Shown: positions 1 to 64,000 of the stretch, piece by piece
How the letters are laid out: the number at the start of each line of letters is the position of its first letter
How positions within the stretch are numbered: position 1 is the first letter of the stretch
Source: an uncultured Eubacteriales bacterium
GTDB taxonomy: Bacteria > Bacillota > Clostridia > Christensenellales > Aristaeellaceae
Direction: 5' to 3'
Length of the DNA stretch: 64,000 nucleotides
NCBI GenBank assembly: GCA_902789795.1
Contig: CADAPM010000006.1
Location: forward strand, 1-64,000
Notes under the pieces: generated by a model
Database searches by the model: none
The model's input: the letters and a program-made list of their open reading frames with translations, nothing else
What the model was told of the DNA's origin: nothing
Program-made: the position numbers and the translations under genes

Positions 1-450
<450 letters not shown>

Positions 451-516
451 GGGAATCTCCTCCTTAAAATCGCATAGCGCAATAATGTTTTAATAGCGCA
501 CGGGCTGCGCTATAAA

Positions 517-590
517 TGGAGCGGGTGATGGGAATCGAACCCACGTAGCCAGCTTGGGAAGCTGGAGCTCTACCATTGAGCTACACCCGC
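517..590 (-). tRNA. tRNA-Gly, anticodon CCC
   Basis: Seen on the minus strand: acceptor stem GCGGGTG/CACCCGC, D-arm with CTCAATGGTAGAG, anticodon stem CCAGC/GCTGG around loop TTCCCAA (anticodon CCC), T-arm with GGTTCGATTCC, discriminator U, and an encoded CCA at 519-517. The CCC glycine tRNA reads GGG codons. It lies directly upstream of tuf. Confidence 0.96.
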
Positions 591-603
591 ACGAGCACTA
601 TAC

Positions 604-632
604 ATTTTAGACAATTTGATTCGCTTTGTCAA
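604..632 (-). promoter_or_regulatory. Promoter of tRNA-Gly/tuf
   Basis: Minus-strand -35 TTGACA (627-632) and -10 TAAAAT (604-609) with a 17-nt spacer, placing transcription start just before the tRNA. No comparable promoter is seen between tRNA and tuf; that gap holds an 8-bp stem (ATAGCGCA/TGCGCTAT) which could be an RNA-processing site. Confidence 0.7.
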
Positions 633-729
633 GAGGTTTTTCGGTGGTTCTGCGGCACTTGCGGGAACGGGATGGCTGATAACAGACCGGCCGGGACCCT
701 GTGCGGATCCGCGGCCGATCAATTGTGCT

Positions 730-1770
730 TCAGCCCACCCGGTCGTCCAGCGCTGCGGTCAGCTGCAGGTCGGCCAGGTTATCCGGCGTGATCCTGCGGT
801 TGCCCTGTTCGATCTGGGAAATCATTTCGGTCAGGCGCTTGTTGATGGGGCAGATGATGCCCGCCTCCGCGCCCTTGCGGACGATGTAACCGTTCAGGTA
901 CGGGACCTCCGTGGGACGCCCCCGCTCCAGGGATTGGAGGCTGGAGCTTTTGAGCCGGCTGTATTTGATGCCCATTACCCGGATCGTCAGGTGCCGGCGC
1001 ATGCAGGCCAGCAGGCCTGTGCCCTTCATCAGGCGGTGATAATCGAGCTTGCCCGCATAGGGCGGGATGGTCAGCCCCTCGGCTTCCGCCACTTTCACGC
1101 CCTCGCTGATGACGCCCAGGAAGATGCGCCGCGCGTCCCGGCGCTGCATCATCTCGCCCAGGGTCAGCCCGCACACCGCGCCTAGGGCGGTGATGCAGGC
1201 ATTGACGATCAGTTTGGAATACAGGTCCGCATAGATATCGTCCGAGATCACTGCGGTCACGACCGTGTCCATGATCTTTCGCAGCTCTTCGAGCCGGGCG
1301 GGACGGCTATTGTCCGGCAGGCCGATCCGGAAGGTGCCGGTGCTGGTCATTTCCAGCTCTCCTGGGGCTTTCATGGTCGCCCCGAAGCCGATGACGCAGC
1401 CCACGGTGCGGGCCGGGCCGACGACCTCGCTCAGCGCGTCGGTGCAGATGCCGTTCTGCATGCTGACCACCAGGGCGTCATCCGCCAGGTGCGGCAGCAT
1501 TTTCCGGGCGCAGTCGGGCATGTCATAGGCCTTGGTGGCGATCAGGCAGTACTGGTACGCGCCTTCGAGTTCTTCGATGGAAGCAACGGCGGGCACGCGC
1601 ACCTGCTCGTTTCCGCTAACGCCGCTGATGCTGAGGCCTTGGGTGTTGGAGATCTCTGCGATCTCAGGATGCTTGGTGACCAGGGTCACGCTGAGGCCGG
1701 CCTTCGCCATGCGGGCAGCGGTCACGCCGCCAATGGCACCGGCGCCGATGATACAGATTTTTGAGTCCAT
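730..1770 (-). CDS. panE: 2-dehydropantoate 2-reductase (ketopantoate reductase) family
   Basis: A 346-aa member of the ApbA/PanE family, which reduces ketopantoate to pantoate with NADPH in coenzyme A synthesis; many paralogues act on other 2-keto acids. The N-terminal Rossmann motif is IGAGAIGGVTAARMAKAG (about residues 7-24). The C-terminal helical domain has the family lysine region SKLIVNACITALGAVCG (starting about residue 185) and the late LNGYIVRKGAEAGI segment. The ATG is preceded by AGGAAAGAGAA. It stands alone, with no other pantothenate gene nearby, so the exact substrate is uncertain. Confidence 0.85.
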   Translation of the reverse strand: MDSKICIIGAGAIGGVTAARMAKAGLSVTLVTKHPEIAEISNTQGLSISGVSGNEQVRVPAVASIEELEGAYQYCLIATKAYDMPDCARKMLPHLADDALVVSMQNGICTDALSEVVGPARTVGCVIGFGATMKAPGELEMTSTGTFRIGLPDNSRPARLEELRKIMDTVVTAVISDDIYADLYSKLIVNACITALGAVCGLTLGEMMQRRDARRIFLGVISEGVKVAEAEGLTIPPYAGKLDYHRLMKGTGLLACMRRHLTIRVMGIKYSRLKSSSLQSLERGRPTEVPYLNGYIVRKGAEAGIICPINKRLTEMISQIEQGNRRITPDNLADLQLTAALDDRVG

Positions 1771-1802
1771 TTCTCTTTCCTGCGCAATATACCACGGAAC
1801 GC

Positions 1803-1835
1803 AAAAAAACGCCGGCCAAACTGACGCGGCGCTTT
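1803..1835 (-). terminator. Rho-independent terminator of rpmB
   Basis: On the minus strand a stem CGCCG/CGGCG (extended by A-T pairs) with an 11-12-nt loop runs into seven T, 20 nt past the rpmB stop. Confidence 0.7.
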
Positions 1836-1855
1836 GCTCGATCCGTCAGGCTATT

Positions 1856-2101
1856 TTATTCTTCCGCCGCCACCGCGACAGCTTCCTCAACGGGAGCCAC
1901 TTTGATCGTCGGCAGAGCACGCTGCACATAGCCGCTGCGCAGGCAACGGGTGCAAACGTTGATGTGCATCGGGCGGCCTTCGATAACCACACGGACGCGC
2001 TGGACATTGGGAGCCCAGAAGCGGTTGGTCTTGCGGTTGGAATGGCTGACGTTATGTCCGGACATTTTGGCCTTCGCGCAGATCTCACAATACTTACCCA
2101 T
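1856..2101 (-). CDS. rpmB: 50S ribosomal protein L28
   Basis: An 81-aa L28 protein of the large ribosomal subunit. Sequence MGKYCEICAKAKMSGHNVSH is diagnostic. Four cysteines (C5, C8, C50, C53) make it a zinc-ribbon (C+) type. A TTG two codons upstream is in frame, but GGAGGG sits 7 nt before the ATG at 2101, so the ATG is preferred. The C-terminal tail is rich in Ala, Val and Glu. The gene is monocistronic, with its own promoter and terminator. Confidence 0.97.
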   Translation of the reverse strand: MGKYCEICAKAKMSGHNVSHSNRKTNRFWAPNVQRVRVVIEGRPMHINVCTRCLRSGYVQRALPTIKVAPVEEAVAVAAEE

Positions 2102-2175
2102 GTTCAATCCCTCCAGTTAGTGGCGCATCTCTATGTTACGCATTCTGCGGAACAGTCATCTGAGATAACCACATT

Positions 2176-2204
2176 ATATTAGCACAGTCTTTTTCGGATT
2201 GCAA
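2176..2204 (-). promoter_or_regulatory. Promoter of rpmB
   Basis: Minus-strand TTGCAA (2199-2204), 17-nt spacer, TAATAT (2176-2181), about 70 nt before the rpmB start. Confidence 0.65.
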
Positions 2205-2244
2205 GCAAAATTTTCAAGCTTTTGAGGGTTGAATGCGGGAAAAG

Positions 2245-3180
2245 TCAGTTTTCGGTGAAGAGGGGGGTGGAATAATAGCGGTCTCCGCTGTCAGGCAGCA
2301 GGGCGACGATGGTCTTGCCCTCGTTCTCCGGCCGCTTTGCCAGCTCGATGGCGGCGTGCAGGGCCGCGCCAGAAGAGATACCCACGGAGATACCCTCCTT
2401 GCGCGCCAGGAGCTTCGCAGCCGCAAAGGCGGCGTCGCCGGTGACGGGGAAGACCTCGTCATAGACCTTGGTGTTCAGCACGTCCGGCACGAAGCCCGCG
2501 CCGATGCCCTGGATCTTGTGGGGGCCGGCATGGCCCTGGGAGAGCACGGGGGAGTCGGAGGGCTCCACGGCCACGACTTTGACGGCCGGGTTCTGCTCCT
2601 TCAGGTATTCGCCGGTGCCGGTCACGGTGCCGCCGGTGCCGACGCCCGCCACAAAGATATCCACCTTGCCGTCGGTATCGTTCCAGATCTCGGGGCCGGT
2701 GGTGGCCTTGTGGATCGCGGGGTTGGCGGGGTTCACGAACTGGCCGGGGATGAAGCTGCCGGGGATCTCCTTCGCCAGCTCCTCCGCCTTCGCGATAGCG
2801 CCCTTCATGCCCTTGGCGCCTTCGGTCAGCACGATCTCTGCGCCGTAGGCCTTCAGGATGTTCCGGCGCTCCACGCTCATGGTCTCGGGCATGGTCAGGA
2901 TGATGCGGTAGCCCTTGGCCGCGGCGATGGCCGCCAGGCCGATGCCGGTGTTGCCGGAGGTGGGCTCGATGATGACGGAGCCGGGCTTCAGCTGGCCCTT
3001 GGCCTCCGCGTCCTCGATCATGGCCTTGGCGATGCGGTCCTTGACGCTGCCGGCGGGGTTGAAGTATTCAAGCTTCACGAGGATGGTCGCTTTCAGCGCC
3101 AGTTCCTTTTCGAGGTTGGCCACTTCCACCAGGGGAGTGTTGCCGATGAGTCCCAGGGTGCCTTTGTAGATCTTCGACAT
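2245..3180 (-). CDS. cysK: Cysteine synthase (O-acetylserine sulfhydrylase)
   Basis: A 311-aa PLP enzyme making cysteine from O-acetylserine and sulfide. The PLP lysine is K47 in NPAGSVKDR; the substrate loop PTSGNTG is at 73-79; the phosphate-binding [12 protein letters not shown] and the C-terminal [10 protein letters not shown] are present. It is the last gene of a leftward nifS-nifU-cysK cluster, starting 10 nt after nifU with GAGG upstream. Making the substrate of the desulfurase next to the desulfurase suggests coordinated cysteine and Fe-S supply under the divergent Rrf2 regulator. Confidence 0.95.
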
Positions 3181-3190
3181 AATGATGACC

Positions 3191-3580
3191 TCACTTTATC
3201 TTTTTTTCCGGATGCTTCCTGTAATAATCATCCAATGCGTTCTGGATCGCCTCTTCCGCCAGGACACTGCAGTGCATCTTATAATCCGGCAGGCCGTCCA
3301 GGGCCTCCGCCACCGCCTGGTTGGTCAGCTGCATGGCGTCCGAAACGGGCTTGCCCTTGATCAGTTCGGTCGCCATGGAGCTGGACGCGATGGCGCTGCC
3401 GCAGCCGAAGGTCTCGAATTTGACGTCGCTGATGACGTCATCCTCGATCTTCAGGTACATCTTCATGATGTCGCCGCATTTCGCGTTGCCCACTTCGCCG
3501 ATGCCGTCGGCATCCTCGATGATGCCCACGTTCCGCGGATGACGGAAATGATCCATGACTTTTTCGCTGTAGAGTGCCAT
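3191..3580 (-). CDS. nifU: Fe-S cluster assembly scaffold NifU/IscU
   Basis: A 129-aa U-type scaffold on which [2Fe-2S]/[4Fe-4S] clusters are built. The three ligand cysteines are C35 (GNAKCGD), C60 ([11 protein letters not shown]) and C103 ([11 protein letters not shown]). It is the short IscU-like form without the NifU C-terminal domain. It begins 12 nt after nifS, with AAGGAGGAAGG before the ATG, so the two are one transcription unit. Confidence 0.95.
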
Positions 3581-3592
3581 AATCCTTCCTCC

Positions 3593-4780
<1,188 letters not shown>

Positions 4781-4825
4781 GGGGTCGTTTCCTCCGTTTG
4801 CGGCTGTGTCCAGCCGTCTGAGTGC

Positions 4826-4859
4826 ACTATACAACAAATAACCTATTTAGTCAATAGGT
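4826..4859 (-). promoter_or_regulatory. nifS promoter with Rrf2 operator candidate
   Basis: Minus-strand -35 TTGACT (4849-4854), 17-nt spacer, -10 TATAGT (4826-4831). The inverted repeat ACCTAT-N7-ATAGGT (4841-4859) covers the -35 box. Its position suggests repression by the divergent Rrf2 protein; this is inference. Confidence 0.7.
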
Positions 4860-4875
4860 AAATAGGCGAAAGGAC

Positions 4876-4904
4876 TTGTTTTTTTATTCTTTCTTCGTTA
4901 TAAT
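4876..4904 (+). promoter_or_regulatory. Promoter of the Rrf2 regulator; 4781-5090 has no gene
   Basis: TTGTTT (4876-4881), 17-nt spacer, TATAAT (4899-4904). Transcription would start near 4911 and leave a leader of about 180 nt before the coding start at 5091. The leader holds short hairpins (for example CCGA-AGGT-TCGG near 5000). The rest of the 310-nt gap holds only the nifS promoter. Confidence 0.6.
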
Positions 4905-5090
4905 ATAAAAGACGGATACCAAATTCTATCTGAAAAATGTACAAATGTCAGAAGGATTTTGTGTCAGGTCAAGGAAGACGTCCGAAAGCGTACCCGAAGG
5001 TTCGGTGAGGGCGGCTGACGCGGAGATGGCGCAAAAGCCTTTGACAGTTGTGCATGATTTAGATGGAATTTAGTATAAGGAGGTAATGGG

Positions 5091-5495
5091 ATGATCTCGA
5101 CCAAGGGCCGCTATGGGCTGCGGGTGATGATCGACCTGGCGGAGCACGCAGAGGACGGACACGTGCCCCTGAAGGAGATCGCCGACCGGCAGGGCATCTC
5201 AAAGAAGTATCTGGAGATCATCGTCAAGGAGCTGGTATCATCCGGGCTGATATCCGGCGTCAGCGGCAAAGGCGGCGGCTACCGGTTGATGAAGGCGCCG
5301 TCGGACTACTCCATCGGGGAGATCCTGGAAGCCCTGGAGGGCCCCATGAGCCCCGTCGCCTGCCTGTATTCCGGCGCGCAGCCCTGCGACCGCGCCGATT
5401 CCTGCCAGACGCTCCCGCTGTGGGCGGAATATGACCGCCTGACCCACGACTTTTTCTTCGGCAAGCGCCTGAGCGATCTCGTAAAGAGAAACTGA
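5091..5495 (+). CDS. Rrf2-family transcriptional regulator (IscR-like)
   Basis: A 134-aa winged-helix regulator. The N-terminus MISTKGRYGLRVMIDLA and helix-turn-helix PLKEIADRQGISKKYLE are typical of Rrf2. Three cysteines, C91, C99 and C105, are spaced much like the Fe-S ligands of IscR and unlike CymR, so it may carry a cluster and sense Fe-S status. It diverges from nifS-nifU-cysK, whose promoter contains a likely operator. The ATG follows AAGGAGG. The downstream sequence 5500-5525 holds two competing small hairpins (TTGTC/GACAA and GTCGC/GCGAC) followed by CTTTT, possibly a weak terminator. Confidence 0.9.
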   Translation: MISTKGRYGLRVMIDLAEHAEDGHVPLKEIADRQGISKKYLEIIVKELVSSGLISGVSGKGGGYRLMKAPSDYSIGEILEALEGPMSPVACLYSGAQPCDRADSCQTLPLWAEYDRLTHDFFFGKRLSDLVKRN

Positions 5496-5602
5496 ACCAT
5501 TTGTCGCCTGACAAGCGACCTTTTCCCTCCCTGTTTTGTGTATGATCATGCTGCAAGGGAACAAAAGCCCCTGCGCACTACACGAACGGGAGGGTTTTTA
5601 TT

Positions 5603-6247
5603 ATGAAGAAAGATCTGACGGAAATGGTGTTTATTCTGGACCGCAGCGGCTCCATGGCAGGGCTGGAGGCGGATACGATCGGCGGCTTCAACAGCATGAT
5701 CGCGCGGCAGCGGGCGGCCGAAGGGGAGGCGCTGGTCTCCACCGTCCTGTTCTCCTTTGACAGCCGGGTGATCCACGACCGCGTGGACTTAAGGCGGGTC
5801 GAGCCCATGACGGAGCGGGATTACTTTGTGGGCGGAGGCACAGCGCTGATCGACGCCATCGGCGGGGCAATCCGCCACATCGGGAATGTGCACAAGTACG
5901 CCCGGGAGGAGGACGTGCCGGAGCACACGGTGTTCGTGATCATCACTGACGGCATGGAGAACGCGAGCCGCAACTATTCCAGCGCGCAGGTCAAAAGGAT
6001 GATCGAGCGCCAGAAGGCCATGTACGGTTGGGAATTCCTCTTCCTGGGTGCGAACATCGACGCGGTGGAGACCGCCGCAAATTTCGGTATCGGCAGCGAC
6101 CGGGCCGTCAACTTCCACAACGATACCAAAGGCCAGACCCTCAATTACAAAGTGGTCGGCGAGGCGATGTGCCAGCTCCGCTGCCACGCACCCCTGGGAG
6201 CGGAGTGGAAAGAGGAGATAGAGGAGGACTTCAAAAGCCGAGGATAA
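5603..6247 (+). CDS. von Willebrand factor A domain protein
   Basis: A 214-aa cytoplasmic single-domain VWA protein (no signal or membrane segment). The metal-binding MIDAS is complete: DRSGS (D13, S15, S17), a Thr in GGGTALIDAI and an Asp in ITDGMENAS. Such proteins bind partners through a divalent metal; resemblance is to TerY-type VWA proteins, but no tellurite or tellurium genes are nearby. The start follows GGGAGGG. Its stop is 11 nt before a heptad-repeat element. Function unknown. Confidence 0.85.
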   Translation: MKKDLTEMVFILDRSGSMAGLEADTIGGFNSMIARQRAAEGEALVSTVLFSFDSRVIHDRVDLRRVEPMTERDYFVGGGTALIDAIGGAIRHIGNVHKYAREEDVPEHTVFVIITDGMENASRNYSSAQVKRMIERQKAMYGWEFLFLGANIDAVETAANFGIGSDRAVNFHNDTKGQTLNYKVVGEAMCQLRCHAPLGAEWKEEIEEDFKSRG

Positions 6248-6258
6248 TAGGATATAAA

Positions 6259-6381
6259 GAAGTAGGAAGGAGGAAGTAGAAAGTAGGAAGTAGGAAGTAG
6301 TATTACTCCTGCTCATGGCGCAAGGAACGCCGAGGCAAGAACAATAATTACTTCCTACTTCCTAACTCCTACTTCCTACTT
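6259..6381. repeat. Heptad-arm palindromic element A
   Basis: Left arm of GAAGTAG-type heptads (6259-6300), core 6301-6349, right arm of complementary CTACTTC-type units (6350-6381). The core is itself an imperfect hairpin closed by GGCG-N7-CGCC. It starts 11 nt after the VWA stop and lies between convergent genes. Same family as the elements at 10599, 21128, 22721, 24225 and 25891. Confidence 0.85.
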
Positions 6382-6434
6382 ATTTGCTCTAACTTCTTGA
6401 GTGTTTTCTGATTCTCGTTCTTGCTTCTTGTCGT

Positions 6435-7706
6435 TTAAGCTCTTGCCGATTTCGTCTTGTCGGAGATGCGCAGGAACAGGAAGCCCAGCGCGAAGAAGAC
6501 AGCCAGGGAGGCGACGGCGATGTTGATGGTGCCGCCGGCCAGCTTGACCGCGGCCAGCACCGCGGAGCCCAGGAAGCTCGCGCCCTTGGAGAAGATATCG
6601 TAGATGCCGAAATACTCGCCCGAGTTTTCCGGCGGGATGATCTTGGAATAGTAGCTGCGGGACAGGGACTGGATGGAGCCCTGGAAGCAGCCCACGCCGA
6701 AGGCCAGGATGCCGAAGTGCACCAGTGTCTTAAGCGTCAGCGCGTACAGGCAGACCGCGAAGTAGCCCGCGATGCAGACCAGGATCAGGGGGACGGTGTC
6801 ATACTTGCGGGACAGCCGCGCGAACACCAGCGATCCGCCCCAGGCCACCACCTGGGTCGCCAGCAGGAAAATGACCTGGCCTACGGTGGGGAGCCCCAAG
6901 TCCGTGCCGATGTTGATGCAGTTGTCGATGATGGTGCCGACGCCGTCGATGTACAGGAAGAACGCGATCAGGAAGAAGAGCACCTTCCGGTCATGCAGCG
7001 CGATGTTCTTGAGGGTGCCGAAGATCTTGCCGAACACAAGGCGGATGGAGCCCTTCGTGCGCTCGGTATAGTTCTTCTGGTGGTAGTTCTTGATCAGCGG
7101 CAGGGTCACCAGCATCCACCACACGGCGGTGACCGTGAAGCCGATGATCTTGCCCAGCCGCGGGGAGATGAGCATCAGGTCTTCGCTCAGGCCGCCGGAG
7201 ATGATGTAGGCGCCCAGCGCGAGGATGAAGGGAATGCAGGACCCGATGTAGCCCCAGGCGTAGCCGTAGGAGCTGACCTCGTCCATGCGCTCCTCCGTGG
7301 TCACGTCGTTGAGCATGCTGTCGTAGATGGTCAGCGAGGACGAATAGAAGACCTTGGCCAGCACGTAGATCACCAGGAAGCTCAGCCACCCGGTGGCAAA
7401 GCCGTTCAGGATGCAGCCTGCGACGCCCAGTGCCACGGTGGTGGTGAAGAAGATCTTCTTCATGTCCTTCCGATCTGCCAGCGCGCCCACCACGGGCCCG
7501 ATCAGCGCCACGATGATGGTCACCACCGCCACGGCCAGCGCGTAGTATGCCGTTGCATTGTCGCCCGAGATCTGGCCCGGCGCTGTGCCCACCGCCAGCT
7601 CCTTGAACCAGATGGGGATCAGCGAGCACGCCAGCATGGTGAACGCGCTGTTGCCTACGTCATACAGCACCCAGGATTTTTCAGTCTTCGTCAGGTTTTT
7701 GAACAC
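6435..7706 (-). CDS. MFS transporter, UMF1/Atg22-like family
   Basis: A 423-aa membrane protein with about 12 hydrophobic segments. The N-terminal WVLYDVGNSAFTMLACSLIP and the later YGYAWGYIGSC are typical of the UMF1 (Atg22-like) branch of the major facilitator superfamily. Eukaryotic relatives export amino acids from the vacuole; bacterial substrates are mostly unknown. The start is a GTG at 7706 preceded by AGGAAAGGA. It ends 54 nt from heptad-repeat element A, convergent with the VWA gene. Confidence 0.85.
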   Translation of the reverse strand: MFKNLTKTEKSWVLYDVGNSAFTMLACSLIPIWFKELAVGTAPGQISGDNATAYYALAVAVVTIIVALIGPVVGALADRKDMKKIFFTTTVALGVAGCILNGFATGWLSFLVIYVLAKVFYSSSLTIYDSMLNDVTTEERMDEVSSYGYAWGYIGSCIPFILALGAYIISGGLSEDLMLISPRLGKIIGFTVTAVWWMLVTLPLIKNYHQKNYTERTKGSIRLVFGKIFGTLKNIALHDRKVLFFLIAFFLYIDGVGTIIDNCINIGTDLGLPTVGQVIFLLATQVVAWGGSLVFARLSRKYDTVPLILVCIAGYFAVCLYALTLKTLVHFGILAFGVGCFQGSIQSLSRSYYSKIIPPENSGEYFGIYDIFSKGASFLGSAVLAAVKLAGGTINIAVASLAVFFALGFLFLRISDKTKSARA

Positions 7707-7747
7707 GTTCGATCGTCCTTTCCTGTTGTTTGATTGTGACTGAATGC

Positions 7748-7756
7748 ATTATAGCA
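7748..7756 (-). promoter_or_regulatory. Extended -10 promoter of the UMF1-type transporter
   Basis: Minus-strand TGC-TATAAT (7748-7756), an extended -10 box with no good -35, about 42 nt before the GTG start. Confidence 0.55.
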
Positions 7757-7799
7757 GAGCTTTTGCGGATTTGGAAGGGGATTTGTCAAAAAGGGAGGG

Positions 7800-9017
7800 T
7801 TAAACGCTCATCCCGCTCTTTTTTGCCGTGTGTCCCGCCGCCGCGATCATCACGAGGCCGATCAGGCTCATGACGGCCCAGGAGGTGAAGACGGCGGTCC
7901 AGCCGAAGCTGTCCGACAGCCAGCCGACGAAGGAGCCGGAGAAGGCGCTGCCCACATAGATCAGCGCGTCGATCAGCCCCGCCGCCAGCGCTACGCGGTT
8001 AAAGCGGCTGTAGGCCATGGGCATGATGGTGACCAGCTGCGGGTTGACGCCGTAGGTCATGGCGGAGATCAGGATGATCACCGCCGTGCAGGCGATCAGG
8101 CTGTGCACTGCCGGCGTGAGCAGCAGGCTCATGACAGCGCCGATCAGGAACATGATGACGGCGGAAAGGTAGACGTTGCTGCCGGTCCGCTTGTAGATCA
8201 GCTTGCCCAGCTGGATGCCCAGGAAGTTGACCCCGGGGATGATCAGGATGATGCCCACCGCGCTGGAGAGGTCGATGCCCTGGGTGTCCATCAGCAGCTT
8301 GGTGGCCCAGTTGGTGATGCCGTCGCGCACGTAGCCGTTGGCAAAGCATGCGATCAGCAGGAGGGGCAGGTTGGTCCTGAGCAGCAGGTGGCTGATCGGG
8401 GCCTGCGGGGCGGTGCTGTCTGCCGCTGCGGGCTTCGCGGTGAAATCCACCGGCTGGCGCTTCATGAACAGGATGGAGGGGATGGCGATGGCAGCGGTCA
8501 CCAGGCCCGAGGCCAGGAAGGCGATGCGCCAGGTGAAATGGCTGGTGAGCAGCCCGGACAGCGCCCAGGCGCTCAGGTTGCCCAATATCAGCGTCAGCGA
8601 GATGAAGAAGGCGGCGTTGTCCCGGACACTGTCGCGGAAGTGCACCGCTACGATGCGCACGATGGGCGTCCAGATCAGCGACTGCAGTACCCCGTTTAAG
8701 AGCCACAAGAGCACCAGCAGCGGGAACCAGGGGCAGAAGGAAAAAAGCACGTTGATGAGGGCCGAGCCCGCCAGACCGATGAGCATCAGGCGCGGCGCAG
8801 GATAGCGGTCCGCCAGGAAGCCGGAAAAGACCTGCCCCAGGGCGTAGGGGAGGGCGAAGCACGTGGGCAGCAGCCCCACCTCCGCCGCGCTGACCTGGAA
8901 GGTCTTCGCGATGGCGTCCAGGGCCGGGGCCAGGTTGCACCGGGAGATGTAGGCTGCCGTGTATGCGAACAGGCAGGCGATCAGCAGGGAAAGCTCCGTT
9001 TTCGTATAGCGTTTCAT
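7800..9017 (-). CDS. MFS transporter, organophosphate antiporter (GlpT/UhpT)-like
   Basis: A 405-aa transporter with about 12 membrane segments. AYISRCNLAPALDAIAK near the N-terminus, followed by LGQVFSGFLADRY, resembles the OPA branch (GlpT, UhpT), where the early Arg is a substrate-phosphate ligand. The exact substrate cannot be told. The ATG at 9017 is chosen because AGGTGG precedes it and the homologous region starts there; the frame is open to 9095. It stands alone between its upstream PPC-domain neighbour and the UMF1 gene, all leftward. Confidence 0.75.
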   Translation of the reverse strand: MKRYTKTELSLLIACLFAYTAAYISRCNLAPALDAIAKTFQVSAAEVGLLPTCFALPYALGQVFSGFLADRYPAPRLMLIGLAGSALINVLFSFCPWFPLLVLLWLLNGVLQSLIWTPIVRIVAVHFRDSVRDNAAFFISLTLILGNLSAWALSGLLTSHFTWRIAFLASGLVTAAIAIPSILFMKRQPVDFTAKPAAADSTAPQAPISHLLLRTNLPLLLIACFANGYVRDGITNWATKLLMDTQGIDLSSAVGIILIIPGVNFLGIQLGKLIYKRTGSNVYLSAVIMFLIGAVMSLLLTPAVHSLIACTAVIILISAMTYGVNPQLVTIMPMAYSRFNRVALAAGLIDALIYVGSAFSGSFVGWLSDSFGWTAVFTSWAVMSLIGLVMIAAAGHTAKKSGMSV

Positions 9018-9167
9018 CGGGACCACCTGATCCAAAGTTGATGTCGGGAGGGCATGAAGCTTTAATCGCGTACAGGATAGCAAAGCGGCGCGCAAGTGTC
9101 AATAGAAGGACGACAAAAAAGGACGCCCATTTGGCGGAATGGGTGTCCTTATAGCGCAAAGAGCGAT

Positions 9168-9590
9168 TTACTGGAAGCTGAACAGGTTCAGCCCGATCCC
9201 CTCGTCCAGCTGCCGGCCGACCTGGCCGGGGATCAGCCGCACCACCATCTCGCAGGTGGCGGAGACGTGCAGCTCGTTGGCGTGGCCGCCGTGGGCGTTG
9301 AGGTCCGTATCGCAGAGGGTGGCGTGCAGGTGCAGATAGGGCGCGCCGTCTTTGCGGGTCACGGTGCCGCAGAGGTTGCTCAGCTCCATGGCCTCGTTGA
9401 ATTCTTTCCTATAGAAAGTCTTGGTCGGCACGTCGTACACGCTGACCACCGCGCGGTCCACCGCGCCCAGGGCGTCCACCTGGGCCAGGCGGATGTCCTC
9501 CTTTTCGCACAGCGCGGTCAAGCTTGCCAGGATCTCCTCGCCCCGGTCGATGCGCACCACATAGGTGTCGCCGAATCTCCTGTAGTCCAT
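9168..9590 (-). CDS. PPC (DUF296) domain DNA-binding-like protein
   Basis: A 140-aa protein consisting of one PPC domain (plants and prokaryotes conserved). HLHATLCDTDLNAHGGHANE carries the conserved histidines that bind metal in bacterial members; DALGAVDRAVVSVYD is the first conserved strand region. Bacterial members form trimers and their function is mostly unknown; plant members are fused to AT-hooks. GAAGGAGG precedes the ATG. It is divergent from the inositol-phosphatase family gene. Confidence 0.85.
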   Translation of the reverse strand: MDYRRFGDTYVVRIDRGEEILASLTALCEKEDIRLAQVDALGAVDRAVVSVYDVPTKTFYRKEFNEAMELSNLCGTVTRKDGAPYLHLHATLCDTDLNAHGGHANELHVSATCEMVVRLIPGQVGRQLDEGIGLNLFSFQ

Positions 9591-9667
9591 GGTGTTTCCT
9601 CCTTCATGCCCGGCAAGACCGGGCGAACGCATTCTTTCCACTACATTATAACCGCTTATTCGGGGGC

Positions 9668-9696
9668 TTGCAATATGCGTAGACTTGGGGTATAGT
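9668..9696 (+). promoter_or_regulatory. Promoter of the inositol-phosphatase family gene
   Basis: TTGCAA (9668-9673), 17-nt spacer, TATAGT (9691-9696). The leader of about 80 nt has a GGCGT/ACGCC stem followed by GGGAGCGGAACG, a block also found in the leader of the HerA-like gene. Confidence 0.65.
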
Positions 9697-9783
9697 ACGG
9701 GGGAATTCTCCACCTCTGGGCGTGCGCTGTGCCGCGAACGCCGGGAGCGGAACGATATATAAGGATAAGAGGGAGTCAATAAT

Positions 9784-10584
9784 ATGCGCAAAGCACTGTG
9801 CGGCATTCTGGAAGAAGCGGGGCGTGAGCTCCTGAAGGCGCGAATCTCGACCGTCTCAGAAAAAGAAGGCCACGCCAATTACGTGACTGACGTGGACAAA
9901 CGGATGCAGGATATGCTCAAGGAGCGGCTGAGCGCCCTGTGCCCCGAAGCCGGGTTCATCGGCGAGGAGCAGGCGAACCAGCAACTGACGGACGCCCCCG
10001 CCTGGGTGGTGGACCCCATCGACGGCACCACCAATTTCATTCATGATTTTCATATGAGCGTGATCTCCGCCGCGCTGCTGGTGGACCGCGTGCCGGTACT
10101 GGGCTGCATCTGCCACCCGTACCTGGGCGAGGTCTACAGCGCCGAGCGGGGGAAGGGCGCCTTCCTCAACGAAAAGCCCATGCACGTGAGCGGCCACGAC
10201 TTGAGCCACGCCCTGGTGGGCTTCGGCACCTCGCCCTATCACCCGGAGCTGGGGCTGCCCACCATGGATACCGCCCTCGCCTTCCTGCGCCGCGCCACGG
10301 ACATCCGGCGCTGCGGCTCCGCCGCCATGGACCTGGCCTTCGTGGCCTGCGGGCGGCAGGACGTGTTCTTCGAGCTGACGCTGAAGCCCTGGGATATCGC
10401 CGCAGGCTCCCTGCTGGTCACCGAAGCGGGCGGCGTCTTTGACATGCCCCTGCTGGACAACCCGGACTACGACCGCTCCAGCGCCATCCTCGCCGCCAAC
10501 GCCCTCTGTGCCGCCCCGGCGAAGGAAGTGTTGCTGGAGCAGCTGGAGAAGCATGGGATCGGGCAGGAAAATCTGGAAGAATAA
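9784..10584 (+). CDS. Inositol monophosphatase family protein
   Basis: A 266-aa metal-dependent sugar-phosphate phosphatase (IMPase/SuhB/CysQ superfamily). Metal ligands are visible in GEE (60-62), WVVDPIDGTTNF (74-85) and KPWDIAAGSLLVTEAGG. It could act on inositol-1-phosphate, 3'-phosphoadenosine phosphate or another substrate; the sequence does not decide. GAGGGAG precedes the ATG. A heptad-repeat element follows its stop. Confidence 0.88.
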   Translation: MRKALCGILEEAGRELLKARISTVSEKEGHANYVTDVDKRMQDMLKERLSALCPEAGFIGEEQANQQLTDAPAWVVDPIDGTTNFIHDFHMSVISAALLVDRVPVLGCICHPYLGEVYSAERGKGAFLNEKPMHVSGHDLSHALVGFGTSPYHPELGLPTMDTALAFLRRATDIRRCGSAAMDLAFVACGRQDVFFELTLKPWDIAAGSLLVTEAGGVFDMPLLDNPDYDRSSAILAANALCAAPAKEVLLEQLEKHGIGQENLEE

Positions 10585-10598
10585 AAAGCATCAGTTTG

Positions 10599-10735
10599 GT
10601 TTAAGTAGGAAGGATGAAGTAGGAAGTAGGAAGTAGGAAGTAGGAAGTAGGAAGTAATTCTACTTCTGCTCCCGGCGCACCAGACGCCGCTGCATGAACA
10701 TGAATTACTTCCTACTTCCTACTTCCTACTTAAAC
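10599..10735. repeat. Heptad-arm palindromic element B
   Basis: Longest of the short copies. Ends are a perfect 12-bp inverted repeat (GTTTAAGTAGGA at 10599-10610, complement at 10724-10735). The left arm has about seven GAAGTAG units, the right about three. The inner repeat GGAAGTAATTC/GAATTACTTCC encloses a hairpin core with GGCG-N7-CGCC. It starts 14 nt after a + strand stop (first heptad 18 nt after it) and lies between convergent genes. Confidence 0.88.
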
Positions 10736-10757
10736 TTAGTTTCCGCCCACTCGCTTT

Positions 10758-11720
10758 TCAGTACCCTTTCTTCAAATCCACCTTCCTCTTAAGTGTCCGT
10801 CCGGCGCAGTAGTTTTCGAAGTCCTCAAGGAAGAGGTCGATGATGCGCTGGCGGGTGTAGGGGAGGGTCATGTTGCCGGCGGTGTGGGGGGTGATCAGCA
10901 GGTTGGGGCAGGTCCAGAGGCTGTCCTCGGGCGGGAGCGGCTCGGTCTCGAACACATCCAGCGCGGCGGACAGCCGGCCCGAACGCAGCTCCGCTTCCAG
11001 GGCGTGCTGGTCGATCACTGGGCCGCGGCCCACATTGACGATGATGGCCCCGTCGGGCAGTAGTCCGAGGCGGCGCTGGTCCAGCATATGCCTGGTCTCC
11101 AAAGTGCCGGGCAGGGAGATGATCAAGAGGTCGGTCCGGGGCAGGACGCTGTCGAGTTCGGACTGGGGGACGACCTCATCGAACAGACCGTTCGGGTTCT
11201 TCCCGCCGCGGTTGACGCCCGTGAGGCTCGCGGGCCCGAAGGCGCGCAGGCGGATGGCCGCTTCCTGACCGATATCGCCGGTCCCCAGCAGGGTGATCCG
11301 GCAGTCCTTGATGGAGCGCACCGCCAGGTCGCGCTTCCAGCCCCGTTCCGCGACGATGGCGCGGTATTCGGGCTCGCGGCGCATCACTTCCAGCGTGACC
11401 ATGATGATGTGCTCGGCGATGGTCACGCCGTAGGCGCCGGAGGAGTTGGTGAGCACCGCGTCGGGCGAGGCGAACGCGCCTTCCTTCAGGAAAGGATCCA
11501 CGCCGGCGTTGGTGGTGCAAAACCATTTCAGCCGCGGCGCGTGCTTTGCCGGCTCCGGCTGGTTGGTCAGGATGATCTCCGCGTCCGCCACGTGGGGCAC
11601 GGCGGCGGCTGCGTTCGGATAGAAATCGACGGTAAAGCCGTAGGCCCCTGCGGCATCGAGGATGCTTTGCTTCTGCTTGTCTGAGATCACGGGCACGGCG
11701 ACTACGAGCTTGCGGGTCAT
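10758..11720 (-). CDS. D-isomer-specific 2-hydroxyacid dehydrogenase family protein
   Basis: A 320-aa NAD(P)-linked oxidoreductase. Rossmann motif LGTGDIGQEAAIRLRAFG, the NVGRGPVID segment with the catalytic Arg region, DVFETEPLP with the Glu, and the catalytic His in TPHTAGNMT are in family order. Substrate is unknown (glyoxylate, hydroxypyruvate or other 2-keto acid). The frame opens at a GTG at 11726, but AGGAGG is 5 nt before the ATG at 11720. It follows the PHP gene by 16 nt, so the two are probably one operon. Confidence 0.88.
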   Translation of the reverse strand: MTRKLVVAVPVISDKQKQSILDAAGAYGFTVDFYPNAAAAVPHVADAEIILTNQPEPAKHAPRLKWFCTTNAGVDPFLKEGAFASPDAVLTNSSGAYGVTIAEHIIMVTLEVMRREPEYRAIVAERGWKRDLAVRSIKDCRITLLGTGDIGQEAAIRLRAFGPASLTGVNRGGKNPNGLFDEVVPQSELDSVLPRTDLLIISLPGTLETRHMLDQRRLGLLPDGAIIVNVGRGPVIDQHALEAELRSGRLSAALDVFETEPLPPEDSLWTCPNLLITPHTAGNMTLPYTRQRIIDLFLEDFENYCAGRTLKRKVDLKKGY

Positions 11721-11736
11721 GGGCACCTCCTGAAGG

Positions 11737-12696
11737 TCAGTCCGGAATGAGCTTCCATTTGAGGAAATCGCTGCTGTCCAGGAAAATGGGGTTCGTCCAG
11801 GCGCGGCGGCCCTCCGCGTCCTTCACCACGGCGCGGATATAGGGCGAGCTGGTCACGCACAGCGGGACGGAACCGGAAGTGAGGCCCGCTTCGCCCGGAG
11901 CGGCGCGGAAAATGGGGTAGGGCACGCGCAGATGGATGAACTGGATCTCGGAAACGGGCGAGCAGGAGATGTGCGCCACACCCTGGTCCACATAAAAGTC
12001 GTAGATTTCCGGCCCGCAGGAGGAATAGAACTTTCCCTCCTGCAGCGCTGCCAGGATGTCATCCAAATTGTTCTCGCTGTTCACGCGCACCCAGCCCTTG
12101 CAGTGCTGGGCCATGTTGTGCCCGTCGTCGGTAGCGATACCATAGATCTTCTGCCCCTGGATCAGCAGCTCGTCCCAATAGGCGGCGTTGTTGTCCTTGC
12201 CGCACTCCATGACGGTGCCGCTGTTCCAGATCTCCATGGCAAAGTTGCCCCGGAGCATATCGAACTCCCGGGCGGGCGTGCCGCTCCATTCGGGATGGCA
12301 GTAGGCGGTGATGTTTTTGTTGGCGTGCAGCCAGTCCAGCATCTCCTGGGTCTGCTCGGGGCGCTCGATCCGGTTGCTGGGGAAGCGCTGCTCCTGCTCA
12401 AAGCCGTTGCCGTCCTCGCGGGCGGGGCCGAAGCTCAGGATGTGGTGGCAGTGCACGCCGGGGCCGGGCAGGATCCAGTCCATCTCCATGCCGGGAATGA
12501 TGGTCATGGGCACGTCGGCAAAATTTTTGTAGTTGTAGCAGCGGTGGTCCGTGACGGCCATAAAGTCATACCCCTGCTGATGGTGGTATTTGACCACCTC
12601 CGCGGGATCGTCCTTCCCGTCTGAGCGGGTGGTGTGGCAGTGCAGCGCGCCCTTGAGCATCCTGTGCTCACCGGTGAAAGCGGCCTGGCGTTTCAT
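11737..12696 (-). CDS. PHP-domain metal-dependent phosphoesterase-like protein
   Basis: A 319-aa protein of the PHP fold. Metal-ligand motifs: HCHTTRSDGK near residue 20, AVTDHR, the Glu in PGMEMDW, the His in TAYCHPEWSG and the D-x-H pair of IATDDGHN. PHP proteins hydrolyse phosphate esters, often of nucleotides or histidinol phosphate; the substrate here is unknown. The ATG at 12696 has AAGGAGG upstream; an in-frame ATG further up lacks one. First gene of a two-gene unit with the 2-hydroxyacid dehydrogenase. Confidence 0.85.
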   Translation of the reverse strand: MKRQAAFTGEHRMLKGALHCHTTRSDGKDDPAEVVKYHHQQGYDFMAVTDHRCYNYKNFADVPMTIIPGMEMDWILPGPGVHCHHILSFGPAREDGNGFEQEQRFPSNRIERPEQTQEMLDWLHANKNITAYCHPEWSGTPAREFDMLRGNFAMEIWNSGTVMECGKDNNAAYWDELLIQGQKIYGIATDDGHNMAQHCKGWVRVNSENNLDDILAALQEGKFYSSCGPEIYDFYVDQGVAHISCSPVSEIQFIHLRVPYPIFRAAPGEAGLTSGSVPLCVTSSPYIRAVVKDAEGRRAWTNPIFLDSSDFLKWKLIPD

Positions 12697-12770
12697 GGCG
12701 ACCTCCTTGATGATACGATCTTTCGGTAACGGCATGGCATGCGTGATGAGCATGCTTTTTTTCTATAGGG

Positions 12771-12799
12771 ATTATATCCCGTAGCGCCGGATTTATCAA
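12771..12799 (-). promoter_or_regulatory. Promoter of the PHP/dehydrogenase pair
   Basis: Minus-strand TTGATA (12794-12799), 17-nt spacer, TATAAT (12771-12776), about 75 nt before the PHP start. The whole 12697-13088 gap has no gene; it holds this promoter, the tctC operator candidate and the tctC promoter. Confidence 0.7.
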
Positions 12800-12884
12800 G
12801 TGTTTTGTCGTGAGTCTGCATTATGAAAAAGACGCAGTATATCCGCGGTAGAAAGAGCGGGAGAACGGACTGCGTGCAACATAG

Positions 12885-12905
12885 TTGAAATGTTTTGAAA
12901 TAAAT
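12885..12905 (+). promoter_or_regulatory. Operator candidate upstream of tctC
   Basis: A tandem repeat, TTGAAATGTT then TTGAAATAAAT, with a 10-nt period. It matches 19 of 21 bases of a site on the minus strand at 18251-18271 in front of the PrpR-like regulator. Its centre is about 90 nt upstream of the predicted tctC start of transcription, an activator-like position. The binding protein is inferred. Confidence 0.6.
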
Positions 12906-12950
12906 GAAATATTTATATGGTTAAAGTGCAAAACAATTCAAACGCGGCTC

Positions 12951-12979
12951 TTGCATTGTCGGTTTTTATATGTTACGAT
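12951..12979 (+). promoter_or_regulatory. Promoter of tctCBA
   Basis: TTGCAT (12951-12956), 17-nt spacer, TACGAT (12974-12979). The leader of about 100 nt has a small stem (ACCGGC/GTCGGT) before the AAAGGAGAAAG ribosome site. Confidence 0.65.
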
Positions 12980-13088
12980 ACTTTCGACACCAGATTTGAC
13001 AACCGTTACTGACTACACCCCATGTCCTCATTTATCGAAATCGACCGGCAGACCGTCGGTTAGATGAATAAAAAAAGGAGAAAGAAAC

Positions 13089-14102
13089 ATGAAGAAAGTA
13101 TTGTCAGTCCTTCTCGCTGTGATGATGCTCGTGGGCATCACCGCCACCGCCATGGCAGACGTGTATCCCGGCAGCCGCGTCCGCATCGTGATCGGCTCCA
13201 CCTCCGTGTCCGGCGACAGCTACATGGTCGCTGATACCGTGAACCGTTACCTGCAGAAGTACCTGGGCTGCGAATCCAAGGTCGACCCGGTTGGCGCCAA
13301 CGCTGCTTTTGAAGCTGTCAAGAACGCCAAGCCCGACGGCCTCGAGTTCATGATCTTCCATGACATGACCTACCTGGGCGTGCTCTTCGGCTCCTATGAC
13401 GAAGAATATGCGCTGGAAAACATGGTGGTCGGCCCCCGCGTTGGCCAGAACCCCGGCTCCTGCTTCGCCGCCAAGAAAGACGCTGAGTACAACGACATGA
13501 AGGAAATGGCTGACTGGCTGGCTGCGGATGCGAGCCGCACGGTGCGCATCTCCGTGGAAGCGGGCGGCGTGTCCAACATCGGCTTCGTCGTGTACTACAT
13601 GTGGGTCAAGGAAGCCTACGGCGAGGATGTGGCCAACCGCATCAAGTTCGTCCTGGGCGGCTCCACCGATACCAAGCTCCAGCAGCTGTGGGACGGCAAC
13701 ACCGACGTGATCTTCGCGGACTATTCTTCCCTGCTGCAGTACACCGCTGAGGGCGTGGACGCTCAGCTGGCTGTCAAGTTCGTAGGCCTGATGGACAAGA
13801 TCGAGGGCGTGGACGCTCCCGTTATGGGCGATCTGGGCATCACCCTGGGCGGCGAACCCTTCTACTTCTCCAAGGACTTCCTGATCTACCTGCCCAAGGG
13901 CACCCCGCAGGAAGTGGTCGACGAGCTGGACGCCGCTGTTGAAAAGCTGGCTGCCGACGCCGAGTTCCAGGCAGATATGGCCAAGCTGACCTATGCCGGC
14001 AACGTGCTCAAGTCTGCGGAAGCCAACGAATTCATCTATGGCAAGCGCGATGCTCTGGCCAAGGTGCTGGCTGACGCTCCCGCTCTGGAAGATCTCGAGT
14101 GA
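13089..14102 (+). CDS. tctC: Tripartite tricarboxylate transporter substrate-binding protein (TctC/Bug family)
   Basis: A 337-aa secreted solute-binding protein. Signal peptide MKKVLSVLLAVMMLVGITATAMA with likely cleavage after AMA-D; there is no lipobox cysteine, unlike many Gram-positive binding proteins. The first mature strand (VRIVIGSTSVSGDSYMVADTV) and SVEAGGVSNIGFVVYYM match the two ligand-binding loops of the Bug family. It lies first in tctC-tctB-tctA. Given the gudD/garD genes downstream, an aldarate or other sugar diacid is the likely ligand; this is inference. Confidence 0.88.
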   Translation: MKKVLSVLLAVMMLVGITATAMADVYPGSRVRIVIGSTSVSGDSYMVADTVNRYLQKYLGCESKVDPVGANAAFEAVKNAKPDGLEFMIFHDMTYLGVLFGSYDEEYALENMVVGPRVGQNPGSCFAAKKDAEYNDMKEMADWLAADASRTVRISVEAGGVSNIGFVVYYMWVKEAYGEDVANRIKFVLGGSTDTKLQQLWDGNTDVIFADYSSLLQYTAEGVDAQLAVKFVGLMDKIEGVDAPVMGDLGITLGGEPFYFSKDFLIYLPKGTPQEVVDELDAAVEKLAADAEFQADMAKLTYAGNVLKSAEANEFIYGKRDALAKVLADAPALEDLE

Positions 14103-14123
14103 TCTGATCGCTTGAAACCTGCT

Positions 14124-14162
14124 GGGGGCTTGATGTCTGCGAAATGCGGACATTAAGCCCCC
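14124..14162 (+). terminator. Strong intercistronic stem-loop between tctC and tctB
   Basis: A stem of about 17 bp (GGGGGCTT...AAGCCCCC with inner ATGTC/GACAT) closes a GAAAT loop. There is no T-run, so it probably stabilises or partly terminates the abundant binding-protein message rather than ending the operon. Confidence 0.6.
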
Positions 14163-14198
14163 GTTTCCCTGAACATTGCTTACAAGGAGGTGGGAACC

Positions 14199-14657
14199 TT
14201 GCTGAAAGAATGGCTGAAAATGAAGAACATGCACTTCTTTTTCCCGATCGCGACAGCCATTATCTGCGGGATCCTGATCGTAGCTATCCTGATCCAGCGC
14301 GCCCTGAAGTGCAAAAAGGAAGGCACGCCCTTCATCAATTTCAAAAACTACCATTTCTTTAAGCCTGGTTATGACAAGGTCAAGCTGTGGGGATCATTGA
14401 TCCTGTTCGCGCTCTATATCTTCCTGCTGCCCAAGATCCACTTTATCGCTGCGGGCATCATTTTCGTGACACTGTTCAACGTCCTGTTCACCAACTGCAT
14501 CAACTTCGAAAAACTGTTCGGCCAAAAAGACAACGCCGGTTACGCCATGCCCATGGTCAACGTCAAGGACCTGGTGATCTCCATCGTTATCGCTGTCCTT
14601 TTCTCTGTGGGACTCTGGCTGTTGTTCTTTAAGGTCTTCAACATCACATTACCGTAA
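14199..14657 (+). CDS. tctB: Tripartite tricarboxylate transporter small membrane subunit (TctB)
   Basis: A 152-aa protein with four hydrophobic segments (about residues 14-35, 65-82, 84-100 and 126-148), the size and layout of TctB, which partners the large permease. AAGGAGG at 14184-14190 overlaps an in-frame GTG at 14190 and is correctly placed (8 nt) for the TTG at 14199, so a TTG start is chosen. It lies between the binding protein and the permease. Confidence 0.82.
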   Translation: MLKEWLKMKNMHFFFPIATAIICGILIVAILIQRALKCKKEGTPFINFKNYHFFKPGYDKVKLWGSLILFALYIFLLPKIHFIAAGIIFVTLFNVLFTNCINFEKLFGQKDNAGYAMPMVNVKDLVISIVIAVLFSVGLWLLFFKVFNITLP

Positions 14658-14676
14658 GAAAGGCAGGGGATAGCAA

Positions 14677-16155
14677 ATGCTACTTAATATTGCGCTCGCG
14701 TTCGTCGGTGTTGCCGTAGGCATCATTTTCGGCGCGATCCCGGGCATGACGGCCACCATGGCTGTTGCTGTGTTTCTGCCGATGACTTACGCGCTGGACC
14801 TGGTCCCCGCGCTGTGGCTGCTGCTGGGCCTGTATGTCGGCGGCATTTCCGGCGGTTTGGTACCCGCGATCCTGATCAACGTTCCCGGCACGCCCTCCTC
14901 CGTCTGCACCGGCTTTGACGGCCACCCCATGGCCCGCCGCGGCGAAGGCGAACGCGCCCTGAAGATCGGTATCACCGCCTCCCTGATGGGCGGCCTCATC
15001 TCCCTGGCCGTGCTGGCGCTGCTGACGCCGCCGCTGGCCCGGATGGCCATCAAGTTCTCTGCTGTTGAAAAGTTCCTGATCATCCTGTTCGCCATGACCG
15101 TCATTGCCGCCCTGTCGAAGGGCTCCATGACCAAGGGCGTGCTGAGCGGCTTCCTGGGCGTACTGCTGAGCCTGGTGGGCGAGCTGACCATGAACAACAA
15201 AATGCGCATGGTGCCCGCCTTCCTCAAGAGCGATCTGCGCGCCGGTTTCCAGCTGCTGCCGCTTCTGATTGGCCTGTTCGCCATCATGCAGATGTTCCAG
15301 GAAGCGGAAAAGGGCATGAAAGCCAACGCCATGGATGAAGGCGTAGACGCCAAGAACGCTCAGAAGTTCTCCCTGAAGGATTTCAAGGGCCAGTGGGTCA
15401 ACGTGATCCGTTCCTCCCTGCTGGGTACCTTCATGGGCATCCTGCCCGGTGTGGGCGGCTCCGCAGCTTCCCTGATCGCTTACAGCCAGGCCAAGACCTG
15501 GAGCAAGCACCCCGAGCTCCTGGGCACGGGCGCTCCGGAAGGCCTGATCGCCTCCGAGTCCTCCAACAACGGTCTGACCGGCGGCGCGCTGGTGCCGCTT
15601 CTGTCCCTGGGTATCCCCGGTGACTCTACCACGGCTGTGCTGATCGGCGCGTTCATGCTCCAGGGCATCCAGGTGGGCCCGCTGTTCATTCAGCAGAACG
15701 GTGAAATCTGGAATCAGATCCTGATCGCGTTGCTGGCCTGCAACTTTATCATGTTCCTGGTCATGTTCTTCCCCATCAAGCTGATCTCCAAGGTGGTCAA
15801 CGTGAAGTCCGCCCGCATGTACCCGGTCATCCTGATCATGTGCATCGTCGGCGCTTACGCCACCCGCTCCGGCGTCATGTTCGACGTGTGGTGCCTGCTG
15901 ATCTTCGGCATTCTGGGCTATATCATGAGCAAGATCGGCCTGCCCACCGCGCCGTTCCTGATCGGCTTCATCCTGGGCAAGGACCTGGAAAAATATTTCC
16001 TCGAAGCCGTACGCGGCAACAATTATTCTCTGGCTCCCTTCTTCACCCGTCCCATCGCCATCGTGCTGTGGGTCCTGATCGTTGCCTTCCTGGGCTACTC
16101 CATCTGGGATAACGCCAAGGGCAAGCGCATGGAAAAGGCCGGTATGAAGGACTGA
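14677..16155 (+). CDS. tctA: Tripartite tricarboxylate transporter large permease (TctA)
   Basis: A 492-aa permease with about 12 membrane segments. The conserved GAIPGMTATMAVAVFLPMTY near the N-terminus, GFDGHPMARRGEG, and PGVGGSAASLIAYSQAKTWS match TctA. It imports the substrate delivered by TctC using an ion gradient. Start 19 nt after tctB; a strong terminator follows. Confidence 0.95.
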   Translation: MLLNIALAFVGVAVGIIFGAIPGMTATMAVAVFLPMTYALDLVPALWLLLGLYVGGISGGLVPAILINVPGTPSSVCTGFDGHPMARRGEGERALKIGITASLMGGLISLAVLALLTPPLARMAIKFSAVEKFLIILFAMTVIAALSKGSMTKGVLSGFLGVLLSLVGELTMNNKMRMVPAFLKSDLRAGFQLLPLLIGLFAIMQMFQEAEKGMKANAMDEGVDAKNAQKFSLKDFKGQWVNVIRSSLLGTFMGILPGVGGSAASLIAYSQAKTWSKHPELLGTGAPEGLIASESSNNGLTGGALVPLLSLGIPGDSTTAVLIGAFMLQGIQVGPLFIQQNGEIWNQILIALLACNFIMFLVMFFPIKLISKVVNVKSARMYPVILIMCIVGAYATRSGVMFDVWCLLIFGILGYIMSKIGLPTAPFLIGFILGKDLEKYFLEAVRGNNYSLAPFFTRPIAIVLWVLIVAFLGYSIWDNAKGKRMEKAGMKD

Positions 16156-16187
16156 GTAAGAGGAATAAGTATATTCCCTCCATCATC

Positions 16188-16221
16188 AAAGACCGGGCGC
16201 CGTTTTCGGCGTCCGGTCTTT
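16188..16221. terminator. Bidirectional terminator between tctA and the PrpR-like gene
   Basis: A 15-bp stem (AAAGACCGG...CCGGTCTTT with one G-T pair) around a TTTT loop, with A/T-rich ends on both strands, between convergent genes. Confidence 0.8.
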
Positions 16222-16237
16222 CTATGTTTTGGCCTGT

Positions 16238-18184
16238 TCAGTTTTCTGCTTCGTTGAGATCGGAGTACATCAGCCTGCGGTCGATGCCGTACTCCTTCAT
16301 CCGCCGCCAGAGCGTCGTCTTGCTGATGCCGAGCTCGGCGGCGGTCCGCTCGCGGTTCCCGTGGTTGCGCATCAGCACGTCCATCAGCGCCCCCGCCCGC
16401 GGGTCGCGGTAAACGTCGGCCCGGCTCTCGGTCTCCTGGGTCTGGCCGGTCATCTCGCTCAAATGCCTGCTGAGCACGCTGTCACTGACGGTGCGGCTGT
16501 CGGCCAGGAGCACCAGACGCTTGCACAGGCTGTTCATCTGGTCCAGGTTGCCGGGCCAGCTGTATTGCTTGAGGAAGGCTTCCGCTGCAGAGGTCAGCAC
16601 CATATTGCGCTTGTAGCGGCGGCTCCATTCCTCCAGGATCCGGGTGAACAGGGGCACGATGTCGCTGACGCGCTGGCGCAGGGGCGGTACTTCGAGCCGC
16701 AGGGCGGAGAGAACAAAATACAGATCCTCCCTGAGACGGCCCGAGCGCAGGCACTCTTTGAGATCGGCGGTGGTGGACACGATCAGCCGCACGTCCATCT
16801 CCTGGATCTCATTGCGGCTGTTCTGGATGTAGCGGCCGCTTGCCAGCTGGAACAGCTTGTATTGGGTCTCCGGGGACATCAGCTGGGGGTGGCGGATGTA
16901 CAGGGTGCCGCCCCGGCTCAGCTCCACCGTGGAAAGTTCCGCGTCCTTGCGCGTGCTGAAACGCCCGAAGAGCTTTTCGTCGATGTCGTCCGGGTGCCAT
17001 ACGCTGCAGTCAAAGTCTACGAAGGCGTGGTCCCGCCGCAGGGATGCGCTGTGGATGCACTGGGCGATTATGCTCTTACCGACGCCCGCCTCGCCCGTCA
17101 GCAACACAGCCTGGGAATGCTTGGCCAGCCGCTGGGCCTGGCGGAGCACGGCGTGGTAGTCGGGGCTCGTGGTGACCATGTCCTTGAAGGCGTATCGGGC
17201 CACATAGCCCTGCTGTACCAGCTCCTGCCGGAGCTGGGCGTCCATCAGGCTGATCTGCCGGCCTTCCTGGAAGGTCAGGATAGCGCCCTGGATATGCTCG
17301 TCCACCTTGACCGGGATCATATTGATCACGACCGAGCGCAGCTGGATGACGACTACCTGCAGGTCCATCTCCCGGCCGTCCTGCAGCACCGCGGCCAGGC
17401 TGAGCTTGTCGAGCCCCTCAATGACGTCCGTAATGGGCCTCTGCACGACCTCGCCGGACTGCATGCCCAGCAGCTGGTAGCAGGCTTTGTTGGCGCGCAG
17501 GACGGTGCCCTCGTGGTCCACCTGCATGATGGCGGAAAAGGTGTTGTCCAGCATGATGCTCATCTCCGCCCTGGAATTCCGCATCAGGTCGATGCTGTAG
17601 GCCACGCGCGTGGCAGTCTCCATCACCTCGCGCATGCTCTCCTCACCCATGGCCAGGAAAGCGTAGTTCAGGCCAAGCTCCGCGGCACGGTTGCCCACCA
17701 CTGTGCCGCCGATGACCCCCTGGCAGTGCTCGGCATAGGCACGATCCACCAGCAGCGGGTACTGCTCGATATCGGTGGCCGTATAGATGCGAAGCTCGAT
17801 GCCCAGTGCGACTCCGATCGCTTCGTTAAAACGTTCCATACTGTGAAACATATTGAAAAAACCGATGATGCCGATGCGGACAGTGCTGCCGGACGTCTTG
17901 CGCGTCTGCTTCGCCAGGGCAATCACCAGGCTCTCCAGTTCCTGGGTCGAGGCGCGCATCTCGATGACCGGTATGACGACGCTCCGGCGGACGATCCGCG
18001 CCTGCATGCCGCGCGCGATGATCATCTCGCAGCCCTGCATCTCCAGGTCGTGCGCTCGCTGGCTGATCATCGAGGTTTCAACGTATTCCACGCACATCGG
18101 CTGAATCCTCGGGTACCGGGCGATCATCGCCTCGGCTTCCTGTTTGAGCTCGGGGTAGGGCATCAGGATCGCTGTTTTTGCCAT
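16238..18184 (-). CDS. PrpR-like regulator with degenerate AAA+ domain
   Basis: A 648-aa protein: PrpR N-terminal sensor domain (about 1-200), PAS (about 205-310), AAA+ (about 333-560), Fis-type helix-turn-helix (about 605-635, AAELGISKTTLWRRMKEYGI). Walker A is present as GEAGVGKS (364-371), and the arginine-finger region REDLYFVLSALRLEVPPLRQR and WPGN (543-546) are kept. The GAFTGA loop that touches sigma-54 is replaced by GRFSTRKDAELS (407-418), and Walker B reads GGTLYIRHPQ (425-434), without the Asp-Glu pair. It is therefore unlikely to be a normal sigma-54 activator. It faces the dapA-like operon and is convergent with tctCBA, so it probably regulates both. Confidence 0.88.
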   Translation of the reverse strand: MAKTAILMPYPELKQEAEAMIARYPRIQPMCVEYVETSMISQRAHDLEMQGCEMIIARGMQARIVRRSVVIPVIEMRASTQELESLVIALAKQTRKTSGSTVRIGIIGFFNMFHSMERFNEAIGVALGIELRIYTATDIEQYPLLVDRAYAEHCQGVIGGTVVGNRAAELGLNYAFLAMGEESMREVMETATRVAYSIDLMRNSRAEMSIMLDNTFSAIMQVDHEGTVLRANKACYQLLGMQSGEVVQRPITDVIEGLDKLSLAAVLQDGREMDLQVVVIQLRSVVINMIPVKVDEHIQGAILTFQEGRQISLMDAQLRQELVQQGYVARYAFKDMVTTSPDYHAVLRQAQRLAKHSQAVLLTGEAGVGKSIIAQCIHSASLRRDHAFVDFDCSVWHPDDIDEKLFGRFSTRKDAELSTVELSRGGTLYIRHPQLMSPETQYKLFQLASGRYIQNSRNEIQEMDVRLIVSTTADLKECLRSGRLREDLYFVLSALRLEVPPLRQRVSDIVPLFTRILEEWSRRYKRNMVLTSAAEAFLKQYSWPGNLDQMNSLCKRLVLLADSRTVSDSVLSRHLSEMTGQTQETESRADVYRDPRAGALMDVLMRNHGNRERTAAELGISKTTLWRRMKEYGIDRRLMYSDLNEAEN

Positions 18185-18214
18185 GGTTCGACCTCCGGTG
18201 GTTGTTTATTGCAT

Positions 18215-18243
18215 ATTGTACCAAATTGAACATTGCGTGTCAA
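18215..18243 (-). promoter_or_regulatory. Promoter of the PrpR-like regulator
   Basis: Minus-strand TTGACA (18238-18243), 17-nt spacer, TACAAT (18215-18220), near-perfect sigma-70 boxes. The operator candidate lies just upstream of the -35. Confidence 0.78.
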
Positions 18244-18250
18244 TGAAATG

Positions 18251-18271
18251 ATTTGTTTCAAAACGTTTCAA
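18251..18271 (-). promoter_or_regulatory. Operator candidate in the regulator/dapA-like divergent region
   Basis: On the minus strand TTGAAACGTT followed by TTGAAACAAAT, differing from the tctC site only at two C/T positions. It lies 8 nt upstream of the regulator -35 and about 85 nt upstream of the predicted start of the dapA-like operon, so it could serve both. Confidence 0.6.
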
Positions 18272-18309
18272 TGCGTCCGGAACGGTTCAGAACAACCACA
18301 GAAAGCGAA

Positions 18310-18338
18310 TTGACGTTTTTTCATTAATATGCTAAATT
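18310..18338 (+). promoter_or_regulatory. Promoter of the aldarate catabolic operon
   Basis: TTGACG (18310-18315), 17-nt spacer, TAAATT (18333-18338), about 35 nt before the DapA-family start codon. Confidence 0.65.
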
Positions 18339-18378
18339 GTTAGCAGTCAAACCACAGAGAGAGAAAGGAGCTGTTTTT

Positions 18379-19269
18379 ATGGCTTTCAAACCCAAGGGCA
18401 TCGTCGTCCCGATCGTGACCCCCGTTGACGAGAACGGGAATCTCAACGAAAAAGCGTACCGCAAACTGGTCGATTATCTCGCCGACAACGGCATCCACGG
18501 CGTGTTCCCCTTCGGCACCACCGGAGAATTCTACGCCTATGACCTGGGCTTCTACACCCACCTGCTGGAGGTGACCAAGGACGCCGTGGCTGGCCGGATG
18601 CAGATCTATGCCGGCGCCAACCATATCACCACCAAGGGCGCGGCCCAGATCGCCAAGGCCGTGGAAAAGGTGGGCGGCATCGACGCGCTGAGCGTGCTCA
18701 CGCCCATGTTCGTCAGCCAGACCCAGGAAGAGGTCTACACCTACTACAAGGAAGTGGCCGCCTCCACCAGCCTGCCCATCATCATCTACAACAACAAGCC
18801 CAAGACCAACGTGACCGTGGAGCCTGCCACCATCGCGAAGCTGGCGGAGATCGACAACATCGTCGCCGCCAAGGATTCCACCGGCGACATGACGAACGCG
18901 GAGGAGTACATCCGCCTGACCCGCGGCATGGATTTCAGCGTCATGATGGGCCGCGACACCCTGATCCTGGCCGGCCTGCACTACGGCGCTACCGGCGCCA
19001 TCGCCAGCTGCGCCAACGTGGCCCCGCGCATCGCGGTGGATATCTACGAGAAGTTCCAGGCCCATGACTATCAGGGCGCTCTGGATGCGCAGTTCAAGCT
19101 CTCCGCGCTCCGTATTGCCACCAATATGGGCTCTTTCCCCGTCACCCTCAAGGAGGCCCTCAAGCTGATCGGCCTGGACTGCGGCGACTGCGTGAAGCCC
19201 ATCCTGCCGCTGCATGACGACCAGCGCGAAAAGCTGCGCAAGGTGCTCAAGGAGATGGAGCTCCTGTGA
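18379..19269 (+). CDS. DapA-family (dihydrodipicolinate synthase-like) lyase/aldolase
   Basis: A 296-aa TIM-barrel class I lyase. GTTGE at 46-50 binds a substrate carboxylate, Y137 (IIIYNNKP) is the proton-relay tyrosine and K165 (VAAKDSTGD) the Schiff-base lysine. It heads the operon with garR, garK, gudD and garD, and no HpcH-type garL is seen in the window. It may therefore cleave 5-keto-4-deoxyglucarate to pyruvate and tartronate semialdehyde; a dehydratase of the KdgD type is the alternative, but no ketoglutarate semialdehyde dehydrogenase is nearby. AAGGAG precedes the ATG at 18379. Confidence 0.85.
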   Translation: MAFKPKGIVVPIVTPVDENGNLNEKAYRKLVDYLADNGIHGVFPFGTTGEFYAYDLGFYTHLLEVTKDAVAGRMQIYAGANHITTKGAAQIAKAVEKVGGIDALSVLTPMFVSQTQEEVYTYYKEVAASTSLPIIIYNNKPKTNVTVEPATIAKLAEIDNIVAAKDSTGDMTNAEEYIRLTRGMDFSVMMGRDTLILAGLHYGATGAIASCANVAPRIAVDIYEKFQAHDYQGALDAQFKLSALRIATNMGSFPVTLKEALKLIGLDCGDCVKPILPLHDDQREKLRKVLKEMELL

Positions 19270-20186
19270 CAGACATCGTCTCCCGGATGATCGATACCCA
19301 GCTGCTGCTGTTTCTGTACATGCTGTGCGGGGTCATCGTCAGTAAGATCGGGATCATCCGGGATGATAACCGCGGGGTGCTGGTCAGGGTGCTCATGGAC
19401 GTGGCCATGCCCATGATGGTCCTGAACGCCTTCAACAAGCCCACGGACCCCGAGGCGCTGAAGGCGTCGGTCCTGGTCATGGTGATTGCGGCGGCCAGCT
19501 GCTTTGTGACCTGGGGCATCGGGACTCTGCTGTGGCGAAGGCAGCCGGAGAACAAGCGCAAGGTGCTCATGTACGCCAGTATGTTCAGCAATGCGGGCAA
19601 CGCAGGCCTGCCGGTGCTCAACCAGGTGTTCGGCCCGGAGGGCGTGTTCTACGGCTCCATGTACCTGATCCCGCCGCGCATCCTGCAGTGGACCGTGGGC
19701 ATGGGCTTCTTCCTGAAGCCGAAGAAGGGCGCTTTCGTCAAAAACGTCCTGCTCAACCCCATGGTGGTCGTGGTCTACATCGGGTTCATCCTGATGGCCT
19801 TCAACTGGCAGATCCCGGGCGTATTCGGCACTGCCATCGCCAACCTGGGTGCCATGACCAGCCCGCTGGCCATGATCCTGATCGGTGCGACCCTGGCGAA
19901 GATGAAGCCCCGGGCGCTGCTGGACCCGGTGGTGCTCCTGGTCAGCGCGCTGCGCCTCCTCATCTTTCCCATGGCTGCCGCGCTGGCGCTCAAGGCGCTG
20001 GGCATCGACCAAATGACCATGAACCTCTGCGTGATCCTGCTGGCCATGCCGGTGGCGTCCAACACGGCGGCCATGGCCGAGCGCTACGGCGGCGACTTTG
20101 TGTTCGCCTCCGCCTGCGTCAGTGTCTCGACGCTCCTGAGCGTCGTCACCGTTCTCGTTATCACCTGGTTGATCCAGTTGATATAA
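19266..20186 (+). CDS. AEC-family transporter
   Basis: A 306-aa membrane protein with about ten hydrophobic segments, of the auxin efflux carrier/malonate carrier family. SNAGNAGLPVLNQVFG carries the conserved cross-over Asn-Ala-Gly pattern, and the C-terminal half repeats it in AMPVASNTAAMAERYGGD. The start is a GTG overlapping the stop of the preceding gene (GTGA), implying translational coupling. Bacterial AEC proteins carry dicarboxylates among others, so transport of an aldarate or a product acid is plausible. Confidence 0.85.
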   Translation: MTDIVSRMIDTQLLLFLYMLCGVIVSKIGIIRDDNRGVLVRVLMDVAMPMMVLNAFNKPTDPEALKASVLVMVIAAASCFVTWGIGTLLWRRQPENKRKVLMYASMFSNAGNAGLPVLNQVFGPEGVFYGSMYLIPPRILQWTVGMGFFLKPKKGAFVKNVLLNPMVVVVYIGFILMAFNWQIPGVFGTAIANLGAMTSPLAMILIGATLAKMKPRALLDPVVLLVSALRLLIFPMAAALALKALGIDQMTMNLCVILLAMPVASNTAAMAERYGGDFVFASACVSVSTLLSVVTVLVITWLIQLI

Positions 20187-20235
20187 TGCACACGTATAAT
20201 TCCGACATACAAACTGATTTAGGAGGAAAGATCTT

Positions 20236-21120
20236 ATGAAAATCGCATTCATCGGCCTTGGCATCATGGGCAAGCCCATGGCGAAGAACCTGCTCAAGGC
20301 TGGCCACCAGCTGCGCGTCTATGACCGCAACACCGCGACCCTGGAAGAGTTGAAAGCCGCCGGCGCGACCGTCTGCTCCTGCTCTGCCGAGACCGCCGAA
20401 GGCGTGGACGCTGTCATCACCATGCTGCCCAACAGCCCGCACGTGAAGTCCGTCATGCTCGAGGACGACAAGCTGGCCGAAAAGATGCCCAAGACCGCTA
20501 CCTTCATCGACTGCTCCTCCATCAACCCCGTGGCCTCCCGCGAGATCGCGGCCGAGCTGGCCAAGTACGGCATCGACATGCTGGATGCGCCCGTGTCCGG
20601 CGGCCAGCCCAAGGCCATCGACGGCACCCTGTCCTTCATGGTCGGCGGCAAGAAGGAAGTCTTTGACAAGTTCGAGCCCGTCCTCAAGGCCATGGGTTCT
20701 TCCGTGGTGCTGTGCGGCGACGTAGGCGCGGGCAACGTGACCAAGCTGTGCAACCAGACCATCGTGGCCGTGAACATCGCGGCGCTGGCCGAGGCCATGC
20801 AGATGGGCCAGATGTGCGGTGTTGAGCCCCAGAAGATCTTCGAAGCCATCAAGGGCGGCCTGGCCGGTTCCACCGTCATGAACGCGAAGGCCCCCATGAT
20901 GATGGACCAGAACTTCCAGCCCGGCTTCCGCATCGACTTGCACATCAAGGACCTGAACAACGTGGTCGACGCCGCCAAGGCCGTGGACGCCCCCATCCCG
21001 CTGACCCAGGCCGTGCTCGAAATGATGAAGATCCTGCATCACGACGGCGACGGCTCCTGCGACCATAGCGCCCTGCTCAAGTACTACCAGAAGCTGACGG
21101 GGGAAGTGCTGCATCACTGA
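20236..21120 (+). CDS. garR: Tartronate semialdehyde reductase (3-hydroxyisobutyrate dehydrogenase family)
   Basis: A 294-aa NAD(P)-linked beta-hydroxyacid dehydrogenase. Rossmann motif GLGIMGKPMAKNL (residues 7-19), substrate loop DAPVSGGQPKA (SGG 121-123) and catalytic K170 in GNVTKLCNQ. GarR/GlxR members reduce tartronate semialdehyde to D-glycerate. The next enzyme, glycerate kinase, follows after an S23-bearing insertion. AGGAGG precedes the ATG. The family includes close alternatives (3-hydroxyisobutyrate), so the context supports the name. Confidence 0.88.
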   Translation: MKIAFIGLGIMGKPMAKNLLKAGHQLRVYDRNTATLEELKAAGATVCSCSAETAEGVDAVITMLPNSPHVKSVMLEDDKLAEKMPKTATFIDCSSINPVASREIAAELAKYGIDMLDAPVSGGQPKAIDGTLSFMVGGKKEVFDKFEPVLKAMGSSVVLCGDVGAGNVTKLCNQTIVAVNIAALAEAMQMGQMCGVEPQKIFEAIKGGLAGSTVMNAKAPMMMDQNFQPGFRIDLHIKDLNNVVDAAKAVDAPIPLTQAVLEMMKILHHDGDGSCDHSALLKYYQKLTGEVLHH

Positions 21121-21127
21121 CAGTGAT

Positions 21128-21556
21128 AGGTTGAAGGGTGAAGGTAGAAGGTTGAAGGTTAGGATGTATGGATGAGAAAACAGCAGCTTATAAGAGTAAG
21201 CGGTTTGCTGTTCGCATAGTGAGGATGGTACAGCATCTTTCCCGGGAAAAGAAAGAATTGGTCTTATCCAAGCAGGTCCTGCGCAGCGGCACCAGCATCG
21301 GAGCGAACCTTGCTGAAGCTGAATGTGCGGCCAGTTCCAAAGACTTTCTGGCTAAGAAATATATAGCGCTGAAAGAGTGCTCAGAAACAAGATATTGGCT
21401 AGAACTGCTGCACGAAACCGGATACCTTTCAGACGAAGAGTTCAGAAGCATTTATGATGATTGCCAGGAACTCATGCGAATTCTCTCTGCGTCTACTAAA
21501 ACCTTAAAAGAGCAACTCTAATCTCCCTTCAACCTTCAACCTTAACCCTTCAACCT
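21128..21556. mobile_element. Heptad-arm element F enclosing an S23 gene
   Basis: Left arm 21128-21163 of GGTTGAA/GGTAGAA-type units, right arm 21525-21557 of the complement (CCCTTCAACCTT...). The ends include a perfect 11-bp inverted repeat, AGGTTGAAGGG (21128-21138) and its complement (21546-21556). The arms hug the S23 gene: 4 nt before its ATG and 3 nt after its stop. It begins 7 nt after the garR stop. No clear target-site duplication is seen. Confidence 0.65.
21168..21521 (+). CDS. S23-type four-helix-bundle protein
   Basis: A 117-aa basic helical protein of the family first seen in 23S rRNA intervening sequences. RSGTSIGANLAEA (39-51) and IALKECSETRYWLELL (66-81) are diagnostic. The family also includes the Avd accessory protein of diversity-generating retroelements, but no reverse transcriptase or template repeat is seen. 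Its A+T content is higher than that of its neighbours, and it lies inside inverted heptad arms between garR and garK, so it looks inserted. The purine-rich left arm (AAGGTTAGG) seems to serve as its ribosome site. Function unknown. Confidence 0.93.
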   Translation: MDEKTAAYKSKRFAVRIVRMVQHLSREKKELVLSKQVLRSGTSIGANLAEAECAASSKDFLAKKYIALKECSETRYWLELLHETGYLSDEEFRSIYDDCQELMRILSASTKTLKEQL

Positions 21557-21574
21557 TAATTGGAGGTTATCACC

Positions 21575-22720
21575 ATGAAACTCTTATTTGCCCCCGACTC
21601 CTTTAAGGGCTCTCTGACCGCGATCCAGATCACCGATATCCTGGAAAAGGTCGCTGTGCGGCATTTTCCGGGAGCGGAAATGGTCTCGATCCCGGTGGCG
21701 GACGGCGGCGAAGGCACCACGGACGCTCTGCTGAGGGCTGACTTCGGCCAGAAATTCCGCATCCCCGTGACCGGCCCGCTGTTCGAGAAAGAGGATGCCT
21801 CCTGGGGCATGCTCGGCGACGGCGAGACCGCCGTGATGGAGATGGCGCAGGCCAGCGGCCTGCCCTATGTGGCGGAAGCGCACCGTGATCCCCGCAGGAC
21901 GACTTCCCTGGGCACCGGTGAGATGATCCGCAACGCTATCCAGATGGGTGCGACCAAGATCCTGATCGGCATCGGCGGCAGCGCTACCAACGACGGCGGC
22001 ATGGGCATGCTGGCAGCGCTGGGCGCGAAGTTCACGGATGAGGCTGGACAGGAAGTGAGCCCGGTGGGCGGAAGCCTCATCAAGGTGGCGTACGCGGATT
22101 TCTCCGGTCTGATGCCGGAGCTCAAGGATGTGGATATCACGGTCATCTGCGACGTGACCAATCCTCTGCTGGGCGAAAGCGGCGCGACCTGGATCTACGG
22201 GCCCCAGAAGGGCGCGACCCCGGACATCCGCGACGAGCTCGAGGAAGGCATGACCAATTACGCGAAGGTCGTTTCCGCGGCAGTCGGACGCGACATCGCC
22301 AATTTCCCCGGCGCGGGCGCTGCCGGCGGCCTCGGCGCTGCCCTGGGCGGCGTTTTGCAGGCGCGGCTCAAGAGCGGCATCGACGCGGTGCTGGAGGCGG
22401 TGCGCTTTGATCAGAAGCTCCAGGGCGTCGACCTGGTGGTGACCGGCGAAGGCCGCATCGACGGCCAGTCCGTGCGCTTCGGCAAGGTGCCCGTGGGCGT
22501 GGCCAAGCGCTGCGCGGCTCATAACATCCCCGTATGCGCCATCGTCGGCGGCATCGGCGACGGCGCGGAAGGCCTGTACGATGTCTGCGAAAGCACCATC
22601 CAGACCACCGTGTCCGGCCCCATGCTCCTGCAGGACGCCATGACGAACGCCGCCGCGCTCTACGAAAGTGCCGCGGACCGGCTGTTCCGGGCGATAAAGA
22701 TTGGAATGAAACTCAAGTAA
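21575..22720 (+). CDS. garK: Glycerate 2-kinase
   Basis: A 381-aa type I glycerate kinase, converting D-glycerate to 2-phosphoglycerate with ATP and so joining aldarate breakdown to glycolysis. APDSFKGSLTA (6-16), VADGGEGTTDALL and IGGSATNDGGMGMLAALG are family signatures. GGAGG lies 8 nt before the ATG at 21575; the open frame extends a few codons upstream. The gene follows the right arm of element F and is followed at once by element C. Confidence 0.95.
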   Translation: MKLLFAPDSFKGSLTAIQITDILEKVAVRHFPGAEMVSIPVADGGEGTTDALLRADFGQKFRIPVTGPLFEKEDASWGMLGDGETAVMEMAQASGLPYVAEAHRDPRRTTSLGTGEMIRNAIQMGATKILIGIGGSATNDGGMGMLAALGAKFTDEAGQEVSPVGGSLIKVAYADFSGLMPELKDVDITVICDVTNPLLGESGATWIYGPQKGATPDIRDELEEGMTNYAKVVSAAVGRDIANFPGAGAAGGLGAALGGVLQARLKSGIDAVLEAVRFDQKLQGVDLVVTGEGRIDGQSVRFGKVPVGVAKRCAAHNIPVCAIVGGIGDGAEGLYDVCESTIQTTVSGPMLLQDAMTNAAALYESAADRLFRAIKIGMKLK

Positions 22721-22831
22721 AGGTAGAAAGTAGGAGTTAGGAAGTAGGAAGTAAAGTATGTTTTGCGAACCCATATCTCTGGAAGACTGAACCAGAATTA
22801 CTTCCTACTTTCTACTTCCTCCTTCCTACTT
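22721..22831. repeat. Heptad-arm palindromic element C
   Basis: Starts on the base after the garK stop. The left arm (22721-22754) mixes GTAGAAA, GTAGGAG, TTAGGAA and GTAGGAA units; the right arm (22801-22831) is their complement. Inner ends are GGAAGTAA and GAATTACTTCC. The core of about 45 nt is less palindromic than in A and B. The right flank ATGCATGA is shared with element D. Confidence 0.82.
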
Positions 22832-22889
22832 CATGCATGACAGCCCTCTCTTGGTTGAGAATTAGATTTTAGAAAGGCAGGCGTTTACA

Positions 22890-24218
22890 TTGATCCCGAA
22901 AGTCGTAAAAATGGACGTGTATCCTGTGGCGGGCCACGACTCCATGGAGCTGAATCTCTCCGGTGCGCATGCGCCGTACTTCACCAGGAACGTCGTCGTT
23001 CTGGAAGACTCCACCGGTAACCTGGGCGTGGGCGAAGTGCCCGGCGGCCAGAAGATCACCAAAGCGCTGGAGGATGTCAAGGACCTGGTCTTGGGCACTC
23101 CCATCTCCGATTACAAGGGCACCCTGAACAAGGTGCGCGCCTGGCTGAACGCCAATATCAAGGATGACGTGCGCGGCCTGCAGACTTTCGACCTGCGCAC
23201 CGGCGTGCACGTGGTCACCGCCATTGAAGCGCCCCTCCTGGACCTGCTGGGTAAATACCTCGAAGTCCCCGCCGCCGCGCTTATGGGCGACGGCATCCAG
23301 CGCGAGCGCGTCCGCTTCCTCAGCTACCTGTTCTATATCGGCGACCGGAAAAAGACGGACCTGCCCTATATGAGCGAAGAAAACAGCGATTGCGCCTGGT
23401 ATCGCCTGCGCAATGAGGAAGCGCTGACCCCCGACGCCATCGTCGAACTGGCGAAGGCCACTGTTGAAAAGTACGGCTTTGAGGACTTCAAACTCAAGGG
23501 CGGCGTGCTCGCTCCCAAGGAAGAGGTCAAGGCTGTGACTGCCATCAAAAAGGCCTTCCCCAACGCGCGCGTGGACCTGGACCCCAACGGCTGCTGGAGC
23601 CTGAAGGAAGCGCTGGAAGTGGCGCCCGACCTCAAGAACGTGCTGGCCTACATGGAAGATCCCTGCGGCGCGGAAGACGGCTTCTCCGGACGCGAGGTCA
23701 TGGCCGAGTTCCGCAAGGCGACCATGATGCCTACCGCCACCAACATGATCAACACCGACTGGCGGCAGATGTGCCACACCATCGCCCTGCAGAGCGTGGA
23801 TATCCCGCTGGCGGACCCGCACTTCTGGACCATGAACGGCTCTGTCCGCGTCGGCCAGCTGTGCAATGACTTCGGCCTCATGTGGGGCTGCCACTCCAAC
23901 AACCACTTCGACATCTCCCTGGCCATGGTGACCCAGTGCGCCGCCGCGATCCCGGGCAAGATGAACGGCATCGACACCCACTGGATCTGGCAGGAGGGCC
24001 GTGAACGCCTGACCAAGGAGCCCCTGCAGATCGTGGACGGCTGCATCGACCTGCCGAAGAAGCCCGGCCTGGGCATCGACGTGGATCTGGACCAGGTCAA
24101 GAAGGCCAACAAGATCTACCTCGAAAACTGCTTGGGCGCCCGCAACGACGCCATCGGCATGCAGTACCTGATCCCCGGCTGGAAGTTCGATAACAAGAAG
24201 CCGTGCCTGGTGAGATAA
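22890..24218 (+). CDS. gudD: Glucarate dehydratase
   Basis: A 442-aa enolase-superfamily enzyme that dehydrates D-glucarate (and L-idarate) to 5-keto-4-deoxyglucarate. [10 protein letters not shown] (25-34), GEVPGGQK, the KxK general base in DFKLKGGVL, metal ligands in DPNGCWS and EDPCGAE, and the catalytic His in [11 protein letters not shown] all match. The sequence aligns by eye with E. coli GudD nearly end to end. The start appears to be TTG ([12 protein letters not shown]...), since alignment with family members begins before the first ATG (22911); the ribosome site is weak. Confidence 0.95.
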
Positions 24219-24224
24219 TTACTT

Positions 24225-24327
24225 AAAGTAGGAGTTAGGAAGTAAATAGTGTTCATTGAAGCGGCGGCTGTAACGGTTGGCGCAGAACATGAATCACTTC
24301 CTACTTCCTACTTTCTCCTTCCTACTT
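24225..24327. repeat. Heptad-arm palindromic element D
   Basis: Starts 7 nt after the gudD stop. Short left arm (AAAGTAGGAGTTAGGAAGTAA, from 24225 to 24245), a core of about 50 nt with GTTCATTGAAGCGGCGG, and a longer right arm (24296-24327). The right flank ATGCATGA is shared with element C. Confidence 0.8.
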
Positions 24328-24376
24328 AATGCATGAAAAACCATTTCAATTACTTGATCAATAAGGAGTGCCCTTT

Positions 24377-25888
24377 ATGCGTACTTACGTCCAGATCAAG
24401 CCTGAAGACAATGTCGCCATTGCGGTGCAGGAGCTGCCGAAGGGCACCGAGATCATGCCCGGGGTCGTGACCCTGTCCGATATCCCACAGGCGCATAAGA
24501 TCGCCCTGACCGAGATCCCGAAGGACGCGCCGGTCATCCGCTACGGCGTGACGCTGGGCTATGCCAAGGATCCCATCGCCAAGGGCCAGTGGATCAACGA
24601 GCATATGCTGCGCCTGCCCACGCCGCCGTCCCTGGACGATATGCCCTGGGGCGTGAACATCCGCACCGACCTGCCTGAACCGCCGGTCAGGACCTGGTGG
24701 GGCTACCGCAATCCCGAGGGCGGATATGCCGGCACGCGCAACCTGCTGGGCATCCAGACCACCGTGCAGTGCGTGGAGGGGACCCTGAACGTGGCGGTGG
24801 ACCGCATCCGCCGCGAGCTCTTGCCCAAGTATCCGAACGTGGACGATGTGGTGGCCATCAACCATCCCTACGGCTGCGGCGTCGCCATCAACGCGCCGGA
24901 GGCCAAGGTGCCCATCCGCGCCTTGCGCAACATCGCGCACCATCCCAACTTCGGCGGTCAGCTGATGGTGGTGTCCCTGGGCTGCGAAAAGCTGACGGTG
25001 GACATGCTGGTGGGCGCGGAAAACAATACGCCGGAAAACGTGATCGTGCTGCAGGAATGCCACGGCTTCGAGGGCTGCATGAAGGCGATTATGGACATGG
25101 CGGATAAGAAGCTGCAGGCGCTGAACGCGCGCCGGCGTGAGGAGCTGCCCCTGTCAGACCTGCTCATCGGCATGCAGTGCGGCGGCAGCGACGCCTTCTC
25201 CGGTGTCTCGGCCAACCCGTCCGCGGGTTATGCAGCGGACATGCTGGTGCAGGGCGGCGCAACCGTGCTGTTCAGCGAGGTCACCGAGGTCCGCGACGGC
25301 GTGCATTTCATCGCGGAACGCTGCGTGAGCGCCGAGGTGCGCGACCGTCTGGCGGAGGAGATGCGCTGGTACGACCACTACCTTGAAGAGGGCAAGGTGG
25401 ACCGCGACGCGAACCCGACGCCCGGCAATAAGAAGGGTGGCCTGGCGAACATCGTGGAAAAGGCCATGGGCTCCATCGCCAAGTCCGGTACCTCGCCCAT
25501 CGTCGAGGTGCTCTCGCCAGCGGAAAAACCCACCAAGCACGGCGAGATCTTCGCCGCGACGCCCGCCAGCGATATCGTGTGCGGTCCCTGCCAGATGGCC
25601 AGCGGTATCGGCCTGCAGGTGTTCATGACCGGCCGCGGCACGCCCTATAACCTGGCGGCGGTGCCTGTCATCAAGGTCAGCTCCCGCAACGAGCTCAAGG
25701 AGCAGTGGCCGGATATCATCGATATCAGCGCCGGCGCCGTGGCGACCGGTGAAAAGACCATTGAAGAGGTCGGCACCGAGATCTTCCATAAGATCATCGC
25801 CTGCGCCAGCGGCCAGGACAAGCCCTTCGCCGAAAAATACGGCATGCACAACTATCTGTGCATCTTCAATCCGGCACCGATCACGTAA
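24377..25888 (+). CDS. garD: Galactarate dehydratase (UxaA family)
   Basis: A 503-aa enzyme that dehydrates meso-galactarate to 5-keto-4-deoxyglucarate. It has the N-terminal SAF-like domain (about 1-75) and the long UxaA/GarD catalytic domain. GIQTTVQCVEGTLNVAV, NHPYGCGVAINAPEAKVPIR and GMQCGGSDAFSGVSANP are typical. AAGGAG lies 8 nt before the ATG at 24377; a GTG three codons earlier overlaps the ribosome site. With gudD it feeds both aldarates into one intermediate. Confidence 0.92.
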   Translation: MRTYVQIKPEDNVAIAVQELPKGTEIMPGVVTLSDIPQAHKIALTEIPKDAPVIRYGVTLGYAKDPIAKGQWINEHMLRLPTPPSLDDMPWGVNIRTDLPEPPVRTWWGYRNPEGGYAGTRNLLGIQTTVQCVEGTLNVAVDRIRRELLPKYPNVDDVVAINHPYGCGVAINAPEAKVPIRALRNIAHHPNFGGQLMVVSLGCEKLTVDMLVGAENNTPENVIVLQECHGFEGCMKAIMDMADKKLQALNARRREELPLSDLLIGMQCGGSDAFSGVSANPSAGYAADMLVQGGATVLFSEVTEVRDGVHFIAERCVSAEVRDRLAEEMRWYDHYLEEGKVDRDANPTPGNKKGGLANIVEKAMGSIAKSGTSPIVEVLSPAEKPTKHGEIFAATPASDIVCGPCQMASGIGLQVFMTGRGTPYNLAAVPVIKVSSRNELKEQWPDIIDISAGAVATGEKTIEEVGTEIFHKIIACASGQDKPFAEKYGMHNYLCIFNPAPIT

Positions 25889-25890
25889 TG

Positions 25891-25991
25891 AGGTAGGAGT
25901 TAGGAAGTAGGAGTTAGGAAGTAATGAGTGTTCCTGAAATGGCGGAACACTTCTTACTTCCTACTTTCTACTTCCTCCTTCCTCCTTTTTT
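25891..25991. repeat. Heptad-arm palindromic element E
   Basis: Starts 3 nt after the garD stop. Left arm 25891-25924 (GGTAGGAGTTAGGAAG repeated), core hairpin GTGTTCC-N9-GGAACAC, right arm 25955-25987 ending in a run of T (CCTCCTTTTTT), so it may also act as an intrinsic terminator for garD. Confidence 0.83.
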
Positions 25992-26027
25992 CATAGCGTT
26001 ATTTCGTTTATAAACACGGAGGTTTTT

Positions 26028-27251
26028 ATGGCTCTTCGTATCACCAATGAAGCGGGCCGCTGTTTGCAGTGCAAGCGACCCATGTGCCAGCAGGGGTGCC
26101 CTGCGCACACGCCGATCCCGCAGGCCATCGCCCTGTTCAAGGAGAACCGGCTGATGGAGGCGGGCAAGCTGCTGTTTGAAAACAATCCGATGTCCCTGGT
26201 CTGCTCCATCGTGTGCGATCACATGGCCCAGTGCACGGGTCACTGCGTGCTGGGGCGCAAGGACCACCCGGTGCATTTTTATGAGATCGAACGGTTCATC
26301 TCCGACGCTTACCTGGACCGTATGACCCTGGACGGCGCGCAGCCCTACAACGGCAAAAACGTGGCGGTCATCGGCAGCGGCCCCGCGGGGCTGACGGTGG
26401 CGTTCATCCTGGCCTGGAAGGGCTATGGCGTGACGATCTTTGAGGAGAAGGACAGGATCGGCGGCATGATGCAGTACGGCATTCCGGACTTCCGCCTGCC
26501 CAAGACCATCCTGGACCGCTATAAGGCGCGGCTGCTGGAGCTGGGCGTCAAGATCCGCCCCCATGTGGTGATGGGCGGCGACCTGGTGATCGACAACCTG
26601 TTCCGGGACGGCTACAAGGCGGTCTTCATCGGCACCGGCGTGTGGCGGCCCAGCACCCTGGGCATCCAGGGCGAGACGCTGCCCAACGTGCACTTTGGCA
26701 TCAGCTACCTGGCGCGGCCCGTCAGCTATACCATCGGCCAGACGGTGGCGGTCATCGGCATGGGCAATGTAGCCATGGACGTGGCCCGCACGGCCTTCCG
26801 CCACGGCGCGCAGCGGGTGATGCTGTTCCAGCGCGGCAGCAAGTCTCCGGCCAGCGATCACGAGATGGAGTATGCGCGTCTGGACGGCGCGGAGTTCTTC
26901 TTCGGCAAGTCCATCCAGCGCATCACGCCGGAAGGCCCGGTGTTCCGCAACTCCGTGCTCAATGAGGACGGCCGTCCCGTGGGCGTGGAAGGCGAGGAGG
27001 AGCTGGTGCGCGCCGATACCACCATCATCGCCATCAACCAGCGGCCGAAGGACAAGCTGGTCAATACCACCCACGGCCTGGAGGCCGGGCCGCGGGGGCT
27101 GCTGATCGTGGACGAGAACAACATGACGACCCGCGACGGGGTGTTCGCCGCCGGCGACGTGGTGCATGGTTCGCTGACCGTGGTGCATGCCGTGAACGAC
27201 GCGAAGAACGCGGCGGAGGCCATGATCCGCTATATGGAGGAACATGAGTAA
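26028..27251 (+). CDS. GltD-like NAD(P)H-dependent FAD/Fe-S oxidoreductase
   Basis: A 407-aa protein like the small subunit of glutamate synthase. The N-terminal cysteine-rich domain (CLQCKRPMCQQGCPAHTPIP and CSIVCDHMAQCTGHCVLG) should hold two Fe-S clusters. FAD motif VIGSGPAGLTVAFILAWKG follows at about 113-131 and the NAD(P) motif VIGMGNVAMDVARTAF at about 243-258. No glutamate synthase large subunit is present. It overlaps the next DUF362 gene by 8 nt, so the two are coupled and perhaps pass electrons between them. Confidence 0.85.
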   Translation: MALRITNEAGRCLQCKRPMCQQGCPAHTPIPQAIALFKENRLMEAGKLLFENNPMSLVCSIVCDHMAQCTGHCVLGRKDHPVHFYEIERFISDAYLDRMTLDGAQPYNGKNVAVIGSGPAGLTVAFILAWKGYGVTIFEEKDRIGGMMQYGIPDFRLPKTILDRYKARLLELGVKIRPHVVMGGDLVIDNLFRDGYKAVFIGTGVWRPSTLGIQGETLPNVHFGISYLARPVSYTIGQTVAVIGMGNVAMDVARTAFRHGAQRVMLFQRGSKSPASDHEMEYARLDGAEFFFGKSIQRITPEGPVFRNSVLNEDGRPVGVEGEEELVRADTTIIAINQRPKDKLVNTTHGLEAGPRGLLIVDENNMTTRDGVFAAGDVVHGSLTVVHAVNDAKNAAEAMIRYMEEHE

Positions 27252-28320
27252 GATCTATCAGGTATACGGGCAGGACGCCCATCAAATGACCCTGAAGCTG
27301 CTGGAGGCATCAGACGCGATCCGTCTGGTGCCTTCGGGCGGTTCTGTGGCGCTGAAGCCGAACCTGGTCATCGCCGGAGCGCCGGAGGACGGCGCCACCA
27401 CCCACGCCGGCGTGCTCAGCGGCTGCATCGAATACTTCCGGGAGCACGGGGTCACGGACATCAGCGTGATCGAGGGCAGCTGGGTCGGCGACGAGACCAT
27501 GCGCGCCATGCGCCGCGCAGGCTATGACAAGGTGTGCGAGCGTTACGGCGTGCCGTTTTACGACCTGAAAAGGGACAAGACCCGCGCCGTCAAAACGTCC
27601 ATCGGGAACATCGATATCTGTTGCCGGGCGCTGGATGCCGGGCTGCTCATCGATCTCCCGGTGCTCAAGGGCCACGGCCAGACGCTGATGACCTGCGCCC
27701 TCAAGAACCTGAAGGGCTGCCTGCCGGACCATGAGAAGAGGCGCTTCCACGCCCTCGGCCTGCAGAAGCCCATTGCCGCCCTGGGCGCGGTGATGAAGCC
27801 GCGGCTGATCATCGTGGACAGCATCTGCGGCGACCTGGACTTCGAGGAGGGCGGGAACCCCGTACAGACCAACCGCATGTATCTGGGCACCGACGCCGTC
27901 CAGTTGGATGCCTACGGACGCGCGCTGATGGGCCTGAACCCTGACGAGGTGCCCTATATCGAGATGTGTGAGCGCTGGGGCGGCGGCAGCACTGCCTGGT
28001 CGGACAAGGACATCGTGGAGCTCAATCAGCCCCATGAGGCGGCGGGATATCCCAAGCCCCGGGGCATCGTGGCCAGCCTCACCCGGAACGTGCATCAGGA
28101 TCAGGCCTGTTCCGCCTGCTTCGCCGCCCTCGCCCGGGCTATGTACACCAGCCGCTGCGGCGAGAAGGAGAACATCTATATCGGCCAGGGCTGGCAGGGC
28201 AAGCATCTGGACGGCCTGGGCATCGGCAAGTGCTGCCGCGGGGCAGAGGAGTGCGTGATGGGCTGCCCGCCCACCGCGGACGCGATCGCCCGGAAGCTCG
28301 AAGAGCTGACCTGGAAATAA
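27244..28320 (+). CDS. DUF362 domain protein with C-terminal cysteine cluster
   Basis: A 358-aa protein. The core LKPNLVIAGAPEDGATTH, VIEGSWVGDET and PVLKGHGQTLMTCALKNLKGCLP are DUF362 hallmarks. Near the C-terminus ACSACFAALARAM and GIGKCCRGAEECVMGCPPTA supply cysteines that could bind a cluster. Function is unknown; some relatives are fused to ferredoxin domains. Translationally coupled to the GltD-like flavoprotein, last genes of the aldarate cluster. Confidence 0.85.
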   Translation: MSKIYQVYGQDAHQMTLKLLEASDAIRLVPSGGSVALKPNLVIAGAPEDGATTHAGVLSGCIEYFREHGVTDISVIEGSWVGDETMRAMRRAGYDKVCERYGVPFYDLKRDKTRAVKTSIGNIDICCRALDAGLLIDLPVLKGHGQTLMTCALKNLKGCLPDHEKRRFHALGLQKPIAALGAVMKPRLIIVDSICGDLDFEEGGNPVQTNRMYLGTDAVQLDAYGRALMGLNPDEVPYIEMCERWGGGSTAWSDKDIVELNQPHEAAGYPKPRGIVASLTRNVHQDQACSACFAALARAMYTSRCGEKENIYIGQGWQGKHLDGLGIGKCCRGAEECVMGCPPTADAIARKLEELTWK

Positions 28321-28375
28321 TCTCATCAGGATTGCGGCCCGGCTGCGCAGAACTGGTTCATTCCATGCGCTCAGA

Positions 28376-28404
28376 TTGACACATATTGGCCCTTGTGGTA
28401 TATT
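28376..28404 (+). promoter_or_regulatory. Promoter of floA
   Basis: TTGACA (28376-28381), 17-nt spacer, TATATT (28399-28404); the floA start is 45 nt downstream. Confidence 0.75.
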
Positions 28405-28448
28405 TATACCAGCAAGGGCCATTATTATTGAAGTTCGGAGGTGTGATC

Positions 28449-29444
28449 ATGATTCCGTATTTGTTTCTGGTGATCGTCGTATTCTTTGTCCTGATCCTCT
28501 TCTTTGCGATTGTCCCGGTGGGCCTGTGGATCCGCGCCCGGGCGTCGGGCGTGCCGGTGCGCATTTCCGCGCTGATCGGTATGCGCCTTCGCCATATCTC
28601 CCCGCCCAAGATCGTGGACAGCTATATCCGCGCCCGCAAGGCCGGCCTGGACCTGACCACGGATGAGCTGGAAAACCACTACCTGGCCGGTGGCAATGTG
28701 GAGCGCGTCGTCAGCGCCCTGATCTCCGCGCACCAGGCGGGCATCAACCTCGCGTTCAAGACCTCCTGCGCTATCGACCTGGCAGGCCGTAACGTGCTGG
28801 AAGCCGTGCAGATGAGCGTCGTGCCGAAAGTCATCGAGACCCCGCCCGTCGCCGCCATCGCCAAGGACGGCATCGAGCTGCGGGCCAAGGCCCGCGTCAC
28901 CGTGCGCACCAATATCGACCGCTTGGTGGGCGGCGCCGGTGAAGAGACCATCATCGCCCGTATCGGCGAGGGCATCGTCACCACCATCGGTTCTTCCCTG
29001 TCCCATGAGGCCGTGCTGGAGAACCCGGACCTGATCTCCCAGACCGTGCTGGGCAAGGGCCTCGACGCGGGCACCGCGTATGAGATCCTGTCCATCGACA
29101 TCGCGGACGTGGATGTGGGCCGCAACGTGGGCGCTCAGCTGCAGATGGACCAGGCAGAAGCCGACCGCCGCATCGCCCAGGCGAAGGCGGAGGAACGCCG
29201 TGCCATGGCTGTGGCCCACGAGCAGGAGATGAAGGCCGCCGTGCAGGAGATGCGCGCCAAGGTGGTCGAAGCCGAGGCCCAGGTCCCGCTGGCCATGGCG
29301 GAAGCCCTCAAGACCGGCAAGCTCGGCGTGATGGACTACTACAAGATGCAGAACACCATCGCCGATACCGATATGCGCAACGGCATCGCCCATGCGGCTG
29401 CTCCGGCCATCTCCAACAACGGCGACGCGGTCAAGAAGTCATAA
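28449..29444 (+). CDS. floA: Flotillin-like protein FloA
   Basis: A 331-aa membrane-associated scaffold of lipid microdomains. One N-terminal hairpin membrane segment (about 4-25), then the SPFH-like region ([49 protein letters not shown]) and a C-terminal coiled coil rich in Ala, Glu and Gln (about 235-300). Length matches the family. The usual nfeD partner is not upstream. GGAGG lies 7 nt before the ATG at 28449. Confidence 0.93.
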
Positions 29445-29516
29445 TGCGGTTTTCGGGGCCGACGGACACGCCTGCCCCAAAGCATTGTGCCTGACCCGCA
29501 GGAAGGAGCATGGCGC

Positions 29517-29978
29517 ATGAACGTATTCTTATACCTGATCGTCATCATTATCTTTATCGTGGCCAATGCCTCGAAAAAGGAAAAGCAGGCCGCGAAGAAA
29601 CAGCAGCCTGTAAACCGTCCGTCGACGGTGCAGCAGATCCAGAAGAAACCGGCGTCCGCACCGCAGGCGAAGGTCACCCAGCCGACCCAGGCCGAGATCA
29701 GAAAAGCCGCGGAAGCGCTGCTCTCGCGCAAAACTCCGGCCCAGCCGCAGGTGCAGGCGAAGGCGGCACCCGCCAGGGAACCGGCAGACGGCTTCTATCA
29801 GGGCACGTCCTTCGGTGACGAAGGCATCGACCCCTGCCACGATGACCTTTATGAAGACAGGGAAGCCGCGGAAGCTCCGGACATGCAAACCCCGGCGCCC
29901 GCGGTCCAGCTCCAGTTCACACCGAACGCAGTGCTCAACGGTGTGATCATGAGCGAAGTACTCAATCATCACGTATAA
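29517..29978 (+). CDS. Small membrane-anchored Q/P/A-rich protein, unknown
   Basis: A 153-aa protein with one N-terminal membrane segment (NVFLYLIVIIIFIVANA), then a Lys-rich stretch, a long Ala-Pro-Gln-rich disordered region, an acidic patch and a more ordered C-terminus (LQFTPNAVLNGVIMSEVL). GGAAGGAG lies 8 nt before the ATG at 29517. It sits 72 nt behind floA and may be co-transcribed. Not recognised as a family. Confidence 0.7.
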   Translation: MNVFLYLIVIIIFIVANASKKEKQAAKKQQPVNRPSTVQQIQKKPASAPQAKVTQPTQAEIRKAAEALLSRKTPAQPQVQAKAAPAREPADGFYQGTSFGDEGIDPCHDDLYEDREAAEAPDMQTPAPAVQLQFTPNAVLNGVIMSEVLNHHV

Positions 29979-29985
29979 CAGTCTT

Positions 29986-30023
29986 TTCACCGGGCTCATG
30001 GCCGCTGTCATCTGCCCGGTGAA
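29986..30023 (+). terminator. Stem-loop after the small membrane protein gene
   Basis: A 10-bp perfect stem TTCACCGGGC/GCCCGGTGAA with an 18-nt loop and outer AACAG/CTGTT pairing; no T-run, so its role as a terminator is uncertain. Confidence 0.45.
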
Positions 30024-30051
30024 TGCTGTTATTCCCGGAAAGGAAAAACGC

Positions 30052-31605
30052 ATGAAAACGTTATTCGTCTCTTCCCGCAGCTGCACGGTCCTGGTGGACG
30101 AACAGGGGGATTTTTATGCCCGTCAGCCCTATACCCTGACGCTGGACGGCAGCCTGGTGGATCACGGCGGGCGGTCTGTCGTGTCTCTCTTCGGCCTGTG
30201 GCCGGATACGGAGTACGAGCTGGCCCTGACCGTGGAGGGCGGGCAGGAAGAGCGCCTGACCGTGCGGACGGAGCCGGAGGTCTGCACCTTTGACGTCCGG
30301 CGCTTCGGCGCGAAGGGCGACGGGCAGGCCTACGATACCGCCGCGCTGCAGACGGCGATCCTGTGCTGCCCCGAGGGCGGGCGCGTGCTGATCCCCCGGG
30401 GACAGTACCTGACCGGGCCGCTCTTCCTCAAGAGCGGCATCACCCTGGAGCTGCAGGCGGACGCCGTACTCAGCCTGACCACGGACGTGGGGCGGTTCCC
30501 GGTGCTGCCGGGCATGACCCGCACCACGGACGAGCAGGGCGAGGTACTTTTGGGCAGCTGGGAAGGCAACCCCCTGGATACCTACGCCTCCGCCCTGACC
30601 GGCATCGGGGTCAAGCACGTGCGGATCATCGGCCAGGGCGTCGTGGACGGCTGCGCCCAGAACGCGGAGTGGTGGACCAAGTACCACAAGATCAAAACCG
30701 GCCCGTACCGCCCGCGCCTCTTCTACCTGCGCGACTGCGAGAATATCGCCGTTCAGGGCGTCACCTTCCGCAACAGCCCGGCCTGGAACCTGCATCCCAC
30801 CTTTTCCTCAAACCTGAGCTTCCTGAACGTGCGGGTGGAGGCGCCGGCGGTGAGCCCCAATACGGACGGCTTCGATCCGGAGAGCTGCCGGGGCATCCGC
30901 ATGTATGGCACGGAGTTCTCCGTGGGAGACGACTGCATCGCCATCAAGGCCGGCAAGATCTACATGGGCCAGACCTACCACACGCCCTGCCAGGATATCG
31001 AGATCGCCTGGTGCCTGATGCGGGACGGCCACGGCGGCGTCACCGTGGGCAGCGAGATGGCAGGCGGCGTCTGCGACGTGCGCGTGCATCACTGCCGCAT
31101 GGTGGGCAACGACCGCGGCCTGCGCATCAAGACGCGCCGGGGACGCGGCAAGTATGCCGTCATCGACCGCATCCGCTTTGAGGACGTGAAGATGATCGGC
31201 GTCAAAACGCCGCTGGTGGTCAACGCCCTGTACTACTGCGATCCCGACGGCCATACCGCCTATGTGCAGAGCCGGGAAAAGCAGCCCATCACGGACGGTA
31301 CGCCCACCATCGGCTCCATCACCTATGAGCGCGTGGAGGCCACCGACTGCGCCGGGTGCGCCGCCTACATCCTGGGCCTGCCGGAGCGGCCGGTGGAGGA
31401 GATCACCCTCCGGGATTGCCGCATCACCTTTGCGCCCGACCCGAAGCCCATGCTTCCGGCCATGGCCGAGGGCGTGGAGGAGTGTGCCGGCCAGGGCTTT
31501 ATCGCCGTCAATGTAAAAACCCTCCGGCTGGAAAACGTGTCCGCGGAGGGCATACAGGGCGACCGCCTGCAGCTGGAGAATGTGGAAAAAGTCATCGACA
31601 TCTAA
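30052..31605 (+). CDS. Glycoside hydrolase family 28 (polygalacturonase-like)
   Basis: A 517-aa enzyme: an N-terminal beta-sandwich region (about 1-85), then the right-handed beta-helix. The GH28 catalytic set is complete: D272 in NTDGFDP, D293 and D294 in GDDCIAIKAGK, H327 in GHGGVTVGSE and K360 in RIKTRRGRG. No signal peptide is visible, so it may work on imported pectin oligomers in the cytoplasm. Products (galacturonate) fit the aldarate pathway upstream, although no uronate oxidase is seen. Start chosen at 30052 behind GGAAAGGA. Confidence 0.92.
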   Translation: MKTLFVSSRSCTVLVDEQGDFYARQPYTLTLDGSLVDHGGRSVVSLFGLWPDTEYELALTVEGGQEERLTVRTEPEVCTFDVRRFGAKGDGQAYDTAALQTAILCCPEGGRVLIPRGQYLTGPLFLKSGITLELQADAVLSLTTDVGRFPVLPGMTRTTDEQGEVLLGSWEGNPLDTYASALTGIGVKHVRIIGQGVVDGCAQNAEWWTKYHKIKTGPYRPRLFYLRDCENIAVQGVTFRNSPAWNLHPTFSSNLSFLNVRVEAPAVSPNTDGFDPESCRGIRMYGTEFSVGDDCIAIKAGKIYMGQTYHTPCQDIEIAWCLMRDGHGGVTVGSEMAGGVCDVRVHHCRMVGNDRGLRIKTRRGRGKYAVIDRIRFEDVKMIGVKTPLVVNALYYCDPDGHTAYVQSREKQPITDGTPTIGSITYERVEATDCAGCAAYILGLPERPVEEITLRDCRITFAPDPKPMLPAMAEGVEECAGQGFIAVNVKTLRLENVSAEGIQGDRLQLENVEKVIDI

Positions 31606-31624
31606 AGAAATCGCCATATTAAAG

Positions 31625-31758
31625 GGGCTGTTGCACAAGCGCATGAACGCCTTCATCCGTCACACCTTCAGCGTGACACCTTCCCCCGGGATCGGGGGAA
31701 GGTGGCCGAACGCAGTGAGGTCGGATGAGGGCTGTTCCATAACAATGTGCAACAGCCC
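31625..31758. repeat. 134-bp nested palindromic element
   Basis: Perfect 13-bp terminal inverted repeat GGGCTGTTGCACA (31625-31637) and its complement (31746-31758). Inside lies a second inverted unit bounded by CATCCG and CGGATGAG, with CTTCCCCC/GGGGGAAG near the middle. No gene is inside. It sits between convergent genes and ends 5 nt before the stop of the XpaC-like gene. It could be a MITE or a compound terminator. Confidence 0.65.
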
Positions 31759-31763
31759 ATGCT

Positions 31764-33041
31764 TTATTTCATTAGCGCTTTCGTTTGTGCCTTCGGCTGC
31801 GTCTTTGGCTGGGCCTTTGCCTGGTTCTTCGTCTCGAAGTTGTACGGTAGCAGGCCGTCCAGCTGCATCTTTTTGACCAGGGCGTCCGCCTGGGAGCGCA
31901 TATCGATGGCGTTGTCCGTGGTCAGCTGGTCAATGATCTGCTGCAGGGCCTGGGGCAGGACGCCGGAGAACACCTGCTCCGTCGCCTTGACCGCGGCCTC
32001 GGCGGAGGGGGAGGACAGGGAGAGGGACTGCATGTACTTGCTCAGCAGCTCGTCGGTCATGGGCAGGTAGCTGTCGCGCAGGGACCTCACACAGCTCATG
32101 TGCAGCTTGTCCGGGTACTGGACCAGCAGGTTGCGGATGCGGGACAGCTTTTCGGCGATGTTGCGCAGGGACACGGCGATGCCGGCGGAGGGCAGCTGGC
32201 TGGCCAGGGTCTCCAGGCGGTAGATCTCCTGCGCCAGCTCGCCGAGCAGGGGGTCTTCCTTTTTCTGCGTGCGCTTGCGCTCGCCGGTACTGCTGTTCAC
32301 GTCGTCGATCAGGGCGGCGATGCGGGGCAGGTCGTCCTCGCGGATGCGCCGCAGGTTGCTGTCGGCATGGGCGTTCCAGGACCGGCTGCCGGTGCGGGCG
32401 GCGGGCAGGCTGCTCAGGTAGGCGTTCAGGTCCCGGTGGGTGCCCTGCAGTACGGGCAGCATCTGGCTGGTGACCAGGTTCGGGTGCGCGAACAGGGCGT
32501 TGAACAGGCTTTCCAGATAATTCTCAAGTGAGGTCATGACGCCCAGCGCCTCGTGGGCCTGGCCGACCTCCTCGATGACGATGTCGGAGGGGTCGATCAG
32601 GTCGCGCAGGAAGCTGCGGGTCCGGTCGCCCAAGGTGTTGCCCCAGGTGGGCGAGGCGATATCCGTGATATCGCGCATGAAGGAGGAAAAGGCCTTGGAG
32701 CGGGCGGAGCTGTAGCGCTTCTGCCGCTCTGTGGGGGAGCTCGCGTCCTTCAATAGCTGCATGGCCTGGCGTGTGTCGCGCAGCAGCGCGTCGCCCTCCT
32801 GACAGACATAGGCAAAGGGCAGGTAGGCCTCGTCCAGCACCACCATCTTGATGCCCTGATGCACGAAGGGCTGGTGGTTCGCAAAGAGGCCCTTCTTTTT
32901 CATTTTATCCAGATTGCCCGCCACTTTGTCGGTGGAGACGCGCATCAGCTTCGCCGCCTGGCTGAGGGGCATGGCCGGAAGGCCTTCGAGCACTTCCATG
33001 AGCCGCCGGTACTGGCTCGCGATCGGGTTGAACAGGCTCAT
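31764..33041 (-). CDS. XpaC-like protein with N-terminal winged-helix region
   Basis: A 425-aa cytoplasmic protein. The N-terminus (about 8-60, LPAMPLSQAAKLMRVSTDKVAGNL) looks like a small winged helix. The C-terminal part, with IRNLLVQYPDKLHMSCVRSL and RDSYLPMTDELLSKYM, resembles the XpaC (5-bromo-4-chloroindolyl phosphate hydrolysis) family. The tail is a low-complexity run of Lys, Gln, Ala and Pro. XpaC genes often neighbour telA; none is here. Function unknown. GAAAGGAGAAGG precedes the ATG. Confidence 0.65.
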   Translation of the reverse strand: MSLFNPIASQYRRLMEVLEGLPAMPLSQAAKLMRVSTDKVAGNLDKMKKKGLFANHQPFVHQGIKMVVLDEAYLPFAYVCQEGDALLRDTRQAMQLLKDASSPTERQKRYSSARSKAFSSFMRDITDIASPTWGNTLGDRTRSFLRDLIDPSDIVIEEVGQAHEALGVMTSLENYLESLFNALFAHPNLVTSQMLPVLQGTHRDLNAYLSSLPAARTGSRSWNAHADSNLRRIREDDLPRIAALIDDVNSSTGERKRTQKKEDPLLGELAQEIYRLETLASQLPSAGIAVSLRNIAEKLSRIRNLLVQYPDKLHMSCVRSLRDSYLPMTDELLSKYMQSLSLSSPSAEAAVKATEQVFSGVLPQALQQIIDQLTTDNAIDMRSQADALVKKMQLDGLLPYNFETKNQAKAQPKTQPKAQTKALMK

Positions 33042-33074
33042 ACCTTCTCCTTTCGGGAAACAAGACTATCCAAT

Positions 33075-33103
33075 ATTGTACACGACATTCGCGGAGGTTT
33101 CAA
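33075..33103 (-). promoter_or_regulatory. Promoter of the XpaC-like gene
   Basis: Minus-strand TTGAAA (33098-33103), 17-nt spacer, TACAAT (33075-33080). Confidence 0.65.
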
Positions 33104-33143
33104 TGCTTTTTTTCAGGAACAGAACTATCATTTGTTGTTCAGA

Positions 33144-33154
33144 TGTGCTATAAT
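33144..33154 (+). promoter_or_regulatory. Extended -10 promoter of the DUF4317 gene
   Basis: TGC-TATAAT with TATAAT at 33149-33154 and no clear -35; the start codon is 48 nt downstream. Confidence 0.5.
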
Positions 33155-33202
33155 GCTGCCCGTGCTGCCTTGCAGCCATGAATATCTTACAGGAGAAACG
33201 GA

Positions 33203-34336
33203 ATGAATAGGAAAGAACTTGCGGAGATCCGCCGCCGTCTGGAAAAGGATAAAGGTAATATCGGCTATATCCGGGGCTGTTATGTGAACGCCAAGGGCGA
33301 GGTCATCTCCGTTTTCAGGCGGCCTGTGGGTCCCATGGGGGAGGAAGAGCTCAAACAGTTTTACGCCCTGTTCAAGAAGGTCCTGAGCGGCGTGCCGGGC
33401 AAGAACGGCATCGACGTGACCTTCACGGCGGAACAGATGACCGAGGGCCAGGCGCACCCCCTGTTGATGGAGCTCCGGAATTCGGCGGCTTCGGATGAGA
33501 CGGCGGTCAGCGAACTGTACCAGCGCATCATCGACAATTATCATTCGGATGACGACTACGCCATCCTGCTGTTGAGCGACGTCTACGACGTGCCCCAGCG
33601 CGGCGCGGACGGACACAGGAAAGAGGATGAGGACGGCGTCTTTACCTATGTGCTGTGCTGCGTGTGCCCGGTCAAGCAGGCCAAGTCCGGCCTCATGTAC
33701 AACGCGGAGGAACAGGATTTCCGGGATATGACCAGCGGCAGGACCCTGTCCACGCCCGAGCTGGGCTTCATGTTCCCGGCCTTTGACGACCGCGCGAGCA
33801 ATATCTATAACGCCCTGTACTATGTGCGCAACGCCCAGGAGCCCCATGAGGACTTCGTGCAGGCGGTGTTCGCCACGGAGCTGCCCATGGCCGGCCCTGC
33901 CCAGAAGGCGGCCTTCGACGATATCCTGCAGGAGACCCTGAAGGAGGAACTGAGCTTCCCCGTGATGCAGGCGGTCAACGACCGGCTGCGGGAGAATGTG
34001 GAGGTCAAAAAGCAGGACAAGAGCGGCGAGACGCCGGTGATCACGGCGCCCGAAGTCAAGACCATCCTGGCGGACTGCGGCATGCCCCTAGAAAAGCTGG
34101 AGGCCTTCGAGGACGCCTATGAAAATCAGTTTGGCCGCGGCACGACCCTGAGCGCCGCCAACATCGTGGATACCAGGCGCATGGAGGTCAAGACCCCCAA
34201 CGTGACGATCCAGGTGAACCCGGACTTCACCGACCTGGTGGAGACCCGCGTCATCGAAGGGAAAAAGTACATCCTGATCCGCGCGGAGGAAGACGTCATG
34301 ATCAATGGCGTCGCGGTCAATATCCCTGAAAACTAA
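33203..34336 (+). CDS. DUF4317 family protein
   Basis: A 377-aa protein of unknown function common in Clostridia. MNRKELAEIRRRLEKDKGNI at the start, GCYVNAKGEVISVF and the CCVCPVKQAKSGLMYN segment are typical. It is soluble, without membrane segments; the C-terminal third (TRRMEVKTPNVTIQVNPDF onward) looks like a separate beta-rich domain. Monocistronic, divergent from the XpaC-like gene. AGGAGAAAC precedes the ATG. Confidence 0.85.
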   Translation: MNRKELAEIRRRLEKDKGNIGYIRGCYVNAKGEVISVFRRPVGPMGEEELKQFYALFKKVLSGVPGKNGIDVTFTAEQMTEGQAHPLLMELRNSAASDETAVSELYQRIIDNYHSDDDYAILLLSDVYDVPQRGADGHRKEDEDGVFTYVLCCVCPVKQAKSGLMYNAEEQDFRDMTSGRTLSTPELGFMFPAFDDRASNIYNALYYVRNAQEPHEDFVQAVFATELPMAGPAQKAAFDDILQETLKEELSFPVMQAVNDRLRENVEVKKQDKSGETPVITAPEVKTILADCGMPLEKLEAFEDAYENQFGRGTTLSAANIVDTRRMEVKTPNVTIQVNPDFTDLVETRVIEGKKYILIRAEEDVMINGVAVNIPEN

Positions 34337-34538
34337 GGCACGCGTCAGGGGCGAGGGGCCGCTTTTAGACTATTGGTTGGAAAGCTTCGATCATTTTGTA
34401 TGAATTGTCCAACAAATCTGCAAAATTTTTTCCGTGAAAACGTTTACAGGGTGCAGGATTCTTGGAAAATACATAGAATATAATTAATGTTTGAGCCGCC
34501 CGATTGCAAGGGCTGCCAATAACTGATGGAGGGTGCTT

Positions 34539-34817
34539 ATGACTAAGAAGGATATGATCCATGCTATCTCTGACAAAACCGGTATGCCGCTGAAGGAAGC
34601 AGAGACTGCGTTCACCGCGATGGTGGATATCATCGTTGACGAGATCGCCGCTGAGAAAAAGGCGAGCGTCAGCGGACTGGGGACTTTTGAGGTCCGCAAC
34701 CGCAGCGCGCGCAAGGGCCGCAATTTCCGCACCGGCGAATCCGTTCAGATCCCCAAGAGCAATTCTGTGGGCTTCCGCGCTGGAAAGAACCTGAAAGAGA
34801 TCGTCAACAAGGACTGA
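34539..34817 (+). CDS. hup: DNA-binding protein HU
   Basis: A 92-aa histone-like dimeric DNA-bending protein. MTKKDMIHAISDKTGMPLKE starts the helical body; the arm signature is GLGTFEVRNRSARKGRNFRTGE and IPKSNSVGFRAGKNLKE follows. GGAGGG lies 5 nt before the ATG at 34539; a TTG two codons earlier is in frame but less well placed. A TATAAT lies about 45 nt upstream without a good -35. Confidence 0.96.
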   Translation: MTKKDMIHAISDKTGMPLKEAETAFTAMVDIIVDEIAAEKKASVSGLGTFEVRNRSARKGRNFRTGESVQIPKSNSVGFRAGKNLKEIVNKD

Positions 34818-34905
34818 TCGGCGCTGTCTGAATTCAATGCCTGATTTGTGGCAGCCGGTCAGCCCGTGACCGGCGGTATATCCGGACAAACATAATACCC
34901 GTGCA

Positions 34906-34942
34906 AAATGGTGCAGCCTCGGCTGCGCCGTTTGCTTTTTTT
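34906..34942 (+). terminator. Rho-independent terminator downstream of HU
   Basis: Stem GGTGCAGC/GCTGCGCC with loop CTCG, extended by AAA/TTT pairs, then a run of seven T. A second perfect 7-bp hairpin (CCGGTCA/TGACCGG, 34855-34873) lies between it and the HU stop. The rest of the 34818-35127 gap holds only a promoter. Confidence 0.8.
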
Positions 34943-35048
34943 ACGCCGTTTTGTGCCGGAAACACGCTTTGCTTGACAAATGGACGCCACTTCATTGTAA
35001 ATTTTGACGGCTTTTTGGGCGAAATCCCCCACTTTTCAGGGAATAAGG

Positions 35049-35076
35049 TTGCAATATTTGAAAATAATGGTATACT
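35049..35076 (+). promoter_or_regulatory. Promoter of the single-pass membrane protein gene
   Basis: TTGCAA (35049-35054), 16-nt spacer, TATACT (35071-35076). Confidence 0.65.
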
Positions 35077-35127
35077 GTAAGCGTCCGGAGCCTGAAAACA
35101 CCAGCACGGATGGAAAGGAAGGACCTC

Positions 35128-35616
35128 ATGTACCAGTACGCTGCACAGAACCGCCATGCGACGGGCAACTTCCGTCTCAGGTATCGGGTGCTGCTGATAG
35201 CGGTGATCCTGCTGCTCGCGGCGACCGTCGTGCTCGCCGCCGTCTCGATCTCGGGCAACAGCTTTAAGGCCAAGAGCAGGGAGCAGTACACCCAGGCGAT
35301 GAGCAATAACGTTTCCAGCGCGATCTCCGTGGTGAACCGCATGGACAGCGTGACCGTATCCACCACGTCCCAGCGGCTCGGCGTGATCCGCCAGTATGTC
35401 TATGCCATGGAGCAGATCAACCGCATCAGCATCCAGATGTTTGGCAACCAGGGCCGGTATGTGCCGGACGACGCCTTTACCGCACTTTATCAGGACCTGG
35501 ACAATTATGAGAGCCTGGTCCAGAGCGCAAAAAGCTCCACGGTGGAGACCCGGGAGCTGCTGCTGACGCATTTGAAATTGGTTCAGGGCTTTATCAACGG
35601 AGACCTGGTCAGCTGA
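35128..35616 (+). CDS. Single-pass membrane protein, unknown
   Basis: A 162-aa protein with a basic N-terminus, one membrane segment (VLLIAVILLLAATVVLAAVS, about 21-40) and an extracytoplasmic helical domain rich in Ser, Thr, Gln and Val that could form a coiled coil. AAGGAAGG lies 5 nt before the ATG at 35128; the ATG at 35110 lacks a ribosome site. It ends overlapping the convergent ispE by 8 nt. Not recognised. Confidence 0.7.
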   Translation: MYQYAAQNRHATGNFRLRYRVLLIAVILLLAATVVLAAVSISGNSFKAKSREQYTQAMSNNVSSAISVVNRMDSVTVSTTSQRLGVIRQYVYAMEQINRISIQMFGNQGRYVPDDAFTALYQDLDNYESLVQSAKSSTVETRELLLTHLKLVQGFINGDLVS

Positions 35617-36472
35617 CGGTCATGGCGCGGGAGACGAACGCACCGGGGAAGACGGCTTTCAGCTGTTTCTCCGCCTCAGCTGCCTGGGCAGAGGCCCCGT
35701 AAGCGCCATAGACCACCGCACCGCTGCCGGTCATCAGCACATAACTTGCGCCGCTCGCATGAACGGCGTTTTTTATTTGCTCAAGCTTTGGGCAGAGGGA
35801 GACCGCGGCGGGATACAGGCTGTTGCCGGTCACCCGGGCGGCGGACTTAAGATCTCTGGCGGAGAGCAGGGGAAGCAGACGGTCCACGTCGACGGGAGCA
35901 GCCGGCAGCGCGTCGGAACGGCCATAGACCCGTCCCGTATTCAGCCCCTCGGTGGCCTTTATGAGCACCAGCGGGACCCCGGCGGGAAGGGAAACGGGGG
36001 AAAGCTGTTCGCCGATGCCCCGGATCCGAGCGGGGCAGCCGTTCAGGAAGAAGGGGACGTCTGCCCCCAGTTTAAGCGCGATCGCCGAAAGCTCGGCGGG
36101 GGAGAGCCGCAGCTCCCACAGGCGGGTCAGCAGCTTGAGCGCCGCGGCGGCGTCGCTGCTGCCCCCGCCCATGCCGGCCCCCTGGGGGATGCGCTTGACC
36201 AGCGTCAGCTGCACCCCTGCCTGGGGGCGGTAGGCCTGGAGCGCGCGGGCGGCCTTGAGCACCAGGTTGTCTTCTTCGGGTCCCGTCACCTCCTGGCCGA
36301 TGATATGCAGGCTCAGGCGGTCCGACGGCGCGGCAAAGAGCGTGTCATACAGTGAGACGCGCTGCATCAGCATGTCCAGCAGGTGATAGCCGTTTTCTGT
36401 GCGACCGGTGACGGACAGACACCAGTTGATCTTCGCGTGCGCCTCAATACGCAGGCAGGATGTCGTTCTCAT
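35609..36472 (-). CDS. ispE: 4-(cytidine 5'-diphospho)-2-C-methyl-D-erythritol kinase
   Basis: A 287-aa GHMP kinase of the MEP isoprenoid pathway. AHAKINWCLSVTGRTENGYH is the substrate region, the ATP loop is PQGAGMGGGSSDAAAAL and the C-terminal GHMP motif is VLMTGSGAVVYGAY. It is the last gene of the leftward zapA operon, 10 nt after the histidine kinase. GAGG precedes the ATG at 36472; the frame is open further upstream inside the kinase gene. Other MEP genes (ispDF, dxr, ispG) lie in the rightward operons. Confidence 0.94.
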   Translation of the reverse strand: MRTTSCLRIEAHAKINWCLSVTGRTENGYHLLDMLMQRVSLYDTLFAAPSDRLSLHIIGQEVTGPEEDNLVLKAARALQAYRPQAGVQLTLVKRIPQGAGMGGGSSDAAAALKLLTRLWELRLSPAELSAIALKLGADVPFFLNGCPARIRGIGEQLSPVSLPAGVPLVLIKATEGLNTGRVYGRSDALPAAPVDVDRLLPLLSARDLKSAARVTGNSLYPAAVSLCPKLEQIKNAVHASGASYVLMTGSGAVVYGAYGASAQAAEAEKQLKAVFPGAFVSRAMTVS

Positions 36473-36482
36473 GGGCACCTCA

Positions 36483-37964
36483 TCAGGCTTCCTGGTCCGG
36501 TTCACTGGGCCGGTTTTCCGCAGCGAGGGGCAGGGTGAATTCAAAGACCGCGCCGGTCTCGCTGTTCTTGAGCTCGATATGCTCGTTGTGCTTTTCCATG
36601 ATCTTTTTGCAGATGGCCAGGCCGAGGCCGGTGCCGTGGCCCGTGGTGTGGGCCTTGTCCGCCTTGTAGAAGCGGTCAAAGATGTGCGGCGCGTCCTCCG
36701 GGCTGATGCCCTGGCCGCTGTCGGCGATCCTGAATACGGCCTTGTCCCGCTCTGTCCGGGTGGACAGGCTGATCCGGCCTTCCTCCGGGGTAAACTTGAT
36801 GGCGTTGTCCAGCAGGTTGACCAGCACCTGGTTGATCTGGTCCCGGTCCGCGCGCACCAGGCACGGCCCGTCGCCCAGCTCCGCCTCCACCTCGATCTTC
36901 TTTTCGTCGATCTGGCCTTCCTTGGTGATCAGCACCCGCCGGGCCAGCTCGTTCAGGTCGAAATCCGTGCAGTTGAGGGGGATGTCCTCCCGCTCGATGC
37001 GGGAGAGGTTCAGCAGGCCCGAGACCAGCTTGGAGAGGCGCTGGGTCTCTTCGAGGGCGACGGACAGGTACTTATCCTGATCCTCCTCGGGGAAGGTGCC
37101 GTCCTGGACGCCCTGGATGTAGCCCTGGATGGAGGTCAGCGGCGAGCGCAGCTCGTGGGAGACGTTGGCGATAAAGTCCCGGCGCGAGGTCTCCAGGGAT
37201 TCCATCTGCACTGCCATGTCGTTGAAAGCCTTGGCCAGCGCCCGGGTCTCGCGGGTGCCGGTGTTCTCCTGGGCGCGGATGGAAAAGTTGCCCTGGGCGA
37301 TGGCGTTGGCGGAGCGCTCCATCTGGGTCAAAGGCCGCGTCATCTGGCGTGCGAGCCAGGAAAAGAGGACCACCGCCAGCGCGGTCGCGGCAAAGGCGAC
37401 GATCAGCACCGGGATCAGCGTGCGCTGGAAGTTGGCGTTGATGACCTGGGACGCGGTCTGGATCACGACGGCGCCCATCACGCGCCCGTCCTGCATCCAG
37501 GGGATGGCGACGGTGAACATGGTACCGCCGCTGGTGTTCGTGGTGAATTCCACTTCCTCGCCGGCGGTCACGCGGTTGAGCGTGTTGGTCAGCTCCTCGC
37601 TGTTGAGGGTGGAAAGGACCTCCTCGTCATTGAGGAGGCTCGGGTCGATGTAGACCAGCACCCGGCCCGTCCGGTCGATGATGATGCAGTAGGAGGAGTA
37701 CTTGCTGTACAGGTTTTCGAGCTTGCGCTGGATATATTTGTTGGTGGTAGACGAATACTCGAAGGACATGGTGAGGGGGTTATAGCGGGACTCGCTGGCC
37801 AGGTAGGCCAGGTCCTGCCCTTCGCTCTTCAGGGTGTTCAGCGCCCGGGTGCGGTTCTGCCTGAGGGAGCTCGTGTAATACACCGTCAGCAGCGCCATGA
37901 TGAAGACCAGGATCACGATCAGAAAGACGCTGATGAGGCGCGTAAACATACTGCGCATGTTCAT
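36483..37964 (-). CDS. Sensor histidine kinase
   Basis: A 493-aa membrane kinase: TM1 about 10-30, extracytoplasmic sensor region 31-181, TM2 about 182-204, HAMP 205-257, HisKA with phospho-accepting H270 (FIANVSHELRSPL), and HATPase with N (NLLDNAIKFTPEEG), DSGQGI and GTGLGLAI boxes. Its ATG overlaps the stop of the response regulator (ATGA), so the two are translationally coupled. The layout is that of WalK/PhoR/ResE-type kinases; the signal is unknown. Confidence 0.92.
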   Translation of the reverse strand: MNMRSMFTRLISVFLIVILVFIMALLTVYYTSSLRQNRTRALNTLKSEGQDLAYLASESRYNPLTMSFEYSSTTNKYIQRKLENLYSKYSSYCIIIDRTGRVLVYIDPSLLNDEEVLSTLNSEELTNTLNRVTAGEEVEFTTNTSGGTMFTVAIPWMQDGRVMGAVVIQTASQVINANFQRTLIPVLIVAFAATALAVVLFSWLARQMTRPLTQMERSANAIAQGNFSIRAQENTGTRETRALAKAFNDMAVQMESLETSRRDFIANVSHELRSPLTSIQGYIQGVQDGTFPEEDQDKYLSVALEETQRLSKLVSGLLNLSRIEREDIPLNCTDFDLNELARRVLITKEGQIDEKKIEVEAELGDGPCLVRADRDQINQVLVNLLDNAIKFTPEEGRISLSTRTERDKAVFRIADSGQGISPEDAPHIFDRFYKADKAHTTGHGTGLGLAICKKIMEKHNEHIELKNSETGAVFEFTLPLAAENRPSEPDQEA

Positions 37965-38656
37965 TGCACCTCAAACTTGTAGCCGACGCCCCAGATGGTC
38001 TTGATCTGCCAGCCGAATTCCTCGCTGTCGGTCAGCTTTTCTCGCAGGCGCTTGATGTGCTGGTCCACCGTGCGGCTGTCGCCGAAAAACTCGAAGCCCC
38101 ACACTTGCTCCAAGAGCTGCTCGCGGGTGAACACACGGTTTTTGTGGGCGGCCAGGAAGTACAACAGTTCCAGCTCCTTGGGCGGCATTTCCAACAGCTG
38201 GCCGCGGAAATGCACCTGGTAAGTCTCCAGGCTGACGCTGAGGCCCGGAAAGGTGATGGTCTCCTGGGCATCGTTCTCCTTGGTGGCGGTGCGGCGCAGC
38301 ACGGCCTTGACCCGGGCCACCAGCTCCTTATTGTCAAAGGGCTTGGTGATGTAATCGTCCGCGCCCAACTCGAGCCCCAGCACCTTGTCGAAGGTCTCGT
38401 CCTTGGCGGAGAGCATGATGATGGGGGTCGCGCTCTGCTGGCGCACGCTGCGGCAGACCTCCCAGCCGTCCATGCCGGGGAGCATGATATCCAGGATCAG
38501 GAGGTCGGGCTTGATGCTCTCAAAGAGCCGGAGCGCCTCGCTGCCGTTTTCGCAGGTGGTAACGGCATAGCCCTGCTTTTCGAGCAGCAGCCGGATGAGC
38601 TGCGCGATATTTTTATCGTCATCCACGATCATGATCTTCTGCTTGTTCTCTGCCAT
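37961..38656 (-). CDS. OmpR/PhoB-family response regulator
   Basis: A 231-aa two-domain regulator. Receiver domain with acidic pocket D12/D13, phospho-acceptor D56 (LLILDIMLPG) and the conserved Lys in MLSAKDE; winged-helix DNA-binding domain with RVFTREQLLEQVWG and DSRTVDQHIKRLREKL. AACGCGGAGG precedes the ATG. It sits 39 nt after mutS2 and is coupled to the downstream kinase. Confidence 0.94.
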   Translation of the reverse strand: MAENKQKIMIVDDDKNIAQLIRLLLEKQGYAVTTCENGSEALRLFESIKPDLLILDIMLPGMDGWEVCRSVRQQSATPIIMLSAKDETFDKVLGLELGADDYITKPFDNKELVARVKAVLRRTATKENDAQETITFPGLSVSLETYQVHFRGQLLEMPPKELELLYFLAAHKNRVFTREQLLEQVWGFEFFGDSRTVDQHIKRLREKLTDSEEFGWQIKTIWGVGYKFEVQ

Positions 38657-38695
38657 AGATGCCTCCGCGTTACTTTTGACGGCTGCCGCCGATCG

Positions 38696-41044
38696 TCATT
38701 TCAGCGTGACCAGGGTCACGCCGTCCTCGCCCTCGCCGTACTGGCCCAGGCGGTAGCTCTTGACCACGCGCTGCTTTTTCAGGTGCTGGTGGATGCCCGC
38801 CCGGAGGATGCCGGTGCCCTTGCCGTGCACGATGGTCACCTCGTGATAGCCGGCCATGACCACCTGGTCCAGATACCGGTCCACGGCCTCGATGGCCTCA
38901 TCCAGCGCCATGCCGCGCACGTCCACCTGCAGCGGGACATAGCTGTTCTTGTTGTCCTGATGGGCGTGTACCTGGGTCTTTTTCTTTTCGGCGGGAGCGT
39001 CTTCCAGTACCAGCTGCTCCGCCGGGACTTTGCACTTGATGATGCCGGCCTGCACCAGCACCTCGCCCTTTTCGTCCGCTTCCTTGAGCACCGTGCCCTT
39101 GGTGTTCAGGGTCAGGATCTGGACGCTGTCTCCCTTGATCAGGGGGCGCTGGTTCTTGCGCACCAGCGGCGGCTCGGCGGCCCGCAGGCCCTCGGACAGG
39201 TTGTCCAGGGTCTTTTCGAGCTTCGTGTTCAGCTGCTGGGCCTGGGCCTTGTTTTCCGCCTTCAGGCGTTTGAGCTCGCTTAGGATCTCCTGGGACTCGC
39301 GCCGGGCGTTCTCCACGATGCGGCGCGCTTCCTCCTTGGCCTTGGTGTTGGCGGCGCGGCGCTTTTCTTCGGTCTCGCGGTACAGCTTTTCCGCCTCGTT
39401 GCGCAGGCGCACGGTCTCCTTGCGGGCCTCTTCCGCGATCTGGCGCTCCCGCTCCGCCACCTGCTGGTGGTATTCGGCGCTGGCGATGACGTCCTCAAAG
39501 CGGATGCTCTCGTGGCTCAAAAGGTCCTTGGCGCTTTCGATCAGTTCTTCGCTCAATCCTAAACGGCGGGAGATCTCAAAGGCGTTGGACTTGCCGGGCA
39601 CGCCGATGCTGAGGCGGTAGGTGGGCCTCAGGCTCGCCACGTCGAACTCCATGCTGGCGTTCTCCGCGTTGGGCGTAGTCATGGCGTAGGCCTTGAGCTC
39701 GCTGTAGTGGGTGGTGGCTACGGTGCGGATCTTTTTTTCCAACAGATGGGCCAGGATGGACTGGGCCAGGGCCGCACCCTCGGTGGGGTCCGTGCCCGCG
39801 CCCAGCTCGTCAAAGAGCACCAGGTCCTGATCGGTCACGTCCGACAGGATGGAGACGATATTGGTCATGTGGGAGGAGAAGGTGGACAGGGACTGCTCGA
39901 TGGACTGCTCGTCGCCGATGTCCGCGTAGACTTCGCGGAAGATGGCGATCTCCGTGCCCAGATCCCCGGGCACCTGCAGGCCGGCCTGGGCCATCAGGGT
40001 GATCAGGCCGAGGCTCTTCAAGGTGACGGTCTTGCCGCCGGTGTTGGGACCGGTGATGATCAGGCTGGTGTAGCTGTCGCCCAGCTCGAGGCTCAGGGGC
40101 ACCACCTTGTCCGGGTCGATCAGCGGGTGGCGCACGCGCACGAACTTGAGGTAGCCCCGGTCATTGAGCTTCGGGCTGACGCCCCGCATCTGCCGGGCCA
40201 GATTGCCCTTGGCAAAGCAGAAATCCAGGTGGGTCAGGATGGCGACGCTACGGGAGATGTTGTCCGCATCCTGGCCGACCAGGGCCGACAGGGCGGAGAG
40301 GATGCGCTCGATCTCCTGCTTTTCCTTGTTCTGCCATTCGCGGATATCGTTGCTCAGTTCCACCACCGCCAGGGGCTCGATGAACAGGGTAGCGCCGGTG
40401 GAAGACTGGTCCTGCACGATGCCAGGCACGTTGGCGCGGTACTCCGACCTGACCGGCAGCACATAACGCCCGTTGCGGACGGTGACGATGCTCTCCTGCA
40501 GGTACTTGGAGTAGGCGCTGCCGTGGGCCATGGCGTTGAGCTTCTCCCGGATGCGGTCGTTCGCCCGGGCGATGTGGCGGCGGATGTCCAGGAGCTGGGC
40601 GCTGGCGTGATCGGAGATCTCCTCCTCGCTGAGGATCGCGTCCGTGATGTCGCGCTCCAGGGATTGGTTGGGGCGCAGTTGGGAGGCCTCTGCGGTGAGC
40701 AGGGGCGTGCTGTCCTGTTCGGTGACCAGTTGGGCCCGGGCGTTCCGCGCCGCGCGCAGCACCTCCGCCACCTGCAGCAGGCGGCCGGGGGAAAGGACCG
40801 CGCCCTTCTCGGCCAGGCTCAGGACGTCGTTGACATTGCTGAAGGCCATCAGCGGGTTCCCGCCCAGGCGGCTCAGCAGGGTCACGGCCTCCTCGGTCTC
40901 GGCCTGGGCCCGGGTGACGGCCTTCAGGTCGCTCTCGGGCGTGAGGCTGCGGCACATCTCCTTGCCGCCGTCCGTCAGCGCGCTGGTCTCCAGCAGCTCC
41001 AGGATCTTGTTGAATTCAAGCACTCGCTGTGCACGTTCGTTCAT
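38696..41044 (-). CDS. mutS2: Endonuclease MutS2
   Basis: A 782-aa MutS-family ATPase without the mismatch-recognition domain. Walker A GPNTGGKT at 332-339, Walker B DLVLFDELGAGTDPTEGAAL, a long coiled coil (about 515-630) and a C-terminal Smr nuclease domain (about 706-782, with VDVRGMALDEAIEAV and VHGKGTGILR). MutS2 acts on stalled ribosomes and recombination intermediates. It follows the U32 gene by 48 nt and GGAGG precedes the ATG. Confidence 0.95.
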   Translation of the reverse strand: MNERAQRVLEFNKILELLETSALTDGGKEMCRSLTPESDLKAVTRAQAETEEAVTLLSRLGGNPLMAFSNVNDVLSLAEKGAVLSPGRLLQVAEVLRAARNARAQLVTEQDSTPLLTAEASQLRPNQSLERDITDAILSEEEISDHASAQLLDIRRHIARANDRIREKLNAMAHGSAYSKYLQESIVTVRNGRYVLPVRSEYRANVPGIVQDQSSTGATLFIEPLAVVELSNDIREWQNKEKQEIERILSALSALVGQDADNISRSVAILTHLDFCFAKGNLARQMRGVSPKLNDRGYLKFVRVRHPLIDPDKVVPLSLELGDSYTSLIITGPNTGGKTVTLKSLGLITLMAQAGLQVPGDLGTEIAIFREVYADIGDEQSIEQSLSTFSSHMTNIVSILSDVTDQDLVLFDELGAGTDPTEGAALAQSILAHLLEKKIRTVATTHYSELKAYAMTTPNAENASMEFDVASLRPTYRLSIGVPGKSNAFEISRRLGLSEELIESAKDLLSHESIRFEDVIASAEYHQQVAERERQIAEEARKETVRLRNEAEKLYRETEEKRRAANTKAKEEARRIVENARRESQEILSELKRLKAENKAQAQQLNTKLEKTLDNLSEGLRAAEPPLVRKNQRPLIKGDSVQILTLNTKGTVLKEADEKGEVLVQAGIIKCKVPAEQLVLEDAPAEKKKTQVHAHQDNKNSYVPLQVDVRGMALDEAIEAVDRYLDQVVMAGYHEVTIVHGKGTGILRAGIHQHLKKQRVVKSYRLGQYGEGEDGVTLVTLK

Positions 41045-41092
41045 AATGTCCTCCGCGCTCGGGGCGCTGTGATTAAGAGGGGTGTTGACAGG

Positions 41093-43423
41093 TCACAGGA
41101 CGCCGGTCAGGTATTTGCCTGTGGTGGCGTCCAGGCGGAAGTCCGCGCCTTCCTTGAAGGCTTTTACCAGCCGGAGACGCAGGTCTGTGGATTCGTCCGT
41201 GAAGCTGAGCAGGAAGGAGAGCGGCAGGCGGCGCAGATAGTCCATATAAGGAAGCAGGGAGACGGGCTTTGCGCTGTAGAGCCGCACGATGCAGCCCCGG
41301 TCCGTCCTGTAGGGAAAGAATGGCAGGCGCAGGCCCTTGCGGTCCGTCAGGCTCTGGCCCTGCAGGCCGTTCCCGCTGTCGCAGAGACGGCAGCTTTCTT
41401 TGCCCGCCGTCAGCCCGCGGTATACCCGTTCCGGGCAGTGGTTCAGCAGCATCAGGCGCTGCCGTCCGTAAACGCAGAGGATCCGCTCGATCCCGGGTTC
41501 GGGCATGGACGCGATCTCCTTGCCTGACAGCTCAGGGCTCAGCACTGCGCCGTGCACGCCCCGCTCCTCCAGGAAAGCCTCGGTCTGCGCGTTGAAGACC
41601 GGGACGCCCTCAGCGGTGAGAAGGACCTGCGGCCCCAGCTGGCCCGCGTTGTCCGCCGCGAGGGGGATGCCTGCCTCTTTGGCCAGAGCGGTCAGTTGTT
41701 CGAGGGCGGTGTCGTCCGCCACGGGCGGCAGTGCCAGGCTGACCCTGCCGGCAGGGAGGCGGCTCAAATCCAGCCGCTCGAGGGCGGCGGCGCGGATATC
41801 GTTCAGGGACAGCAGCACGTGATCGGCCCCCGCATCCAGCAGGGAGGGGATCTCTTCGGGCCGATCGGTGCGCACATACAGCCGGCCTTTCGGTGGGACA
41901 GCCCGGGATGCAGGCTGCGGGACGGAAGCCTTAGAGGCGGTCCGCACAGGCTCGTTCAGGGCGATCACGGCGTCTTCCAGCGCCGCGAGGCCTTCCCGGC
42001 GCAGGGCGTTCAGCTGGGCGCTGCTCAGGTAAGCGCCCTCGGTGACCACCGTCAGCCCGTCCAGCGCAAAGGGCGCGCCGCCGGTTTTGCTAAAGGCCTG
42101 ACGGACAGTGGCTTCATCCAGCGGCTTCTTCTCTGCCCTCATCACCGTGGGGCCTAAGATCCGGACGAAAGCGCCGCCGCTGGTCAGCGCCAGCTCCGCC
42201 TGTTCCCCGGGCATGGCCCGGAGCTCCGCGGTGAAGGGCCGGTCGAGGCGCTTCAGGGCCGCGTCGCTGTAGCCAGCCACGGCTGCGGCCAGCTGCCTGG
42301 CGGATTCGGTCCTCTGAACCGGCGTTCCCGGCGCGGCCGGCCGGTGCAGGCGCAGGGTAGCGGTCTGACCGGCGGGCACCTCAGGGCCGGTGTAAATGCA
42401 TTTATCCTCCCCGACGCTCAGCCCGTCCTGGTCGGACAGCGTGCGCGTGGGGGTGAAGCGGGCAAGATAGACGCCGCCCTTCCGGCTCACCTGGCCGATC
42501 TGCCCGATGCAGATTCCTTCATGGGCCGTGTGTCCGGGGTTCAGGATCCCCGCGTCCTGCTGTCCGCCCGCGTACCCTTCGGTAAAGCGGCCCCGGCAGA
42601 AGATCTGGGTGAGCCCGTCCATGTCCTTCGGGTCGGCGGACCAGGACTCCCGGCTGTCCAGGCGGTCCAGGGCGCGGCGGTAGATCTCGGTGACGGTATA
42701 GACGTATTCAGGGCGCTTCAGCCTGCCTTCCAGCTTCAGGGAGGCAGCGCCGGCGTCGGCCAGCTGTTTGAGGATGGGCAGCGTGCAGAGATCGGCGGGG
42801 GAAAGCCAGGCCTGCTCAATGCCGCGGTACTGGTAGGGCAGGCGGCAGGGCTGGCCGCAGCGCCCGCGGTTGCCGCTGCGCTCACCCAGGCTGGCGGAAA
42901 GGGCGCACTGTCCGCTCACGGACACGCACAGCGCGCCGTGGGCGAAGACCTCGACCTCGATACCGGTGGCGGCGGCCGCCCGGATGTCCTCAAGGGAGGC
43001 CTCGCGGTTCAGCACCACGCGGCTCAGGCCGTGATCGGCCGCCCAGCGGACGCCGGAGGGCGTGTGCAGGGACATCTGGGTGCTGGCGTGGAGCGTGAGC
43101 TCGGGAAACTCCTCCCGGCACAGCTTCAAAACGCCCAGGTCCTGGATCAGGATCGCGTCCGCCCTCAGATCCCGCAGACGAGCGAGGGAATCCCGGAGGT
43201 CGCTGAGCTCCCCGTCCTTGACCAGGGTGTTGACGGTCACATAGATCCTGCGCCCGTGAAAATGGGCGAAGCGCAGGGCCTCCTTCAGTTCATCCGGCCC
43301 GAAGCCTACGGCGGCCCGGGCGCCGAAGGAAGCGGCGCCTAAATATATGGCATCGGCCCCGGCACTGACGGCCGCCTTCAGGGCATCCAGGCTGCCGGCG
43401 GGCGCCAGCAGCTCAGGCGTCAC
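41093..43423 (-). CDS. U32 family protein (RlhA-like, with DUF3656)
   Basis: A 776-aa protein. The N-terminal U32 domain has ELLAPAGSLDALKAAVSAGA and the cysteine motif GQCALSASLGERSGNRGRCG followed by QPCRLPY. The middle matches the DUF3656 arrangement of RlhA, which hydroxylates 23S rRNA C2501; another barrel-like part follows. Annotated peptidases of this family include rRNA-modifying enzymes, so rRNA hydroxylation is the better guess. The chosen start is a GTG at 43423 overlapping the zapA end, with GGAGGG 8 nt upstream. Confidence 0.85.
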   Translation of the reverse strand: MTPELLAPAGSLDALKAAVSAGADAIYLGAASFGARAAVGFGPDELKEALRFAHFHGRRIYVTVNTLVKDGELSDLRDSLARLRDLRADAILIQDLGVLKLCREEFPELTLHASTQMSLHTPSGVRWAADHGLSRVVLNREASLEDIRAAAATGIEVEVFAHGALCVSVSGQCALSASLGERSGNRGRCGQPCRLPYQYRGIEQAWLSPADLCTLPILKQLADAGAASLKLEGRLKRPEYVYTVTEIYRRALDRLDSRESWSADPKDMDGLTQIFCRGRFTEGYAGGQQDAGILNPGHTAHEGICIGQIGQVSRKGGVYLARFTPTRTLSDQDGLSVGEDKCIYTGPEVPAGQTATLRLHRPAAPGTPVQRTESARQLAAAVAGYSDAALKRLDRPFTAELRAMPGEQAELALTSGGAFVRILGPTVMRAEKKPLDEATVRQAFSKTGGAPFALDGLTVVTEGAYLSSAQLNALRREGLAALEDAVIALNEPVRTASKASVPQPASRAVPPKGRLYVRTDRPEEIPSLLDAGADHVLLSLNDIRAAALERLDLSRLPAGRVSLALPPVADDTALEQLTALAKEAGIPLAADNAGQLGPQVLLTAEGVPVFNAQTEAFLEERGVHGAVLSPELSGKEIASMPEPGIERILCVYGRQRLMLLNHCPERVYRGLTAGKESCRLCDSGNGLQGQSLTDRKGLRLPFFPYRTDRGCIVRLYSAKPVSLLPYMDYLRRLPLSFLLSFTDESTDLRLRLVKAFKEGADFRLDATTGKYLTGVL

Positions 43424-43694
43424 GGGAGGCGCCCTCCGCCGCGCTGCCGCGGGCGATCTCATACAGCTGGTTGCGCAGGCGCTGGGCCTCGTCCTTGGCG
43501 TTGAAGAGCTCCTCGGTCACGGACAGGCCCGCGATCACGGCGGCGATCTCCTTATTCATGGCGGTGTGCATGCTGGCTTCGCTGATCTTGCGGTCCAGGT
43601 ATTCCGCGATGTTCCGGAGGCGCTCGGGGTCGCTCTGGGCGCTGAGTGTGTAATCACGTCCGCCGATGCGGGCGGTAAAGCTTTGTGCTTTCAT
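43413..43694 (-). CDS. zapA: Cell division protein ZapA
   Basis: A 93-aa FtsZ-ring stabiliser. FTARIGGRDYTLSAQSDPE starts the ZapA head; a long C-terminal helix (about 45-80) gives the coiled coil. Start is ambiguous between 43703 and 43694; AGGA is 8 nt before the ATG at 43694. First gene of the leftward operon with the U32 gene (overlap 11 nt). Confidence 0.88.
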   Translation of the reverse strand: MKAQSFTARIGGRDYTLSAQSDPERLRNIAEYLDRKISEASMHTAMNKEIAAVIAGLSVTEELFNAKDEAQRLRNQLYEIARGSAAEGASRDA

Positions 43695-43746
43695 GCGGTT
43701 CATCCTGCCTTTCAGGCGTTCCGCCAGCGGGCTGACGGAATTCATG

Positions 43747-43755
43747 ACTATAGCA
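43747..43755 (-). promoter_or_regulatory. Extended -10 promoter of the zapA operon
   Basis: Minus-strand TGC-TATAGT (43747-43755), about 50 nt before the zapA start. Confidence 0.5.
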
Positions 43756-43893
43756 TATCATAAATTCCCGAATCTAACAAGCATCATGGTGCGAATTCTC
43801 CGCCCCAGGCAGGAAAACGAACGCGGTCAGCGAATTTAAAAACTTGTATCCAAAACACTTTGGCGAAACATTCGTGGATGGTGGGAGGACAGG

Positions 43894-44460
43894 ATGCCGC
43901 TCAAAACCGAAATGCCGGATGCGCTTTTGCCCAACAGGCCGCGGCCGCTGGCGGAAGCGCAGCTGTTGATACTGTATCTGCTTCATGAGCTCGAATCGGC
44001 GACGGACATGAACCTGCTGGATTTTCTGACCGAAGCGGGGCTTATGAACTACCTGGAGATGATGCCCGCCCTGGGACGGCTTTCGCAGGAGGGCGCGATC
44101 TCCGAGGCGGCGGAGGGGGCCTACCGGCGCTATGCCGTCAATCCCTCGGGCGAGGAGCTGCTTTCCCTGTACGGCAGCCGCATCCCCTTCAGCGTCCGCG
44201 AAGCGGTGGACAGCCGCCTGCCGGAATGGCGGGAGGCCCTGCGCGCCCAGCGGGACTACCAGGCGGATATGGCGCAGACGCCCCGGGGGGATTTTGAAGT
44301 CAGCCTCCGGATGATGGAGCGCGGCCGGGCGGTCATGACGCTCTCGGTGAGCCTGCCGTCCTCCGAGATCGCCGCGAAGCTGTGCAAGCGCTGGCGCAGC
44401 GAGGGCGGCGAGGTGTTCCGCACCCTGCTGAAACCCCTGATGGAGGATGACGAGCCGTGA
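43894..44460 (+). CDS. DUF4364 family protein
   Basis: A 188-aa protein of a Clostridia-specific family. EAQLLILYLLHELESATDMNLLDFLTEAGLMNYLEMMPAL forms a winged-helix-like N-terminal half (about 20-80), suggesting a DNA-binding role; the C-terminal half is a beta-rich domain. GGGAGGA precedes the ATG. Its stop overlaps the ispDF GTG start (GTGA). Confidence 0.82.
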   Translation: MPLKTEMPDALLPNRPRPLAEAQLLILYLLHELESATDMNLLDFLTEAGLMNYLEMMPALGRLSQEGAISEAAEGAYRRYAVNPSGEELLSLYGSRIPFSVREAVDSRLPEWREALRAQRDYQADMAQTPRGDFEVSLRMMERGRAVMTLSVSLPSSEIAAKLCKRWRSEGGEVFRTLLKPLMEDDEP

Positions 44461-45593
44461 GCGTATATGCGATCCTGGTGTGCGGCGGCAGCGGTACGCG
44501 CATGGGCGCGGACCGGAACAAGACCCTTTTGCCCGTGGGCGGTGTGCCCGCCTGCGTTCGGGCCGGGCGCACCCTGCTGAAGGCCGTGGACGGGCTTGTG
44601 GCGGTGGTCCGCGCGGGGGAAGAACCGCTGTTCAGGGAGACCTTTGAACAGTATCACCTGCCGGTCAGGGCGGTGGTGACGGGCGGGGACACCCGCCAGC
44701 AGTCTGTGCGGCACGGGCTCGACGCCCTGCCGGAGGACTGCGATGTGGTCCTGGTGCACGACGGCGCCCGGGCGCTCGTAGACGAGGATACGGTGCGGCG
44801 GGTGATCGCCAGCGTGCGCGACTGCGGCACGGGCGTCGCCGCGATTCCGGTGACAGACACGGTGAAGCGGGCCGACGAGAGCCGGAACGTGCAGGACACG
44901 CTGGACCGCAATGGCCTGTGGCTCATGCAGACGCCCCAGGGCTTCCGGCGGGAGCTGCTGGTCAGGGCCCACGAGCAGGCGAAGGACGACCGCACGGACG
45001 ACGCCGCCCTGGTGGAGGCGCTGGGGGAGCCGGTCAGGCTGGTCATGGGCAGCCCCCGGAACATCAAGCTGACGACCCAGGAGGACCGGAAAATGGCAGA
45101 GCTGCTGGCAGGACCCCAGGTGCGGACGGGCACCGGTTTTGACGCCCACCGGCTGGTGAGCGGACGGGCGCTGATCCTGTGCGGGGTCCAGGTGCCCTAT
45201 GAGCTGGGACTGGACGGACATTCGGACGCGGATGTGGCGCTGCACGCCCTCTGCGACGCGCTGCTGGGCGCGGCGGCCCTGGGCGATATCGGGCAGCATT
45301 TCCCGGACACGGACGAGCGCTACCGTGGCGTGTCCTCCCTGCTTTTGACGGAGCAGACGCGCAGGATCCTGGAAGCGGCGGGCTACGCGCCCATCAATGT
45401 GGACGTGACCATCGTGGCCCAGAGGCCAAAGCTGGCCCCTTACATCGCGCAGATGCGGGAGAACGTGGCCGCCGCCCTGCAAATGCCCGTGGATGCGGTG
45501 TCCGTGAAGGCGACCACTACGGAGCATATGGGCTACGAGGGGCGCGGAGAGGGCATTTCCGCCCAGGCTTCGGCGCTGATCGCCCGGATTTAG
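44457..45593 (+). CDS. ispDF: Bifunctional IspD-IspF fusion
   Basis: A 378-aa fusion of two MEP-pathway enzymes. IspD (about 1-215): CGGSGTRMGADRNKTLLPVGG and VHDGARALVDEDTV make CDP-methylerythritol. IspF (about 222-378): TGTGFDAHRL with metal ligands D229 and H231, LDGHSDADV and TTTEHMGYEGRGEGI make the cyclodiphosphate. There is almost no linker. The fusion skips IspE, which lies 8 kb away on the other strand. GTG start, coupled to the preceding gene. Confidence 0.96.
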   Translation: MSVYAILVCGGSGTRMGADRNKTLLPVGGVPACVRAGRTLLKAVDGLVAVVRAGEEPLFRETFEQYHLPVRAVVTGGDTRQQSVRHGLDALPEDCDVVLVHDGARALVDEDTVRRVIASVRDCGTGVAAIPVTDTVKRADESRNVQDTLDRNGLWLMQTPQGFRRELLVRAHEQAKDDRTDDAALVEALGEPVRLVMGSPRNIKLTTQEDRKMAELLAGPQVRTGTGFDAHRLVSGRALILCGVQVPYELGLDGHSDADVALHALCDALLGAAALGDIGQHFPDTDERYRGVSSLLLTEQTRRILEAAGYAPINVDVTIVAQRPKLAPYIAQMRENVAAALQMPVDAVSVKATTTEHMGYEGRGEGISAQASALIARI

Positions 45594-45632
45594 TGGATTT
45601 GGTTTTTTTACAGCCTGTCTTGCAGAAATCTG

Positions 45633-45661
45633 TTGTAATTTTGGACGTTTTCAACTATAAT
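45633..45661 (+). promoter_or_regulatory. Promoter and structured leader of the HerA-like gene
   Basis: TTGTAA (45633-45638), 17-nt spacer, TATAAT (45656-45661). The following leader of about 130 nt has nested stems: CGCCGGG/CCCGGCG and, inside it, GCCGCAG-CTGA-CTGCGGC, then GGGAGCGGATCG (45733-45744). Confidence 0.65.
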
Positions 45662-45799
45662 ATAAACGATTTGCGATCGCGCGAACGCCGGGGCCCGGTT
45701 TTACGGCCGCAGCTGACTGCGGCAGCGCCCGGCGGGAGCGGATCGGAGCAGGTGAACCTGAAACTTTATATCCATACACTATATTAAGGAGGACTCAAC

Positions 45800-47644
45800 A
45801 TGCTGTACGATCAAAAGATCTGGGTAGGAACGAGCAACGAAGGGGCCGTTTGCCTCCTGCCGAAGATGGCGAACCGTCACGGCCTCATCGCCGGCGCGAC
45901 CGGCACCGGCAAAACGGTGACTTTACAGCTGCTGGCGGAAGGGTTTTCCCAGCTAGGCGTCCCGGTGTTCCTGGCGGACGTGAAGGGTGACCTGGCCGGC
46001 CTGGCCAAGCCCGGCGAGCGCAGCGAGAAGATCGACGCCCGTCTGGAAGAGTGCGGCGTCACCAATTTCTCCTTCAATCAGGCGCCTGTGGCGTTCTGGG
46101 ATGTGTTCGGCGAGCGCGGTGTGCCGATCCGCACCACTGTGTCCGAAATGGGCCCGCTGCTTTTGTCCCGCATGCTCGGCCTCAATGATACCCAGGCCGG
46201 CGTTCTGCACCTGGTGTTCCGCATCGCGGATGACGAGGGCATGCTGCTGATCGACCTCAAGGACCTGAAGGCCATGCTGGCCTATGTGGGCGACAACGCG
46301 CAGAAGTATGTGCTCAACTACGGCAATATCACCAAGGCCTCCGTCGGCGCGATCCAGCGCGCCATCGCCATCCTGGAAGACCAGGGCGGCAACTATTTCT
46401 TCGGCGAGCCCGCCCTGGACCTGGCGGACTGGCTGACCCGGGACGAGAACGGCCAGGGCACCGTCAACATCCTGGCGGCGGAACGCCTGTTCAGCAAGCC
46501 GAATCTGTATTCCACCTTCCTGCTCTGGCTGTTGGGCGAACTCTATGAGCTGCTGCCCGAGACCGGCGACAAGGAGCTGCCGAAGATGGTGTTCTTCTTC
46601 GACGAAGCACACCTGCTGTTCAACGACTGCCCGAAGGCGCTGATGGAGCGCATCGAGCAGACCGTCCGCCTGATCCGCTCCAAGGGCGTGGGCGTTTTCT
46701 TCGTCACCCAGAACCCCATGGACGTGCCCAGCACCGTGCTGAGCCAGCTCTCCGCCCGGGTGCAGCACGCGCTGCGCGCCTTCACCCCCGCCGAGCAGAA
46801 GACCGTCCGCGCCGCGGCCCAGACCTTCCGCCAGAACCCGTCCTTCGATACCGAGACCGCGCTGACCCAGCTCAGGACCGGCGAAGCCCTGCTCTCCTTC
46901 CTGATGGAAGACGGTACGCCCTCCATCGTCCAGCGCGCCACCATCCTGCCGCCCCAGAGCTACATCGGCGCCATCTCCGACAGCCTGCGCGAGACCTTTG
47001 TGGCGACCAGCATCTATGAAGAGAAATACGGCGAGGCCTTTGACCGCGAGAGCGCCTATGAGATCCTGGCGGCCCGCTATATGGGCCACGGCGTGGAGCA
47101 GACCCAGGTGGTGCAGCCCATCGCTGCGGAAGCCGCCCCGGTCTATGCCCAGCAGCCCGAAGCCGCGCCTGCGGAGCCCCAGTACAGGCCCATGACCTTC
47201 AGCGTGTATAACCCCCAGACCGGCGCTTACGAGATCAAGGAGATCGCGCAGATGCAGGCCCCGGTCTATGAGGAGCCTAAGCCCCAGGCTGCGCCCCAGA
47301 TGCAGACAGCGCCCCAGGCGCCCGCCGCTTCCGCCCAGCCGCCCGTGCTCGTGTGGGATCCGGCTTCCGGACAGTATGTGCCCCAGCAGGCTCCGGCCCA
47401 GCCCGCGCAGCAGGCGAAGCCCAACTTCTTCCAGCAGGCCAAGGAGACGGTGGCCAACGCCGTCAGCGCTGTGACCGGCGCTGCCGCTTCCGACGGCAAG
47501 AAGAAGGAAAAATCCTACGCTCAGCAGCTGATCGACTCCTTCGCGAAGTCCGCGACCACCAGCGCCGGGCGTGAGACCGGCCGCCAGCTGTCCCGCAACC
47601 TGCTGGGCATCTTCGGCCTGACCTCCAACCGCAAGAGAAAGTAA
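45800..47644 (+). CDS. HerA-like (DUF853) ATPase
   Basis: A 614-aa AAA+-like ATPase of the HerA/FtsK superfamily. Walker A AGATGTGKT at 31-39, Walker B FFFDEAHLLF and the sensor region FFVTQNPMDVPSTVLSQLSA are clear. After about residue 430 comes a low-complexity region rich in Pro, Gln and Ala, and a conserved C-terminal basic segment (SAGRETGRQLSRNLLGIFG). DUF853 proteins are widespread with unclear roles; archaeal HerA works with NurA in DNA end processing, but no nuclease is adjacent. AAGGAGG precedes the ATG. Confidence 0.88.
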   Translation: MLYDQKIWVGTSNEGAVCLLPKMANRHGLIAGATGTGKTVTLQLLAEGFSQLGVPVFLADVKGDLAGLAKPGERSEKIDARLEECGVTNFSFNQAPVAFWDVFGERGVPIRTTVSEMGPLLLSRMLGLNDTQAGVLHLVFRIADDEGMLLIDLKDLKAMLAYVGDNAQKYVLNYGNITKASVGAIQRAIAILEDQGGNYFFGEPALDLADWLTRDENGQGTVNILAAERLFSKPNLYSTFLLWLLGELYELLPETGDKELPKMVFFFDEAHLLFNDCPKALMERIEQTVRLIRSKGVGVFFVTQNPMDVPSTVLSQLSARVQHALRAFTPAEQKTVRAAAQTFRQNPSFDTETALTQLRTGEALLSFLMEDGTPSIVQRATILPPQSYIGAISDSLRETFVATSIYEEKYGEAFDRESAYEILAARYMGHGVEQTQVVQPIAAEAAPVYAQQPEAAPAEPQYRPMTFSVYNPQTGAYEIKEIAQMQAPVYEEPKPQAAPQMQTAPQAPAASAQPPVLVWDPASGQYVPQQAPAQPAQQAKPNFFQQAKETVANAVSAVTGAAASDGKKKEKSYAQQLIDSFAKSATTSAGRETGRQLSRNLLGIFGLTSNRKRK

Positions 47645-47659
47645 CGGAGAGACGTACAG

Positions 47660-48733
47660 ATGAAACGCAGAATCGGCATCCTGACCAGCGGCGGGGACTG
47701 CCCGGGCCTGAACGCCGCCATCCGCGGCGTCGCCCGCGCAGCCTATGAGACCTTCGACGCGGAGATCATCGGCATCATGGACGGCTATCGCGGCCTGATC
47801 GAGGGCGAATACCGGCTCATGTCCAAGCCCGACTTCTCCGGCATCCTGACTCTGGGCGGCACTATCCTGGGCACCAGCCGCCGCCCCTTCCGCGAAATGC
47901 GGGTCATCGGCGACGACAACGTGGACAAGGTCGCCGCCATGAAGAAGACCTACGAGAACCTGAAGCTGGACTGCCTGGTGACCCTGGGCGGCAACGGCAC
48001 CCATAAAACGGCAAACCTGCTGAGCCAGGAAGGCCTGAACGTGATTGGCCTGCCCAAGACCATCGACAACGATATCTTCGGCACGGACTTCACCTTCGGT
48101 TTCCACACCGCGGTGGAGATCGCCACGGATGTGCTCGACCGCCTGCACACCACGGCCGCCAGCCATGGCCGCTGCATGGTGGTCGAGATCATGGGCAACA
48201 AGGCTGGCTGGCTGACCCTGTATTCCGGCATGGCCGGCGGCGCGGACGCCATCCTGCTGCCTGAGATTCCCTATGACATCGACAAGGTCGCCAAGATGGT
48301 GGAGCAGCGCGCCAAGAACAACAAGGCCTTCTCCATCGTCGCCGTGGCCGAAGGCGCCATGGACGAGAAGGAAGCCAAGATGAAGCGCAAGGAGCGCGAG
48401 GCCCAGCGCAAGGAGCAGGGCTTCCACGGCATCGCGGACCGCATCGCCCGCCAGCTGACCGAGCTGGTCGGCGTCGAAGCGCGCGCGGTGGTGCCCGGGC
48501 ACATCCAGCGCGGCGGCAGCCCCTGCGCCTACGACCGCGTGCTTTCCACCCAGTTCGGCGTACATGCCGCCGACCTGATCAAGAAGGGCAAGTACGGCGT
48601 TTCCGTCGCCCTGGTGGGCAATGAAGTGACCCACAACAAGCTCAGCGACATCGCGGGCGTCGCAAAGCCCGTTCCCAAGGACCACCAGATGGTGGACCTG
48701 GCCCGGAACATCGGCATCAATTTCGGAGACTAA
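47660..48733 (+). CDS. pfkA: 6-phosphofructokinase
   Basis: A 357-aa phosphofructokinase. GGDCPGLNAAIRG at 11-23 and PKTIDNDI at 132-139 (catalytic Asp) are clear. The donor-binding loop reads GGNGTHK (110-116) instead of the GGDGS of the E. coli ATP enzyme and lacks the GGDD of PPi enzymes, while PKTIDND is the form seen in PPi-type branches; the phosphoryl donor is therefore not certain. It starts 15 nt after the HerA-like gene and 20 nt before frr. Confidence 0.92.
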   Translation: MKRRIGILTSGGDCPGLNAAIRGVARAAYETFDAEIIGIMDGYRGLIEGEYRLMSKPDFSGILTLGGTILGTSRRPFREMRVIGDDNVDKVAAMKKTYENLKLDCLVTLGGNGTHKTANLLSQEGLNVIGLPKTIDNDIFGTDFTFGFHTAVEIATDVLDRLHTTAASHGRCMVVEIMGNKAGWLTLYSGMAGGADAILLPEIPYDIDKVAKMVEQRAKNNKAFSIVAVAEGAMDEKEAKMKRKEREAQRKEQGFHGIADRIARQLTELVGVEARAVVPGHIQRGGSPCAYDRVLSTQFGVHAADLIKKGKYGVSVALVGNEVTHNKLSDIAGVAKPVPKDHQMVDLARNIGINFGD

Positions 48734-48753
48734 TACAGCAGGAGGGACCAGCT

Positions 48754-49314
48754 ATGAGTATCGACAGCGTAATGAACCAAGCCAAGGAAAAAATGACCAA
48801 GACCCAGGAGTTCTATAAGAAGGACATGCTCTCCCTGCGCGCCGGCAGGGCGAACCCGCAGATCCTGGACCGCATCATGGTGGACTATTACGGCACCCCG
48901 ACGCCCCTCAAGCAGATGGGCAACGTCATGGCGCCCGAACCCCGCCTGCTGACCATCTCCCTGTGGGATCCCAAGGCCATCAGCCTGGTGGAAAAGGCCA
49001 TCCAGAAGAGCGACCTCGGCCTGAACCCCTCCAACGACGGCAAGATCATCCGTCTGGTGGTGCCGGAGCTCAACGAGGAGCGCAGAAAGGAACTGACCAA
49101 GGTCGTCCGCAAGGGCGCTGAGGAGGCCAAGGTGGCTGTCCGCGGCGTGCGCCGTGACGCCATGGAGCAGATCAAGAAGCTCAAGAAGGACAGCGAGATC
49201 ACCGAGGACGACCAGACCAAGGCCGAAAAGGACCTGCAGAAGGTGACCGACAACTTTATCAAGGAGATCGACAAGATCGCCGCCGATAAGGAAAAGGAGA
49301 TCATGGAGGTCTGA
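48754..49314 (+). CDS. frr: Ribosome recycling factor
   Basis: A 186-aa three-helix-bundle factor that splits post-termination ribosomes with EF-G. SLRAGRANPQILDRIMVDYYG, WDPKAISLVEKAI and RLVVPELNEERRKEL are diagnostic. It opens the overlapping operon to polC. The usual pyrH upstream is replaced here by pfkA. AGGAGGGA precedes the ATG. Confidence 0.97.
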   Translation: MSIDSVMNQAKEKMTKTQEFYKKDMLSLRAGRANPQILDRIMVDYYGTPTPLKQMGNVMAPEPRLLTISLWDPKAISLVEKAIQKSDLGLNPSNDGKIIRLVVPELNEERRKELTKVVRKGAEEAKVAVRGVRRDAMEQIKKLKKDSEITEDDQTKAEKDLQKVTDNFIKEIDKIAADKEKEIMEV

Positions 49315-49535
49315 TGCTGCCGGAACTGACCGGAATGACGCTGGAGGCGGCGGAAGCGGCGCTGCGGGCGGAGGGGATCGAGTATTCCCTCCGCAGGACT
49401 GAGGCGCCCTTCAGCCGTGGCTCTTCACCGGAAAAAGTGACAAAAAACTATGCCGTGCGGTTCGATCAGGGGGAGCTGACTTATGCCAGCTTCCCTGTTC
49501 TGTCACCTGAGGGACCGCGGGAAGGACAGGAATGA
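49314..49535 (+). CDS. Small single PASTA-like domain protein
   Basis: A 73-aa protein starting on the last base of frr (TGATG overlap) with GGAGG inside the frr end. LPELTGMTLEAAEAALRAEG follows the pattern of a PASTA domain, although no membrane segment or kinase is attached. It ends overlapping uppS (ATGA). The double coupling argues that it is translated. Function unknown; it sits among isoprenoid and cell-wall lipid genes. Confidence 0.7.
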   Translation: MLPELTGMTLEAAEAALRAEGIEYSLRRTEAPFSRGSSPEKVTKNYAVRFDQGELTYASFPVLSPEGPREGQE

Positions 49536-50242
49536 ATCTGGAAAAACTGCCCAGGCACGTGGCCATCATCATGGACGGCAACGGCCGGTGGGCTCAGCAG
49601 CACAGCCTTCAGATCGCGCGCGGACATCAGGCGGGGGTCGAATCCCTGCGCGATATCATCCGCGAGAGCAGCGACCTGGGCATCCATACCCTGTCGCTGT
49701 ACGCCTTCTCCACGGAAAACTGGCGGCGCAGCCCGGCGGAGGTCAGCGCTTTGATGGCGCTTCTGCTCAGGTATTTCGCGTCCGAGATCGACGAGCTGGA
49801 TGAAAAGAACGTGCGCATCCGTATCCTCGGCGATAAATCGGGGCTGCCCGAGCCCCAGCGCATCGCCGTCACGAACGCGGAAGAGCGGACCAGGGACAAT
49901 ACCGGCCTCAACCTGTGCATCGCCCTCAATTACGGCGGGAGGCAGGAGATTTTGCGGGCGGCGAAGAGCCTGGCGAAAAAGGCGCGGGAGGGGAACCTGG
50001 ACCCTGATGCCATCGACGAGGCCGCTTTCAGCGATGAATTGTATACGGCCGGGCTGCCGGACGTGGATCTGCTGATCCGCACCAGCGGCGAGCAGCGGCT
50101 CAGCGGGTTTCTGCTGTGGCAGTGCGCGTACGCGGAGTTTGAGTTCCCGTCCACGCTGTGGCCGGATTTCACCCTGAAGGAATACCATCAGGCGCTGGAG
50201 GAATTCCAGGGCCGGGACAGACGGTATGGAGGACGCAAGTGA
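49532..50242 (+). CDS. uppS: Isoprenyl transferase (undecaprenyl diphosphate synthase)
   Basis: A 236-aa cis-prenyltransferase making the C55 lipid carrier of cell-wall synthesis. Catalytic Asp in IIMDGNGRWAQ, RGHQAGVESLR, LYAFSTENWRR and DLLIRTSGEQRLSGFLLWQ are complete. Start overlaps the PASTA-like gene; the stop overlaps cdsA (TGATG). Confidence 0.97.
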   Translation: MNLEKLPRHVAIIMDGNGRWAQQHSLQIARGHQAGVESLRDIIRESSDLGIHTLSLYAFSTENWRRSPAEVSALMALLLRYFASEIDELDEKNVRIRILGDKSGLPEPQRIAVTNAEERTRDNTGLNLCIALNYGGRQEILRAAKSLAKKAREGNLDPDAIDEAAFSDELYTAGLPDVDLLIRTSGEQRLSGFLLWQCAYAEFEFPSTLWPDFTLKEYHQALEEFQGRDRRYGGRK

Positions 50243-51063
50243 TGATGACCCGGATCTTGACCGGCGCGGGGCTGATCGCCCTGCTGACCTTTGCAGTGGC
50301 GATGGGCGGATGGGTGTTTGCCGTACTGTTCATGATCTCCCTGGGCCTGTGCATCTACGAGGTCTTCCGCGCCATGAAGAACGCCGGGAACCACCCGGTG
50401 GAATGGCCGGTCTGGATGTGCGTGTGCATCAGCATCCCGGCGTTCGTGATCTATAAGCACAGCTACATCGTGCTGCTGCTGATGGGCTGCTCCTGCATCC
50501 TGACCTGCGGCTATATCCTGTTTCGGAAGGAGCCGTCGCTGCACGATCTGATGTTCTCCTGCCTGCCGCTGTTCTCCGTGGTGCTGCCGGGCATGTGCAT
50601 GCTGAGCTTCCAGCAGTACGAGAACCGCCTGCTGCAGACCTACTTTATTCTGATGTCCTTCGGCGTGCCGCTGATGGGGGACACCATGGCCCTGTTCATC
50701 GGCCGCAAGTGGGGCAAGCGTCCCTTCTGCCCGCGGGTGAGCCCCCACAAGACGGTGGAGGGCGCGCTGGGCGGGCTGCTGGGCAGCGTGGTATTCGCGG
50801 TGGTGCTGCACCTGATCTACATGATGTTCACTGAAATGCCGCCGTTATGGCATGCGCCCGTGGTCGGCCTGATCGGCGGGATCCTGGGCCAGATCGGCGA
50901 CCTGTTCGCTTCCCTGGAGAAGCGGCATTGCGGCATCAAGGACTTTGGCCGCATTTTCCCCGGCCATGGCGGTATGATGGACCGTTTGGACAGCGTCTTT
51001 TTCGCGACGCTGGCGGTCTATCTGTATTCGCTGATCTACAGCGCCAGTCTCGCCGGCGCGTAA
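50242..51063 (+). CDS. cdsA: Phosphatidate cytidylyltransferase
   Basis: A 273-aa integral membrane enzyme making CDP-diacylglycerol. About eight membrane segments; the C-terminal signature SPHKTVEGALGG and KDFGRIFPGHGGMMDRLDSVF is complete. GGAGG lies 9 nt before the ATG at 50242, which overlaps the uppS stop; the frame is open further upstream but that part is a shadow of uppS. Confidence 0.96.
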   Translation: MMTRILTGAGLIALLTFAVAMGGWVFAVLFMISLGLCIYEVFRAMKNAGNHPVEWPVWMCVCISIPAFVIYKHSYIVLLLMGCSCILTCGYILFRKEPSLHDLMFSCLPLFSVVLPGMCMLSFQQYENRLLQTYFILMSFGVPLMGDTMALFIGRKWGKRPFCPRVSPHKTVEGALGGLLGSVVFAVVLHLIYMMFTEMPPLWHAPVVGLIGGILGQIGDLFASLEKRHCGIKDFGRIFPGHGGMMDRLDSVFFATLAVYLYSLIYSASLAGA

Positions 51064-51079
51064 GGAATTTGATAATAGC

Positions 51080-52234
51080 ATGAGAAAGATCGCAGTATTG
51101 GGCTCCACCGGCTCCATTGGCCGGCAGACGCTGGACGAGTGCGCCCGGCATCCGGAGCTTTTCAGGGTCACGGCGCTGACGGCCCACGCCAACGCCGGCC
51201 TTTTGTTTGAGCAGATCAGGCAGTTCCGCCCGGAGATCGCGTGCCTGACCGGCGGGATGCCGGAGGAGATCCCCGAGGGCCTCCGTTTCTGCCGCTTTTA
51301 TCCGGCGGATCAGCTGGAGCAGGTGGCGGTGGATGCCGACGCGGACGACCTGATGGTCTCCGTGGTGGGCGTCGCGGGCCTGAAGGCGACCCTGGCGGGC
51401 CGCCGGGCGGGCAAGCGCATCCTGCTGGCGAATAAGGAGACGCTGGTGGCCGGCGGACGCCTGGTGATGGACGCCTGCCCCGATGTGGACGGTCAGCCGA
51501 CCCTGATCCCCGTGGACAGCGAGCACAGCGCCATCTGGCAGTGCCTGCAGGCCGCCGGACCCAACCGCCTGAGCAGGATCTACCTGACGGCCTCCGGAGG
51601 CCCTTTCAGGACCTGGAGCAAGGAAGATATCGACCAGGCCACCAGCGCCCAGGCCCTCAGGCATCCGACCTGGAACATGGGCAGCAAGATCACCGTGGAT
51701 TCGGCTTCCATGTTCAACAAGGCCCTGGAGATCATCGAGGCCAAGTGGCTGTTCGACGTGGAGCCGGAGCAGATCCAGGTGGTGGTGCACCCCCAGAGCG
51801 TGGTGCACTCCATGATCGCGTTCAAGGACGGGGCGGTGCTGGCCCAGCTGGGCGTGCCGGACATGCGGGTGCCGATTCTGTATGCCATGACTTACCCGGA
51901 TCGGGTGGAAAGCGGTGTCCCCGCGCCGGATTTTGCGGCGCTGGCCCAATTGACCTTTGAAGCGCCGGATCCTGAGCGTTTCCCGGCGATCAGGCTGGCC
52001 TATGAAGCCCTGCGCATGGGCGGCGCGGCCTGCGCGGTGCTGAATGCCGCCAATGAGGTGGCAGCCCAAGCCTTCCTGGCGGACCGCATCCGCATGGGCG
52101 AGGTCTATCGCACCGTGTCGGCCACGCTGGAGCGCCTCGGCGCGCCCAAGGCAGACAGTCTGGAAGATGTGCTGGAGGCAGACCGAAAGGCCCGGATAAC
52201 AGCGGAAGAAATACTGAAAAAGGTGGAAAGATGA
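51080..52234 (+). CDS. dxr: 1-deoxy-D-xylulose 5-phosphate reductoisomerase
   Basis: A 384-aa enzyme of the MEP pathway. NADPH motif GSTGSIGRQTLDEC (8-21), ANKETLVAGG, metal/substrate motifs VDSEHSAIWQCL and TASGGPFR, and NKALEIIEAKWLF are all present. Start 16 nt after cdsA; the stop overlaps rseP (ATGA). Confidence 0.97.
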   Translation: MRKIAVLGSTGSIGRQTLDECARHPELFRVTALTAHANAGLLFEQIRQFRPEIACLTGGMPEEIPEGLRFCRFYPADQLEQVAVDADADDLMVSVVGVAGLKATLAGRRAGKRILLANKETLVAGGRLVMDACPDVDGQPTLIPVDSEHSAIWQCLQAAGPNRLSRIYLTASGGPFRTWSKEDIDQATSAQALRHPTWNMGSKITVDSASMFNKALEIIEAKWLFDVEPEQIQVVVHPQSVVHSMIAFKDGAVLAQLGVPDMRVPILYAMTYPDRVESGVPAPDFAALAQLTFEAPDPERFPAIRLAYEALRMGGAACAVLNAANEVAAQAFLADRIRMGEVYRTVSATLERLGAPKADSLEDVLEADRKARITAEEILKKVER

Positions 52235-53331
52235 GCATCGTCTATGTACTACTGGCCCTGCTGATGCTGGCTGTCATGGTGACAGTGCACGAATGGGGCC
52301 ACTTTATCGCAGCGCGCATGACGGGCATTCCCGTCCAGGAGTTCTCTATCGGCTTCGGACCCAAGCTGTTCCAGTGGAAGGGCCGGAAGCATGAAACGGT
52401 TTTCAGCATCCGCGCCATCCCGGCGGGCGGCTTCTGCGCCTTCTACGGCGAGGACGACCCGGACGAGAAGGCGGATCAGGATCCCCGGGCCATGCGCGGC
52501 TTCCCGGTGTGGAAGCGCGTGATCACGGTCCTGATGGGCCCGGTCATGAATTTCGTGCTGGCCTTCCTGGTGGGCCTGGGCTTTTACTGGATCAACGGCG
52601 TGACAGAGATCAACTATGGCGATTACCTGCAGGTGCAGTCAGTCAATGCCGGCAGCGCCGCCGAGCAGGCCGGGGTGCAGCCCCTGGACCTGCTCAAGCA
52701 GGTGCACGGCATCGACGCCGGCGGCTTGACCGCGGACGGCCTGGATTACCGGTTCAGGGAGCTGATCAACGAATACGGCAGGGAGAATGAAGCCCTGGAG
52801 ATCGTCGTAGCGCGGAGCGGCGAGGAGAAGACGCTGACAGTCTACCCGCAGAAAAACAGCAACGGGCAAATGATGATCGGCATCGAGATCGGTCCTGAGA
52901 TCATTTCGCAGAATACCCGGCGGCCGGGCTTCTTTGAATCGGCCGGCCTTTCGGCCCGGCTGTGCGTGCGGGAGGGCGGCCTCATCATCCAGTCCCTGGG
53001 CATGCTGGTGAACGGCCAGGCGGGCCTGAGCGACATGTCCGGCCCGGTGGGCGTGGTCCGCGTGGTGGCAGAGGAGACCCAGCGGAACGGCAAAGACGCC
53101 TATTTCCTGATGCTCATCTTCATCTCCGTGAACCTGGGCCTGGTCAACCTGCTGCCCATTCCGGGCCTGGACGGCGCGCAGATCATCCTGCTGATCGTGG
53201 AAGCTATCCGGCGCAAGCCCCTGTCCCGGAAGACGGAGGCCTATATCAAGCTGGCGGGCTTCGCGGCGCTGATGGTGCTGTTCGTCACCCTGACGTTCCA
53301 GGATGTTTCCAATCTGTTCGGAGGCGGTTGA
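52231..53331 (+). CDS. rseP: Site-2 membrane metalloprotease RseP/RasP
   Basis: A 366-aa zinc protease cleaving within the membrane. Zinc motif HEWGH (20-24) in the first membrane segment; one PDZ domain (about 120-205); third zinc ligand in LVNLLPIPGLDGAQ. It processes anti-sigma factors and signal-peptide remnants in relatives. Overlaps dxr and ispG on either side. Confidence 0.95.
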   Translation: MSIVYVLLALLMLAVMVTVHEWGHFIAARMTGIPVQEFSIGFGPKLFQWKGRKHETVFSIRAIPAGGFCAFYGEDDPDEKADQDPRAMRGFPVWKRVITVLMGPVMNFVLAFLVGLGFYWINGVTEINYGDYLQVQSVNAGSAAEQAGVQPLDLLKQVHGIDAGGLTADGLDYRFRELINEYGRENEALEIVVARSGEEKTLTVYPQKNSNGQMMIGIEIGPEIISQNTRRPGFFESAGLSARLCVREGGLIIQSLGMLVNGQAGLSDMSGPVGVVRVVAEETQRNGKDAYFLMLIFISVNLGLVNLLPIPGLDGAQIILLIVEAIRRKPLSRKTEAYIKLAGFAALMVLFVTLTFQDVSNLFGGG

Positions 53332-54377
53332 TGAAGAAAGCGATTTACGCGGGCGGACTGCAGATGGGCGGCGGCGCGCCGGTCTCCGTCCAGTCCATGA
53401 CCAATACCCGCACGGAGGATGTGGAAGCGACCCTGGCCCAGATCAAGCAGCTGGCGGAGGCTGGCTGCGACCTGGTGCGTGTGTCGGTCTACAATGAGGA
53501 CTGTGTGCGCGCTGTCCGGCAGCTGGTGGACGGAAGCCCCGTGCCCCTGTGCGCGGACATCCATTTTGACGCCCGGCTGGCGGTGGGCGCGGTAGAGAAC
53601 GGCATCTCCAAGCTGCGCATCAACCCCGGCAATATCGGCGGCGAGGATAAGGTGCGCATGGTGGCCGACTGCCTGAAGAAGCATCATATCCCCGTGCGCA
53701 TCGGCGTCAATACCGGCTCCATCGAAAAGGACATCCTGGCGAAGCACGGCGGCGTGACGGCCGAAGGCATGTGCGAGAGCGCCCTCAACCACGCGCGCCT
53801 GCTCGAGAAAGAGGGCTTTGACGACATCGTCCTCTCCCTGAAGGCCAGCGACGTGCGCCTGACGGTGGAGGCCTATCGCATGATCGACCGGCTGTGCGAC
53901 TATCCGCTGCACGTGGGCGTCACGGAGGCGGGCCTGCCCGGCGAGGGCACCGTCAAGTCGGCGATCGGCATCGGCGCTCTGCTGCTGGACGGTATCGGGG
54001 ATACGGTGCGCGTCTCCCTGACGGGCGATCCGGTGCGCGAGCCGGCGGCGGCGCTGGAGATCCTGCGCGCGCTGGGCCTCCGGAAGGGCATCCGCTGGAC
54101 GTCCTGCCCGACCTGCGGGCGAACCCGGGTCAACGTGGAGGAGATCTCCCGCGCTTTGCAGGCAGAGCTCAAGGATACGGACGCGGACCTGAGCGTGGCC
54201 GTGATGGGCTGCGTGGTCAACGGCCCGGGGGAGGCCCGGGATAAGGACATCGCGCTGTGCGGCGGCGACGGCTGCGCGGCGCTCTATATCAAAGGCGAGT
54301 ACGTGCGCACCATCCGGGGAGACATCATCGGAGAAACGGTGCGCGAGATCAGGAATTATCTGCATGACAAAGGCTGA
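53331..54377 (+). CDS. ispG: 4-hydroxy-3-methylbut-2-en-1-yl diphosphate synthase
   Basis: A 348-aa [4Fe-4S] enzyme of the MEP pathway. PVSVQSMTNTRTEDVEATL near the start of the barrel, KLRINPGNIG, and the cluster cysteines in SCPTCGRTRVNVEE and MGCVVNGPGEA. The ATG at 53331 overlaps the rseP stop (TGATG); an open frame further upstream is a shadow of rseP. It overlaps polC by 14 nt. Confidence 0.96.
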   Translation: MKKAIYAGGLQMGGGAPVSVQSMTNTRTEDVEATLAQIKQLAEAGCDLVRVSVYNEDCVRAVRQLVDGSPVPLCADIHFDARLAVGAVENGISKLRINPGNIGGEDKVRMVADCLKKHHIPVRIGVNTGSIEKDILAKHGGVTAEGMCESALNHARLLEKEGFDDIVLSLKASDVRLTVEAYRMIDRLCDYPLHVGVTEAGLPGEGTVKSAIGIGALLLDGIGDTVRVSLTGDPVREPAAALEILRALGLRKGIRWTSCPTCGRTRVNVEEISRALQAELKDTDADLSVAVMGCVVNGPGEARDKDIALCGGDGCAALYIKGEYVRTIRGDIIGETVREIRNYLHDKG

Positions 54378-57300
54378 ACTGCTTCAGGAGATCAACCGCA
54401 AGATCCCGTCGACCAAAGGCGACCTGACGATCGAGCGCGTATATTTCAATAAGGCGGAGAACCATGCCGTCATCTCATTCCTGTCCGGGCAGCTGCTCGG
54501 TCAGGATGATTTTGTGCGCATCAAAGCGCTCTTGGAGAGCATCTTCAAGAACATGCGCATCTCACTGCGCGTGGCGTCTCCCGCGCTGGCGGACGCCTTC
54601 CGCGAGGACCCCATGACCTACGGCCAGCCCGTACTGGACTACCTGACCCGCGAATACCCCCAGACCCAGGGCTGGCGGCGCTGGCTGAACATGCGCATGG
54701 ACGGGGAAAAGCTGGTGCTGGAAGTGCCGGATGTGTTTGCCATGGACTTTTTCGGCCAGCAGGAGGTCATGGACCGGGTGAGCCGGGCTGTGGACGATAT
54801 CTACCGCTTCCGCCCCGCCGTCACCGTGGATATCGCCGGGGAGAACGAGCGCCGCATCCAGGAGGAGCTGGAGGCGCGCGTCATGGAGGAGGAGAAGCTC
54901 TTCGCCTCCAGCGCCGCGGTCAAGCCGCAGAAGGAAGTCACGCCCACGATCCGCGGCCGTGTGATCTCCGCCCAGCCGGTGCCCATCGAAGGCCTCAATC
55001 AGGAGAGCGGGCGCGTGGTGATCCGCGGCAAGATCCTGAGCGTCGAGACCCGGGAGGTCTCCCAGGGCACGTCACTGCTGGTGACCTTTGCCGTGACGGA
55101 CTTCACCAGCTCGGTCAAGTGCAAGATGTTCCTGAGCTACCGCCCAAGGCAGCATCGCGGGCCCCTGGCGGAGGACGAGCCGCCCATTACCCCGGAGGAG
55201 AAGAAGACGGCGGAGGACATCGTCGCCAAGCTGAAGCCCGGCAGCGGTGTGCTGGTGCGCGGAAACATGCAGTTCGACAACTTCCTCAAGGAAGCCGTGC
55301 TGATGGCGGACGACATCATGCCCGCCGAACTGCCCCAGCGCATGGACAAGGCGGAGCAGAAGCGGGTGGAGCTGCACCTGCACACCAACATGAGCACCAT
55401 GGACGCCATCAACAGCATATCCGACCTGATGGCGCGGGCTGCCAAGTGGGGCCACACCGCTATGGCGGTCACGGACCACGGCGTGGTGCAATCCTATCCC
55501 GAAGCCTACAACGCCGCCAAGAAGTATAACGTGAAGCTGATCCCCGGCGTGGAGGCCTACCTGACGGACGACGAGTCCATCGTGGAGGACCCGCGGGGAC
55601 AGGACATCGACGACACCATCGTCGTCCTGGACTTTGAGACCACCGGCCTCAACACCCGCAAGGACCGCATGATCGAGTTCGGCGCGGCCAAGCTGGCCCA
55701 CGGCCAGATCGTGGACGCCATCGACCTGTTCATCAATCCCGGCTTCCCGCTGCCCCAGAAGATCAAGGACCTGACCCACATCACCGATCAGGACGTCATG
55801 AACGCGAAGCCGGCGGCCGAGGTGCTGCCGGAGATCCTGGCCTTCATCGGCGATTGTCCCGTGGCGGCGCACAACGCGAAGTTCGATATCTCCATCCTGC
55901 GCAACGAAATGAAGCGCGTGGGGCAGACCTTTGAAGGCACGGTGCTGGATACGCTGAGCTTCGCCAGGAAGCTCTATCCCGAGATGAAGTCCCACAAGCT
56001 GGGCGCGGTGTGCAAAAAGCTGGGCGTTTCTTTGAAGGACGCCCACCGTGCGGTCAACGACGCCACCGCCACCGCCCACTGCCTGTCCATCATGCTGGAC
56101 GAGGCCAAGAAAAAAGGCGCGAAGAGCCTGGACGATCTGAACGACCTTTCCCACGACTGCACGCTGGGCAGCTCCACCCACATCGTCCTGCTGGCCAGGA
56201 CCCAAAAGGGCGTGGAGAACATCAACCACATCGTGACCGAGTCCCACCTGAACTACTTCAAGCGCCGTCCGCATGTGCCCCGGGCCATCCTGCAAAAGTA
56301 CCGAGAGGGGCTGATCGTGGGCTCCGCCTGCATCGAGGGCGAGCTCATGCAGGCCATCGCGGCGGGGGAGAGCGACGACAAACTCAAGAAGATCGCGCGC
56401 TTCTACGATTACCTGGAGATCCAGCCCATCGGCAACAACGCCTTTATGCTTCGGGAGGGCCTGGCGGACGACGAGGAAGCCCTCCGGGATATGAATCGCA
56501 AGGTGGTCTGGCTGGGCGAGAAGCTGGGCATCCCCGTGTGCGCCACGGGTGATGTGCACTTCCTGGACCCGGAGGACGCCATCTTCCGCACCATCATCCA
56601 GAACGCCCAGGGCTTCAAGGACTGCGACCAGCAGCCGCCCCTGTATTTCCACACCACGGACGAGATGCTGGAGGAATTCAGCTACCTGGGCCGGGACAAG
56701 GCCTTCGAGGTGGTGGTCACCAACACTAACCTGATCGCCGACAGGGTTGAAAAGACCTTCTGGCACATCCCCCATCCCGAGGGGAAGGAAACCTTCTCTC
56801 CTTTCTGGGAGGAGGCCGCTCACGACATCGAGACCATGTCCTGGCAGACCGCCCACGAGATGTACGGGGACGAGCTGCCGGAGCTCATCACCAAGCGCCT
56901 GGAAAAAGAGCTCAGCTCCATCATCGGCTACGGGTACGCGACTTTGTACTCCATCGCCAACAAGCTGGTGCAGAAGTCCCTGCGGGATGGCTACCTGGTG
57001 GGCAGCCGCGGCAGCGTCGGCTCCTCCTTCGTGGCCTGCATGTCCGGCATCACCGAGGTCAACGCCCTGCCGCCCCACTACCGCTGCCCCAAGTGCCGGA
57101 AGGGCTACTTCGATATCCCCAAGGGCTACACGGTGGGCGTCGACCTGCCGGATAAGGATTGCCCGGTCTGCGGCACGAAGCTGGCCAAGGAGGGCTTTGA
57201 TATCCCCTTCGAGGTCTTCCTGGGCTTCAAGGGCGACAAGGTGCCTGATATCGACCTGAACTTCTCCGGTGAATACCAGCCCCGGGCCCACGCCTATATC

Positions 57301-58677
57301 GAGGAGCTGTTCGGCACCGGTTCCGTGTTCCGCGCCGGCACCATCGGCACCCTGGCGGAGAAGACCGCCTACGGTTACGTGCTCAAATACCTGGAGGAGA
57401 CCGGAAAGACGGTGTCCGAGGCTGAGAAGGACCGCCTGGCGGCGGGCTGTGTAGGCGTCAAGCGCACCACGGGCCAGCATCCCGGCGGCATCGTGGTGCT
57501 GCCCAAGAACTACGATATCTGCCAGTTCACCGCGGTCCAGCACCCGGCGGACGACCTGGAGTGCGGCATCGTGACCACCCACTTCGACTTCAACTCCATG
57601 CACGACGTGCTGGTCAAGCTGGACTGCCTCGGACACGACGACCCCACCATGATGCACCTCCTGGAGGAACTGACCGGCGTGCCCTTCAAGCAGATCCCCC
57701 TGGACGACAAAAACGTCATGAGCCTTTTCTCCAGCCCGGCGGCCCTGGGGGTGAAGCCCGAGGACATCGACTGCACCACCGGCACCCTGGGCGTCCCGGA
57801 ATTCGGCACCTCCTTCGTGCGCGGCATGCTGGATGAGACCCATCCCACCACCATGGAGGAGCTGATCCGCATCTCCGGCCTTTCCCACGGCACGGACGTG
57901 TGGCTGGGCAACGCGCGCGACCTGATCATGAACGGCGTGGCCCAGTTGAAGGAGTGCATCTGCACCCGCGATGACATCATGAACGCGCTGATCGCCTATG
58001 GCGTCGAAAGCAAGATGGCCTTTACCACCATGGAAAGCGTGCGCAAGGGCAAGGGCCTCAAGCCGGAAATGGAAGAGGCCATGGTGGCCCACAACGTGCC
58101 GCCGTGGTTCATCGACAGCTGCAAGAAGATCAAGTACATGTTCCCCAAGGGGCACGCGGTGGCCTATGTGACCATGGCCCTGCGCGTGGCCTGGTACAAG
58201 GTGTATCGGCCCCAGGCATACTACTGCGCCTTCTTCACCATCCGCGGCGACGGCTTTGACGCCTGCACCATGCTTTTGAGCATGGACGAGTTGAACGCCA
58301 GGATCCGCGAGTTCAAGAAGCTCGACCAGGAAAAGAAGCTGACCGCCAAGCAGGAGACCGAGATCACCGCCATGGAAATGGTTCGCGAGATGATGGCCCG
58401 CGGCTTCCGCTTCCTGCCGGCGGACCTGTACAAGAGCGACGCGCGCCGCTTCCTCCCGGAGGGGGAGACGGGCATCCGCGTGCCTTTCGCGTCGCTGGGC
58501 GGCCTGGGCGAGAGCGCGGCGGACGGTATCGCCGCTGCCCGCGAGATCCCCTTCGTCTCCGTGGAGGATCTGAAAAACCGCGCCCACGTCTCCTCGGCGG
58601 TGGTCGAGCTGCTGCGCAGCCAGGGCTGCCTGAACAGCCTCAGCGAGACGAGCCAGCTTTCCCTGTTCTCCCTCTGA
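54364..58677 (+). CDS. polC: DNA polymerase III PolC-type alpha subunit
   Basis: A 1437-aa replicative polymerase of the low-GC Gram-positive type. In order: N-terminal domain and OB fold (about 1-330), PHP domain (HLHTN at 338-342) split by a DEDDh proofreading exonuclease (VVLDFETTGLN, D423 and E425), a zinc site (CPKCRKGYFDI at 908 on, with CPVCGTKL), then palm, thumb and fingers (KVPDIDLNFSGEY; KRTTGQHPGGIVV; DPTMMHLLEELTG). Length matches the family. No good ribosome site, so it depends on coupling with ispG. Confidence 0.98.
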   Translation: MTKAELLQEINRKIPSTKGDLTIERVYFNKAENHAVISFLSGQLLGQDDFVRIKALLESIFKNMRISLRVASPALADAFREDPMTYGQPVLDYLTREYPQTQGWRRWLNMRMDGEKLVLEVPDVFAMDFFGQQEVMDRVSRAVDDIYRFRPAVTVDIAGENERRIQEELEARVMEEEKLFASSAAVKPQKEVTPTIRGRVISAQPVPIEGLNQESGRVVIRGKILSVETREVSQGTSLLVTFAVTDFTSSVKCKMFLSYRPRQHRGPLAEDEPPITPEEKKTAEDIVAKLKPGSGVLVRGNMQFDNFLKEAVLMADDIMPAELPQRMDKAEQKRVELHLHTNMSTMDAINSISDLMARAAKWGHTAMAVTDHGVVQSYPEAYNAAKKYNVKLIPGVEAYLTDDESIVEDPRGQDIDDTIVVLDFETTGLNTRKDRMIEFGAAKLAHGQIVDAIDLFINPGFPLPQKIKDLTHITDQDVMNAKPAAEVLPEILAFIGDCPVAAHNAKFDISILRNEMKRVGQTFEGTVLDTLSFARKLYPEMKSHKLGAVCKKLGVSLKDAHRAVNDATATAHCLSIMLDEAKKKGAKSLDDLNDLSHDCTLGSSTHIVLLARTQKGVENINHIVTESHLNYFKRRPHVPRAILQKYREGLIVGSACIEGELMQAIAAGESDDKLKKIARFYDYLEIQPIGNNAFMLREGLADDEEALRDMNRKVVWLGEKLGIPVCATGDVHFLDPEDAIFRTIIQNAQGFKDCDQQPPLYFHTTDEMLEEFSYLGRDKAFEVVVTNTNLIADRVEKTFWHIPHPEGKETFSPFWEEAAHDIETMSWQTAHEMYGDELPELITKRLEKELSSIIGYGYATLYSIANKLVQKSLRDGYLVGSRGSVGSSFVACMSGITEVNALPPHYRCPKCRKGYFDIPKGYTVGVDLPDKDCPVCGTKLAKEGFDIPFEVFLGFKGDKVPDIDLNFSGEYQPRAHAYIEELFGTGSVFRAGTIGTLAEKTAYGYVLKYLEETGKTVSEAEKDRLAAGCVGVKRTTGQHPGGIVVLPKNYDICQFTAVQHPADDLECGIVTTHFDFNSMHDVLVKLDCLGHDDPTMMHLLEELTGVPFKQIPLDDKNVMSLFSSPAALGVKPEDIDCTTGTLGVPEFGTSFVRGMLDETHPTTMEELIRISGLSHGTDVWLGNARDLIMNGVAQLKECICTRDDIMNALIAYGVESKMAFTTMESVRKGKGLKPEMEEAMVAHNVPPWFIDSCKKIKYMFPKGHAVAYVTMALRVAWYKVYRPQAYYCAFFTIRGDGFDACTMLLSMDELNARIREFKKLDQEKKLTAKQETEITAMEMVREMMARGFRFLPADLYKSDARRFLPEGETGIRVPFASLGGLGESAADGIAAAREIPFVSVEDLKNRAHVSSAVVELLRSQGCLNSLSETSQLSLFSL

Positions 58678-58723
58678 TGATGCCGCGGCGCCCGGGGTTT
58701 TGTAAAAACCAGGCCCCTGCGCA

Positions 58724-58752
58724 TTGATTTGTTTCCCGAACGGTGGTAATAT
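58724..58752 (+). promoter_or_regulatory. Promoter of the SH3-domain secreted protein gene
   Basis: TTGATT (58724-58729), 17-nt spacer, TAATAT (58747-58752), 42 nt before the start codon. Confidence 0.65.
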
Positions 58753-58794
58753 TATCAAAGAAACCATACCACTGACCAACAAATGGAGGTTATT

Positions 58795-59379
58795 ATGATC
58801 AAACGTATCTGCTCAGTTTCCCTGGCTCTTATGCTTTTGATGACCGCGATCGTCCCCCTCGCCGCGGCTGCGGACAATGGCTGGCTCATGTTCGTGTATA
58901 CGGAAAACCGCGGCTCCCTGAACGTGCGCTCCAGCATGAGCACCGGCAATAACGTGGTCGGCAAGCTGGATTTCGGCACGGCCGTGCAGGTGTACAGCTT
59001 CTTCGGCAGTTGGGCGCTGATCAACTACAAGAATACCAACGCCTATGTCATGACCCGGTATCTGACCTACACCCAGCCCACGACGCCGGTCACCCCGACC
59101 CCGGCACCGGCTTCGGATACCTCGCTCAATGACATCAACAAGGAGTTCAAGACCGCCGTTAAGGTGAAGGTGCCCTACATCGTCGTGTCCCGCCCCGCCC
59201 GCGCTTCCGGCTGGGTCAACCTGCGCTGGGCGCCCAGCACCAAGGCAGAAGTCATCTCCACCTGCCCCCAGGGCAAGGAGCTGTATGTGATCGCCGAGCT
59301 CAAAAACTGGTACCAGGTCCAGGACACCGTGACCGGCATGGTGGGCTTCATCAGCCGCAGCTATGTGAGCAAAAAGTGA
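58795..59379 (+). CDS. Secreted protein with two bacterial SH3 domains
   Basis: A 194-aa exported protein: signal peptide (about 1-23, ending LAAAAD), SH3b domain 1 (about 27-80, GSLNVRSSMSTGNNVVGKL), a Thr-Pro linker (about 85-105) and SH3b domain 2 (about 128-194, ending VGFISRSYVSKK). Such domains bind peptidoglycan. No catalytic domain. GGAGG lies 7 nt before the ATG at 58795. The L,D-transpeptidase nearby also concerns the wall. Confidence 0.88.
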   Translation: MIKRICSVSLALMLLMTAIVPLAAAADNGWLMFVYTENRGSLNVRSSMSTGNNVVGKLDFGTAVQVYSFFGSWALINYKNTNAYVMTRYLTYTQPTTPVTPTPAPASDTSLNDINKEFKTAVKVKVPYIVVSRPARASGWVNLRWAPSTKAEVISTCPQGKELYVIAELKNWYQVQDTVTGMVGFISRSYVSKK

Positions 59380-59420
59380 TCTGATCCGGCGAATACAAGA
59401 AGGAAAGGAAATCATTTAAT

Positions 59421-59954
59421 ATGAAGAAAATCACTGCGATCCTGCTGGCTGCGCTCCTGCTGATGAGCGTCTGCCTCGCGTCTGCCGAAGATGGCAAGAC
59501 CCAGCTGGGCATCCTGAACGTCAACGGCGTTTTTGATATCCGCTGCAACATCCCGGAAGGCTACGAGCTGAGTATCAATGAAGCGGATTCCGCCATGATC
59601 GATGCCGTGATCGAGTCTGACGATCAAACAAAGCCGGTCATGCAGCTGCGCGTCGCGTTCAATGAGCTGATCGCGGACGTGGAGCGGCTCAACGACCTGA
59701 GCGACGACCAGCTGAAGGTGCTCGAAGCGACCTTCCTGGAGGAAGAGGGCGTTAAGATCTCTTACAACAGCACCGCATACGGCACCAAGCTCCTGGTGGC
59801 TGAGCTCGAAAATGAGTACGTGGTCTTCTACACCATCTATAAGGGCTTTGAAGTCGAATTCCAGCTGACCCCCGGCACCGAACCGCTGAATGACAGCCAG
59901 ATCGACATGGTGATCAGCTTCCTGAGCGACATGGATTTCGTGTCCGCTGAATAA
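59421..59954 (+). CDS. Secreted protein, unknown
   Basis: A 177-aa protein with a signal peptide (MKKITAILLAALLLMSVCLASA) and a mature acidic domain of mixed alpha/beta type. It has one cysteine near the signal-peptide end in a weak lipobox-like context (LLMSVC) and one in the mature part, so a lipoprotein is possible but the signal-peptidase I site ASA-E looks better. AAGGAAAGGAAA precedes the ATG. Follows the SH3 protein by 41 nt, probably the same operon. Confidence 0.75.
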   Translation: MKKITAILLAALLLMSVCLASAEDGKTQLGILNVNGVFDIRCNIPEGYELSINEADSAMIDAVIESDDQTKPVMQLRVAFNELIADVERLNDLSDDQLKVLEATFLEEEGVKISYNSTAYGTKLLVAELENEYVVFYTIYKGFEVEFQLTPGTEPLNDSQIDMVISFLSDMDFVSAE

Positions 59955-59971
59955 GATATGCTTAAAACATC

Positions 59972-60004
59972 CAGGGGAACCGTGCGCAAGCGCTGGTTCC
60001 CCTG
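59972..60004 (+). terminator. Stem-loop between the secreted-protein gene and the deaminase-like gene
   Basis: Perfect 10-bp stem CAGGGGAACC/GGTTCCCCTG with a 13-nt loop; no T-run follows, so it may be an attenuator or mRNA stabiliser. Confidence 0.5.
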
Positions 60005-60036
60005 CCTGTATCATATCATGATATATGGGGGATCAC

Positions 60037-62487
60037 ATGGGCAATTTCGGGCAGTTCTATCTGGACAAGGAAAAGGATATCGTCGTCGAGCTCGATTTGT
60101 TTGGAGATGAACTGCGCTACACCCTGCGCACGCCTCATCACCGCACCGGCAACCTGATCACCAACCTGGCGAAGCTCTGTTCTCTGCCGCTGACGGAGGA
60201 CGAGAACGGGTTAAAGATCATCAAAGGCACTGTGCCGTCCTATGTGGACGGCTATAACCAGTGCCTTTTTATTTTCCGCCTCGGCGGCACCAAAATGGCC
60301 AATATCTATCCCGACGGCAGGATCGAAATGAAGGCCTCCATCCCGGCGATCTCCAAGACGCTCATGAGCCAGACGAAGGACTACCGCATGAGCATCGCCA
60401 AGACCATCGTCAAGACCTATATCCGCCGGGAGAACAAGTTTGAAACGGACCTGCATACCCACATGAATGGGAACCTGATGCCCGAAGTGCTCATCGCCCT
60501 GGGTATCCGGCACCAGATCCGCTATCCGCTGTATTACATCCGGAAGCTGGAGCTCAGGTGCAACGACGAACAGCTCAAATACCTGGAGACCCAGCGGGAG
60601 CAGGTGAGCCGCAGCTTTGCGGATTCGCCGCTGACGGGCAAATACCTGGACCGCAAGATCAACGACCATACCTTCATCAATTTTGCGGACCTGATCCTGA
60701 ACGACCTGAAGGACGCGGCCTACAATATCGAACGCATCGCCACCTCCCTGTCGGTGCCGAAGGATGGGCAGGCGGTGTTTGCGAACCTCGAAAAGACCTA
60801 TCTGTACCGCTACGTGTTCACCAAGGGGATCGCGCATGAGCGCCCGATCCGCCTGGACAGGATCTGGGAGATCCCCAATGCCGGGGTCCGGGAGCTGGCG
60901 GAGCGGATGCTCCAGGACCGGGAGCACCCCATTTTCAGCCAGAATACCCTCTTTGAGGACAAGCTGTTGTGGATCGCCCGCCAGTATGCCGCAAAGGGCA
61001 TCCGCTATGTGGAGATCACGGACACGGCGCTGACCCGGCCGGAGGACAGCATCCATCTGCTGACCCAGGCCCACCGCGTGCTGCCCGCGATCCGGCAGGA
61101 GACCGGAGTGACCATCCGCTTCCTGGCGGGCATCCGCCGCATCCCGCTGACCATCGTCCGGGACCAGCAGACGCCGAACGATTATCTGTCGGACAACCTG
61201 CGCGTCATCCGCGCGATCGCCGCGGACCCTTACGTGGCGGGCGCGGATATCATCGGTGAAGAGATCAACGATATCCTGGAGCTTAGGCAGGTCATCGAGC
61301 AGCTGGTGCGTCTGACCGCCGAGGAGCCGGACTTCGTGATCCGCATCCACGCCGGCGAGAGCGACAGCCTGCGCGACAACGTGGCCAACAGCCTGAAATG
61401 CGTGCGCGAGGCCCTGGAGCCGGGGCAGCCCATGCCGCAGCTGCGCGTGGGTCACGGCCTGTATACCTGCAACCTGCGGAGCGCCAAGGGCGAGCGCCTG
61501 CTGAAGGATCTTAAAGACAGCGGGGCCATCCTGGAATTCCAGATCACCTCCAACGTGCGCCTCAACAACCTGAGCAGCCTGACCCGGCACCCCCTGAAGA
61601 CCTACCTGCATGCGGGCGTGCTCTGCGTGCAGGGCACGGACGGCGGCGCGCTGTACGGCACGGACTCCATCGACGAGGAGCTGGCCCTGGAGAAGCTGCT
61701 GGGCCTGGACGACGAGGAGCTGGCCGCTATGCGCGCGGCGGACGCCCTGGCCCTGAAACGGGGCATGGCGGCCTTTGAACGCAAACAGGCGGCCATGGGC
61801 CCGCAGACGGCGCAGACGGTGGAGAAATGGCTCAGAGTGCGCCTCACCGGGACGGAGGAGCCGTCCAGGATGCTGGTGCAGGCCGATGAGCGGCGGGAGG
61901 CGGCGGAAGTGCTCAAAGATCAGCTGAGCGCCCTGCCGGAGGATCGGATCCCGGTCATCATCGCGGGCGGCAGCTTCAACAGCAGCCGGCACGAGACCGC
62001 CGTCAGCGAGGCGGGAAAGGCCGTGATCGACGCCCTGCTGGACGCGGCGGACCCGGAGCGCACTGTCTTTGTGATCGGCCATCGGCTGACGGGATATGAG
62101 GGCTATCTGGTCCGGAAGAACGGCGGCCGCTTCCCCGTGCATGCCATCGTGCCCACCATGCTGACCAAGGCCGAAGCGGACCGCCTGAAAAAGAGCGGTG
62201 TCGCCGTCAGCCTGTCCATCGAGTCGTCGGGCCTGGGGCTGTACAAGAGCTTCGCCTACGAGATATTCAAGCATCGCCCCTCGGTGCTGCTGGCCTTCGA
62301 CGGGAATTCCGCCGCGGCCAACCTGATCCAGGAGGCAAAGAACGGGCGGTACAAGAGCCGCATCTTTGTGAACCGGCGGTCAAGGGACCTGCTGAGGAAG
62401 GCCCAGACTCTGGAGGGCTACGTCGGCGATCTTAGCGACCTGGAGCGGATCATGAAGTATATCCCAAAAAACAGCAGCCCTGAATGA
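60037..62487 (+). CDS. Adenosine-deaminase-like protein with C-terminal Rossmann-like domain
   Basis: An 816-aa soluble protein. Residues 1-130: unrecognised beta-rich region. Residues about 135-585: an adenosine/AMP deaminase-type barrel with zinc and catalytic residues H140 and H142 (DLHTHMNGN), H438 and E441 (IHAGES), H473 (RVGHGLY) and D535 (GTDGG); the second Asp of the usual TDDP is Gly. Residues about 635-765: a Rossmann-like domain (VIIAGGSFNSSRHETAVSEA; FVIGHRLTGYEGYLV) that may be of the SLOG nucleotide-binding type. The ATG at 60037 has GGGGGA upstream; another ATG lies four codons earlier. Substrate and role unknown. Confidence 0.7.
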   Translation: MGNFGQFYLDKEKDIVVELDLFGDELRYTLRTPHHRTGNLITNLAKLCSLPLTEDENGLKIIKGTVPSYVDGYNQCLFIFRLGGTKMANIYPDGRIEMKASIPAISKTLMSQTKDYRMSIAKTIVKTYIRRENKFETDLHTHMNGNLMPEVLIALGIRHQIRYPLYYIRKLELRCNDEQLKYLETQREQVSRSFADSPLTGKYLDRKINDHTFINFADLILNDLKDAAYNIERIATSLSVPKDGQAVFANLEKTYLYRYVFTKGIAHERPIRLDRIWEIPNAGVRELAERMLQDREHPIFSQNTLFEDKLLWIARQYAAKGIRYVEITDTALTRPEDSIHLLTQAHRVLPAIRQETGVTIRFLAGIRRIPLTIVRDQQTPNDYLSDNLRVIRAIAADPYVAGADIIGEEINDILELRQVIEQLVRLTAEEPDFVIRIHAGESDSLRDNVANSLKCVREALEPGQPMPQLRVGHGLYTCNLRSAKGERLLKDLKDSGAILEFQITSNVRLNNLSSLTRHPLKTYLHAGVLCVQGTDGGALYGTDSIDEELALEKLLGLDDEELAAMRAADALALKRGMAAFERKQAAMGPQTAQTVEKWLRVRLTGTEEPSRMLVQADERREAAEVLKDQLSALPEDRIPVIIAGGSFNSSRHETAVSEAGKAVIDALLDAADPERTVFVIGHRLTGYEGYLVRKNGGRFPVHAIVPTMLTKAEADRLKKSGVAVSLSIESSGLGLYKSFAYEIFKHRPSVLLAFDGNSAAANLIQEAKNGRYKSRIFVNRRSRDLLRKAQTLEGYVGDLSDLERIMKYIPKNSSPE

Positions 62488-62494
62488 AGCAATG

Positions 62495-62534
62495 AAAAAG
62501 GACCGGCACGCCTGCACTGAGGCTTGCCGGTCCT
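62495..62534. terminator. Bidirectional terminator between convergent genes
   Basis: 10-bp stem AGGACCGGCA/TGCCGGTCCT with further inner pairing. Read leftward it is followed by a T-run (for the L,D-transpeptidase gene). Confidence 0.8.
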
Positions 62535-62556
62535 ATTCATTTGCATCAGATGGTTT

Positions 62557-64000
62557 TCAGGTGCCTGCGGTGGCGGCCTTCGCCTGCTTTTCCTTCTGGG
62601 CGGCCACCAGCTTGTCATAGGTCTTCTGGCCGAGGACGCCGTCCTGGCTCAGGCCGCTGGCCTTCTGGAAGCGCTTCAGGGCGGAGGCGGTCATGGGGCC
62701 GAAGTAGCCCGTGGCGGTGGTATCCTTGAAGTAGCCGAGCTGTTCAAGGGTTTTCTGCATCCAGAACACCGTCATGCCGTAGCTGCCGGAGCGCAGCCGC
62801 TGGTAGGCCGGGGCTTCGGCTTCAAAGTCATAGGCGGAAGCCGGGATGACCGTATTGCCGGCGTTGCTCTTGCGGTACTTGGCAAAGGCGGCCAGCTCTT
62901 TGTCAGTATTATTATCGTTGTGGATGGTCAGGACTGTCCCGGCGGTGATGTTCTCATAGACCCATTTAGCATCGGTGGTGTGCAGGCGGATGCAGCCGTG
63001 GGATGCCCTGGAACCCAGGTGATTGAAAGTGGACATGTTGGGGTTGTCGGGGTTGTAATTGATATACATGATCGAGTGGAAGGCGATGTTATCGTCGATT
63101 TTGGTCCAGTACTGCGCCGTGCCGCCGCCCCACTTGGGGAAGGTGCACCAGCGGGCCTTGCGGCCGCTCAGCACATAGGTGCCGGGCTTGCTGGGATACT
63201 TGCTGGTACCGGTGGAGCAGATCATCACGCGCACCAGCACGTTGTACTCCTTATGCTCGTCATAGGTGTAGACCTTGACCACCTGGCTTTTCACATCCAC
63301 GTCCATGGCGTAGGGGACAGGGGTGGGTTCCGGGCTGGGCCGGGGCGCGTCGTTGACGGTGGCCACCCCAGGATCGTTGAAGAGCACGTTCCAGGTCTGC
63401 TCGTTGACGATGCCGGTCACGTCCAGGCCGTTGTTCTTCTGGAAGGCCTTGACGGCGGCCTGTGTGTTCTTATAGAAGCCCGTGGTGGTCTTCCTGTAGG
63501 TGAAGTAGCCCAGCTCCATCAGGCGCTCCTGCACCTTCTGCACGTCGTCGCCCTTGCTGCCGTAGGCCAGCTTGCGGCCATACTTGACCGTTTCGGTGTA
63601 GACGGTGATGGGAGGCTTGGGGGTCGCGGTGGGCTTGGCAAAGATCTCCCGCTCGCTCAGGTCGGAATAGAGCACACCCAGGGTCTGCACGTCCGCCTCG
63701 CCGGTGGGCTCCATGGAGTACATCTGCTGGAAAATGCTGACGGCCTGCTTGGTGGTCTGGTCAAAGCTGCCGTTGACCTCGCCGGAATAGAGGAAATTAT
63801 CCTTCAGCCGCTGCTGCAGCGCACTTACCTGCGCGCCGGTGTCCCCTTCCTTCAGGGGCAGATAGCATTCGCCGAAAATGACCTCCTGGGTCTCATCGTC
63901 CGCGATGCCGGTCTCCGGGAGACCGTAATTGGTCTGCACAGCGGTCACGGCTTCCGCGGTCGCCTCGTCATAGGTGCCGCTGGCAGCGGCCAGGTACCCG
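62557..64000 (-). CDS. L,D-transpeptidase with peptidoglycan-binding domains (cut by window end)
   Basis: At least 480 aa; the frame stays open to base 64000, so the true start is outside. It has several peptidoglycan-binding type 1 repeats: one cut by the window end, GDTGAQVSALQQRLKDNFL, GDDVQKVQERLMELGYFTY and a C-terminal one with SYGMTVFWMQKTLEQLGYF. Between the last two lies the YkuD catalytic domain with SRASHGCIRLHTTDAKW (catalytic Cys). It makes 3-3 cross-links or attaches proteins to peptidoglycan outside the membrane. Catalytic domain inside rather than at one end of the repeats is worth noting. Confidence 0.9.
   Translation of the reverse strand, partial: GYLAAASGTYDEATAEAVTAVQTNYGLPETGIADDETQEVIFGECYLPLKEGDTGAQVSALQQRLKDNFLYSGEVNGSFDQTTKQAVSIFQQMYSMEPTGEADVQTLGVLYSDLSEREIFAKPTATPKPPITVYTETVKYGRKLAYGSKGDDVQKVQERLMELGYFTYRKTTTGFYKNTQAAVKAFQKNNGLDVTGIVNEQTWNVLFNDPGVATVNDAPRPSPEPTPVPYAMDVDVKSQVVKVYTYDEHKEYNVLVRVMICSTGTSKYPSKPGTYVLSGRKARWCTFPKWGGGTAQYWTKIDDNIAFHSIMYINYNPDNPNMSTFNHLGSRASHGCIRLHTTDAKWVYENITAGTVLTIHNDNNTDKELAAFAKYRKSNAGNTVIPASAYDFEAEAPAYQRLRSGSYGMTVFWMQKTLEQLGYFKDTTATGYFGPMTASALKRFQKASGLSQDGVLGQKTYDKLVAAQKEKQAKAATAGT

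Follow-up and report, generated by a model that had tools for sequence, protein, structure and literature searches.

The window analysed here, a 64,000-nt stretch of DNA from an uncultured Eubacteriales bacterium, holds a gene for an S23 protein between two inverted arrays of tandem heptanucleotides, which raises the question of what such arms have to do with S23 and whether the gene is the coding member of a wider family of repeat elements. To our knowledge, S23 proteins (annotated as “four helix bundle protein”) have no assigned function. Repeat and PF05635 searches confirmed that the gene is enclosed by inverted period-7 arms in the gap between two genes that we take to be garR and garK, with which their domain families agree (Table 1). 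Positions 21128–21158 were found complementary to 21526–21556 at 94% over 31 nt in an inverted-repeat search of the window, and the left arm begins 7 nt after the stop codon of the garR-like gene. A first-pass annotation of this DNA had given the slack between gene and arms as 4 and 3 nt; the enclosure stands but the exact values do not, as the array edges give 7 and 4 nt, a difference due to the variable cut point of the degenerate last unit. Between these terminal inverted repeats S23 was the only gene found, with no transposase, and a search around the element showed neither promoter-like nor terminator-like sites. An Rfam scan returned no rRNA at gathering score in the window, the S23 gene sitting between garR and garK instead. 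The RNA of the element is predicted to fold with left and right arms paired (z -5.76), and the closest solved structure to its protein is 2rld (E 4.8e-30, five chains). Separately, a minus-strand S23 gene in the sample from the Treponema phylum (L186) has 73% identity to the S23 of the window when aligned model columns are compared, while the best identity in the first named-locus set was 67% by a different measure; the similarity of L186 hints at transfer between phyla.

Table 1. Features of the window (window coordinates) and S23 loci of two gaps compared between related genomes
Feature	Position or locus	Strand	Basis
Upstream operon gene, garR-like, NAD_binding_2/11 dehydrogenase	20236..21120	+	domain matches
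Left arm, about 5 units of GGTTGAA-type heptad, purine-rich read inward	21128..21160	+	period-7 array, 4.7 units
S23 / 23S_rRNA_IVP four-helix-bundle gene, 117 aa	21168..21521	+	PF05635 98.6 bits, cut-off 33.8
Right arm, GGTTGAA-type heptad word inverted relative to left arm	21526..21557	-	period-7 array, 4.6 units
Downstream operon gene, garK-like glycerate kinase, Gly_kinase	21575..22720	+	domain match
Gene-less inverted heptad element, AGTAGGA word	6259..6381		array and word-pattern searches
Gene-less inverted heptad element, AGTAGGA word	10603..10731		array and word-pattern searches
Gene-less inverted heptad element, AGTAGGA word, garK-enolase-like gap	22720..22832		array search, sister comparison
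Gene-less inverted heptad element, AGTAGGA word; short left arm at about 24225-24244	about 24225..24327		array and word-pattern searches
Gene-less inverted heptad element, AGTAGGA word	25890..25987		array and word-pattern searches
KDPG-aldolase-like gap loci	G000:C11:17629-17925 (L002); G007 (L012); G001 (L015, L134); G003 (L136)		
Thiolase-like gap loci	L264, L271, L278, L270, L282		

Five further elements had been described as following the same arm logic without a gene. All five were located in the window, although their word is AGTAGGA (GGAAGTA) as opposed to the GGTTGAA around S23. Two units of GGAAGTA with at most two mismatches matched the window 35 times against 0.06 expected, so that these arrays are not due to chance. 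Across the host genome (G000, at 88% completeness), a 21-nt pattern of the AGTAGGA word with at most three mismatches gave 122 forward and 108 reverse matches, counts that include overlapping matches within arrays, compared with 3 and 4 for the same pattern read backwards. By eye, the spacers of the elements at 10603–10731 and 24225–24327 have GAACATGAAT in common beside the right arm. The host genome has two detectable S23 genes at this completeness, and the second is likewise enclosed by inverted arms, of a word (TGATAAG) differing from that of the window arms, between genes that we read as UxaA-like and KDPG-aldolase-like.

The association of S23 with such arms extends far outside the window. 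Arrays were scored as local self-matches per lag within 200 nt of a gene, at thresholds of 9, 12, and 15, around 93 S23 genes from the best 80 of 588 relatives (genome contigs) and 12 viral loci (95 ORFs, two of which were dropped for short flanks). The first-pass annotation had suggested comparing the flanks of S23 genes with those of other genes, and the difference was large: arrays at lag 7 stood on both sides of 71 of the 93 S23 genes (56 and 42 at the stricter scores of 12 and 15), compared with 7 of 195 genes of these loci at a distance of over 600 nt from S23, or 27 of 357 when the element's neighbours were kept among the controls. At each of lags 4–6, 8–13, and 15–20, no S23 gene of the 93 had arrays on both sides, lags 14 and 21 having been set aside as multiples of 7. 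Array density was 12-fold higher within 250 nt of S23 than elsewhere in the same loci. The titles of the locus records include Clostridia, Bacteroidetes, Spirochaetes, Verrucomicrobia, Lentisphaeria, Acidobacteria, and Neisseriaceae, and arrays accompany S23 in several phyla: both-sided period-7 arrays were found in 8 of 24 loci from the phylum of the Treponema seed, 6 of 30 from that of the Flavobacterium seed, 12 of 28 from that of the Neisseriaceae seed, and 9 of 27 among relatives of the window's genome, although such array fractions are not unbiased frequencies because the loci came from the top of ranked lists. S23 itself matched in 61 of 80 genomes from the phylum of a Flavobacterium locus, with up to 16 matches per genome.

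A merged set of 292 S23 genes combined the earlier loci, the best-scoring loci of the genome search, and regions picked by hand from ranked lists, leaving out ORFs with fewer than 75 matched positions, short flanks, or duplicate sequence. The best period was 7 in 199 of these genes, 8 in 25, another in 3, and none in 65. Arrays on both sides at score 9 were present at lag 7 in 135 genes, at lag 8 in nine, and at lags 6, 9, and 12 in one each, and none were found at lags 5, 10, and 11. Period-7 or period-8 arrays thus lie beside 224 of the 292 sampled genes, contrary to the possibility, raised at the outset, that S23 homologues usually lack arms. Together, the 71 of 93 and 199 of 292 genes support the earlier proposal that the window S23 gene is a coding member of a family defined by heptad arms. 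In searches of open-access literature, no description of S23 genes lying within inverted heptad arms came up.

Within an element, the two arms carry one word: they agree at 6.22 of 7 letters, compared with 3.92 for arms of different elements (n = 135). Words are many. In the inward direction they are rich in purines (mean 0.66 at period 7), and the order of their letters shows only a modest similarity between elements (score 695, against at most 624 in 20 column-permuted controls). An apparent near-invariant A was rejected, a column-permuted control giving equal information content. Arm length peaks at 31–33 nt at period 7, and arms usually hold five 7-nt units, or 8-nt units in some S23 clades, five being the commonest number in both (172 of 345 arms at period 7; 12 of 38 at period 8) as well as in arrays farther than 450 nt from S23 (62 of 163). 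The S23 homologues 2rld and 2gsc in the PDB have five chains each, and the paper on Xcc0516 (2gsc) reportedly, from its title in a reference list, describes a quaternary structure of five four-helix bundles. Unit length tracks the phylogeny of S23, with 14 changes between periods 7 and 8 against a mean of 24.1 and a minimum of 21 in 300 shuffles. The word follows S23 sequence weakly (Mantel r 0.19, none of 300 permutations as high, 191 S23), and words diverge even between proteins 50–70% identical; of the pairs with 50–60% identity, 7% have words matching at 6 of 7 letters. Only elements with closely related S23 proteins agree in their words, which makes a fixed recognition code unlikely, and this weak link would speak in favour of either a quickly evolving recognition or a recognition of spacing instead of letters.

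The arms behave as two arrays of one word and not as an exact inverted copy. Maintenance of an exact hairpin was rejected, as arms match one another no better in register (0.857) than when shifted by one unit (0.854; 66 arm pairs). Stops in all three frames occur in 53% of period-7 arms read inward, compared with 25% after base shuffling and 16% read outward (n = 305), and in 52%, 22%, and 41%, respectively, of period-8 arms (n = 29); the preferred reading has no need of this feature. Arrays elsewhere in a locus match the word of their own S23 at 6–7 letters in 40% of 151 cases, compared with 5% when the S23 words come from other loci; families made up of coding and gene-less copies would give this result.

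A second architecture was found around S23 genes of the type of locus L009, whose N-terminus reads MSESKLRDLSMDFSV. Tandem arrays lie on both sides of only 4 of 84 such genes and on at least one side of 20. However, 23 of these 84 loci contain a constant 7-mer repeated with different hairpins between the copies, with stems of at least three pairs abutting the 7-mer; at least 5 of the 23 had already been seen in a first set of loci. Scanning the 84 loci by word length gave 7, 15, 5, 23, 1, 8, 0, 1, and 0 loci for k = 4 to 12, and the counts at k = 5 and k = 9 may be 7-mer arrays with one stem pair shifted. The arrangement was present in 0 of 133 random windows of the first set and in 1 of 199 period-7 S23 loci. 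Hairpin-separated 7-mers such as ATATCGC, ACATCAC, and ATTTAGC can be seen in L021 and L380 (the same place), L349, L396, L411, L429, and other L009-type loci. After being turned according to a single rule (a rule that in itself gives some positions preference), the 7-mers resemble A-T-W-T-C-A-C. Counted by hand, forward and reverse arrays together surround S23 in 7 of the 23 loci and both lie upstream in 16. No L009-type relatives were found in viral contigs. With the hairpins folded out the 7-mers become tandem, and since hairpins of differing length would not keep helical phase, this is a hint that the unit may be recognised in single-stranded or folded form.

S23 elements lie within operons, mostly in the sense direction. 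Among 197 loci classified (27 others being left out), 30 had divergent and 17 convergent neighbours, and where the two neighbours were co-directional, S23 pointed the same way as both in 134 of 150 loci, a bias equally expected if all S23 requires is the promoter of the operon. The element takes up little space in its gap, as gaps measure a median of 20 nt without it (95 co-directional loci), and the left arm edge lies a median of 2 nt from the upstream stop codon (n = 161). Targeting of stop codons was considered and rejected given such tight gaps and the about equal use of either side in 31 roomier ones (13 and 12 elements); selection in tight operons suffices to explain the placement. S23 is under purifying selection, pN being lower than pS in all 84 pairs compared and the median ratio being 0.087 among the 27 pairs that give a finite value, and the protein therefore matters. 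In two plasmid loci, L131 (NZ_LR882951) and L132 (NZ_OY725736), one S23 gene lies between genes annotated as DISARM drmD and BREX pglX, and another between those for type I restriction S and R subunits. According to the available part of PMC3936711, 23S_rRNA_IVP genes also occur within cas loci, one example being between cmr3 and cmr2, which fits intra-operon insertion. Neither of two candidate partners was retained. Reverse transcriptase (PF00078) was found in 9 of 21 genomes with S23 vs 16 of 79 without (overlaps counted by hand) and was rejected because the genomes G000 (88% completeness), G004, and G007 have no PF00078 match; Y1 transposase was not commoner in S23 genomes (3 of 21 vs 23 of 79, by hand). 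Judging from the genome data examined, the element seems able to do without either enzyme.

Among related genomes, one and the same gap can be occupied by S23, hold a gene-less element, or be empty. The garR-garK gap, which holds S23 with arms in G000, contains a gene-less element of another word in G007, a small hairpin in G001, and a plain hairpin without heptads in G004 and G006; garK of G002 has a different upstream neighbour, and garK had no match in G003 and G005. Arms around an unrelated gene at this locus would have spoken against a link to S23; those of G007 enclose no gene at all. The garK-enolase-like gap contains a gene-less element in G000 and one in G007, each with its own word, and no heptad element was found in G001, G004, and G006. 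The gap at the KDPG-aldolase-like gene (a gene lying elsewhere in G002, G004, and G006) carries S23 in G000 and G007, an S23 gene with an in-frame stop in G001, and only arm remnants in G003, that is, three S23 copies with different arm words and one remnant in four sister genomes. At one site, the word of both arms has changed from copy to copy. In the gap that follows a gene identified by eye as thiolase-like, stop and start are 3 nt apart in G320, and the gap is occupied by an S23 element with 8-nt units in G309, a near relative of that element in G281, and a different S23 gene in G293. Gene-less copies have the arm word in common with coding copies, and in G007 also inner sequence: by eye, the sequence adjoining the right arm is alike in both, so that gene-less copies look like deletion derivatives. 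No target-site duplication was seen by eye in the compared gaps, where flanks are too diverged.

Taken together, we consider that the window element is probably one copy of a transposase-less mobile element of about 0.4–0.6 kb, in which an S23 gene lies between inverted arrays that serve as binding arrays for its product. As the first-pass annotation had supposed, S23 may recognise or spread its own repeat arms. The steps that we infer, namely binding, RNA processing in transcripts other than rRNA, and movement, would run as follows. A ring of five S23 subunits would bind an arm with about one subunit per unit, which would keep unit length and number constant. Binding would act on single-stranded or folded nucleic acid, as suggested by the constant 7-mers of L009-type loci that become tandem only with their hairpins folded out. 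The arms would pair in the mRNA and then be cut by RNase III, as happens in vitro for the Coxiella rRNA element, making an insertion between cistrons mild, and S23 could work in trans on gene-less copies. Against this stand the 65 of 292 S23 genes without such arrays, and the fact that only 135 pass on both sides at lag 7.

An alternative, which we regard as unlikely, is that of a passive intervening sequence, with the arms being an RNase III stem that renders the insert harmless, S23 a passenger, and the 7-nt unit a product of slippage. The predicted pairing of the arms in the window element would suit it, as would the Coxiella burnetii element, whose 28-bp terminal stem is cut by RNase III in vitro and whose S23, reported to be evolving reductively and, it appears, not produced in vivo, looks expendable in the available part of PMC4990558. 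However, a passenger would not be expected to show purifying selection in every pair compared, nor would a mere stem account for a unit length that follows the S23 tree, a pairing register that is not kept, or 7-nt units that persist where hairpins separate them. Slippage by itself, with S23 nearby by chance, is very improbable: an earlier survey found heptanucleotides to be the commonest class among long simple repeats in most of its genomes, and polymerase slippage was proposed as their source (available parts of PMC4679880 and PMC4692102), but this leaves unexplained why one word stands inverted on both sides of S23, why arrays are 12-fold enriched there, and why some S23 clades have period 8.

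S23 could instead be an immobile small operon gene that regulates its own or the operon's mRNA by binding the arms. The prevailing sense orientation, a purine-rich left arm close to the S23 start, and the lack of a promoter-like site found around the window element are all consistent with such a host cassette, and repeats in ribosomal protein operons of Beggiatoaceae were proposed to be regulatory (available part of PMC4679880). Still, we give this reading a small probability, smaller than that of a passive insert, since the host operons are many and unrelated, the same gaps are empty in sister genomes, two different S23 types occupy the same gap, and G000 carries a gene-less family in high copy number. 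We thus return to a mobile S23 element as the preferred reading. Its fixed repeat architecture would offer a direct handle on the substrate of S23, each gene's own arm being a candidate; it ties together two old puzzles, namely how rRNA intervening sequences arose and why bacterial genomes have an excess of 7-nt repeats, and it points to an unrecognised insertion process within operons. A bolder generalisation, which we put forward tentatively and think rather doubtful as a whole, would have S23 genes form a class of transposase-less mobile elements spread over several bacterial phyla, in which a pentameric ring reads five single-stranded or folded RNA or DNA units, one per subunit, with unit length set by S23 clade (7 or 8 nt, or 7-mers brought into step by hairpins that can fold), driving both tolerance through RNA processing and spread, and with intervening sequences and part of the bacterial heptanucleotide excess as products.

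Among known systems, rRNA intervening sequences are the nearest. The Coxiella element described in the available part of PMC4990558 is 428 nt long, encodes S23, has inverted termini, and lies in helix 45 of 23S rRNA, with two or three GACAGAT units and one degenerate unit before the S23 start. Those passages discuss the heptamers as strain variation and cut site, term the element selfish, and cite older transposition ideas. Similarly, the window element encodes S23 (PF05635, 98.6 bits) with inverted termini predicted to pair in RNA, and it has tandem heptamers before the S23 start. Unlike intervening sequences in a 23S helix, however, the elements studied here are found between cistrons that encode proteins; their words and unit lengths differ from case to case, and they have relatives without a gene that reach high copy numbers. 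Of 58 S23 loci, 40 were scanned with Rfam, and one (L193) was in an rRNA operon, in the 23S-5S spacer. At about 640–1170 of this locus, from the Treponema phylum sample, the S23 element has heptad-like arms by eye, and its S23 frame appears interrupted. From the arms of L193 and the GACAGAT units and stem of Coxiella, rRNA elements look like the same thing in another place, and rRNA intervening sequences may thus be a special case of the S23 element.

Known heptanucleotide repeats, such as GGGAATC in Xanthomonas and GGGGATT in Nostoc (available part of PMC4692102) or TAACTGA in Beggiatoaceae (available part of PMC4679880), have the same 7-nt tandem units and are likewise intergenic and partly intra-operon, although the Beggiatoaceae sets described there are direct repeats but for one, whereas the present arms are inverted. 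That study proposed an unidentified repeat-binding protein, possibly itself the mobile element; the terms “S23” and “helix bundle” are absent from its text, as is “four helix” from that of PMC4692102. Avd, from diversity-generating retroelements, belongs to a fold family related to S23, PF05635 being the commonest family in the dataset of PMC10053308, as far as its available part goes; the difference from Avd retroelements is that no reverse transcriptase match was found in G000, G004, or G007. Finally, the elements differ from MITEs and REP/RAYT in having no transposase between their arms, in arms made of tandem heptads, and in a Y1 transposase that is not commoner with S23, and resemble both in that short inverted non-coding copies are related to a coding master.
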